Made by a program: the position numbers and the translations under genes. Shown one piece after another: positions 1 to 34,962 of a stretch of DNA of 34,962 bases (positions are counted from its first letter, which is position 1; each line of letters begins with the position of its first letter). Source of the stretch: Candidatus Poribacteria bacterium (GTDB lineage: Bacteria > Poribacteria > WGA-4E > GCA-2687025). The notes beneath the pieces are model-generated. The model did no database searches, had not been told where the DNA came from, and saw only the letters and a list, made by a program, of their open reading frames with translations. Where the stretch lies: NCBI GenBank assembly GCA_016866785.1, contig VGLH01000030.1, forward strand, positions 1 through 34,962, read 5' to 3'.

Positions 1-118
1 GTTGCCTGAGGGCGACAAGGTGCGCGACGCGCTGCCGAATCACTGTCTCCGAATCGTCGAGCAGCGCGAGAACGAGGGCTGGGTCGCGATCTCCGCCACG
101 CTCGCCGCGCGCAGCTAG
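1..118 (+). CDS. C-terminal fragment of an unidentified protein, possibly D-threonine aldolase/D-serine dehydratase-like
   Basis: An open frame enters from the left edge (first whole codon at base 2) and ends at TAG 116-118, giving 38 residues. The visible tail has GDKV followed by LPNHC and ends in AARS. Enzymes of the alanine-racemase-like D-threonine aldolase/DSD1 family end in a similar way, with a GD-V segment, a P-x-H-x-C type zinc motif and about 25-30 final residues. The match is short and the spacing is imperfect, so the identity is a guess. The fragment converges on nagA, and the two TAG stops share the palindrome CTAG at 115-118. Confidence 0.4.
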   Translation, partial: LPEGDKVRDALPNHCLRIVEQRENEGWVAISATLAARS

Positions 119-1326
119 CTGCGTCGATAGACCTCCGAGCCGTCGACGAGCGTCTGCACGACTTCCCACTCCGGCGAGAACAGAACCGCGTCCGCGCGTT
201 TCCCCGGTTCCAGCGAACCCAGCTCGACTTCGAGCCCAAGGCGTCGAGCCGGGTTGTGCGACGCCATACGCACCGCTTCCGCGATCCCGACGCCGATGCG
301 CTCGTGGGCGACTCTCACGGCGTCGATCATGCGGATCGTCGAGCTCGCGTAGCCGGACGCATCGGGCATCATCGCGACGCCATTCCTCACAACGAACGGC
401 ACGCCCTCGCCTCGGCGACCGAACTCGTACTCGCCGTCGGGCATGCCCGCCGCCCGCTGGGCGTCCGTGACGATCAAGACGCCATCGACGCCTTTGCATC
501 GCACGGCGAGGCGCATCAGCTCGTCGGGCACGTGGTGACCGTCGGCGATCAGCTCGGTCGTCATGCCGTCCAGGAGCAGCGACGCCTCGACTAGACCGCC
601 GATCCTCGCCGGGCCCCGCTTCGTCACCGAGGACATCGCATTGTAGAGGTGCGTCGAGTGGCGGAGCCCCCAACCGACCGCCTCCTCGACCTGCGGATAG
701 GTCGCTTCGGAGTGCCCCGCGCTGGCGACGATCCCGCGTTCCGTGAGCGCGCGGATGAGTCCTTCGCTGCCGGGCAGTTCCGGGGCGAGCGTCATCCAGC
801 GAACCTCGTCCCGTTCCAGCAGCGGCATGTAGTCGTCGGGACGGGGCGCGCGGATGTAGCGGGCGAGGTGACATCCGCGCTTGGCGGGGCTGAAGTAGGG
901 CCCCTCGACGTGGACGCCGAGCAGTCGCGCGCCTCCCGCGCCGCTCGCCATGGCTTCCGCGACGCTATCCATCGTACGCATGAACCCGCCGAGCGAGTCT
1001 GCGCCGGTGGTCGCCAGCAGAGACGTTGTTCCACCGGTCGCGTGGTAGCCGGCGATGCGTTGGGCGTCGGACGCTGCTCCGTCCATGAAATCGGAGCCCG
1101 CGCCGCCGTGGATATGGACGTCAATGAATCCGGGAGCGATATAGAGCCCGCTCGCGTCGACGATCCGCCATCCCGACCGTGAGTCCGGCGGCGATATCCA
1201 TCTGCCGGCTTCGATCCAGAGACCGTCGGCATTCGGTTCGACACGGAACGGTGTGATCCGCGTTCCGTTGAGGATGGCGGTGCGTTCGGAAGTCGGCTGG
1301 GGAGCGGCGATGTCGGCGCGAGGCAT
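115..1326 (-). CDS. nagA: N-acetylglucosamine-6-phosphate deacetylase
   Basis: This 403-residue protein should convert GlcNAc-6-phosphate to glucosamine-6-phosphate and acetate in the cytoplasm, feeding amino-sugar catabolism or cell-wall recycling. It is an amidohydrolase-fold TIM barrel of normal family length. Visible motifs are PGFIDVHIHG (His71, His73), HVEGP with metal-ligand Glu141, SAGHS (His205), THLYNAM (His226), ADGHH (His264) and VTDA with the catalytic Asp288. It ends with the usual LGSLEPGKRADAV segment that closes the small beta domain. ATG 1326 was chosen because GGAGG lies five bases upstream and similarity begins shortly after it. The open frame extends to 1572, but that part is a shadow of the upstream gene. 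The ATG overlaps the stop of the small HTH gene (TGATG), so translational coupling is likely. Confidence 0.93.
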   Translation of the reverse strand: MPRADIAAPQPTSERTAILNGTRITPFRVEPNADGLWIEAGRWISPPDSRSGWRIVDASGLYIAPGFIDVHIHGGAGSDFMDGAASDAQRIAGYHATGGTTSLLATTGADSLGGFMRTMDSVAEAMASGAGGARLLGVHVEGPYFSPAKRGCHLARYIRAPRPDDYMPLLERDEVRWMTLAPELPGSEGLIRALTERGIVASAGHSEATYPQVEEAVGWGLRHSTHLYNAMSSVTKRGPARIGGLVEASLLLDGMTTELIADGHHVPDELMRLAVRCKGVDGVLIVTDAQRAAGMPDGEYEFGRRGEGVPFVVRNGVAMMPDASGYASSTIRMIDAVRVAHERIGVGIAEAVRMASHNPARRLGLEVELGSLEPGKRADAVLFSPEWEVVQTLVDGSEVYRRS

Positions 1327-1592
1327 CAGCGCCTCCGGGATGAACCGGCGGCGAGATCGCCCGGCGAACACCGCAGCACCGCGCAGACGCGCTCTACGGC
1401 GGTCGGCGAAGCGGCTGGGAAGAAGAGCGCCGAGTAGAGCACGGACGGGCCCACCTGCCGAGCCACCGCCATCAGCGAAAGCCGCCTCGATTCCAGCACC
1501 GCTTGTACGCGTTCGGGACTGGCTCGCTCGAGGCGCGGCGTCGCAGGTTTCAGTGACGTCGCGGATGGACATTCTGCGCGAAGCGCGGTCAC
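1326..1592 (-). CDS. Small Cro/C1-like helix-turn-helix protein coupled to nagA
   Basis: This 88-residue protein starts at GTG 1592, preceded by GAGGAG at seven-base spacing, and stops at TGA 1328-1326, overlapping the nagA ATG. Residues about 27-82 look like a compact Xre/Cro-type HTH: an ERVQAVLESRRLSL helix, then MAVARQVG-SVLYSAL (turn plus recognition helix), then a helix rich in Val/Leu ending CSPGDLAA. The last part matches the common 'LGVSPGDL' close of this family. It is probably a DNA-binding regulator, and its position suggests control of nagA or of the DAC-like gene 34 bases upstream. The recognition region (SVLYSALFFPAAS) is more hydrophobic than usual, so DNA binding is uncertain. 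No partner domain is seen. Confidence 0.7.
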   Translation of the reverse strand: MTALRAECPSATSLKPATPRLERASPERVQAVLESRRLSLMAVARQVGPSVLYSALFFPAASPTAVERVCAVLRCSPGDLAAGSSRRR

Positions 1593-1626
1593 GATCGAGC
1601 TCCTCGCCGTGAAGGGCGGTAGGATG

Positions 1627-2589
1627 TCAGGACTCGGCAGCGTCCAAGTCGACGTCCAGATCGTTCGCAACGTGCCGTCGGGGCGGCGTCATCGGCAACA
1701 CTCGACTGGGCTGCTCGGACGACGACTCGCCGAAGTAGTCGGCGCGTGAGATGATTCTGTCGCCATGCGGGTCATACGCCTGGACGAACCGACCGTCGCG
1801 GAACACGGTCACATGGTTCGTTTCCTCGCTGACCGCGATCGCCACCAGCACTTCGTCGAGTGACGACCCGTAGATCGCCGCGCTGTGACGGGCACTGCCG
1901 TCCATGAGCCGCTCGACCTTCGAATAGACCTTATAGGATCGCACTCCCTCGACCATCTGGCGCGTTCGGACGATGATGCCGCACAGGTCGACGATGAGGG
2001 CTCCGTCGCGTTCCTCGTAGCCCAGCACGTCGCCCTCGTCGCTCAGCCGGAGCTCCTTGCCACCCATGTACTCGAAGACGTTGTAGGCGTTGGGCGAGAA
2101 GATGTGCGGCTGACGGTCGATGCCTCGGAACTCGTCATGATCGAGGTACTCCGCCTGTCCTTCGTGGAAGTCGGAGAAATGCCCCGGATCCATGTTCCGC
2201 GCGTCGACGAGCAGCACGAGCAGACCTCGGTTGTGCTGGGTCTCGACGCTTTCGAGGGCGAAGCGGCAGGCGAGCGAGGTCAACTTCTCGATGTACAGCT
2301 CGACTAACTGCGCCCGATCTTCGGCGAGCTGCTCGAACCGCCGCCGCGAGACGCTCATCTCGAGGATACGTTCCTCGACTCGTCGTTCGACCAGACCGGG
2401 GATGCCGGCTTCGGTGTCGGCACGGCTCCGCTCGGCATCGGCGAGCGCATCACGGAGTTCGTCGACCTGGCACTGGAGGGCGCGGATAGAGTCCTCGTAC
2501 GCCTCGCGCTCTTCGCGGAGCTTGTCGCGCTCGCGTGCGGCGTCAAGGAGCCGGAAGTAGGTCGTCCGTCGCAGGAGCTTGATGGGCAC
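1627..2589 (-). CDS. Coiled-coil protein with C-terminal diadenylate cyclase-like (DAC/DisA_N) domain
   Basis: The 320-residue protein starts at GTG 2589, with GAGG six bases upstream. Residues about 15-105 are heavily charged and heptad-like (rich in E, R, L), a predicted coiled coil. Residues about 120-275 resemble the DAC fold: a hydrophobic strand GLLVLLVDA (122-130), the DGALIVD strand with motif DGA at 195-197, then SARHSAA (RHS at 234-236 where the family has RHR), then AVSEET (252-257) followed by a V-x-V-FRDGRF strand. DAC enzymes condense two ATP into c-di-AMP. The fold assignment rests on these four ordered motifs. Activity is uncertain because the third residue of RHR is Ser. There are no membrane helices (unlike CdaA) and no HhH domain (unlike DisA). 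The tail after 285 looks disordered and acidic. It lies 34 bases before the HTH gene. Confidence 0.72.
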   Translation of the reverse strand: MPIKLLRRTTYFRLLDAARERDKLREEREAYEDSIRALQCQVDELRDALADAERSRADTEAGIPGLVERRVEERILEMSVSRRRFEQLAEDRAQLVELYIEKLTSLACRFALESVETQHNRGLLVLLVDARNMDPGHFSDFHEGQAEYLDHDEFRGIDRQPHIFSPNAYNVFEYMGGKELRLSDEGDVLGYEERDGALIVDLCGIIVRTRQMVEGVRSYKVYSKVERLMDGSARHSAAIYGSSLDEVLVAIAVSEETNHVTVFRDGRFVQAYDPHGDRIISRADYFGESSSEQPSRVLPMTPPRRHVANDLDVDLDAAES

Positions 2590-2813
2590 TGGTTGCCTCG
2601 TACCACGCGAGCGCCGCCTCCCCAACCGGGCTCTTCGGGGGCTGAACCACCCGCGGCAGCCGTCCACGGCAAGCGCGGACGGAGCCGGTCGGCGAGGACA
2701 ATGGAGCCTCTCATTGCGATTGATACGTCCTGCGGGTTACGGCGTTACAGCGCATTGTGCCGGGTTGGCGATGCCACAGCCGCTGTTCGCGCGATCGCTC
2801 GGCGGACCGTTGG
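2590..2813. other. Intergenic gap between metH and the DAC-like gene
   Basis: This 224-base spacer is the widest in the minus-strand gene run. Open frames cross it on both strands but show no recognisable protein. It contains one weak hairpin: CCGTCC (2660-2665) pairs with GGACGG (2677-2682) across an 11-base loop and has no T-tract. No convincing sigma-70 promoter was found, although the length would allow a separate promoter for the DAC-HTH-nagA group. Confidence 0.5.
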
Positions 2814-5800
2814 CTACCGGTCTGCCGCCGCTCGCGCGTCGAAGTATGTCGCGTCGGGGTGATGGAACACCAGCGCCGACACACTCGCCTCGGGGTCCAT
2901 CATGCCGGTCTCCGTCAGCGCCACCCCGATCTCAGCCGGGCTCAGCAAGGAGAAGAGCGTCTTCTGCTCCGCCAGGTCGGGACACGCTGGATACCCGAAG
3001 CTGTACCGGCGTCCTCGGTACTCTGTGCGGAACCGTTGCTGCATTGTCATATCGCGCGGATCGCCAAAGCCCCACATCGCGCGGACGCGGGCGTGGAGCC
3101 ATTCCGCCGCCGCCTCGGCGTACTCGAAGGCGAGCGAGCCCAGGGCATGCGACATCAGGTACTTACCCGCTCGCTTCAACTCCTCGGCGCGCTCTCGGAC
3201 GCCTTCGCCAGCCGTGGTGACGAACAAGCACAGATTGTCGGTTCCGCCGCCATCGACTGGAGCCACGTAGTCCGCCAGGCACAGTCGGTTCCCATCCGGC
3301 TGACGCGGGAACCGGAACGACGCGACCGTCCGCGAGTGATCGGGAGATAGGATCTCGATGGTCGAGCCGCGCGACACGCACGGGAAGAACTGATAGACGG
3401 CTCGCGCGCGCAGCCAGCCTTCTCGCGCAGACGCGGCGCGTATCTCGTCGATGAGCGCCTGTAGCTCGCGAGCGCGAGGATCGCCCGCGTCGATCTGTCG
3501 TCGGAAGCTGCCGCGCAGTCCCAGGTCTCGCCCGTAGAGCAACTGCGGATCGATGAACGGGAAGAGCTCATCCGGGTCCGGCTCGATCACGTGTCGTCGG
3601 TAGTCTGGCGGCGGCGGCACATCAGCACGTCGTACCTCCGTGCGGATCGTTGCCACGGATTCCGCCACTTCGGAGGACGGCTTCGGATCCGCCAGTTCCG
3701 CCGCTGGCGCGTCGACTCTCAGCGCCTCGCGGCTCTTGGGGTCCATGATAACATTGGCGAGTCGAAGTCCGTCCATCGCGTCCTTCGCGTAGGCGACAAT
3801 CCCTTTTCCGTAGGCGGGAGCGATCCGCGACCGCGTGAACCGGTCGGAGAGCGCTGCGCCACCGACGAGCAGGGGAACTTCGATGCCCGCCGTCGTCAGG
3901 TCCTCGGCGGATGTCACCATCATCTGCGCCGACTTCACGAGCAACCCGGACAGTCCGATGATGTCCGGGCGATGCTCCTCGTACGCTTCCACGAGGCGTT
4001 CCGGCGCGACCTTGATGCCCAGATTCACGACTCGGTACCCGTTGTTCGAGAGGATGATATCGACCAGGTTCTTGCCGATGTCGTGGACATCGCCCTTCAC
4101 CGTCGCGAGAATCACCGTGCCCTTGGTCGACGTCTCGGACTTCTCCATGAACGGTTCGAGGTGATCGACCGCTGCCTTCATCGCCTCGGCGCTCTGGAGC
4201 ACCTCTGCCACGATGAGCTGTTTGTCGTTGAACAGCCTGCCGACCTCATCCATCCCCGCCATCAGCGGTCCGTTGATGACATCCAACGGAGATCGCTCGG
4301 CGAGCGCCAGGTTCAGGTCGTCGACCAAGCCGTCCTTCGAGCCATCGACGATGTAGCGAGCGAGTCGCTCATTGAGCGACAGGCCCTCCATCGGCGCTGA
4401 CGATGTCGCTTCCTGCGCGTCCCGGAAGGCGTCGCTGAACTCCTGGATCGCCTGCTCCGAGTTTTCGAACAGAAGCCGTTCGGCAAGCGCGCGCTCCGAT
4501 TCGGGGATCGACGAGTAGCGGACGAGCCGTTCCGAGTTCACGATGGCGAGGTCGAGTCCCGCTTTCGTGCAGTGGTAGAGGAACACCGAGTTGAGCGTTT
4601 CCCTGCCCGCCGGAGGCAGCCCGAACGAGACATTCGAGATGCCGAGAACGGTCTTGCACTGCGGGAACGCCTCCTTGAGCCGCCGTACGCCCTCGATGGT
4701 CTCCCAACCGGCGTTCATGTACGTTGCATCGCCGGTTCCGACGGGGAAGACGAGAGGGTCCCAGATGATGTCCTCTTCCGGGACGCCGTACTTGCCGGTC
4801 AGCAGCGCATGGCTTCGTTGCGCGATCGCTAGCTTGCGATCCGCCGTGACGCCCATGCCTTGAACCGGGTCTTCGTCAATCGTCCCGCAGACGAGCGCGG
4901 CTCCGTAGCGCCGCGCAATCGGCACGACACGCGTGAAACGTTCCTCACCGTCCTCTAGGTTCACCGAGTTGATGATCGCCTTCCCCTGGCAGAACCGGAG
5001 CGCCTCTTCGATGACGTCCGGGTCCGTCGAGTCGATCATCAGGGGAGCCCGAGTCTTGCGCACGAGGTGCGACAAGAACGAACGCATGTCGCTCAGCTCG
5101 TCGCGGTCGGGGTCCTGAAGGCATACATCGACGACGTGCGCGCCGTTGCGGACCTGAGCCCGCCCGATCTCTGCGGCTTCCTCGTGCTTGCCTTGCGCGA
5201 TGAGCCGCTTGAACTTCCGGCTGCCCAGAACGTTCGTCCGCTCTCCGATCAGATAGGGTCTGCCGTCGTCTTCGAGAGCCAGGAACTCGATCCCCGAGAC
5301 GCGCGTCTGGCGCACAGGAGAGGCTTGACGCGGCGCGTGCGCCTCGGCGACTGCGGAGAACGCTCGGATGTGCGCGGGCGTCGTGCCGCAGCATCCGCCG
5401 ATGGCGTTGATCCAGCCGGACTCGGCGAAGCGGGCGAGGACGCGCGCCATCGATTCCGGGGTCTCGTGGTAGCTGCCGTTCTCGTCCGGCAGACCCGCGT
5501 TGGGAACGCAGGTGATGCGGGACTCGCTCTGCTGCGCGAGAGCGCGGACGTGGTCGGTCATAAAGGTCGGACCTGTCGAGCAGTTCAACCCGACGCTGAA
5601 CAACGGCAAGTGCTCGACGGATGTCGCGAAGGCTTCGATGCTCTGTCCAGCGAGCATCGTCCCCATCAGCTCGATGGTGCACGACACCATCAACGGGACG
5701 TCGATCCCCGACTCCCGGATCGCGTCGAGAATCCCGACGGCGCTCGCCTTGACGTTCCGAGTATCCTGAGCCGTCTCCAGCAGCAGGAGATCGACTCCTC

Positions 5801-6266
5801 CGTCGATCAGCCCCAGCGCCTGCTCTCGATAGGCGGCGACCAGCTCATCCCAGGTCACGCCGCCGGTGACGGACATCGCCTTGGTGCTGGGGCCCATCGA
5901 TCCGGCGACGAATCGCGGTTTGCCGCCGCTCGATCGGTCGGCGCACTCCCGCGCGAGAGCCGCAGCCAGACGGTTCAGCTCGAACGCGTCGCCTGCGAGC
6001 CCGTACTCGGACAGAACGATGCTCGTCGAGCCGAAGGTGTTCGTCTCGATGATGTCCGCGCCCGCGTCGAGGTAGCCCCGATGGATGCCGGCGATGGCTT
6101 CGGGACGCGTGCGGACCAGGTTCTCGTTGCAGCCTTCGAGCTCAGCGCCGCCATAATCGGCGGCTTTCAAGTCGAGCGCTTGGATCGCGGTTCCCATCGC
6201 TCCGTCAACGACGAGGATCCGCTCTGCGGCGACGTCTTCGATCTCTCGGCGAGTCCATCTTGCCAC
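2814..6266 (-). CDS. metH: Cobalamin-dependent methionine synthase
   Basis: This 1150-residue enzyme transfers the methyl group of 5-methyltetrahydrofolate to homocysteine through methylcobalamin. All classical modules are visible in order. The homocysteine domain has zinc ligands in LNCS (Cys229) and GGCCG (Cys292, Cys293). The pterin domain runs from about 335 (IGERTNVLGSRKFK) to 610. The cap domain spans about 625-710. The B12 domain carries DVHDIGKN with base-off ligand His728. The C-terminal activation (SAM) domain has the GYPACPD motif at 1091-1097. The length is slightly short of the roughly 1220 residues of E. coli MetH but complete. The start is GTG 6266 with GGAG six bases upstream. 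The gene begins only 15 bases after the lptD-like stop, so it is probably cotranscribed and there is no room for its own cobalamin riboswitch. Confidence 0.97.
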   Translation of the reverse strand: MARWTRREIEDVAAERILVVDGAMGTAIQALDLKAADYGGAELEGCNENLVRTRPEAIAGIHRGYLDAGADIIETNTFGSTSIVLSEYGLAGDAFELNRLAAALARECADRSSGGKPRFVAGSMGPSTKAMSVTGGVTWDELVAAYREQALGLIDGGVDLLLLETAQDTRNVKASAVGILDAIRESGIDVPLMVSCTIELMGTMLAGQSIEAFATSVEHLPLFSVGLNCSTGPTFMTDHVRALAQQSESRITCVPNAGLPDENGSYHETPESMARVLARFAESGWINAIGGCCGTTPAHIRAFSAVAEAHAPRQASPVRQTRVSGIEFLALEDDGRPYLIGERTNVLGSRKFKRLIAQGKHEEAAEIGRAQVRNGAHVVDVCLQDPDRDELSDMRSFLSHLVRKTRAPLMIDSTDPDVIEEALRFCQGKAIINSVNLEDGEERFTRVVPIARRYGAALVCGTIDEDPVQGMGVTADRKLAIAQRSHALLTGKYGVPEEDIIWDPLVFPVGTGDATYMNAGWETIEGVRRLKEAFPQCKTVLGISNVSFGLPPAGRETLNSVFLYHCTKAGLDLAIVNSERLVRYSSIPESERALAERLLFENSEQAIQEFSDAFRDAQEATSSAPMEGLSLNERLARYIVDGSKDGLVDDLNLALAERSPLDVINGPLMAGMDEVGRLFNDKQLIVAEVLQSAEAMKAAVDHLEPFMEKSETSTKGTVILATVKGDVHDIGKNLVDIILSNNGYRVVNLGIKVAPERLVEAYEEHRPDIIGLSGLLVKSAQMMVTSAEDLTTAGIEVPLLVGGAALSDRFTRSRIAPAYGKGIVAYAKDAMDGLRLANVIMDPKSREALRVDAPAAELADPKPSSEVAESVATIRTEVRRADVPPPPDYRRHVIEPDPDELFPFIDPQLLYGRDLGLRGSFRRQIDAGDPRARELQALIDEIRAASAREGWLRARAVYQFFPCVSRGSTIEILSPDHSRTVASFRFPRQPDGNRLCLADYVAPVDGGGTDNLCLFVTTAGEGVRERAEELKRAGKYLMSHALGSLAFEYAEAAAEWLHARVRAMWGFGDPRDMTMQQRFRTEYRGRRYSFGYPACPDLAEQKTLFSLLSPAEIGVALTETGMMDPEASVSALVFHHPDATYFDARAAADR

Positions 6267-6281
6267 GCGACACTCCGCTCG

Positions 6282-9200
6282 TCAGAAGCCCGACCTGCCC
6301 AAGCCGCCTGCGGTGAACGTAGACGGAACGCCGATCGGCAGGCTCCTGAAGCCCCAGCTCTGCGTGATCCCGTCGTAGCCCGCGCCCATGGTGACCATCG
6401 GGTCGGCGATCAGATTGATCTGGTAGGTGAATTCCTTGCGAACGTTGCCGATGCTGCCGTAGCGCCTCCAGGTGATGTGGAGGTCCCAGTCGCGCAGGTT
6501 CCTGCGCAGCGTCAGGTTCTGCGAGAACGGATGGAGGTAGGCGACGCCCGACGAGCGCGCCAGCGAGTTCGTTCGCCATCCGGTCGGGTTGGCGATCCGG
6601 TCTCGGTCGTAGTCCCACTGAGTGTCGAGGGAGATCTCCAGCAGCGTGCTGGGTCGCCACGATCCGCCGATCAGGAACGACCGTCGCGCCGACGTGTAGT
6701 TGGTGTACTGGCTCCCCAGGTCGAGGTTCCACCCCTTCGTGTAGTTGCCGCCGCGATAGTGGAGCGCCGACGACAGCCCGATCAACGAGAAGGGGGCTCG
6801 CTGGATCGTGGACGTTGGCGAGTACGTGTTGGGATCGACCGTCGTCTGCAGCGTGCCATAGAGGTTCCCGCTGCTGAGGGGCGAGAAGTTCATCGTGCCG
6901 CTGATGAACTCCCACTTTCGGTCGCCGACCGCCGACCGGTCCGTGTAGTCCCGCGACGTTCGGACGCTCAGCGTCAGGGCGTTCACGACCTTGTTGGCGC
7001 GCGTCTTGATCTGGACGTTCGACGTGAGGCTGAGCCGGATGAGCTTCCGTTCGTAGAGGTACGTGCTGGAACCGAACGGATAGAGCTTGATCGTGTCCGG
7101 CGACGGGTTGTCGGGGTCTTCGTCGGCGTCATTCGCCGACGGGGCCCAGTCGAAGCCGGCTTCCGAGCGAACCTCGTGCCGGAGTCGATTGGCGCCGGGA
7201 ACCCAACCGATGTCCCACACGCGGAACAGCAGGTTGCTCAGGCTCGAACTCGCGCTGACCAGAGGACGGATGATGTTCGTGTTCCCCTTCTGGTCCTTCT
7301 GGTGCCAGACGGCTTGGGTGCTGCCCCTCAGCGACAGCACGAACTCGCGCGTCTGGGTCAGTTTGAGCTTGGACTGCTTCGAGACGTCGAGACCCAGATC
7401 GCCGGCTTGGAGGAACACGTCCTCGGTCTCGTCGGCGGACAGACCTCGCGCTTGGCGTATCGCCTGGATCCCCGGCGAGTAGCGGAACTCGTTCCGGTAC
7501 AGATTCGCTATGGTCCCGTCGAGCGAGAAGTTCGCGTCCGTCAGCGTTGGCACGGCGAGGAGAGGAAGCTTCCATCGGTCCACGCGTCGAGCGGCTTGCA
7601 TCAGCCGGTCGTTGATCCGCCGGAGTCCCCACAGCCGTTCGAGTTCAGATGACCACGACAAGGTCAGTTCCGGCAGGCGTTGGTTCGTGCCGCTGCTGTC
7701 CTCGCTGAGCTCGAACGTCTTGTCGACCGTCAGGCGACCGTCGACGGAGGTCGCTCCCTGCCCGGAGATGGAGCTGAACGTAACGACGCCGAACGTCTGG
7801 AGCTCGGCGCGGTCGGTTCCGTAGCTTCCGAAGTAGTTGCGGTTCCCGTACTGTACCTTGCCCCAGAACGTGACGCCGCGACGCTCGTAGCGCCCCGTCT
7901 TGTCCCACGGAGTTGGGACCTCCATCCGATGGCTAGCGGCTCCATCCCACTGCCTGCCGATCTTGAACGTTTCCTGCCGCCCGTAGGAGTAAATGTCTTT
8001 CGTGAACAGGTAGACCTCGCCGTTCATCGTGCGCCGACGCCCCGCCTGAACGACGTAGAGGGCTTCGGGCGCCTCGATGACCGAGCTCACCTCGCCCTTC
8101 TCCAAGCCGACCGAGGCTCGATAGACGTTCAGCGGCACGTCTCCGCGACCCGTGTACCCGATGTAGCCGCCGTCCTCGGCGCTCTCGGCGTTGCTGATCT
8201 CTCGCGCCAGTTGGGCGAAGTCGGGAGTGGGCTCCTTGTCGGCAAGCCGCAGCAGCAGGATGCCCTCGTCCACCGAGATGGCTTCGGTGGTCTCGCCGAC
8301 CTGCAGCTCCGTCAGGAGCCGTCGTTGGCTGTAGTCGAAGTCGTTGATCGGCGTGCGGATGGTCTGCGCGCCGGGAGGTCCCTGCGGAACCGGCTCGGAA
8401 CTGTCGCTGGCTGAGCCCGGCGTCTGGGCGGCGACTCCGACGCCTCTCCGCCTCTCCTTCTCGGAGTCGGTCCAGGCGGATTCAGGCACGTTTGAGCCGT
8501 ATCGCGAGAGCATCGCGGCGAAGTCCTCGCCGTTCCGGGCGGATCGCAGCAGGCGTTGCGCGAGGTCCGCCGTCTCCTGCTTCGATTCGTCGCTCGCCTG
8601 AATCGGCACGAACACCTGCTGCACCTGTTTCTCGACTGTGCCGTAGAGGTCCATCGTGTCAGAGACGCGGAAGATGTAGAAGCCGCTCTCCGTCGCCACG
8701 ACCGGACTGACCTGCCCGTACTCCAGCAAGAGCGCGACGGATTCCAGGTCTGGCGTCAAGGCGGCATCGCCGGGCACCAGGTATCCGAGGATCGAGAACC
8801 GCCCTCCCAAGCGCTCGAGATCCTCGCCCTTGGCGGCACCGGCCTGAATCTCATCGGCGCGTTGTCGCGCGCGCGTCACGTCGTCCTCGGCGCGCGGATG
8901 CGGGAGGAACAGACGTTGGACCAGAACCTGGTCGAAGTCGCCGGCGAGTCGGTCCCGTATCTCGCTGGCGCGGCGCTTCAGGGCGGTCTTTTCGTCGGTG
9001 GTCGCGTCCTCGGGGATGTCGAAACGGATCTCGCGCAGCTCGACATCGCGAATCTGGTACTTCGTCTCGGTTCCCTCGCCGGTTCCCCGCAGCGACGAGT
9101 AGTCGAACTGAACGGCGCTCCGCACGCGCTGACGGCGCGCCAACGGCACGTTGACGCTGAACCAGTTGCCCTGGAACGTGTCCGACCCCAGTTTCACGAT

Positions 9201-9932
9201 GACCGTGGACGGGCGCTTCTCGCGGATGCTGCGGCGATAAGCGGGAATGTAGAGGAGAGGCACGCCGCCGATCATGAAGACGACGTGCTTGGCGATGATC
9301 TCGTTGTCGAGATGGACGATGATCCGCGAGGCACGGAAGTAGGTGTGGGGGTACTTCAGCGAGCTCGTCGTCAGGCGCCCCCCATTGATGAGGGACTCCT
9401 TCTCGGACACCCGGAGGATTCGGTATCCCTGGTAGTACCAGGGCGAGCCGTACGCCGCGCCGCCGTGCGCGATCCCCTGCTTCGTGCGCAGGTTGAACAC
9501 GAGCTCGTCGGCGTAGGTCACCTCCTCATCGACCCGCAGCCGCACGTTGCCCTCGGCGCGTAGGACGTTCTCGTCGAAGTCCGCCCATGCGTTTTCCGAC
9601 TCGAGAACCATGTTCTCGAACCGGATGTACGCGCCGCCCTTGAGGTGGACGATATTATCTCGCCAGACGACCTGCTCCGCGCCCTCGACGTAGGCTTGGT
9701 CCTTGCGGAGCTCCATGGTTCTGCCGAGGACGCTCGCGTCCAACGCCTCCGCCGATTCGGGAGGCTGGGCTGGGGCATCCGCCGCGTCGGCGGGCGGCGG
9801 AGCCTCCTCAACCGGATCGGCGGCATCTGCTAGCCAAGGGACTGCCAACGCCAGCCAGGAAGCGAGCGCCAGTCGATACCATCGTCGCCAGCGACGCCTG
9901 CCTGGCACGTGCCCGGCTCCCACTGACTCCAT
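6282..9932 (-). CDS. LptD/OstA-like outer-membrane assembly protein with inserted parvulin-like domains
   Basis: The 1216-residue protein starts at ATG 9932 behind GGAGG. An Arg-rich N-terminus plus a hydrophobic stretch (about 20-35) ending ADA-AD is a signal peptide. Residues about 70-270 match the LptD periplasmic OstA jellyroll: repeated 'A-N-D-E' strands, LRAEGNVRLR, then VPLLYIPAYRRS. Residues about 640-1216 read as a beta-barrel with alternating aromatic strands and a terminal Phe after GLGRSG, the usual outer-membrane beta-signal. Between them lie three parvulin-like segments (about 334-428, 434-565, 570-633) with GED-F/L, G-QVSPVV and GEVSSV signatures. LptD inserts LPS into the outer membrane, and that role is inferred here. 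The insertion is atypical. I find no cysteine in the protein, so the LptD disulfides are absent. It lies between a surA-like gene and metH. Confidence 0.8.
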   Translation of the reverse strand: MESVGAGHVPGRRRWRRWYRLALASWLALAVPWLADAADPVEEAPPPADAADAPAQPPESAEALDASVLGRTMELRKDQAYVEGAEQVVWRDNIVHLKGGAYIRFENMVLESENAWADFDENVLRAEGNVRLRVDEEVTYADELVFNLRTKQGIAHGGAAYGSPWYYQGYRILRVSEKESLINGGRLTTSSLKYPHTYFRASRIIVHLDNEIIAKHVVFMIGGVPLLYIPAYRRSIREKRPSTVIVKLGSDTFQGNWFSVNVPLARRQRVRSAVQFDYSSLRGTGEGTETKYQIRDVELREIRFDIPEDATTDEKTALKRRASEIRDRLAGDFDQVLVQRLFLPHPRAEDDVTRARQRADEIQAGAAKGEDLERLGGRFSILGYLVPGDAALTPDLESVALLLEYGQVSPVVATESGFYIFRVSDTMDLYGTVEKQVQQVFVPIQASDESKQETADLAQRLLRSARNGEDFAAMLSRYGSNVPESAWTDSEKERRRGVGVAAQTPGSASDSSEPVPQGPPGAQTIRTPINDFDYSQRRLLTELQVGETTEAISVDEGILLLRLADKEPTPDFAQLAREISNAESAEDGGYIGYTGRGDVPLNVYRASVGLEKGEVSSVIEAPEALYVVQAGRRRTMNGEVYLFTKDIYSYGRQETFKIGRQWDGAASHRMEVPTPWDKTGRYERRGVTFWGKVQYGNRNYFGSYGTDRAELQTFGVVTFSSISGQGATSVDGRLTVDKTFELSEDSSGTNQRLPELTLSWSSELERLWGLRRINDRLMQAARRVDRWKLPLLAVPTLTDANFSLDGTIANLYRNEFRYSPGIQAIRQARGLSADETEDVFLQAGDLGLDVSKQSKLKLTQTREFVLSLRGSTQAVWHQKDQKGNTNIIRPLVSASSSLSNLLFRVWDIGWVPGANRLRHEVRSEAGFDWAPSANDADEDPDNPSPDTIKLYPFGSSTYLYERKLIRLSLTSNVQIKTRANKVVNALTLSVRTSRDYTDRSAVGDRKWEFISGTMNFSPLSSGNLYGTLQTTVDPNTYSPTSTIQRAPFSLIGLSSALHYRGGNYTKGWNLDLGSQYTNYTSARRSFLIGGSWRPSTLLEISLDTQWDYDRDRIANPTGWRTNSLARSSGVAYLHPFSQNLTLRRNLRDWDLHITWRRYGSIGNVRKEFTYQINLIADPMVTMGAGYDGITQSWGFRSLPIGVPSTFTAGGLGRSGF
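8034..8933 (-). other. Parvulin-like insert inside the LptD-like protein
   Basis: This covers residues about 334-633 of the LptD-like protein. Each unit follows the parvulin order: an opening strand, an A-rich helix, a GEDL/GEDF turn, a G-x-[IL]GY segment, then hydrophobic 'L-G-[VE]-S' and a closing strand. The third unit starts at the helix and is incomplete. The histidines usually found in the opening (RHIL) and closing (GYHI) strands of active parvulins are replaced (VQRLF, GFYIF, LYVVQ), which suggests a binding or chaperone role rather than catalysis. A low-complexity linker (about 493-527) sits inside unit 2. Confidence 0.65.
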
Positions 9933-9968
9933 TGCCCCTCCGGCGCGCCGTCATCCTGGCGGGCTCCG

Positions 9969-10640
9969 CTAGAACGTCACGTGTATTTTGATGAACGCCT
10001 TGGCTCGGAGCGCCACGATGTACTTCTCGCGCTCCGCGGCGAACCGTGTCTCGCGCAAGGCGTCCAGTGCCGCATCCTTGGTCTCGTACTCGCCCGGATG
10101 TTCGGCGAAGTGGGCGACGGCTTCGGCGTCGGTGACGTGGATTTTCGGCACCACGTCGCGCTTGAGGAGCTCCTTGATGCGAAGGCTCTTGCGCATCTCG
10201 CGTTCGAACGACGCCTTGGAATAGCCCTGGGCAGCGAGGGAACGCTCGAACTCGGCGTCGTCTTTCAGGTTCTGATCCGCGCGAAACTGCCGTATCTCCT
10301 CTTCCAGCATGCGCGGGTTGATGGCGAGCTCAGGCTTCTCGCGTTCCTGTCGCTGGGCTTCCTGTTCGAGCACCGTGCTGGCGATCAGGTCGTCCAGCCG
10401 CTCGGACGCATGAGACTCCGCGATCTGCTTCGCCTCTTCGGGACTTCGTCGTTCGTAGACGCGCAACAACTGGATGTGCTCGTTGATGAGCCGGTTCAAG
10501 TCGCCTTGCGTCAGTACGTCCTGATTCACCGTGGCGACGATGCGGTCCACGATCTTCGCGAACCCCGCCTGTCCGGTCGCCGCGCCGAGGGCGACCAGAC
10601 AGACCGTGACGAGACCGCGCAGAGCGAGCGATGGTCTCAC
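9969..10640 (-). CDS. SurA-like periplasmic chaperone without a parvulin domain
   Basis: The 223-residue protein starts at GTG 10640, preceded by GGAGG at eight bases. Residues 1-25 form a signal peptide ending GQA-G. The mature part opens with the SurA N-domain signature (DRIVATVNQDVLTQGDL, residues 32-48), followed by the helical chaperone core (ERLDDLIASTVLEQEA, then long charged helices). The end (FAAEREKYIVALRAKAFIKI) resembles the C-terminal SurA helix that packs back on the N-domain. The one or two PPIase domains normally between them are missing, so the family's usual 400-plus residues shrink to about 200. It probably escorts outer-membrane proteins through the periplasm. The lptD-like gene starts 36 bases after its stop, and LptD is a classical SurA client. 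Confidence 0.82.
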   Translation of the reverse strand: MRPSLALRGLVTVCLVALGAATGQAGFAKIVDRIVATVNQDVLTQGDLNRLINEHIQLLRVYERRSPEEAKQIAESHASERLDDLIASTVLEQEAQRQEREKPELAINPRMLEEEIRQFRADQNLKDDAEFERSLAAQGYSKASFEREMRKSLRIKELLKRDVVPKIHVTDAEAVAHFAEHPGEYETKDAALDALRETRFAAEREKYIVALRAKAFIKIHVTF

Positions 10641-10676
10641 GCGCCTTCCCTCCGAGATGATGCGGGTGGAACGCCG

Positions 10677-12557
10677 CTACTCCTGGCTGTCGGAAGATTC
10701 CTCGTCGGACGGCTTTGAGGGCGGCTCCGGCACGCGGTCTTCATGGACGACGAGGCTGCTCTTCGTCCGAAGCCCGTCCAGCCAATCGAGCAGCTTGGCT
10801 TGCCGCTTCTGGGTCTCAGCGCTGCGTTCCGCCTGGTTGCGGACCTGGTCGAGCGTCTGCGTGCGTTCGGGCGTCCTATCGTCGACCTTGAAGATCATGT
10901 AGTAGTTGACGCCGTCGAGCTCCTGCTCGATCGGTTCCGGCGTTACTTCGCCAACGGGAACCTGGAACGCGGCTTCCGTAAACGCCGCCGCGTGCGAATA
11001 GGTATCACGGCTGAAGAAGTTCGTGTCGCCGTTCATCTGACCGCCGGGACCCACGTTCTTGCCCATCTCGGTCAGCGTCTTCGCGGCTTCCTTGATATCT
11101 CGTCCCTCTTGGATCTCCTTGAGGGTGGATTCGGCTTCAGCCTTGTCCGTGAAAGTGAGGCAGGTGATCCGCACCTTCTCGGGTTCGACATACTCGGACG
11201 TGTGTGCGTCGTAGTAGGCTTGGATGTCCTCGTCGGTCACCTCGACCTGCTCGTCCACCTGCTGCTTGACCAGTTTCTCGACCATGAGCTGGTGGCGGTA
11301 CTCGACGAACTTCGCGTCGTCTTCCGGGCGGCTGCCGATTCCGGCGTCGCCGCCGTCGAGGAGCTTCAGCTCGTCCAGCGTCTCCTCCTGGAGCAGGTTG
11401 GTCAAGCCTTCGCGACCCTCATACCGGCTTTGCCGATACTCGGGGAGATCGACGAACACGTTCCACAGCATCCCCCACGTGTACTGAATGGGCGTGCCAT
11501 TCCAGGCGTACTCGGCGAGGACGAGCCCCTTGTCGACTTCCGTCGGCAGAACTGTCGGTTCCTTGGGGGTCTCTTCCGCAGCGGCTTCCTCGCTGCCTTC
11601 GGTTGACTCCTCGGTCTGCTCCTCGTCCTGGGTCAGCTTCACGTTCGGCACGCGGTCAGGATAGACGACCAGCCCCGACGTGTCCTTGAGCCACTGGTGC
11701 CATTCCTTCTCGCGGGCTTCGGTCTTCTCTCGTTCGGCGCTTTGGCGCGCGGAGTCGACGACCTCCTCGAAGGTCTGCTGACGCGGCTGGTTGTGCTCCT
11801 CGAGCCGGAAGAGCATGTAGTACTGCTGATCCCGGACGGTCTGGACGTGGAGCTCCTTCGTCATCTCGCCGACTTCCATCTCGAACGCCTTGTCGACGAA
11901 CTCCTGCGCCATCGGGTACGAATTGCGGGCAAACAACCCCGTGTCGCCCTCGCGAGTCCCGCCGGGCCCGTCGTTCTGGTTCAGCTTCGAGAACGCGCTG
12001 ACGACTTCCTTCAGGTCCTCGCCGCCGAGGATACGGTCGAGCGCTGCTTGCGCTTTCTCCTGATCCGTCATCGCCAGCGAGATCAGCCGAACCTGCTCCG
12101 GGATGATGTACTCGTCCGTGTGGGTGTCGTAGTAGGCGCGGACCTCTTCGTCGGTGACGACGACCTTGTCGTCGATCTGCCGCGTGGAGATCTCGTCTTT
12201 GATCAACTGGCGGCGGTACTTCTCCACCTTGTTGTTGATCTCGGCAATGTTCTGCAGACCCATCTCACGCGCCAGCTCCAGCAGAACGCGGCTCTCCGCC
12301 ATGAGGGTCACGTATTCGACGTTGCCCTCGCGCCCTTCGTAGTCGTCGCGGCGGTACTCCGGGAGGTCTGCCAGTTCCTTGCGGAGCTCGCTGAGCAGGA
12401 TCTCGCGCTTCTGACCGTTCCACACGTACTCGGCGAGGACGACGTCGTCCTGTGGCGCCACTTTCGTCTGCGCCGTCGCGACGCTCGCCGTCGTCGCAGC
12501 GAACGCGACGCACCCAACCCAGGCAGTGAAACGAGTCGCCCAGTATCGAGCCCTCAT
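10677..12557 (-). CDS. Duplicated PpiC/SurA-like periplasmic protein
   Basis: The 626-residue protein is placed at ATG 12557, which has AAGGAG five bases upstream. The frame opens further up, but only from this ATG is there a clean signal peptide (about 1-30, cut near ATA-Q). It consists of two homologous halves, about 41-307 and 346-613. Each contains LAEY-WNG, LPEYR-YEGREG, a helical SurA-type core, VTDE-I/V-AYYD-HT-EY, a parvulin-like domain ending NYYMIF or QYYMLF, and a closing DRVP. An acidic Glu-rich linker joins them (about 310-343). The two histidines typical of active parvulins are not seen in either half, so it may act mainly as a chaperone. It lies between mfd and the surA-like gene, 61 and 36 bases away, as part of one envelope-biogenesis operon. 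Confidence 0.85.
   Translation of the reverse strand: MRARYWATRFTAWVGCVAFAATTASVATAQTKVAPQDDVVLAEYVWNGQKREILLSELRKELADLPEYRRDDYEGREGNVEYVTLMAESRVLLELAREMGLQNIAEINNKVEKYRRQLIKDEISTRQIDDKVVVTDEEVRAYYDTHTDEYIIPEQVRLISLAMTDQEKAQAALDRILGGEDLKEVVSAFSKLNQNDGPGGTREGDTGLFARNSYPMAQEFVDKAFEMEVGEMTKELHVQTVRDQQYYMLFRLEEHNQPRQQTFEEVVDSARQSAEREKTEAREKEWHQWLKDTSGLVVYPDRVPNVKLTQDEEQTEESTEGSEEAAAEETPKEPTVLPTEVDKGLVLAEYAWNGTPIQYTWGMLWNVFVDLPEYRQSRYEGREGLTNLLQEETLDELKLLDGGDAGIGSRPEDDAKFVEYRHQLMVEKLVKQQVDEQVEVTDEDIQAYYDAHTSEYVEPEKVRITCLTFTDKAEAESTLKEIQEGRDIKEAAKTLTEMGKNVGPGGQMNGDTNFFSRDTYSHAAAFTEAAFQVPVGEVTPEPIEQELDGVNYYMIFKVDDRTPERTQTLDQVRNQAERSAETQKRQAKLLDWLDGLRTKSSLVVHEDRVPEPPSKPSDEESSDSQE
10719..12437 (-). 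repeat. Internal tandem duplication in the PpiC-like gene
   Basis: Two diverged copies of about 265 codons lie at roughly 11637-12437 and 10719-11522. They share ordered landmarks in the protein (LAEY-WNG, YEGREG, VTDE, AYYD-HT-EY, GPGG, G-T-F-R-Y, VGE-T, DRVP). The second copy has a short insertion rich in Gly and Asp (LLDGGDAGIGSRPEDD) in its helical core. Confidence 0.75.
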
Positions 12558-12618
12558 GGTGTCTCCTTGTTCTCTGATCGCTACGAACCCATCGCCCGAT
12601 CGTGCCACCGCTGGCAGA

Positions 12619-15600
12619 TCAAGCTACCGTCGTACCTGGGGCGGAAGCCCCCGAACCCAACTGACGCAGAGCGTCGAACAGTGTATCGAACAGGTCTCGA
12701 GGTTCCATCGATGCCGCCGGAACGATCAACCGAGACGGTGGCACGGGCCGCGCCCCGGGTCGGCTCCTCACGAGTTCGAGGACGCGAACGGGGTCGAGCG
12801 CCGCTCGCTTCTCGTCCACGACAAACTGGATCGCGTTGCCGCCTACGGCGATGGAGGTCACCCCCAGCCTGGCGGCGAGCGATCGCAGCAGCGCCACGTC
12901 GAGCAGCGTCGTCACCTGCGATGGTAGCGCGCCGAACCGGTCGACGATCTCCTCTTCGAGCGCCCGCCGGTCGGACCGATCGCGGATCGCTCCGATTCGC
13001 TTATAGAGCAGCAGCTTGGTCGCCTGATCCGGAACGAAGGCTTCCGGTATGAACGCCGATACGGGCAGCTTGATCTGGGTCTCGATCTCCTCCTCGACCG
13101 GCTCGCCGCGCCGCTGTGCGACGGCGTTCTCGAGGAGCTTGCAGTAGAGGTCGTATCCGACGGCGGCGATGTGACCGTGCTGCTGCGGACCCAGCAGGTT
13201 GCCGGCGCCGCGAATCTCCATGTCGCGCAGAGCGATCTTGAACCCGGAACCCAGGTCGGTGAACTCCTCGATGACTCGGAGCCTTTTCTGCGATTCCTCG
13301 GTCATCACGCGATCTTCGGGATAGAACAGGTAGCCGTACGCCCGCCGATCCGACCTGCCCACGCGACCCCGAAGCTGATAGAGCTGCGCCAGACCGAGGG
13401 CGTCGGCGCGGTTGATCAGGATCGTGTTGACGTTCGGAATGTCCAACCCAGATTCGATGATGGTCGTGCACACCAGCACGTCGAACTCGTGCCGGATGAA
13501 GCGCATCATCGCGGACTCGAGGATGGATTCGCTCATCTGCCCGTGCGCGACTTCGAACCGCGCCTCCGGGACGAGCTCGCGCAGACCGTTGGCAATACTC
13601 TCGATCGTCTCGACGCGGTTATGGACGAAGAATACCTGTCCGCCTCGCCCGACCTCGCGCACGATCGCCTGCCGGACCGTGTCGGGACGATACTCCATCA
13701 CGCTGGTCTCGATGGGAAGCCGGTTCTCCGGCGGCGTGTCGATGACGCTCAGGTCGCGCGCCCCGGCGACCGCCATGTGGAGCGTCCGGGGAATAGGCGT
13801 CGCGGTCATCGTCAGCACATCGACCTGCTTCCGCATCTGCTTGAGGCGTTCTTTGTGCTTGACGCCGAAGCGATGCTCCTCGTCGATGATGAGCAACCCC
13901 AAGTCGCGGAATCTGACGTCGGCCGACAACAGCCGGTGCGTCCCGACGACGACGTCGCAGGTGCCCTTGGCGAGCATTTCGAGAGTGTCGGAAATGTCTT
14001 TGGGGCTCGCGAACCGGCTGAGCAACCGTGCGCGAACCGGAAATTGCCGAAATCGCTCGACGCACGTCAGGTAGTGCTGCTGGGCGAGGACCGTGGTCGG
14101 CACGAGGATGGCGACCTGTTTCATGTCCATCACCGCTTTGAACGCCGCGCGGATCGCGACTTCGGTTTTTCCGTAGCCGACGTCGCCGCACAGGAGGCGA
14201 TCCATCGGGCGCGCTGTCTCCATGTCGCGCTTCACATCGACGATGGCGCGTTCCTGATCGGGAGTCTCATCGAACGGGAACGCTGCCTCGAACTCGGTCT
14301 GCCACGGCGTGTCCGGCTGGAACGCGTGACCCGCCGCCGTCTGACGCGCGGCATACAGAGCGATCAGCTCTTCCGCCAAGTCCTCCACCGACCGCTGCAC
14401 CTTCGACTTGAGCCGGGCCCAAGCGGAGCCGCCGAGCCGGTCGACGGAAGGTCCTTTGTCGCCTCCGCCGATGTACTTCTGGATCAGGTTGATGTTGTAC
14501 GTGGGCACGTAGAGCATGTCGCCGGCGGCGTACTGGAGCGCTAGGAAGTCGTGCTCGTCCGCGCCGACCTTCATGCGTCGGATGCCCTTGTAGCGCGCGA
14601 TGCCATGCGTCGTGTGCACGACGTGGTCGTCTTCCTGGAGATCGACCAGGTTGACGACTGGCTTGCCGTCGCGGAACCGGCTCTGACGGTGTCGCACAAC
14701 GCGCTGCCCGAAGATGTCCTCTTGCGCGGCGACGACGAGCCGCGCCGTCGGGGAGATGAAGCCGTCCGAGACCGTGCCGACATGTGTCGACACGTTGCCA
14801 CTCGCGACTCCGTGATCCTCGAGGACGTCGTGCATTTGGGCAGCAGCCTTCGCCGTCTCCGAGAAGACGGCGACGCGGTACCCGGCGGCGGACCATCGCG
14901 GGATGGCTTCGAGGAACCGCTGCAGGTTCCCCTTCTCCTCGACGAGCGGCGTCGCCGTGATCGTCGTATGGCGGGCAGAGCCTTCGGATGTCATCGAGAC
15001 AGACGCCTCTACCGTCCGTCGGGACCCGATACGTTCCCGAAACGCATCGGTGGAGACATATGCCTCGTGGCTGTCCATCCAGAGCCTTCCCTCGGCGCGC
15101 GCGTCGTCGGTGAGACGGGCTCCGTGCTCGAAGAAGCGCTCCATCTCGCGATCCATCCACTTGGGTTCGTCGAGATAGACGACGGCATCTTCGGAGAGCA
15201 TGTCGATAAGGGTCTCGCGGTTCGCGCTGAGGTACGGGTAGTAGAGCTCGACGTCCGCGAGCCCTCCCATTTCAAAGAGCTGTTCGGTCAACGTTTCGAT
15301 GTGAGCGCGAAGCGTGGTCGTGGGAGCCTCCGCGTAGCGGACGCTCGTTCGGAGCAGCCACTCCTGCCTCGCCGCATCGCTCATGATCCACTCGTGCGCG
15401 GGCGGGATCGAGGCGGATCGAGCCCCGGACATGGAGCGTTGCGACGCCTCGTCAAACTCCCGGATCGACTCGATTTCGTCCCCAAAGAACTCGATCCGCA
15501 GCGGACGGCGTGCCGTGAGCGGGTAGACGTCGAGGATGCCTCCGCGGTGGGCGAACTGCCCTTTGAGCTCGACCGTCTCCGTTCGGTGGTATCCCGCCTC

Positions 15601-16080
15601 GCCGAGTCTGCCGACGAACTCGGTCATGTCGCATAGGTCGCCGACGTGGATCGTCGTCATGAGCTCGTTGAAGGCGTCGCGTGCGGGAAGGAACTGAGAC
15701 ACCGCGTGGATGGACGAGACGATGGTTCCGCCGGTCGAGAGCATAGCGCGGGATTCGACGCGCTCGGATCGCAGGCTCTTGCGCGAATCCGCCGAGCCCT
15801 CTCCGAGCGTGTCCGGCAGCAGCGGGAAGAACCCGACGCGGTCCAGGTCGAACGCGTGCAGGTCGTGATAGACCTTGCGGGCTTCGGCTTGAGTCGGGAA
15901 GACAGCCAGCAACAGCGCGTCCGAAGGGAGGTCGCGGCGCATGCAAGCGAGAAGGAAGGCGTTCCCAGCGCCGTGGATTCCCGACACCTGCACCGGTTCG
16001 CGGGCACACGACTCCCGCAAGAGAGACGTGAACGACCGGTACGCATCGGTTGTCCGGAGCAGATCCGTCAGCGAGTTCAT
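12619..16080 (-). CDS. mfd: Transcription-repair coupling factor
   Basis: This 1153-residue ATP-dependent translocase removes RNA polymerase stalled at lesions and recruits UvrA. The N-terminal UvrB-homologous part spans about 1-350 (FPLLPD-LGEGSADS, GQFAHRGGILDVYPL at 174-188). An RNA polymerase-interacting CarD-like domain lies at about 478-560 (HTTHGIARYKGI). The helicase motor has Walker A GDVGYGKT at 632-639, DEEH at 733-736, the TATPIPRTLHMA motif, and the RecG/Mfd translocation motif region near QLRGRVGRS. The C-terminal TRCF domain is complete. ATG 16080 was chosen because the family N-terminus starts there. No Shine-Dalgarno site precedes it, but a TACAAT box sits nine bases upstream. 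It is the first gene of the mfd-ppiC-surA-lptD-metH run. Confidence 0.97.
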   Translation of the reverse strand: MNSLTDLLRTTDAYRSFTSLLRESCAREPVQVSGIHGAGNAFLLACMRRDLPSDALLLAVFPTQAEARKVYHDLHAFDLDRVGFFPLLPDTLGEGSADSRKSLRSERVESRAMLSTGGTIVSSIHAVSQFLPARDAFNELMTTIHVGDLCDMTEFVGRLGEAGYHRTETVELKGQFAHRGGILDVYPLTARRPLRIEFFGDEIESIREFDEASQRSMSGARSASIPPAHEWIMSDAARQEWLLRTSVRYAEAPTTTLRAHIETLTEQLFEMGGLADVELYYPYLSANRETLIDMLSEDAVVYLDEPKWMDREMERFFEHGARLTDDARAEGRLWMDSHEAYVSTDAFRERIGSRRTVEASVSMTSEGSARHTTITATPLVEEKGNLQRFLEAIPRWSAAGYRVAVFSETAKAAAQMHDVLEDHGVASGNVSTHVGTVSDGFISPTARLVVAAQEDIFGQRVVRHRQSRFRDGKPVVNLVDLQEDDHVVHTTHGIARYKGIRRMKVGADEHDFLALQYAAGDMLYVPTYNINLIQKYIGGGDKGPSVDRLGGSAWARLKSKVQRSVEDLAEELIALYAARQTAAGHAFQPDTPWQTEFEAAFPFDETPDQERAIVDVKRDMETARPMDRLLCGDVGYGKTEVAIRAAFKAVMDMKQVAILVPTTVLAQQHYLTCVERFRQFPVRARLLSRFASPKDISDTLEMLAKGTCDVVVGTHRLLSADVRFRDLGLLIIDEEHRFGVKHKERLKQMRKQVDVLTMTATPIPRTLHMAVAGARDLSVIDTPPENRLPIETSVMEYRPDTVRQAIVREVGRGGQVFFVHNRVETIESIANGLRELVPEARFEVAHGQMSESILESAMMRFIRHEFDVLVCTTIIESGLDIPNVNTILINRADALGLAQLYQLRGRVGRSDRRAYGYLFYPEDRVMTEESQKRLRVIEEFTDLGSGFKIALRDMEIRGAGNLLGPQQHGHIAAVGYDLYCKLLENAVAQRRGEPVEEEIETQIKLPVSAFIPEAFVPDQATKLLLYKRIGAIRDRSDRRALEEEIVDRFGALPSQVTTLLDVALLRSLAARLGVTSIAVGGNAIQFVVDEKRAALDPVRVLELVRSRPGARPVPPSRLIVPAASMEPRDLFDTLFDALRQLGSGASAPGTTVA

Positions 16081-16089
16081 GCCGTCACG

Positions 16090-16117
16090 ATTGTACCCGC
16101 AATCGGTGCTCAGGCAA
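16090..16117 (-). promoter_or_regulatory. Candidate sigma-70 promoter for the mfd operon
   Basis: On the minus strand TTGCCT (16117-16112) and TACAAT (16095-16090) are separated by 16 bases. They match the -35 and -10 consensus in 4 of 6 and 5 of 6 positions. Transcription would start about three bases before the mfd ATG at 16080, so the mRNA could be almost leaderless. That fits the absence of a Shine-Dalgarno site at this start. This is from inspection only. Confidence 0.42.
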
Positions 16118-16149
16118 GCGCAAGTGCTTCCTGCCGACACCCGAAAACG

Positions 16150-16977
16150 TTATCGGGACGCGAACCAGAGGCGGTCGGCGGTCTCCCCGAGCACATGCGA
16201 CAGCGTCGCCGGCTCCAAGCGCATCTCTTCCCGGAAGATGGCGAGATGCTGAGCGTAGGTGACTTTCGGACACCACAGTTCGCAGGGAAAGTCGCTGCCC
16301 CACATACAACGGCGAGGACCGTAGCCTTCGATGACGGCATGGACCAGATCGTGCGTGTCGGCGCATGGGTAGGCTTCTTTGGATCCCGTAACGGCGAAGG
16401 TCACCTTCGCGTGCAGGTTCGGCAGCGCCGCCAGTTCGAGCACCCGCGCCAGCTTGTCGGTATCGCCGGCGTGCAGGTCCATGCAGTGATCCAGCACGAC
16501 GGGCACGTTGGGATGGCGCAGGAGATGCCCTGCGAGCTGGTCGGTGTGTTCCATGCCGATCAGGACGCAGATCGTGAGCCCGAGCTCGTCCGCCGCTTGC
16601 CAGAGGGCCCGATGTCCGGGATGGTCGAAAATCCGATGATTGTCCTCCGTCGGATAGGTGCGGAGACCGCGGACGTTGCGCTTGGCGACGAGCTCGGCGA
16701 GCTTCGACGGGCTCGATGCGTCCAGCGGATCGAGCGTCACGACGGCGGTCGTCCATCCACGCTGGTCGGTGGCGATGTCGCACGTCGCACGGTTGTCGAA
16801 ATGGTAGTGCGTCAACGTCTGGATCAGGACGACATTTGAAACGCCGTTCGCACGGGTTTCGCGGATCATGTGCTCCACGGTCCCGGTTCCTTCTGGGGGA
16901 ACCAGGGGCTTCTCCCGGCGCGGGTACTTCGCCGTATCGGTCGAGTAGATGTGGGCATGGGTGTCGACAACGCGCAC
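16150..16977 (-). CDS. Amidohydrolase 2-family metal-dependent hydrolase
   Basis: This 275-residue TIM-barrel hydrolase has the N-terminal metal motif VDTHAHI (His7, His9), a VVLDHC segment (His164) and MWGSDFP with catalytic/metal Asp229. This is the typical order for the amidohydrolase 2 family (2-pyrone-4,6-dicarboxylate lactonase and ACMSD relatives). The substrate cannot be read from sequence. GTG 16977 is preferred because AGGAGG lies nine bases upstream. An in-frame ATG at 16995 has no such site and would consume the AGGAGG as codons. The gene follows the DUF3108 gene by 31 bases. Sixty-nine bases with a promoter candidate separate it from mfd, so it is probably the end of its own transcription unit. 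Confidence 0.88.
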   Translation of the reverse strand: MRVVDTHAHIYSTDTAKYPRREKPLVPPEGTGTVEHMIRETRANGVSNVVLIQTLTHYHFDNRATCDIATDQRGWTTAVVTLDPLDASSPSKLAELVAKRNVRGLRTYPTEDNHRIFDHPGHRALWQAADELGLTICVLIGMEHTDQLAGHLLRHPNVPVVLDHCMDLHAGDTDKLARVLELAALPNLHAKVTFAVTGSKEAYPCADTHDLVHAVIEGYGPRRCMWGSDFPCELWCPKVTYAQHLAIFREEMRLEPATLSHVLGETADRLWFASR

Positions 16978-17008
16978 GGACAGTGACCTCCTCATCGACT
17001 CATGCGAG

Positions 17009-17800
17009 CTATGGGCGAATGCGCGAGCTGATCCCAGGAATGCCGGACCACCCGCGCAGCGTGGCAACGAGCTTGCCGAACACGCGGATGGGCGCTTCGA
17101 TGCGAACCGGGATTCGCCGCTCGTCCGCCGTGATCCACACGGAGAAGCCGTCGGATGCCTGGAGGCGGAGGGTCTTGACGCGACCCAGCGGCGCAGGAGC
17201 GGTGTAGTACTCGTAGCGGAGCACGTCGACGGCGACGTCGAAGAGACGGGTTCCGGTGAAGAACGTGTACTCGTACCGCACGCCGGGTACAAGGTCCTTC
17301 GTGCGCAGGTAGTAGACCATCGAGAGCTCATCGAGCACGCCTTGCGGCATCTTGCGGTCGCGTTGTTCCCGCTTCCCATCTCGCCAGACGGTCGCTGTGT
17401 TGAGATCGCGGTCGAAAGCGACGGAGAAGTCGCCGCGATAGGAGCGGTCCTCGATCAGCTTCTCGTATCGCGTCGGCAGCATCGTTGCCGCCGAAATGTA
17501 GCTGACCTTCCGATCCTTGAAGTGGTAGACCTTGTCGAGGAGCGGCGAAGGAGCCGCATCCGAGACGAGGCGCAGCACGCGCTCGCCCCCGACGCTCGGC
17601 TGGGCTGTCACGTCGAGGCTCTGTGTGCCAGCGGAGAGCCTGCCGAGCTTCACGTCGTAGACCAGGCTCTCTCCCGCTCGCACCGGCATCGGCTCTAAGA
17701 ACGGAGCGGCGTCGAGGGGATGCGCATCTGCTCCGAGCGCCGAGAGAGCGAGCCAAGTGCAGAGGATCGTGAGGTATCTGTTGGCAATGGTGCGACGCAT
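17009..17800 (-). CDS. DUF3108-family exported protein
   Basis: The 263-residue protein begins at ATG 17800 with a signal peptide (Arg/Asn-rich start, hydrophobic 10-22, cut near ADA-H). The body matches the DUF3108 pattern: AGESLVYDVKLGRLSAGT (residues 42-59), alternating beta strands, a LDELSMVYYLRTKDL segment (157-170), and a late SDGFSVWITADERRIPVRIE strand pair (217-234). Family members are periplasmic or outer-membrane-facing beta-rich proteins of unknown function, often near lipid or envelope genes. The start lacks a clear ribosome site. Upstream the frame stays open through the lipoprotein gene, but that part has no signal peptide and is a shadow. It is probably cotranscribed with the amidohydrolase. 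Confidence 0.85.
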   Translation of the reverse strand: MRRTIANRYLTILCTWLALSALGADAHPLDAAPFLEPMPVRAGESLVYDVKLGRLSAGTQSLDVTAQPSVGGERVLRLVSDAAPSPLLDKVYHFKDRKVSYISAATMLPTRYEKLIEDRSYRGDFSVAFDRDLNTATVWRDGKREQRDRKMPQGVLDELSMVYYLRTKDLVPGVRYEYTFFTGTRLFDVAVDVLRYEYYTAPAPLGRVKTLRLQASDGFSVWITADERRIPVRIEAPIRVFGKLVATLRGWSGIPGISSRIRP

Positions 17801-17821
17801 GTCTGAACCCAGCGGGGTGTG

Positions 17822-17848
17822 GAGCGCCGCCGATGATCGACGGCGCTC
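17822..17848 (-). terminator. Strong intergenic hairpin between the lipoprotein and DUF3108 genes
   Basis: GAGCGCCG (17822-17829) pairs with CGGCGCTC (17841-17848). Inside, CGAT (17831-17834) pairs with ATCG (17836-17839) around one base, leaving a single C/A mismatch. It starts 12 bases past the lipoprotein stop and lies before the DUF3108 start. There is no T-run, so it could be a Rho-independent-like attenuator, an mRNA-stabilising stem or a protein site rather than a classical terminator. Confidence 0.4.
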
Positions 17849-17859
17849 GCTCCTTGCGG

Positions 17860-18750
17860 TTAGCGCTTCGCCGGACGACCGCGAGTGACCGATGCCGGCG
17901 CGATACCAGGAGCCAAGTCCGTGTTGTCTCGCTGGAGCTGGTATGCCCAATCGAACGTCAAAGCCTCTTCCGAGACGCGGCGCACGCGGATCTTGGCGTA
18001 GTGTCCGTCAGGCGTGTAGAACGCGTAGGCATGTCCTTCGAGCATCTCGGTGGCAATCGTCGTATAGCCGCGCACGGGCGCGACGTCGACGTCGGTCATG
18101 TCCTCGCGATACCCGAGGTCTTGCATGAACAGGTCGTCGTGATCGGAGTAGAGGTAGGCGATGTTGACCTCGGTGTCGAAGCCGAAGAAGACGTCGAGAT
18201 CGCGGTCCAGGAGGTCATCGCCGTTGCGGTCCCAATGGGTCGCCCCGCTGTTGGCGCGGCTGAAGGAGAACCCGGATCGTGACGGATTCAGCCTGAAGTT
18301 CGAGAGCGTCACGCTGAAGCCCTCCGGTCTCGGCGTGTCCTCGACCGTCTCCGGGCTGAACGCGCTCGAGTGCCCGCTCCGGTCGAACGCGAGGACGGCG
18401 TAGAAGTACGTCGTGCCGTTCCGAACGTCGCGATCGACATACTCCGTGACATGGGAATCGACCGTGGCGATCCGGCGATAGTCCTCACGGGCATCGCGGC
18501 TGCGCCAGACTTCGTAGCCGTCGAGGTCCTTTTCGCCGTTGGCGTACCAGCGGATGATGACCTCGTTGTCGCCGCTGACGGAGTAGACGCCTCGCGGAGC
18601 GGCAGGGGCTTCGTCGTCTCCCTCGTCGGTGACATCGACGAAGCACCCGGTTCCCACGAAGCCGATGAGGATCGTCAGACCCAGCGCGATCCATCCCGAC
18701 ACGACGCCTTGACGCCAGCCCGTATGCATACGGTGCGTATTGGCTTCCAT
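17860..18750 (-). CDS. Fibronectin type III lipoprotein
   Basis: The 296-residue protein starts at ATG 18750 with an AGGA site six bases upstream. A transmembrane-type stretch (about 18-35) ends VGTGC, so Cys36 is a likely lipidation site. The -3 position is Gly rather than Leu, a weaker lipobox. An acidic spacer follows. Residues about 52-140 form one Fn3 domain: APRGVYSVSGDNEVIIRW, then LDGYEVWRS, then TTYFYAVLAFDRSG. The rest (145-296) is a beta-rich domain of unknown type with an Asp-rich stretch (WDRNGDDLLDRDLDVFFG) and the aromatic-rich YAFYTPDGHYAKIRV. It is predicted to sit on the periplasmic or outer surface. No enzymatic motif is visible. Confidence 0.83.
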   Translation of the reverse strand: MEANTHRMHTGWRQGVVSGWIALGLTILIGFVGTGCFVDVTDEGDDEAPAAPRGVYSVSGDNEVIIRWYANGEKDLDGYEVWRSRDAREDYRRIATVDSHVTEYVDRDVRNGTTYFYAVLAFDRSGHSSAFSPETVEDTPRPEGFSVTLSNFRLNPSRSGFSFSRANSGATHWDRNGDDLLDRDLDVFFGFDTEVNIAYLYSDHDDLFMQDLGYREDMTDVDVAPVRGYTTIATEMLEGHAYAFYTPDGHYAKIRVRRVSEEALTFDWAYQLQRDNTDLAPGIAPASVTRGRPAKR

Positions 18751-18806
18751 AGCGTTCCTAGTCCTATTCTGGGATCAGTCCCGGTCTGGCGGACACAGGA
18801 CGCGAC

Positions 18807-19481
18807 CTAGGGCAGCGGCACGTTCACGATCCCTAGCGTCTGCGCTGCCCACAGGATGGCGAGTCCGGAAAACAGCGGTATCGTCAGATTGTCGTTGATC
18901 CGCAGGGGCAGCAGCTCTGCGAGCGTCGCGGCGATGGCTCCCGACAGCGCCAACCGGACGCCGATGCTCCAATCGGGCTTCACCTGCCAGAACAGCAGCA
19001 GTCCCAGCCCGAAGCAGGCGATGAAGCACGCCAAGCTGCCCTCAAGGCTCTTCCGAGCGAAGAGGCGAATCTTGCCAATCGCGGTCCCGACAAGCGCCGC
19101 AGCGAAGTCCCCGAAGATGAGGAACAGCATCGCGGCGATGGCGATTGACGGACTGAACAACGCAACCGCGAGAAACGATCCGAGCAAGTAGTAGCCTGCG
19201 CCGGTCACGCCACGGAACTCGTCGGCGCGGAGCATCCAACCGAACGTCTGCGCGAAGAGGCGATTCAGCTTCGGATCAGCCAGCCGTACCCATTCGAGCG
19301 CGAAGTAGACGACCGTCATCGCGCCGAGGATGGCTGCCGCAACGGGACGCGAGACCCAGTGCGCGTCCGTTCCCGGGATTCGGAGCTTGAGACCGAGGTA
19401 GTAGAGCAACGGGATCACCAGCCCGGATGCGTGTAATCCCTTGCGTCGGAGCTCTCGGATCAAGCGTCGAACGCGCTGCAT
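18807..19481 (-). CDS. Diacylglycerol/polyprenol kinase-family membrane protein (SEC59/DGK1-like)
   Basis: The 224-residue protein has about six or seven predicted membrane helices. Family landmarks are KGLHAS near the N-terminus (His17), an acidic residue in FALEW (Glu63), the G-GYYLLG segment (92-101), GDFAAALVG-IGK (124-137), KSLEGS (144-149) and INDNLTIPL (195-203). These match the CTP-dependent dolichol/diacylglycerol kinase and CDP-archaeol-like superfamily, which phosphorylates isoprenoid or lipid alcohols with CTP or makes CDP-lipids. The exact substrate is open. ATG 19481 is preceded by GAAGG. The gene is 73 bases after the Tm-1-like gene and 56 before the lipoprotein. Confidence 0.85.
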   Translation of the reverse strand: MQRVRRLIRELRRKGLHASGLVIPLLYYLGLKLRIPGTDAHWVSRPVAAAILGAMTVVYFALEWVRLADPKLNRLFAQTFGWMLRADEFRGVTGAGYYLLGSFLAVALFSPSIAIAAMLFLIFGDFAAALVGTAIGKIRLFARKSLEGSLACFIACFGLGLLLFWQVKPDWSIGVRLALSGAIAATLAELLPLRINDNLTIPLFSGLAILWAAQTLGIVNVPLP

Positions 19482-19554
19482 ATCGCCCTTCGATTCCTTG
19501 TCGATTCAGCGCGGCGGAGATGCGCGAATCTGCCTCAAGAACGCCCGCGCAAAG

Positions 19555-20787
19555 TCAGGCGTTGACGCCGCTGCCGTCGCGCAGTGCCTCGATGAGGGCG
19601 TTCGCCGCCGCCTCTGCGAACGCATCGTCGTTGATGTGGGCGTCCATTTCGATAACTCGGACGCGGGATCCGGCTGCTGTCCGCAGATGAGCCAGCAAAG
19701 CCGCGTCCGCGTCGGCGTCGTGGAACGGTTTGCCTTCGGCATCGATGGCGGAGACGCCCCGCGCCGGATGGAGATACGTCACGCAGCCTGTCGCTGTGTT
19801 CAGCTTCCTGCCGATCAGGTCGCCCAGGGCGGCGTTCTCTTCGGCGGTCGTTCGCATCAGCGTCACGTTCGGGTTGTGCTGGTAGAACCGGCGTCCCGCG
19901 AACCGACTGGGAACCGTGTCCGGGCTGCCGAAGTTCACCATGTCGAGCGCCCCGGGCGCGACCACCTGCGGGATGCCTAGCTTCCCCGCGACTTCGAGTC
20001 GCTCAGGACCAGCGGAGAGCGACCCGCCGACCAACTCGTCGGCGAGCTCCGTCGTCGTGATGTCGAGCACGCCACGGATGAAGCCGCCCCGGATCAGGTC
20101 CTCCATCGCTCTACCGCCGGTTCCCGTCGCGTGGAACACGAGCACTTCGTAGCCCGCCGCTTCGAGCACGGCGCGAGCCTTCGTGACACAGGGCGTCGTC
20201 ACGCCGAACATCGTCGCCGCCAGTAGCGGGCGGTCGCCGGCGCTCTCGGTTCGGGGTGTCTGCACCATCCCGGCAATCGCCGCCGCCGCGTTCTCGAAGA
20301 CTCGCCGCGAAACGCTGTTGACGCCGGAGATGTCCACGACGGAGTACATCACGGCGACGTCCTTGGAGCCGATGTAGGGTCCCATGTTCCCCGACGCGAT
20401 GGTGGAGACCATCAGCTTCGGGACGCCGACCGGCAGCGCGCGCATCGCGGACGTGCCGATGGTCGTTCCGGCGGAACCGCCGAGCGACACGACCCCATGA
20501 ATCGCGCCCTCCGCGTGGAGACGTTCCGCGACGACCGCGACGCCAGCCGCCATCGCCGTGACGCTCTTGCCGCGATCCGCCTCGGCGCGTAGCGCGGAGA
20601 GCGACGTGCCCGCAGCCTCAGCGACGGTTCCGGCGCTGACAGCAGGTTCGAACAGTGGGTCGCCGACGATCCCGACGTTGATGACGCAGGTCGCGACGCC
20701 CAGAGCCTCGGCGCGCTCCTTCAGGAACTGGAGCTCGGGGCCCTTCGTGTCGAGCGTGCCGACGATGGCGACGACAGGACGATCCAT
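19555..20787 (-). CDS. Tm-1-like ATP-binding (UPF0261) protein
   Basis: The 410-residue protein starts at ATG 20787 with GGAGG eight bases upstream. It shows family hallmarks in order: VAIVGTLDTKGPE (residues 6-18), GVVSLGGSAGTT (98-109), PKLMVSTIASGN (123-134), VFHATGTGGRAMEDL (217-231), LDITTTELADEL-GG (241-255) and the C-terminal GVSAIDAEGKPFHD segment. Tm-1-like N-domains bind ATP, and the plant homologue blocks tobamovirus replication. In bacteria the family is usually found next to sugar or amino-acid catabolic genes and its reaction is not settled. Here it lies 29 bases after the Gfo/Idh gene, so joint expression is likely. Length is complete for the family. Confidence 0.93.
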   Translation of the reverse strand: MDRPVVAIVGTLDTKGPELQFLKERAEALGVATCVINVGIVGDPLFEPAVSAGTVAEAAGTSLSALRAEADRGKSVTAMAAGVAVVAERLHAEGAIHGVVSLGGSAGTTIGTSAMRALPVGVPKLMVSTIASGNMGPYIGSKDVAVMYSVVDISGVNSVSRRVFENAAAAIAGMVQTPRTESAGDRPLLAATMFGVTTPCVTKARAVLEAAGYEVLVFHATGTGGRAMEDLIRGGFIRGVLDITTTELADELVGGSLSAGPERLEVAGKLGIPQVVAPGALDMVNFGSPDTVPSRFAGRRFYQHNPNVTLMRTTAEENAALGDLIGRKLNTATGCVTYLHPARGVSAIDAEGKPFHDADADAALLAHLRTAAGSRVRVIEMDAHINDDAFAEAAANALIEALRDGSGVNA

Positions 20788-20816
20788 CTTGGCTTCCTCC
20801 GCCGATGGAACGAGGA

Positions 20817-21770
20817 TCAGCGCTTCGGCCCGATGCCCTCGAGACGGTCGACGAGATCGGACGTATGGACGACGTCGCGGATGTCGCTGATGGGAGTCTT
20901 GCCCTCGCGGACGCACTCGACGAAATGCTCGTGCATGGTCAGGACGCCCTCGTAGCGGTCGCCGTCGTTCGGTTCTCCGCCGCCCAAGGTCGCGCCCGAC
21001 ACGACGCGCGGCGGCTGGTTATCCGCCAATATCTCGATCTGCTCGGGAATGCGCATGTAGCACCCGACGCCGTAGCCGTGGAGCTCCGACCGCAACACGC
21101 GCCCGCCCGAAGATCGGTTCCCCAGAACGATCCCCGTGCAGTTGTTGGCGAACCGGATCATGCCCGTGTAGCAGTTCCGCCAGTCGGCGTTATGGCAGTC
21201 CTGATACGCCGTCACTTCGGTGACCTCGCTCTGCGCCATGTAGCGGACGAGATCGACGACGTGGCAGACGTCGTTCCAGAGGGTCGTCGTCTCGCCGTCG
21301 CTACGGCTGATGAGCTTGTGGAACTCCCCGACGGCGAGCGTCGCGGGTCCGCGTTCTGCGACCAGACGCATCGCCTCGCGCGTGACCGCCGAATAGCGGC
21401 GCTGGTAGCCGACCATGCAGTAGACGCCGTTCGCCTCGGCCGCTTCCTTCATCGCCCAGGTCTCGTCGCTCGTCTTCCCCGGGGGCTTCTCGATGAAGAT
21501 GTGCTTGCCGGCGTTCAGGCAATCGAGCGCTGGCTGGATGAGCCACCGCTCGTTCATGACGCAGTAGACGATGTCGAGCTCGACCTCGTCGAGCAGCTTC
21601 CGGTGATCCGTGAACTGGCGCGGAATGCCGTAGCGCTCGACGACACTCTTCATGCGCGCTTCATCGAGCTCGCAGACCGCCTCGACCTTCACATCCGGCA
21701 GGCGGTGCACGTTCGGGTAGTGCGCTCCCTGAGATCGTCCTCCGGCTCCGATGAATGCTGCCTTGAGCAT
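20817..21770 (-). CDS. Gfo/Idh/MocA-family oxidoreductase
   Basis: The 317-residue NAD(P)-dependent oxidoreductase has an N-terminal Rossmann fold with AFIGAGGRSQGAH (residues 5-17), the signature EKPPGKT (94-100) and the conserved GYQRRY (121-126). The catalytic helix NDVCHVVDLVRY (166-177) carries the Asp and His common to the family. Members oxidise or epimerise sugars, inositols and sugar acids, and the substrate is not readable. ATG 21770 was chosen because GGAGGAG lies six bases upstream; a second in-frame start 15 bases earlier is less well placed. The Tm-1-like gene starts 29 bases after its stop. An 80-base gap with a hairpin separates it from the upstream phosphoesterase gene. Confidence 0.95.
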   Translation of the reverse strand: MLKAAFIGAGGRSQGAHYPNVHRLPDVKVEAVCELDEARMKSVVERYGIPRQFTDHRKLLDEVELDIVYCVMNERWLIQPALDCLNAGKHIFIEKPPGKTSDETWAMKEAAEANGVYCMVGYQRRYSAVTREAMRLVAERGPATLAVGEFHKLISRSDGETTTLWNDVCHVVDLVRYMAQSEVTEVTAYQDCHNADWRNCYTGMIRFANNCTGIVLGNRSSGGRVLRSELHGYGVGCYMRIPEQIEILADNQPPRVVSGATLGGGEPNDGDRYEGVLTMHEHFVECVREGKTPISDIRDVVHTSDLVDRLEGIGPKR

Positions 21771-21813
21771 GTCAGTCTCCTCCACGTCTGTTCGTCGCCC
21801 TGTTCGACCGCAC

Positions 21814-21834
21814 GGGCGACCCGACGGGTCGCCC
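21814..21834. repeat. Perfect 9-bp inverted repeat, REP-like intergenic hairpin
   Basis: GGGCGACCC (21814-21822), three bases, then GGGTCGCCC (21826-21834) form a perfect palindromic stem between the phosphoesterase and Gfo/Idh genes. Flanking bases (CTAGGGG when read on the minus strand) resemble the GTAGGGGCGACC-type intergenic palindromes scattered in several bacterial genomes. There is no T-tract. It could reduce read-through, protect mRNA ends or be a mobile palindromic repeat copy. Confidence 0.6.
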
Positions 21835-21850
21835 CTAGCGATTGGTCAAC

Positions 21851-24409
21851 CTAGTCATCGTCGTCGCTGCCGTCCAGCGCCAGACCGAGCGCCTTCAGAC
21901 CCGTCCCATGGGCTCCGGCAAAGTGCGCCGGATACGGTTCGTCTCCCTTGACGGAATGCCACAGGATGCGGTTCAGCGTGTTCTCGTCGGCGCGGTCGAA
22001 CTCGTCGAAGCGTTCCTGCAAGCTGCGTTCCGCCCAATACTTGGCAGGACCTCGCAACGACCCGGTCGCTGGATTCATCTCATCCAACGGAACCGTGTTC
22101 GGACGCACGCGGTACGGGGCGAGATCGGGCTCCGACGTGAAGCACGCCGACATCACCGGCGACAGCGCGTCCATCTGGTTCAGCGGCGGGATGCCGAGAA
22201 TGCGCGCCATCGTGTGGAGAACCGATGTCTGGTTGTAGAACTCGCTGACGACGGCTCCCCGCCGCGTGTAGGGACTGACCACGAGACCGATGGATCGGTG
22301 CCCATCGACATGGTCGAACCCCGCCTGCGGATCGTCCTCGACGACGAAGATGCAGGTCGTTGCCCAGAACCGGCTCTTCGATACCCCCTCCACGATCCGT
22401 CCCAGCGCGAGATCATTGTCCGCGACCTGGGCGCGTGGCGTTGGCGCTCCGGGAGACGTCCCTGTCGTGTGATCGCTTGGGAGGTAGACGATGGTCATCG
22501 ACGGGAGGTCGCCGGATGCCTCGAACCCCTTCAGTTCCCTCAGGAACACGTCGGCGCGTAGCACGTCGGGGATTCTCATGTTCCAGCCGGGGTAGTCGCG
22601 GCTGCTGTACTTGCGCAGCCGGTCGATCCCGATGTTCTGGTCGAACCGGATCGCGCCCTTGCCGCTCACGTAGTCGGCGTAGATATCGGCGAAGCTGGCG
22701 TCTCTTGGCACAGGCTCGGAGTAGTCCATCTCGCCGTAGTTGCGGAACGACAGACCGTGCATCAGCACGCTGTCCCAGATGAACCCGGTGGACGAGTAGG
22801 TGAGTGGATCGTCGCCGAACGTGTAGCTGCGCGTGAAGCCGCCGAACGACTTCTCCAGGTGATCGGTCACGTTACCTTCCGTTGCCCACGAGTGCCCGTC
22901 GGCGGAGTTGACGCCGTTGCAGTAGAAGTTGTCCAGCAGGACGAACTCCTCGGCGAGGGCGTGGTGGTTCGGGGTGACCTCCCTGCCGAAGATGCAGAGC
23001 GACGGGTCGCCGTTTCCCTGAGGCAAGTCACCGAACACCTGGTCGTACGTCCGGTTCTCCTTGATGACGTAGATGACGTGCTCAAAGACGGACGGCTCGC
23101 CGACGCGCTCCGGCACGGGAACCGGCGGAACCTCGGAGTTGCTGCGCTCCCACGCGCGTAGTATCTGCGGAACGCGCGAGTCTGCCTTGACCTGTGCGGT
23201 GTACGTCGCGAGTTCGTCAGTAGAGGGCAATGACACGCGACTCACGGTCCCTAAGTGCCAGTAGACGCTCCAGCCCGAGCCCTCCTGCTTGCGGCTCCGG
23301 GAACCAAGCCCCTTCACGTTGGCGATGAAGAGCTCGTCGCCGTCGATGGCGACCGCGCCGGGATACCACGCGGTTGGGATGAAGCCCCGCACGGCGCTGG
23401 GGCTTCCGAGCTCGATGACGGCGACGGCGTTGTTCCCGGCGTTCGCGGTGTAGAGAACGGTTCCGTCGGCGCTCAAAGCGAGCGCGTTCGTCGCGCTGCC
23501 GAACGGCAGCGAGGGGTCGGGCCGTATCGAGATGGTCTCGACCACCGTCCGCGCGGCCGTGTCGATGACGCTCACCGTGTCCGAGTTGGCGTTGGCGACG
23601 TAGAGCCGGGAGCCATCCGGTGACAAGACGATGTCCGAGGGATGCAAGCCTGTCGCGATCTGAGCGATCTCTGCGCCGCTGGCTAGGTCGATGACAGAGA
23701 GCGTGCCGCTGGACGCGACGCCGCGCTCATCGACGAGCGTCGGGGAACCAGCCGAGGGAGCCGTTCTCTCGCCTTCGGCAGGTCTGCGTCCGCCCCAGTT
23801 GGAGACGTACGCCGTCGAGCCGTCCGGCGACAGGACGACATCGAACGGCGCGATCCCGACGGGTATCTCGCGGACGAGCGATCCAGAGGAGAGATCGACG
23901 ACGCCCAGCGAGTTGTTCCGGGACAGGCAGATGTACGCGGTCTGCTCGTCTGACGACAGCGCAATGCCGCACGGATGGGAGCTCCCACCGTCGGAGCCCG
24001 GCAAACGGATCTTCCGCGCCCACTGCATGTCGCCGCCATCGAAGGGCACGGCTTCGTAGAGCATGTCCTGCGCCGTCGTCAGGAAAACGCGGCTTCCGTC
24101 GCGGCTCACGGCGATGCCGTGCATCGACCCGCCGCCGGACTCGAACGCGAGCTCCTGCCAAACGCTCCAGTCGTGCAGGTCGATCTGGACGAGTCCCCGG
24201 TTGTCCTTGGCCCACACTTTGGAGCCCCGCCGATCCACGACGAGGTCAACGGGTCTGCCGCCGAACTCGACGGACCTCCCAGCCGGACGGATGATCTGGC
24301 TCGTCGCGACGACGTGGGACCCGTCCTCGCGTTGCCCGACGACGAGCTCCGGGTCGTCGGCTCTCACGACAAGCGCCAAGAACAGCCAGAGGAACGCCAG
24401 ATGGCGCAT
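21851..24409 (-). CDS. YncE-like beta-propeller fused to alkaline phosphatase-like phosphoesterase
   Basis: The 852-residue exported protein has a signal peptide at 1-17 (cut near VRA-DD). Residues about 45-400 form a YVTN/YncE beta-propeller with repeated LSPDGS-LYV-N and VSVIDTA-type blades (for example 192-206, 262-284, 312-333). Residues about 440-760 match the phosphoesterase (acid phosphatase/phospholipase C) family: VIYVIKENRTYDQVFGDL (445-462), NFYCNGVNSADGHSWATEG (494-512), YLPSDHTTG (642-650), VVEDDPQAGFDHVDGHRS (689-706) and the VSPYTRRG loop. This two-domain architecture is known in planctomycetes and other environmental bacteria, and its substrate is unclear. ATG 24409 lies four bases past the ThuA-like stop with AAGGA upstream. 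An open frame further upstream is a shadow of that gene. Confidence 0.93.
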   Translation of the reverse strand: MRHLAFLWLFLALVVRADDPELVVGQREDGSHVVATSQIIRPAGRSVEFGGRPVDLVVDRRGSKVWAKDNRGLVQIDLHDWSVWQELAFESGGGSMHGIAVSRDGSRVFLTTAQDMLYEAVPFDGGDMQWARKIRLPGSDGGSSHPCGIALSSDEQTAYICLSRNNSLGVVDLSSGSLVREIPVGIAPFDVVLSPDGSTAYVSNWGGRRPAEGERTAPSAGSPTLVDERGVASSGTLSVIDLASGAEIAQIATGLHPSDIVLSPDGSRLYVANANSDTVSVIDTAARTVVETISIRPDPSLPFGSATNALALSADGTVLYTANAGNNAVAVIELGSPSAVRGFIPTAWYPGAVAIDGDELFIANVKGLGSRSRKQEGSGWSVYWHLGTVSRVSLPSTDELATYTAQVKADSRVPQILRAWERSNSEVPPVPVPERVGEPSVFEHVIYVIKENRTYDQVFGDLPQGNGDPSLCIFGREVTPNHHALAEEFVLLDNFYCNGVNSADGHSWATEGNVTDHLEKSFGGFTRSYTFGDDPLTYSSTGFIWDSVLMHGLSFRNYGEMDYSEPVPRDASFADIYADYVSGKGAIRFDQNIGIDRLRKYSSRDYPGWNMRIPDVLRADVFLRELKGFEASGDLPSMTIVYLPSDHTTGTSPGAPTPRAQVADNDLALGRIVEGVSKSRFWATTCIFVVEDDPQAGFDHVDGHRSIGLVVSPYTRRGAVVSEFYNQTSVLHTMARILGIPPLNQMDALSPVMSACFTSEPDLAPYRVRPNTVPLDEMNPATGSLRGPAKYWAERSLQERFDEFDRADENTLNRILWHSVKGDEPYPAHFAGAHGTGLKALGLALDGSDDDD

Positions 24410-24413
24410 GCGC

Positions 24414-25052
24414 CTATATCCTTCCGCCCGCCCAGAGGACGCCGTTCGCCAGCAATCGGAGGAAGTCCGGCGCGTCGCTGAAGTCCTTCTGGTGACCCAG
24501 CGACGTGTAGAAGACGCGTCCGCCGTTGTGGAAGCGCGTCCAGGCGACCGGCTCCACGTGCTCCGGCGTCGAGCCGTTGAGCAGTAGCACCGTGCCGGGA
24601 GCCAGCGGCGTGTTCTTGTAGAGGCTCCCGTGGCTGTCGAACGCCGACACGCCTTCGAGGATCGGGTGATCTGCTGCGCGTTCGACGCGGCAGACGGAAC
24701 CCGTGCCGTAGTGGCCCTGATAGTTGCCTCCCAGCACCTGTCTGTCGAAGACGAGCCAGTTCTGGAACGCATGGCTCGCCGTACGCACGCCGACGATGGG
24801 CCGTCCGGCGTCGCAGTAGGCGATGAACCGGTCGAGCTGGGCACCTGCCGTGTTCAGCCGCCTCGTAAAGACGAGGAGCACGTCGCAGTCGTCGATGGGG
24901 GAGAGGTCGCGGTCGTCGTCCTCGTTGGCGTAGACGATGACGTTCGTATCGATGGGGAACCGGCCGTCGATGTGCTCTGCGAAGAGCTGGAGCGATTGTT
25001 GCGCGTCGTACTCGAACGAGCCGGAGATCATGCAGAGCTTGAGGTTCGGCAT
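24414..25052 (-). CDS. ThuA-like domain protein
   Basis: This 212-residue protein has the glutamine-amidotransferase-like fold of the ThuA family: LKLCMISGSFEYDA at the start, CDVLLVFTRR (strand and turn), GRPIVGVRTASHAFQNW (the characteristic helix-turn with His), GGNYQGHYG, then HPILEGV and the C-terminal TSLGH-DF. ThuA proteins accompany trehalose and other sugar use, and the exact reaction is unproven. Two in-frame ATGs are six bases apart (25058 and 25052). The second is chosen because AGGA lies five bases before it. The next gene starts four bases after its stop, implying coupled translation. It is the first minus-strand gene of the divergent region. Confidence 0.92.
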   Translation of the reverse strand: MPNLKLCMISGSFEYDAQQSLQLFAEHIDGRFPIDTNVIVYANEDDDRDLSPIDDCDVLLVFTRRLNTAGAQLDRFIAYCDAGRPIVGVRTASHAFQNWLVFDRQVLGGNYQGHYGTGSVCRVERAADHPILEGVSAFDSHGSLYKNTPLAPGTVLLLNGSTPEHVEPVAWTRFHNGGRVFYTSLGHQKDFSDAPDFLRLLANGVLWAGGRI

Positions 25053-25209
25053 GGGCATCCTACGGGCTGCGCGTCACGCGCCGACGCGCTCACTTGCGCG
25101 TGGAACCGCTTGCGGTGCGACGCAGGATACAACGATTCCGCGACTGCGTCACGTTGGCGTGCGACCGTGCCAGGCATCGGCTACACTGTCGCGTGATCGG
25201 AGCCCGCTC
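25053..25209. promoter_or_regulatory. Divergent promoter region
   Basis: This is the only place where the gene direction diverges, so promoters for both sides should lie here. On the minus strand GTGACG (25152-25147) and TATCCT (25129-25124) are separated by 17 bases, each matching 4 of 6 consensus positions, and could serve the ThuA-like gene. On the + strand TACACT (25182-25187) could be a -10 box for the small membrane protein, but no good -35 stands at the right distance. No clear operator palindrome for a copper regulator was seen. Confidence 0.3.
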
Positions 25210-25569
25210 GTGCGCGACTTCGTCCCGAGCCTGATCGTCCTCGCTGTCGGCTTGGTCTCCCTGTGGCTTCCAGCAGGCCGAGCGCCCGCGCCGACATGGC
25301 TCGTCGCCATGGGTTTTGGCGTTTTGGCGATGCAGTCTGCCCTGCTGGCGCGCCGCGTGGGAAGCGAGCGGCGGCCGTCTGAGCGACCGCAGCGAGAGCT
25401 CGACCGCGAACCGACGCCCACACGCGAACGTGCCCAGGAAGCCGCCCCTCCAGTGGAGGAACGAGGCGACGCAGAACCTGACCTCGACAACGAGGCGGTT
25501 CCCGACGAAGAGGACGACACACGCCTACTCGACGCATTTGGGCTGCGCATCGATGAACCGGAACGCTGA
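25210..25569 (+). CDS. Small two-helix membrane protein with charged tail
   Basis: The 119-residue protein starts at GTG 25210 with GGAG seven bases upstream. Two hydrophobic segments (about 4-21 and 29-47) are separated by a short Pro/Arg/Ala turn. The remaining 70 residues are very polar: first Arg/Glu-rich, then strongly acidic (for example DLDNEAVPDEEDD). It has no Cys or His and no family is recognised. It ends 25 bases before the copZ-like gene, so it may belong to the copper operon, but nothing in the sequence shows metal binding. Function unknown. Confidence 0.65.
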   Translation: MRDFVPSLIVLAVGLVSLWLPAGRAPAPTWLVAMGFGVLAMQSALLARRVGSERRPSERPQRELDREPTPTRERAQEAAPPVEERGDAEPDLDNEAVPDEEDDTRLLDAFGLRIDEPER

Positions 25570-25594
25570 GTTTACCTGACCAGGAGGTCAACCC

Positions 25595-25807
25595 ATGGCA
25601 CGAGCGATCCTGCACTCCGACGAGATCTCCTGCGACGGCTGTGTGAGAAGCATCCGCGCCGAGCTGTCCGAGATGGAAGGCGTCCAGTCCGTTGCCGGCG
25701 ACCCGGACAAGCAGGAGGTCACCGTCGAGTTCGCAGCTCCTGCGACGCTCGAAGCGCTCAAGGCGGCGATGGACGACATCGGCTATCCGGTCGACGCAAC
25801 GCGATAG
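25595..25807 (+). CDS. CopZ-like heavy-metal-associated (HMA) copper chaperone
   Basis: The 70-residue ferredoxin-like HMA domain has one metal-binding motif, CDGC (Cys13, Cys16), in a 'SCDGCVRSIRAEL' helix start. It has the usual EGVQSV turn, a V-VEF strand and a closing IGYPV. The residues before the motif (EIS) differ from the GMT typical of CopZ. It should hand Cu(I) to the following P-type ATPase. The start ATG has an AGGAGG site at seven-base spacing, which implies strong translation. It ends 28 bases before copA. Confidence 0.93.
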   Translation: MARAILHSDEISCDGCVRSIRAELSEMEGVQSVAGDPDKQEVTVEFAAPATLEALKAAMDDIGYPVDATR

Positions 25808-25835
25808 GCGCAAGACCGGTGACGGAGGGCCCCGC

Positions 25836-28109
25836 ATGGCAACGATCACCGAGAACCTGCCCATCGTCGGCATGACGTGCGCCAACTGCGCCAACACGAT
25901 CCAGCGCACGCTGACCCGACGTGTGGACGGCGTCTTGGAGGCAAACGTCAGCTTCGCCAGCGAGAGCGCAACGGTCACGTACGACGACTCGCTGACGGAC
26001 CATGCCGCCATCGCCGCCGCCGTGGAGCGGATCGGCTATCACGTCGTCGAACCGGCAGACACAGCCGAGGACGCCGAAGCCGAAGCGCGCGAAGCCGAGA
26101 TACGAGACCAGTCCCGCAAGTTCACGGTCGGTCTGGTGTTCGCCGGGCCCCTTTTCGCCTTCAGCATGTTGCGCGACTTCGGCCTCTTGGGGCATTGGTC
26201 GCACGCGCCGTGGGCAGCGCTGGCGATGTGGGCGTTCGCCACGCCCGTCCAGTTCTACACCGGGCTCGATTACTACGTGGGCGGATTCAAGTCGCTGCGG
26301 AACCGATCCGCGAACATGGATGTCCTCGTCGCGATGGGGTCGTCCGCCGCGTACTTGTATAGCGTCGCCGTCACGGCGCAGATCGTGTTGGCGGGAGCCG
26401 AGGGCCACGTCTACTTCGAGACGGCTGCCGTCATCATCACGCTGATCAAGCTGGGCAAGCTCCTCGAAGTGCGCGCCAAGGGCAAGGCGGGAGCGGCGAT
26501 CCGGCGGCTGATGGGGCTCCGCTCCAAGACGGCGCGCGTCGTCCGCGACGGCACGGAGATCGACCTGCCCATCGAGCGGATCGTCGTCGGCGATGTCGTC
26601 GTCGTTCGGCCCGGCGAGACGATCGCGGTGGATGGCGAAATCGTCCAAGGCGAGTCTGCCGTCGACGAGTCGATGCTGACCGGCGAGAGCATGCCCGTCG
26701 CCAAGTCGCCAGGCGATCCAGCCACCGGCGGCACGCTCAACAAGAACGGTCTGCTCCGTGTCCGAGCGACGCGGATCGGCAGCGAGACGGCGCTGGCGCG
26801 GATCATCCGGCTCGTCCAAGAGGCGCAGGCGAGTCGTGCGCCGATCCAACGCCTCGCGGATCAGGTCTCCGCGATCTTCGTTCCCGCGATCATCGTCGCG
26901 GCGGCTGTCACGTTCGTCGTCTGGACGCTCGTTCCGGGGTCGAGCGCGACGCACGCCTTCGTCAGAATGGTCGCCGTGCTGGTCATCGCCTGTCCCTGCG
27001 CGTTGGGACTGGCGACCCCGACCGCGATCATGGTGGGAACCGGCAAGGGAGCCGAGCACGGCATCCTCTTCAAGTCGAGCGAGGCGTTGGAGAAGCTCCA
27101 CGCCATCCGCACCGTCGTGCTCGACAAGACCGGCACGATCACTCAGGGAGAGCCCGTCGTCACCGATGTCATCCCGGCGGATGGGCAGGGCCGAGACGAC
27201 TTACTGCGCCTCGCCGGAGCCGCCGAGCGCGGCAGCGAGCATCCTCTTGCCCAGGCGATCGTTCGAGCGGCAGACGAGCTCGGTTCCACCGACCTGTCCG
27301 TCGATTCGCTGGAAGCCATCTCAGGTCACGGAGTCCGCGCGACGGTCGGAGGTGATGCGATCACCATCGGGAATCATCGCCTGATGGCGTCCGAGGGCAT
27401 CGAGACGAGCGGGCTCGCTGACGACGCGCGCGCACTCGAACGGCACGCGCGCACGGTCGTCTGGGTGGCGCGCGACGGCAGGGCAATCGGCGTCATCGGG
27501 ATCGCCGACACGGTCAAGGCGACATCGCGATCCGCGATCCGCCGGCTCCGCGATCAAGGCGTCCGATCCGTCATGATGACGGGCGACAACCGCGCGACTG
27601 CCGACGCCATCGCGAGCGAGGTCGGCGTGGACGTTGTCCTCGCGGAGGTTCTCCCCGAAGATAAGGGGCGAGAGGTGGAGAAGCTCCAGAGCGGCGGCGC
27701 GGCGACGGCGATGGTGGGCGACGGAATCAACGACGCTCCGGCGCTCGCCCGCGCGGACGTGGGCGTTGCCATCGGGACGGGCACCGACGTCGCCATGGAG
27801 ACGGCGGGCGTGACGCTGATGAGCGGCGACCTCCACGGCGTTCCGAATGCCATCGCCTTGTCCCGCGCGACGATGCGTATCATCAAGCAGAACCTCTTCT
27901 GGGCGTTCGCGTACAACGTGACGCTCGTGCCCATCGCCGCTGGAGCCCTGGCGTCGCTCCCTCAGATGCCCCTGATGCTCCGCGAGCTGCATCCGATCGC
28001 CGCCGCGCTGGCGATGGCGCTGTCGTCGGTGAGCGTCGTGATGAACAGCCTGCGACTCCGGCTCGTACGGATCGGCGATGCCAGCAACAACGCGCCGCCC
28101 GATGCGTGA
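25836..28109 (+). CDS. copA: Cu(I)-exporting P1B-type ATPase
   Basis: The 757-residue inner-membrane pump has one N-terminal HMA domain (GMTCANC, Cys15/Cys18), the actuator motif TGES (282-285), membrane metal site CPC (386-388) and phosphorylation motif DKTGT (Asp430). It also has the HP motif (469-470), TGDN (582-585) and GDGINDAP (628-635). The transmembrane residues YN in FAYNVT (693-694) and M-x-x-SS in MALSSVS mark the Cu(I)-specific P1B-1 group. It exports cytosolic Cu(I) using ATP, supplied by the adjacent CopZ-like protein. ATG 25836 follows GGAGGG at six bases; the open frame upstream is a shadow of the copZ-like gene. Its TGA at 28107-28109 overlaps the next gene's likely ATG. Confidence 0.97.
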   Translation: MATITENLPIVGMTCANCANTIQRTLTRRVDGVLEANVSFASESATVTYDDSLTDHAAIAAAVERIGYHVVEPADTAEDAEAEAREAEIRDQSRKFTVGLVFAGPLFAFSMLRDFGLLGHWSHAPWAALAMWAFATPVQFYTGLDYYVGGFKSLRNRSANMDVLVAMGSSAAYLYSVAVTAQIVLAGAEGHVYFETAAVIITLIKLGKLLEVRAKGKAGAAIRRLMGLRSKTARVVRDGTEIDLPIERIVVGDVVVVRPGETIAVDGEIVQGESAVDESMLTGESMPVAKSPGDPATGGTLNKNGLLRVRATRIGSETALARIIRLVQEAQASRAPIQRLADQVSAIFVPAIIVAAAVTFVVWTLVPGSSATHAFVRMVAVLVIACPCALGLATPTAIMVGTGKGAEHGILFKSSEALEKLHAIRTVVLDKTGTITQGEPVVTDVIPADGQGRDDLLRLAGAAERGSEHPLAQAIVRAADELGSTDLSVDSLEAISGHGVRATVGGDAITIGNHRLMASEGIETSGLADDARALERHARTVVWVARDGRAIGVIGIADTVKATSRSAIRRLRDQGVRSVMMTGDNRATADAIASEVGVDVVLAEVLPEDKGREVEKLQSGGAATAMVGDGINDAPALARADVGVAIGTGTDVAMETAGVTLMSGDLHGVPNAIALSRATMRIIKQNLFWAFAYNVTLVPIAAGALASLPQMPLMLRELHPIAAALAMALSSVSVVMNSLRLRLVRIGDASNNAPPDA

Positions 28110-29085
28110 CCGATCAACCCGCCTCTTGGGACGTGCCGTCTGGACGAGGACGGCGCGCGTGCTCATCTGGACTAGCATGATGGGATGGATGGGTTTCGCG
28201 GCTCGTCCTTCCCTCGCCGCGTTTCAGGATGCCTTCGCAGGCGCTCGCTACCTCGGCATGGGCGGGGCGAGCGTCGCGGTCGTGGCGGACACGGACAGCA
28301 TGGCTCAGAATCCTGCGGGTCTCGCCGAGCTCGGGGCGGAAACCTCGCGACGGCAGGTCGGAGCCAGCTATGCCGGGCTCCATGTCGGTCTGAGCGATGA
28401 TACAGGGATCGGGCAGAACCACATCGCCTACGCCATGTCATCGCCGAAGCTGGGTGGGGCTGGTCTCGCATGGCGGAGGACTCAAGCGGGCAGGCTCTAC
28501 TCGGAGGACCGCGTCGGCGTCGGCGTGGCGCGGCGTGTCAGCGAGCGTCCGAGTGGACGCGTCCTCTCGGTCGGCGTGCAGGGCGATGTCTTGTTCTGGG
28601 ATGCCGCCCCGACGCTGACCTCCTCGGGCGCCGTTTTGGAAGACTTGAGCGGCGATCCGCGTTTCAGCCTGTCTGCGGGCGCGCTCTTCGCGTTGGCGCC
28701 GGGCGTCTCCATCGGTTTGGCGCTGCATCACATCAACCAGCCGAACATCGTCTCGGATCGGTCGGAAACCGACGAGCTCCAGCCTGTACAGACGACCTTT
28801 GGCATCGGCGCGCGCGGCGCGCGGTTCCTGTGGACGTTCGACATCGTCCTGGAGCTCCAGGATGTCGATGTCCGTACGGGTCTCGAATGGCTTGCCGACC
28901 AACAGCGCCTGGCGCTACGCGGCGGATTCCGGCTGGAGGGCTTAGGGCTGGGCACGAACCTGACGCTGGGCGTCGGGTATCGTGTCGCCCCGTCGACTCG
29001 TCTCGATTACGCCCTGTGGCTCCCCATCGGAACCGTGCAGAGCACGCTCGGCTCGCATCGCGTCAGCGCGACGTACGACTTCTAG
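28102..29085 (+). CDS. PorV/UPF0164-like outer-membrane protein
   Basis: The 327-residue protein has a signal peptide (about 18-40, ending SLAA-F). The mature N-terminus FQDAFAGARYLGMGGASVAVVADTDSMAQNPAG matches the PorV/UPF0164 and FadL-like group: the 'R-LGMGGA--A-ADD--A--NPA' hatch signature. Beta-barrel strands follow, and it ends RVSATYDF, an outer-membrane C-terminal aromatic signature. PorV in Bacteroidota shuttles type IX secretion cargo, but related proteins occur without that system, so a secretion role is only possible. The start ATG 28102 overlaps the copA stop and has no clear ribosome site. ATG 28078 inside copA is an alternative. The next gene starts eight bases after its stop. 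Confidence 0.8.
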   Translation: MRDRSTRLLGRAVWTRTARVLIWTSMMGWMGFAARPSLAAFQDAFAGARYLGMGGASVAVVADTDSMAQNPAGLAELGAETSRRQVGASYAGLHVGLSDDTGIGQNHIAYAMSSPKLGGAGLAWRRTQAGRLYSEDRVGVGVARRVSERPSGRVLSVGVQGDVLFWDAAPTLTSSGAVLEDLSGDPRFSLSAGALFALAPGVSIGLALHHINQPNIVSDRSETDELQPVQTTFGIGARGARFLWTFDIVLELQDVDVRTGLEWLADQQRLALRGGFRLEGLGLGTNLTLGVGYRVAPSTRLDYALWLPIGTVQSTLGSHRVSATYDF

Positions 29086-29093
29086 GAAGCCGC

Positions 29094-31418
29094 ATGCACG
29101 ACACGACGGCTCCATATGTCGGCTCTCAGTGGTACATCCGAATCGTCGTCTGCGCCCTGTTCGCTGCGATGGGCTCCATGGTGTCCGCCCAACTCGCCGA
29201 CCCCCTTGGAAACCCTCTGTTCTTCGGCAAGGGCACGCCCATCTATGGGATCGACGCTCGGTACGGTCTGCTGGAGGGGAGCTCGACGCTGTCGCGGAAC
29301 AAGCTCTTCCGCGAAAAGACGGGGAACCGGAACTACTTCGTGTTCGACATCCAGCGTCCGACGGTGCGTCACCAACTGACCGTCGGGAACTTCCCGGCGA
29401 AGCATTCCGCCTTCACGCTGAGCAAAGAGCTGTTCGACGCCGTGCGGTGGACAGTCACCGTGCCGCGCGCGCGAGGGTCGGCATCCGTGTTCCTTTCGCG
29501 GCTCACCAATCCGACGTTCGACAGCGCCGGGCGCCCCATCGAGGGCAAGGATATCGAGAGCCGCGCCGACTGGTTCATGGCTGGACTGCGCGCCGAGACG
29601 AACCTGGGGGCGCGTCCGATCCGCGTGGCGGACCTGGCGGAGGTGAACCTGCCCCTGCCACGGATCGGAATCAGCTACGTGAATCGGTTCTTCACGAGCT
29701 ACGACTTGGCGCGCGCCACGAACCCCTTCCGAGGAGTCGTGACAGCGTCGCCGCCGTCGGAGCTCCGCCTGCGCTTCCGCGATGGCTCACCGGACGACGG
29801 CGGCGGAGCCCGAGTCCATCGCGTGCAGGTCGTGATCGACGGCGACGTGCGTTACGACGTCAAGGGCGGCAGAGAGCTCCCTGGCATCTTGGAACCCGGG
29901 TCGCAGAGCCGTCGCTCGCTGGCAGGAGACGCTCGCGAGGCGAACGGAGACGCCGCGTTCGTCTACCGGTTCCCGCTGTTCAGTCCGCAGGACATCCGAT
30001 CCGTCGAGTTCCGTATCGACATCGCAAACGACTACGTGGTCGAGCTCTCTCGCGACGGGGCGACCTGGGAGCGCAAGCTCGACGCCGACGGGAACGTGCA
30101 GGACGGCGCGAACCGGCGCGTCCGTTCGTTCCATTACGGCGAACTGACCGACGAGACGACCTTCGGCGTGGATATCCAGACCACACTGGGGGGCTTCGCC
30201 ATCGAGAGCGAGCGGTCGTGGTACAGCCAGACGCTTCAATACCCTCTGTTCGACGCCGAGCGCCGACGCACGGTCGCGGACGCGTGGTACGTCGAGGTGA
30301 ACCGCCGGTTCGGACCCCTGTTCTGGTCGGGCGAATACACGACCATCGATCCGTTCTACAACGCCTCGTCGTTCATCGACGACAACGACAACGAGGACCC
30401 CTACCTCGACGCTCGCGAGCCCTCGGTGCCCTTCGCCGGCAGCGACCAGGACGACCGCGATCGCGACGGCGTGAAGGACTGGGACGACGACTTCCTGCTG
30501 TTCGAGGCGGACCCGCCGAAGTTTCTGCTCGGGCTGAGCCGCGAGTCGATGGACTTCAACAATAACGGCGTGCCGGACAACCTCGAAGACAACACGAAGC
30601 CCAACTACAGGCTCGACTACGACGAGGGCAGCCGGGGGTTCCACACATACGCCATCGTCGATCTGCCCATCGCCAAGGGTCTCGCCCTCATCCCCGGCTA
30701 TTACGAGAAATCGATGACGTCGAGCGGAACCTACGCCGTCGGGGCATATCAGATTCTCGCCTACGAGCCGACGCGCATCCCGGACTTCGGATTCGTCAAA
30801 GCCCGATACACGGTGCGCCGTTCCCGCGACGAAATCCCCGACGACGTCATCTTCCGAGGCAAGCTGGTCCGCGACGAGTTGGCACTAGGCGACTATCTCG
30901 GTAACATCGTCACGTTCATCGCGGACTACGACAACGTTCCGAAGCTCACGATCCGGTCCAAGTTCAAGTACGAGTTCAATACGCTCTTCGCGTCGCGCAC
31001 TCATGTCACGGACGCGCAGCTCATCAACCAGGTGCGCTACCAATGGCAAATGCGCGACGACATGGTGCTTTCACCGGCGTTCCGCAACGACCGGACGCTG
31101 GGCTTCGCGTCGCCGGCAGACCCCGCGATGGAGACGAGCGCGATCCGAAATGCGTACATGCTGACGCTGACGCATCAGGTCGCGCAGGAGCTCCAGCTTT
31201 CAGGCGGCGTTCAGTACCTCACGTGGCGCGACCTGGTCGTGTCGCGCAACGACTACAACCGGCGGGTGGGGTTCCTGGAGCTCGTGCTCCAGGGCAAGGC
31301 GTTCGGACAGGACATCGGGCTGATCACGACCGTGGATTTCGTGAACCAGGCGTTCCTGCAGCCCGTCGGCGGCAATCAGAGAGAGACGAACATCTCGGTC
31401 GGACTGTTCGTCCTCTGA
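29094..31418 (+). CDS. Predicted outer-membrane/cell-surface protein with Asp-rich calcium-type loop
   Basis: The 774-residue protein begins at ATG 29094 behind AGGA. A signal peptide (hydrophobic 16-30) is cut near SA-Q. The body is beta-rich with frequent aromatic and alternating strands, consistent with a large barrel. It has no recognisable plug or TonB box. Residues about 429-510 are strongly acidic and contain D-x-D-x-DGV-DWDDD and DFNNNGVPDNLEDN motifs, like thrombospondin type 3 calcium loops. The C-terminus ends ISVGLFVL, with Phe at third-last rather than last position. I cannot name a family. It is tightly linked (8 and 19 bases) to the PorV-like gene upstream and the large surface protein downstream. 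Confidence 0.78.
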   Translation: MHDTTAPYVGSQWYIRIVVCALFAAMGSMVSAQLADPLGNPLFFGKGTPIYGIDARYGLLEGSSTLSRNKLFREKTGNRNYFVFDIQRPTVRHQLTVGNFPAKHSAFTLSKELFDAVRWTVTVPRARGSASVFLSRLTNPTFDSAGRPIEGKDIESRADWFMAGLRAETNLGARPIRVADLAEVNLPLPRIGISYVNRFFTSYDLARATNPFRGVVTASPPSELRLRFRDGSPDDGGGARVHRVQVVIDGDVRYDVKGGRELPGILEPGSQSRRSLAGDAREANGDAAFVYRFPLFSPQDIRSVEFRIDIANDYVVELSRDGATWERKLDADGNVQDGANRRVRSFHYGELTDETTFGVDIQTTLGGFAIESERSWYSQTLQYPLFDAERRRTVADAWYVEVNRRFGPLFWSGEYTTIDPFYNASSFIDDNDNEDPYLDAREPSVPFAGSDQDDRDRDGVKDWDDDFLLFEADPPKFLLGLSRESMDFNNNGVPDNLEDNTKPNYRLDYDEGSRGFHTYAIVDLPIAKGLALIPGYYEKSMTSSGTYAVGAYQILAYEPTRIPDFGFVKARYTVRRSRDEIPDDVIFRGKLVRDELALGDYLGNIVTFIADYDNVPKLTIRSKFKYEFNTLFASRTHVTDAQLINQVRYQWQMRDDMVLSPAFRNDRTLGFASPADPAMETSAIRNAYMLTLTHQVAQELQLSGGVQYLTWRDLVVSRNDYNRRVGFLELVLQGKAFGQDIGLITTVDFVNQAFLQPVGGNQRETNISVGLFVL

Positions 31419-31437
31419 CGAAGGAACCGGAAGCCCG

Positions 31438-34400
31438 ATGGACGCGCGGTTGGCAGTTCTCGTAGCCGGCATCGGTCTGCTGGGGTTCCTGTTCTACCCG
31501 CGCCCCGAACTGCCCGCGTCCGAGCCGGAAGGTGTCTGGGTCACGACCGCGCGGAAAATCGACGGCGAACCGCCTCGGTTCCCGGTCGTCCAGCGTGCCG
31601 ATCCCGTCGTCGCGACGGTCGATCTCGGCTTCGTCTACGAGATCGATCGGGTGGATATCACGTTCGACAATGCGACCGACAACGGTCCCAAGTACTACGA
31701 GGTCCTCGTCAGCCCGACTCGAGCGGGAACCTACCGCAGGGCGTTCGCTTGGCGGAGCGCCTCGCGATTCTACCCCTACACGATCCAGACCTTCGCCAAC
31801 GCTCACGAAGCTCGGTGGGTGCAGGTCGCCGTCACCGACTGGTTCAGCGGCAAGCCGGCGGTCAAGGGCATCCGCGCTGGGCCCTTGTATCGTCGCGACT
31901 GGAATCCCATCCGATCGGTCACGACCTCGCACAACGAACAGGATGCCCCCTACCTGATCGATGGCAGGATCGCCGGCGGTCAGGTATGGAGCGGCGCGGA
32001 GCGCGTCAAGGTCACGACGGAGAAGGACGGCAAACGAACCACCGAGACGCAGCTCCGCACCCCGAAGTCCGATGCCTGGGTCCTGCTGGACCTCGGCGCA
32101 CGCCAGCGCGTGTATGGCACTCGCGTCACGGTTGTCGGACCCGGAAACTGTCCCAAGTCGTACCGGGTCGAGTTCAGCGACGACGGACGATCCTTTGAGC
32201 CGATCCACACGTCCGGGGCGCTGGCTGACGAGACGCGCAGCTATGTCCACCGTCTCCCGGAGCCTCTCCAGACTCGGTTCATGCGCGTCCTCATCCCGGA
32301 GGGAGCGTGGTACGGTCGCTACGCGGAACTGAGGGAGGTCGAGGTCTTCACGGATGCCTACCGGCTTCGGAACACTGCCGCCGAGTCGATGGCGGACTAC
32401 ACGCCCGTCGCCGTTGCGTACGACAACTGCGGCGTGGACCTGAGAAGGTCGCCGAACCTGACGACGGGCTACGTGTTCGACCGAGGCGGAGAGGTCACGA
32501 CGCCGGATCGCTTCGGCTGGCGCACCGGAGACGATATCGACAGGGAAGTGCCGGACGCGTTGACCACCTTCGCCTACCACTACGACGGATTGCGGTTCCA
32601 CTACTCCGATCTGTCCGCAGACCGGCTCTACTGGATCCAGGTCACGTACCTACAGAACAAGGGCGGTGGGCGATCTCAGAACCTGATCGCCGATGGTTTC
32701 CTGCTGCACGCCGACGAAGTGACGATCCCCTCCGGCGAGCCGAAGGCGATGGCATTTCACCTGCCGGCGGCGGCATACGCCGATGGTGAAGTCGCTGTCC
32801 AGATGAACCGACTGGCGGGACCCAACGCCGTCGTCTCCGAGGTGACGCTGTTCGAGGCTCGTCCGTCCGGGGTCGGCGACTCGCCTTCGCAGTCGCGCGC
32901 CTCCGGCAGGGCGATCCGGGCGAGCGGGCCCATCGCGATCGATGGGGAGCTCGACGACTGGGCGGATGTCGCGGCGCTGACTGCCACGGGCGGTATCTCC
33001 GACGCGACGGCGTGGCTCCAATGGGACGACGACGCGCTGTATCTGGCAATGAGCGTACCTCGGCGGTCGCTGCCTTCCGGCGCGGCGCTGATGGACACGC
33101 TGGACGTCTTCATCGACTCGGCGAACACGCGCTCCCCGACGACCTACCGACGCGGCGACGTCCATCTCCGATTCTTCAGGTTCGGCAGCGGAAACGAGGT
33201 CCTGCGCTACGTGCGTCACTTCTCCGACGAGGAGGCAGGACCGGCAGGCATCCCACCCGTTGAGCACCGTGGCGCGCGGTCAGGCGACCGCTACGTGCTC
33301 GAAGCGAAGCTGCCGCGAGCCGGACTGCTCGACGCCTGGAGACCCCAATCCGGCGCGCAGTTCGGGATGAACTACATCCTGACAACACGAGACGGCAGAC
33401 GATCCCATTGGGTCGCGTCGAGTCCAGACGATGCCCCGAGCCGCTGGGGGCCCGTTCGCCTGGTCGGTCCCGTTCGAAGCGACGTGCGGATCGACGTCGC
33501 GAACCCGTCTTCCGGCGATCCCTCGGCGGTTCGGGCGGGCGTCGAGCGCATGTACGCCGGCGATATCCTGTGGCTCGTCGTCCGCGACCCAGACGCGAAC
33601 CGGAGCCCGTCCGTTGCGGATTCCGTCGCGGTTCTGCTCGAAACGGACTCCCCGGCTGCGCAACGTCGTGTCCTGCTCACCGAGCGCGACGCCAACGCCC
33701 TCTACGACGCTTCGGCGAAGGCGACCGACAGCGAATACTTCTCGGCGGCGTTGCCGACGCGCTTGTCGATGGAAGTCGGGTCGAATGAGGCTGCGCTGAG
33801 CGTCATCGGTTCCTCCGAGATACGGATCCGTTACGAAGACTCGCTCTACGAGCCCCCGAACCAGGCTGGAGCTTCCGAGGCGGCTGCGACGGTCATCACC
33901 GGCGTGGACGGAACCATCGCGGCGCGCGATTCCGAGGGAAACTCCGTCGCCGTCCTTTTTGCTGGAAGAACCGTGCGGATTCGAGTCGTCGATACGGACT
34001 TGGAATCGGAGATTCCGTCCGGTGACGGTCCGCGGGAAGCCGTCGTGACGGTCAGCTCCCGAGCCGGTGACGGAGGCGCCGAGGACGTGGCGAAAGTCAT
34101 CTTGACGGAATCGGAACCGGGCGTTTTTGACGGCGAGTTGCGCACCGCGTACGGCGAGGAGCCCGTTGCCGACGATGCGCTCCAAGTCACCGGAGACCGC
34201 GAGGCGCGCGTCCTCTACGACGACCGCGTTCAGGCATCCGGGGCGACGCACGTCCCGGTCGAGATGCGCCTGCGCGTCGCCATCGGGGCGACGGCGCTCA
34301 TGCGGCTCCGTACGCCCGGAGGGAAGTTCGCGCCGTCGATGGGTTCCGACATCCTGTTCCGCGCCGGAACGCCCCTCATCGTGCGCGTCGAGGACAGCGA

Positions 34401-34962
34401 TCTGAACCGAGACCCCGGGGCGGTCGAGTACGCCGAGGCGACCGCAACGGCGGAGACCACGGGCGACACGGCGACGGTTCGGCTCGTCGAGAGCGGGCCC
34501 GACTCGATCGTGTTCGAGGGCATTCTGAGAACCTCCTACGCGACAGCGGCGATTCCCGACAACGAAACGCTGGAGGTCGGTGGCGGGGAGCGCGTCAACG
34601 TCGAATACACGGACCGTCTGCTCGGATCTGGAGCCACCGACGTGCCGCTGTCCATGGGCGGAAGCACGATGACGGGCGCTGACGGCATGGTGCTGCTCGT
34701 GTCGGGCGACTACGTGAAGCCGGTCAGCCGGTTCAACGCCGGGGACGCGCTCTTTCTGAGGGTCATCGAAGCCGATGACATCGATGAACCAGCACGCGTG
34801 GTCGTTTCGGGCGGACTCAATGGCGACCGAGAGGAGATACCGCTCGCCCGATCCGCCGTCGCCGCCGGCGATTTCGTCGGCTCGGTTCCGACGACCTACT
34901 CCGACAGCCCGACAGCGATGAACGGCATTCTCGAAGTTCGCGGTTCCGAGGAACTGACCGCG
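31438..34962 (+). CDS. Large modular surface protein: discoidin-like, CBM9-like and Ig-like repeats (3' end missing)
   Basis: An uninterrupted frame from ATG 31438 runs to the window end (1175 residues seen). Residues 1-20 form a hydrophobic signal or anchor. Residues about 31-150 and 160-306 resemble F5/8 type C (discoidin) domains: VDLGFVYEIDRVDITF and LLDLGARQRVYGTRVTV, each followed by FSDDGRSFEPI-like and Y-EVEVF-type strands. Residues about 493-675 resemble a DOMON/CBM9-like domain (IAIDGELDDWADV, LQWDDDALYLAM, DVFIDS). From about 700 on, four units of about 120 residues repeat the pattern AGD-L-L-V-D-D, VLLTE, F-G-L-T-Y, then a YEDSL/YDDRV/YTDRL strand. It is probably an exported carbohydrate-binding or adhesive protein. 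Ribosome site: GGAAG four bases upstream. Confidence 0.8.
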   Translation, partial: MDARLAVLVAGIGLLGFLFYPRPELPASEPEGVWVTTARKIDGEPPRFPVVQRADPVVATVDLGFVYEIDRVDITFDNATDNGPKYYEVLVSPTRAGTYRRAFAWRSASRFYPYTIQTFANAHEARWVQVAVTDWFSGKPAVKGIRAGPLYRRDWNPIRSVTTSHNEQDAPYLIDGRIAGGQVWSGAERVKVTTEKDGKRTTETQLRTPKSDAWVLLDLGARQRVYGTRVTVVGPGNCPKSYRVEFSDDGRSFEPIHTSGALADETRSYVHRLPEPLQTRFMRVLIPEGAWYGRYAELREVEVFTDAYRLRNTAAESMADYTPVAVAYDNCGVDLRRSPNLTTGYVFDRGGEVTTPDRFGWRTGDDIDREVPDALTTFAYHYDGLRFHYSDLSADRLYWIQVTYLQNKGGGRSQNLIADGFLLHADEVTIPSGEPKAMAFHLPAAAYADGEVAVQMNRLAGPNAVVSEVTLFEARPSGVGDSPSQSRASGRAIRASGPIAIDGELDDWADVAALTATGGISDATAWLQWDDDALYLAMSVPRRSLPSGAALMDTLDVFIDSANTRSPTTYRRGDVHLRFFRFGSGNEVLRYVRHFSDEEAGPAGIPPVEHRGARSGDRYVLEAKLPRAGLLDAWRPQSGAQFGMNYILTTRDGRRSHWVASSPDDAPSRWGPVRLVGPVRSDVRIDVANPSSGDPSAVRAGVERMYAGDILWLVVRDPDANRSPSVADSVAVLLETDSPAAQRRVLLTERDANALYDASAKATDSEYFSAALPTRLSMEVGSNEAALSVIGSSEIRIRYEDSLYEPPNQAGASEAAATVITGVDGTIAARDSEGNSVAVLFAGRTVRIRVVDTDLESEIPSGDGPREAVVTVSSRAGDGGAEDVAKVILTESEPGVFDGELRTAYGEEPVADDALQVTGDREARVLYDDRVQASGATHVPVEMRLRVAIGATALMRLRTPGGKFAPSMGSDILFRAGTPLIVRVEDSDLNRDPGAVEYAEATATAETTGDTATVRLVESGPDSIVFEGILRTSYATAAIPDNETLEVGGGERVNVEYTDRLLGSGATDVPLSMGGSTMTGADGMVLLVSGDYVKPVSRFNAGDALFLRVIEADDIDEPARVVVSGGLNGDREEIPLARSAVAAGDFVGSVPTTYSDSPTAMNGILEVRGSEELTA
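33535..34962 (+). repeat. Ig-like repeat array in the surface protein
   Basis: Four diverged units lie at about 33535-33897, 33910-34272, 34288-34674 and 34684 to the window end, the last cut. Shared marks in the protein are an AG-[DT]-[LIV] turn (YAGDIL, FAGRTV, RAGTPL, NAGDAL), an acidic VRD/VVDTD/VEDSD/IEADD segment 5-8 residues later, a VLLTE/VILTE/VRLVE strand, an F-G-L-T-Y segment and a Tyr-acidic strand before a Gly-rich loop. They look like bacterial Ig-like stalk domains. Confidence 0.65.

Follow-up and report, generated by a model that had tools for sequence, protein, structure and literature searches.

The minus-strand gene at 1627..2589 of the window, by which we mean the whole 34,962-nucleotide stretch of Candidatus Poribacteria DNA analyzed here (contig VGLH01000030.1), encodes a protein that ends in a divergent DAC domain, an assignment confirmed by sequence-profile comparison and by a predicted structure. 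The same comparisons support placing the protein in the DAC superfamily outside the described architectures, with one canonical motif residue missing. In the reading that we regard as likely, it is a soluble enzyme that would make c-di-AMP in its hosts and would represent a new diadenylate cyclase class restricted to Poribacteria. Judged from sequence and model, the window protein is probably the c-di-AMP synthase of its lineage.

The open reading frame and its translation define a whole gene of 320 amino acids and a stop codon, starting from a GTG at 2589. The open frame reaches further upstream, to a GTG at 2667 (346-aa reading). Because the homologues L022, L023, and L025 share the start position of GTG 2589 (PIK[IL][LM], with TTG or GTG start codons) and a GAGG lies at 2596–2599, 6 bases 5′ of it, GTG 2589 is the better start, in agreement with the coordinates 1627–2589 of the preliminary description. 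An AlphaFold model built with 17 sequences (pLDDT 78.7, pTM 0.65) contained two long helices, an alpha/beta domain, and a disordered tail. The helices (residues 8–77 and 82–116) form a predicted N-terminal coiled coil (2242..2568, minus strand, residues 8–116) with block pLDDT values of 81–94 from residue 11; residues 1–116 are 41% charged, and this part of the protein returned weak matches to coiled-coil families. The DAC-like domain follows (1747..2232, minus strand, residues 120–281) and was delimited by PF02457 and by Foldseek and VIA-align over residues 89–280 of the model. The remaining C-terminal tail (1630..1746, minus strand, residues 282–320) is mostly disordered and poorly conserved, with block pLDDT values of 35–37 from residue 291 and conservation of 0.25–0.42 from residue 281 in a 20-row alignment. 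No transmembrane helix was found: the maximum Kyte-Doolittle hydropathy over 19 residues was 0.94–1.34 in 17 of 17 family proteins, versus 2.15–2.43 in four CdaA controls. A Pfam scan of the window protein returned no HhH family at E ≤ 10. The layout proposed beforehand, a soluble protein with its DAC domain at the C-terminal end behind a coiled coil, lacking both the membrane helices of CdaA and the HhH modules of DisA, therefore held.

Several independent comparisons identified the domain. PF02457 (DAC) matched residues 221–293 of the 346-aa reading, equivalent to 195–267 of the 320, at 3.4e-5 and 23.9 bits, below the gathering cut-off of 27. Four homologues exceeded this cut-off (30.8, 28.8, 28.1, and 27.3 with neighbours), and 17 of the 18 homologues scanned gave a DAC match at E ≤ 0.1, the best at 4.6e-7. 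With hhalign, the profile of the family (17 members) aligned to a profile of 17 CdaA- and DisA-type domains with an E value of 1.2e-6 and 91% probability, pairing D195-G-A with DGA, R234-H235 with RH, and S254-E-E with SEE. Among the Foldseek matches listed for the model, 50 of 50 were DACs (E 2e-5 to 5e-4). Their TM-scores over the whole model were modest (TMt 0.28–0.67 among the matches listed), in part because of the coiled coil and the greater length of some targets. VIA-align placed DACs (CdaA, CdaS, DisA, and CdaM) in all of its top 40 entries at Z 10.2–12.2, and the next, unrelated entry reached 6.8. Against PDB sequences, phmmer listed no DAC, and the family profile reached DacM only, at E 0.04. 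The preliminary description had picked out ERDGA, SARHSAA, SEET, and FRDGR as motifs in DAC order. All are present, and the Pfam, homologue, hhalign, and fold matches together show that they are not there by chance. FRDGR lies after SEE and is a conserved feature of the family, but we know of no reason to treat it as a DAC signature. The profile and structural comparisons that had been suggested as checks both favored a DAC fold, the latter by a clear margin.

The motifs also fall on the nucleotide pocket when aligned with the ligand residues published for LmCdaA. PMC7288161 lists the side chains of Leu31, Asp71, Thr102, Arg103, His104, Ser122, and Glu124 and the main chains of Leu88, Gly101, and Glu123 as ligand contacts; the third Arg of RHR is not among the residues listed there. 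Counted over 20 homologues, which included L012 (a near-copy of L011) and L021, both left out of alignment A1, the D and G of the DGA motif (D195–A197, 1999..2007, minus strand; D195 corresponds to Asp71) were kept in 20/20 and the A in 19/20. The SEE motif at residues 254–256 (1822..1830, minus strand), corresponding to S122/E123/E124 of LmCdaA on the metal and phosphate side, was present in full in 20/20. The Leu31 equivalent is L/F124 by alignment. Residues 233–236, A-R-H-S (1882..1893, minus strand), were aligned by hhalign to RHR as the equivalent of T-R-H-R. At residue 234, the counterpart of Arg103, Arg was found in 13/20 and Lys in 7/20, and at residue 235, the counterpart of His104, His in 19/20 and Arg in 1/20. 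The equivalent of Thr102, A233, was Ala in 19/20 and Ser in 1/20, and the third Arg of RHR was gone in 20/20 (Asn in 17, Ala in 2, Ser in 1). By alignment, then, the family retains the acidic residue, the pair of basic residues, and the metal-binding side, and has lost the Thr and the third Arg; the preliminary description had not stressed the missing Arg. The third Arg varies in canonical DACs as well: RHQ occurred in 2 of 17 aligned, L045 and L058, a count that comes from a motif-filtered set (30 PF02457 loci, L038–L067, reduced to 18 by the motif filter and to 17 in alignment A3 after the fragment L049 was left out). Changing RHR to AAA inactivated MtbDisA (PMC3328451), an experiment that does not tell the three residues apart. 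One homologue, L020 of genome G035, has K-R where R-H is expected, and G035 gave no other DAC match; whether c-di-AMP is still produced in that lineage could thus be tested on a naturally occurring variant.

Next to the pocket the family carries elements of its own. An 18-residue hairpin insert before DGA (residues 176–193, with strands 178–182 and 188–193 by DSSP of the model; 2011..2064, minus strand) is missing from CdaA and DisA in the alignment. So is EGVR of MVEGVR(T/S), residues 214–217 (1939..1950, minus strand), of which E214, G215, V216, and R217 are each invariant in 20/20. EGVR sits in the loop that carries the adenine contact Leu88 in CdaA, and the model is of low confidence there (pLDDT <50 at 217–220).

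These changes would suit a protein in which the DAC fold, no longer catalytic, acts as a sensor or receptor that binds ATP or c-di-AMP and signals through the coiled coil. We consider this unlikely. In its favor are the absence of the third Arg from every homologue, the replacement of the Thr in all, the exchange of the first Arg for Lys in seven and of the His in one, and the re-building of the loop that holds adenine in CdaA; four of the 20 carriers (G007, G008, G009, and G079) additionally encode a second, canonical DAC. However, the catalytic Asp and the metal-binding Glu are invariant in 20/20, and no other DAC was detected in 16 of the 20 carriers, which would leave a receptor for c-di-AMP without a ligand in those genomes. 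The genome of origin is among these 16: at 95.4% completeness, its only PF02457 match was the window gene. Across the 82 genomes of the class, in sets compiled by hand from searches for relatives, PF02457, and PgpH, a canonical DAC over the cut-off was found in 47, the window-type gene in 20, both in the four carriers just named, and neither in 19. In family f2 of the class, 43 of the 58 genomes have a canonical DAC, and none has the window-type gene. The f2 DACs inspected by eye (L055, L057, L061, and L064) and the one in G009, five in all, have the DisA layout. As a side observation, DAC types replace each other within the class, DisA-like in f2 and the window type in f1 and f3–f8, and the second DAC is CdaA-like in G007 and perhaps in G008.

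Phosphodiesterase genes also bear on this question. The preliminary description had proposed a genome search for c-di-AMP phosphodiesterases and receptors, and the genome of origin encodes a complete PgpH (7TMR-HDED, 7TM, and HD), an NrnA/DhhP-like DHH-DHHA1 protein lying on two contig pieces, and, among the receptor types looked for, a TrkA (TrkA_N and TrkA_C) adjoining TrkH; neither CdAMP_rec nor a ydaO riboswitch was found. PgpH is described in PMC7288161 as a c-di-AMP phosphodiesterase. PF07698 (PgpH) exceeded the cut-off in 9 of the 82 class genomes, seven of them carriers, and in 0 of 58 f2 genomes, where four gave matches below the cut-off. The window-type gene was accordingly present in 7/9 genomes with PgpH versus 13/73 without (Fisher p 5e-4, with lineages that are not independent). 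In the window's family, each of the four carriers (G000, G001, G002, and G005) has PgpH, and none has a canonical DAC match; at completeness values of 95, 64, 91, and 92%, it is unlikely that missing sequence explains the lack of a second DAC in all of them. The retention of PgpH in these four also speaks against a protein without catalysis. Two further genomes, G003 and G004 (61% and 79% complete), have PgpH and no DAC match. The gene can persist without PgpH, which is missing from 13 of the 20 carriers, including those of f6–f8. The short DHH protein discriminates nothing, as most genomes of the class gave two matches in the DHH search irrespective of whether they have a DAC.

In the genomes searched, relatives of the protein were confined to Poribacteria. 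A protein search found them in 20 of 97 genomes, all within the 82 of its own class. A profile search of 386 genomes recovered the same 20 at 387–520 bits and six others at 19–27 bits, leaving a sharp gap; one of the six (G242) matched the coiled-coil part of the profile only, and the 304 genomes outside the class gave no comparable match to the profile. In a one-genome-per-species set (84,980 species), two family motifs located 185 stretches, and the 16 among them that code for a relative all come from Poribacteria; the 16 relatives with names are all Candidatus or uncultured Poribacteria. A scan of that set with a single sequence gave no match. In a tree of CdaA and DisA domains, which held no CdaS rows and in which the CdaA rows in between are poorly resolved, a branch of 4.14 changes per column, supported at 100/100, separated the family from the rest. 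The DisA branch measured 4.83 in the same tree, and the family thus lies about as far from CdaA as DisA does. The window protein, L022, L023, and L025 grouped at 99/99 inside the family clade. Values of dN/dS were 0.07–0.21 in 6 pairs, some of which approach saturation at synonymous sites, and by this measure the family is under purifying selection. A phage, plasmid, or defense origin was rejected: tblastn gave no match in plasmids or phages and none in viral contigs, no PHROG matched, the one PADLOC match (0.058) lay over the coiled coil, and predicted viral structures gave none at E ≤ 0.001 (best 0.14).

Five characterized DAC types are named in PMC10117811 and PMC6741144, the latter of which also gives the further sequence classes DacC–E and DacV–X. 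The layout of the window protein fits none of the five exactly. It resembles CdaA/DacA in its fold (6hvm_B, Z 12.1, rmsd 3.9, 143 residues), in DGA and SEE(T/N), and in the PgpH of its own genome, but it differs by its lack of transmembrane helices, of the third Arg of RHR, and of the Thr, and by its insert, EGVR loop, and long N-terminal coiled coil. DisA shares the fold (9y9y_A, Z 11.4, rmsd 2.9, 129 residues) and solubility; in contrast to the family protein, where the DAC domain comes last and HhH is missing, DisA has its DAC domain first and a DNA-binding C-terminus, and DisA-type rows read S(Q/R)xR in place of SEE. CdaM/DacM of mycoplasmas has the DAC fold (7dfx_A, Z 11.9) and, unlike the family protein, a single transmembrane segment before it. 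According to PMC5508000, CdaM/DacM is a lineage-restricted class that was set up on architecture. In CdaZ/DacZ of archaea and some bacteria, the DAC domain likewise follows an N-terminal domain that does not anchor the protein in the membrane. That N-terminal domain is a PK_C-like alpha/beta domain (PMC6741144), whereas the N-terminus of the family is a helical coiled coil without a PK_C-like Pfam match.

The closest outline is that of CdaS/DacB. An outlying position within CdaS/DacB, or within DacC, DacD, or DacE, classes reportedly defined by Corrigan and Gruendling in 2013, would be a question of filing compatible with the cyclase reading, and it seems improbable. CdaS is soluble and has N-terminal helices, and the window protein shares that outline, though only the outline: soluble, with an N-terminal helical region and a C-terminal DAC domain. 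B. cereus CdaS (2fb5, Z 12.2, rmsd 3.3, 137 residues) was also the nominal top structural row of VIA-align, in a tie with CdaA. However, the coiled coil of the family protein is much longer, CdaS was not among the phmmer matches, and the insert and EGVR loop are peculiar to the family. The absence of a comparable match from the genomes outside the class and the long branch to CdaA likewise argue against membership. The suggestion of an additional DAC class thus stands as far as layout goes, with the qualification that CdaS/DacB, compared outside the tree, comes close in outline. Least probable is an active cyclase whose product is a different cyclic dinucleotide, either a hybrid or one without adenine: its chemistry residues (D, R/K-H, and SEE) would be kept, base recognition would be re-shaped by the hairpin insert and by a loop that is invariant yet unlike that of CdaA or DisA, and the f6–f8 carriers without PgpH would agree with it, but PgpH is present in the genome of origin and in seven of the 20 carriers, and we know of no DAC whose main product is something other than c-di-AMP.

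The gene neighborhood yielded no dedicated partner. On the minus strand of the window, the gene of an LptD-like, rotamase-containing protein is followed by metH, the DAC gene, and a nagA-like amidohydrolase gene, an order that relatives do not share. The first of these (6282–9932, minus strand, 1216 residues) is LptD/OstA-like by eye and contains stretches that match PPIC rotamase domains; its product is apparently an outer-membrane assembly protein fused with parvulin domains. Neither metH upstream nor the nagA-like gene downstream is common to L022, L023, or L025, and a link through nagA and amino-sugar metabolism resembling that of CdaA and GlmM was dropped for this reason. A gene of ~560 residues with caspase-fold and PEGA parts lies directly upstream of the DAC gene in 11 of 16 named loci, according to a cluster table that lacks the DAC gene of L022 because an overlapping reverse ORF was kept there. 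The representative L029:6136–7821 has a hydrophobic N-terminus, a caspase fold (Z 10.7 to metacaspase 6w8s_D, and a match to NCBIfam caspase at 6.9e-6 that falls below the cut-off), PEGA, a TPR-like part, and a C-terminal end helix. By eye, Tyr occupies the usual Cys position, and the His is mostly lost; the product looks like an anchored pseudo-caspase. A dedicated partnership was rejected: 75/82 class genomes have relatives of the caspase-fold gene at E ≤ 1e-38, among them 54/58 f2 genomes, and 0/58 have the window-type DAC gene, the window's family (window, L022, L023, and L025) is without the linkage, and G010 has the same gene order without the DAC gene. Comparison of L119 (G010) with L029–L034 places the DAC gene, absent in the former and present in the latter, between the caspase-fold and TPR genes in an order that is otherwise the same.

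Under the cyclase reading, the DAC domain would bind ATP, the predicted substrate, and a divalent metal through D195, R234, H235, and S254–E256. Active DACs need a head-to-head pair (PMC8573169). In the family, the N-terminal coiled coil may pair two DAC domains with their pockets facing each other, and two ATP would be joined to c-di-AMP, a product predicted by homology. The coiled coil may take regulatory input besides holding the pair. The c-di-AMP would be degraded by PgpH, perhaps also by the NrnA/DhhP-like DHH-DHHA1 protein, and a plausible target is the TrkA/KtrA-type RCK protein of the TrkH potassium transporter. The cyclase reading is favored by the DAC fold, the hhalign match, the retained pocket residues, purifying selection, the status of the gene as the sole DAC detected in most carriers, and the co-occurrence with PgpH. 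The loss of the third Arg and the Thr, the exchanges of the first Arg for Lys and of the His in L020, the inactivity of MtbDisA with AAA for RHR, the Pfam DAC score below the cut-off, the f6–f8 carriers without PgpH, the PgpH genomes G003 and G004 without a DAC match, and the failure to find CdAMP_rec or a ydaO riboswitch count against it, and the lost Arg and Thr together with the re-built loop beside the pocket leave some room for a receptor or an altered product.

Herein, our findings point to a DAC family with consequences for both enzymology and surveys. As a whole conserved clade without the third Arg of RHR, it tests the need for that residue in catalysis. With Pfam DAC scores this close to the cut-off, automated annotation will pick up part of the family and overlook the rest, and surveys of c-di-AMP signaling would undercount the family as a result. 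Poribacteria are known largely from metagenome assemblies, and none of the papers searched contained both "Poribacteria" and "c-di-AMP". If the cyclase reading is true, the family would become the sixth architecture beside the five characterized DAC types, and Poribacteria would gain a c-di-AMP signaling system.

Follow-up and report, generated by a model that had tools for sequence, protein, structure and literature searches.

LptD is the outer-membrane barrel that inserts lipopolysaccharide (LPS) into the cell surface; it is a drug target and the most difficult client of BAM, and E. coli has just one other outer-membrane protein that is strictly essential. Can such a protein carry folding-factor domains within its own chain and, if so, where do they sit and what might they do? 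The question is raised by a gene in a 34,962-nucleotide stretch of DNA (the window) from a member of Candidatus Poribacteria, a candidate phylum known mostly from marine sponges; the source is a contig of a 291-contig metagenome bin (4.3 Mb, 95% complete). A first-pass annotation had read the gene product as an OstA-type N-domain, three parvulin-like units and an LptD-like barrel ending in Phe, in that order, and had called it a potentially undescribed LptD with a built-in assembly chaperone. The open reading frame is intact from its ATG start to a C-terminal ...GRSGF, and its parts and neighbours are collected in Table 1.

Table 1. Features of the fusion gene and its surroundings in the window (aa, residues of the fusion protein unless a length is given).
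Feature	Position	Strand	Evidence or remark
lptD-parvulin fusion gene, 1216 aa	6282..9932	-	intact ORF; Foldseek best matches LptD, then SurA/PPIase
putative signal peptide, aa 1-38	9819..9932	-	from sequence: Arg-rich N-terminus and hydrophobic run, ADA-A site; GGAGG (RBS) just upstream
N-terminal beta-jellyroll (beta-taco, OstA/LptD_N type), aa 76-240	9213..9707	-	AlphaFold strands; hhalign against canonical LptDs, E 4e-51
barrel strands beta1-beta4, aa 243-306	9015..9206	-	DSSP of model; aligns with start of canonical LptD barrel
parvulin unit 1, aa 335-432, beta4-beta5 periplasmic turn (inferred)	8637..8930	-	Pfam Rotamase E 3.3e-7 alone; model
parvulin unit 2, aa 433-568, includes low-complexity insertion	8229..8636	-	Pfam Rotamase_2 E 4.2e-6 alone; pLDDT <50 at model residues 462-477
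parvulin unit 3, aa 569-637, truncated at its N-terminus	8022..8228	-	Pfam Rotamase E 2.1e-8; last strand continues into beta5
barrel strands beta5-beta26 and C-terminal tail with final Phe, aa 638-1216	6285..8021	-	22 strands in model
helical beta10-beta11 turn, aa 764-799; extra parvulin here in other Poribacteria lineages	7536..7643	-	models; extra unit at L109 aa 750-879 and L127 aa 256-378
Ser190, site of N-domain disulfide cysteine	9363..9365	-	alignment
Asp1148, site of canonical C-terminal disulfide cysteine (beta24-beta25 turn)	6489..6491	-	alignment; LHCW in canonical relatives
surA, core domain alone, 223 aa, without parvulins	9969..10640	-	Pfam SurA_N_3 E 2.8e-13; no Rotamase
double PpiC-type protein, 643 aa	10677..12608	-	Rotamase_2 E 9.7e-33, two stretches; synteny
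mfd (TRCF), conserved far end of cluster	12619..16140	-	Pfam, synteny

Several comparisons of sequence and predicted structure indicate that the fusion protein is the organism's LptD, passing LPS to the cell surface. We used an AlphaFold model of residues 38-1216, built from 71 alignment rows (pLDDT 79, pTM 0.57), as a query for Foldseek against the PDB, where more than 30 LptD structures rank first (best 8h1s, E 7e-20), followed by the PPIase 8hm4 (E 2e-6) and by SurA 1m5y (E 1e-4); known LptD structures are 8h1s, 4q35 and 5iv9. The OstA_2 match of the window protein is below the Pfam threshold (E 0.03), but the OstA-like N-domain of the first-pass annotation stands because in hhalign the Poribacteria profile aligns at E 4e-51 to LptDs from other phyla, the insert showing up as a gap, and this profile-profile match is decisive. 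The profile of those other-phyla LptDs (A3) itself matches LptD in the PDB at E 1.9e-32, and several of the proteins match Pfam LptD/LptD_N. Throughout the window genome PF04453 and PF19838 stay below threshold and no second LptD was found; the missing PF04453 match is a limit of that model. In sampled genomes of the window's class, several of them single-contig or closed, LptD_2 matches are confined to the fusion ORF. The LPS pathway is represented in the genome by LpxC, LptF, LptG and LptE, the last encoded by a separate gene. The protein thus combines an N-terminal LptA/OstA-type jellyroll with a 26-stranded barrel of LptD fold and is the sole LptD beside an LPS pathway and LptE. It resembles known LptDs in the order and fold of jellyroll and barrel, and differs from them in about 320 additional parvulin residues at beta4-beta5 and, in the window's class, in the loss of the disulfide cysteines.

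The insert does not lie where it had been placed. Strands were counted in the model with DSSP, and the count was anchored at Asp1148 in the beta24-beta25 turn, the periplasmic turn that carries the disulfide in E. coli LptD (PMC12644819). Four of the 26 strands (aa 245-305) come before the insert and 22 follow it, so the insert lies within the barrel, at the beta4-beta5 turn, and the strand count together with the profile alignment rules out a position between OstA domain and barrel. Odd-to-even connections in the model are mostly long and even-to-odd ones mostly short, the exceptions being the insert itself and the helical beta10-beta11 turn; by strand parity, we infer that the insert is on the periplasmic side. 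Read loosely, the hhalign gap would put it in an extracellular loop (canonical beta5-beta6), which is disfavoured by the count back from beta24-beta25 and by a continuous strand at aa 624-648, in which the last strand of unit 3 runs unbroken into barrel strand beta5. Two Poribacteria lineages that do not belong to the window's class, G083 (L109/L128) and G084 (L127/L148), have an additional parvulin within the barrel besides the cassette (aa 750-879 in L109, aa 256-378 in L127). In the model of L127, for which LptD is again the top Foldseek match, this further parvulin falls between beta10 and beta11, an even-to-odd connection and, by the same parity argument, a presumably periplasmic site as well. 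Periplasmic turns of the LptD barrel thus appear to accept whole domains. That this is an LptD with a parvulin cassette inside its barrel is, in our judgement, close to certain.

The three parvulin-like units seen in the first reading were borne out. Against Pfam the whole protein matches Rotamase (PPIC) at E 3.4e-19, and each segment matches when searched singly (aa 330-434 and 545-640 Rotamase, aa 432-572 Rotamase_2; E values in Table 1). Of the independent domain matches proposed at the outset as a check, Rotamase is found in all 19 aligned relatives (best 8e-55) and LptD_2 in four of them. The insert is present in 67/67 full-length rows, and the mean pairwise identity of unit 1 (0.59) is close to that of the barrel (0.61). 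Sequence and fold are those of a PPIC parvulin; the active-site His is not there. In almost every row, Gln or Arg stands in place of the first active-site His in unit 1, and Arg or Gln in unit 2; unit 3, in which the first strand and helix of a complete parvulin are missing, does not have the strand concerned. The window protein has lost the last-strand His too, and some relatives keep one active-site-like motif, such as VRHIL in unit 2 of L037. Given the absent first His, the units probably bind rather than isomerise. They share the Rotamase family with PPIC isomerases of the PrsA/NifM type and differ from these in lacking the active-site His and in their membrane-barrel context.

Is the architecture real, and how far does it extend? 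A profile search over 387 genomes, 85 of them Candidatus Poribacteria, found N-domain, insert and barrel in one open frame in 76 of the 85, including single-contig chromosomes with an intact fusion (G017, G025, G042, G044, G051 and G053); six of the others have the fusion split across contigs or frames and three showed no LptD. No Poribacteria LptD without the cassette was seen in these 85 genomes. The LptD-parvulin architecture, for which the first-pass annotation had proposed a search in related genomes, is phylum-wide in Poribacteria, and it constitutes a real new domain architecture within the known LptD family. Beyond the phylum, the fusion was not found in two partly overlapping samples of several hundred genomes; the profile there matches just the N-domain in ORFs the size of an LptD (660-863 aa) or just the parvulins in ORFs the size of SurA, and no parvulins were found in 15 N-domain-matching ORFs from other phyla. 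As separate observations, the fused lptD of genome G001 (L033 7862-11549) is present as two overlapping ORFs of 875 and 460 aa, through a frameshift or a sequencing error, and an LptD from another phylum (L143 67-3336, 1090 aa), one of those 15 ORFs, apparently has two OstA-type stretches before its barrel and is without a parvulin.

The neighbourhood points to a source for the cassette. The order mfd-ppiC-ppiC-surA-lptD is common to about 60 loci, with lptD directly downstream of surA. In the window's family both ppiC genes are fused into one, which are separate in other Poribacteria families, and in this family only surA has shrunk to about 225 aa without parvulins, where other families have a full SurA at the same place; a second SurA_N protein of 441 aa is encoded elsewhere in the window genome. 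The tandem parvulins of the insert are homologous to the two of SurA, the insert profile matching Poribacteria SurA to about 1e-45. Unlike SurA, the fusion protein has no SurA core domain (no SurA_N match in Pfam, hence no chain that joins core and parvulins), its units are embedded in an outer-membrane barrel and it has a third, shortened unit. Homology and adjacency make derivation of the insert from SurA likely. In a tree of tandem parvulins the inserts of G083 and G084 group with Poribacteria SurA and those of the main class form a separate clade, which is compatible with one or two acquisitions.

An interdomain disulfide is common in LptD and is not defining for family membership. Canonical LptDs of other phyla have TTC in the N-domain and a near-C-terminal LHCW in most of 14 aligned. 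In the window's class, 67 of the 68 rows with a residue at the site of the barrel Cys have Asp, Asn or Val there, and the N-domain Cys is kept in 61/69 rows as an orphan without barrel partner; in the window's family the latter is Ser, and the window protein contains no Cys at all, and thus has no disulfide between N-domain and beta24-beta25 turn. Both cysteine sites are kept in G083 and G084, in which the parvulins are present as well. Since lineages with both cassette and cysteines exist, the disulfide was lost after insertion and the cassette did not arise as its replacement; the cassette may instead have allowed its later loss. In E. coli, the disulfides of LptD control activation of the translocon (PMC10567701).

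The explanation that we favour overall, tentatively and with somewhat less than even confidence, is that a non-catalytic parvulin cassette in an LptD turn holds the protein's own strands during BAM assembly. The SurA-type parvulins would serve as binding modules tethered beside the barrel, where they would hold unfolded strands rich in aromatic residues, above all the strands of the slow-folding 26-strand barrel to which they belong, and the cassette would add to or partly replace SurA acting in trans; in the window's class it might also partly replace the disulfide-controlled maturation step. A tethered holding module without catalysis is preferred because the first His is absent, the PPIase-1 domain of E. 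coli SurA is inactive yet binds outer-membrane proteins (OMPs), and LptD is a slow client, demanding of chaperones (PMC13067283). Besides fold and homology, the conservation of the cassette, the second turn with a parvulin and the adjacency of surA and lptD count in favour of this explanation. On the other side, the cassette follows strand 4 and is thus made before the remaining 22 strands but after the first ones, SurA and separate PpiC proteins are still encoded, and G083 and G084 have both cysteines and parvulins. With a pTM of only 0.57, the packing of the parvulins against barrel or LptE is not readable from the model. A cis-chaperone role for the cassette is accordingly graded a shade lower, as a possible one, and client binding in cis by the parvulins is a guess. 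The fullest version, a self-assembling LPS translocon in which SurA-derived, non-catalytic parvulins in LptD turns chaperone the barrel in cis and later permitted loss of the disulfide checkpoint and, in the window's family, of the SurA parvulins, we consider doubtful.

Holding in cis is our first choice, with a docking function close behind, although on its own we think the latter somewhat unlikely. Here the parvulins of the mature translocon would bind the LptA bridge, LptE, BAM, the SurA core or peptidoglycan, and their task would be to help position or control the Lpt bridge, not to fold LptD. The insert persists in the finished protein, on what is presumably its periplasmic face; unit 3 joins beta5 rigidly, and the orphan N-domain Cys hints at an intermolecular contact. 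SurA parvulins normally sit on a core, and in the window's family they are gone from the SurA core encoded next door, such that the halves could reunite in trans. However, LptE is already encoded by its own gene, any partner for the cassette is still putative, and parvulins found near OMPs elsewhere are folding factors. We find it improbable that parvulin DNA from the adjacent surA or ppiC was merely copied into periplasmic turns of lptD and tolerated there with little function. The position of lptD directly downstream of these genes, the occurrence of parvulins in two different turns, the vanished catalytic residues and the low-complexity sequence in unit 2 would all fit such a history, but neither the presence of the insert in every full-length row, with unit 1 conserved to nearly the same degree as the barrel, nor the lack of any cassette-free LptD in the phylum does.

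The remaining alternatives fare worse. An active prolyl isomerase acting on periplasmic proteins would agree with the strong PPIC match (E 3e-19) and with the VRHIL motif in L037, but is very unlikely, the first active-site His being replaced or its strand absent and the last-strand His of the window protein being lost too. It is just as unlikely that the barrel is LptD-like and handles other cargo, with LPS exported by something else: the failure of PF04453 and PF19838 to reach threshold in this genome and the few LptD-bearing bacteria without LPS leave some room for this reading, against which stand LpxC, LptF/G and LptE and the confinement of LptD_2 to the fusion ORF in several relatives, closed chromosomes included. 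An assembly or annotation artefact joining a piece of surA to lptD, a chimera that the first-pass annotation had itself named as a possible undoing, might be feared in a bin of many contigs; the joined frame in 76 genomes, single-contig chromosomes among them, refutes it.

Searches of the open-licence PMC literature returned no description of an LptD with PPIase domains, or of a Poribacteria LptD, consistent with the first impression of an undescribed architecture. A natural, phylum-wide LptD with covalent folding-factor domains offers a ready test of what the SurA parvulins contribute to LptD, and a Poribacteria LptD without the disulfide checkpoint offers a natural test of whether the disulfides are needed.

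Two further ORFs in the window deserve mention. A 982-aa ORF (28470-31418, plus strand) has a sub-threshold match to an SlpA S-layer barrel domain (E 2e-7) and is possibly another large outer-membrane protein, and an ORF at 1627-2667, which adjoins metH, has a sub-threshold DAC (diadenylate cyclase) match.
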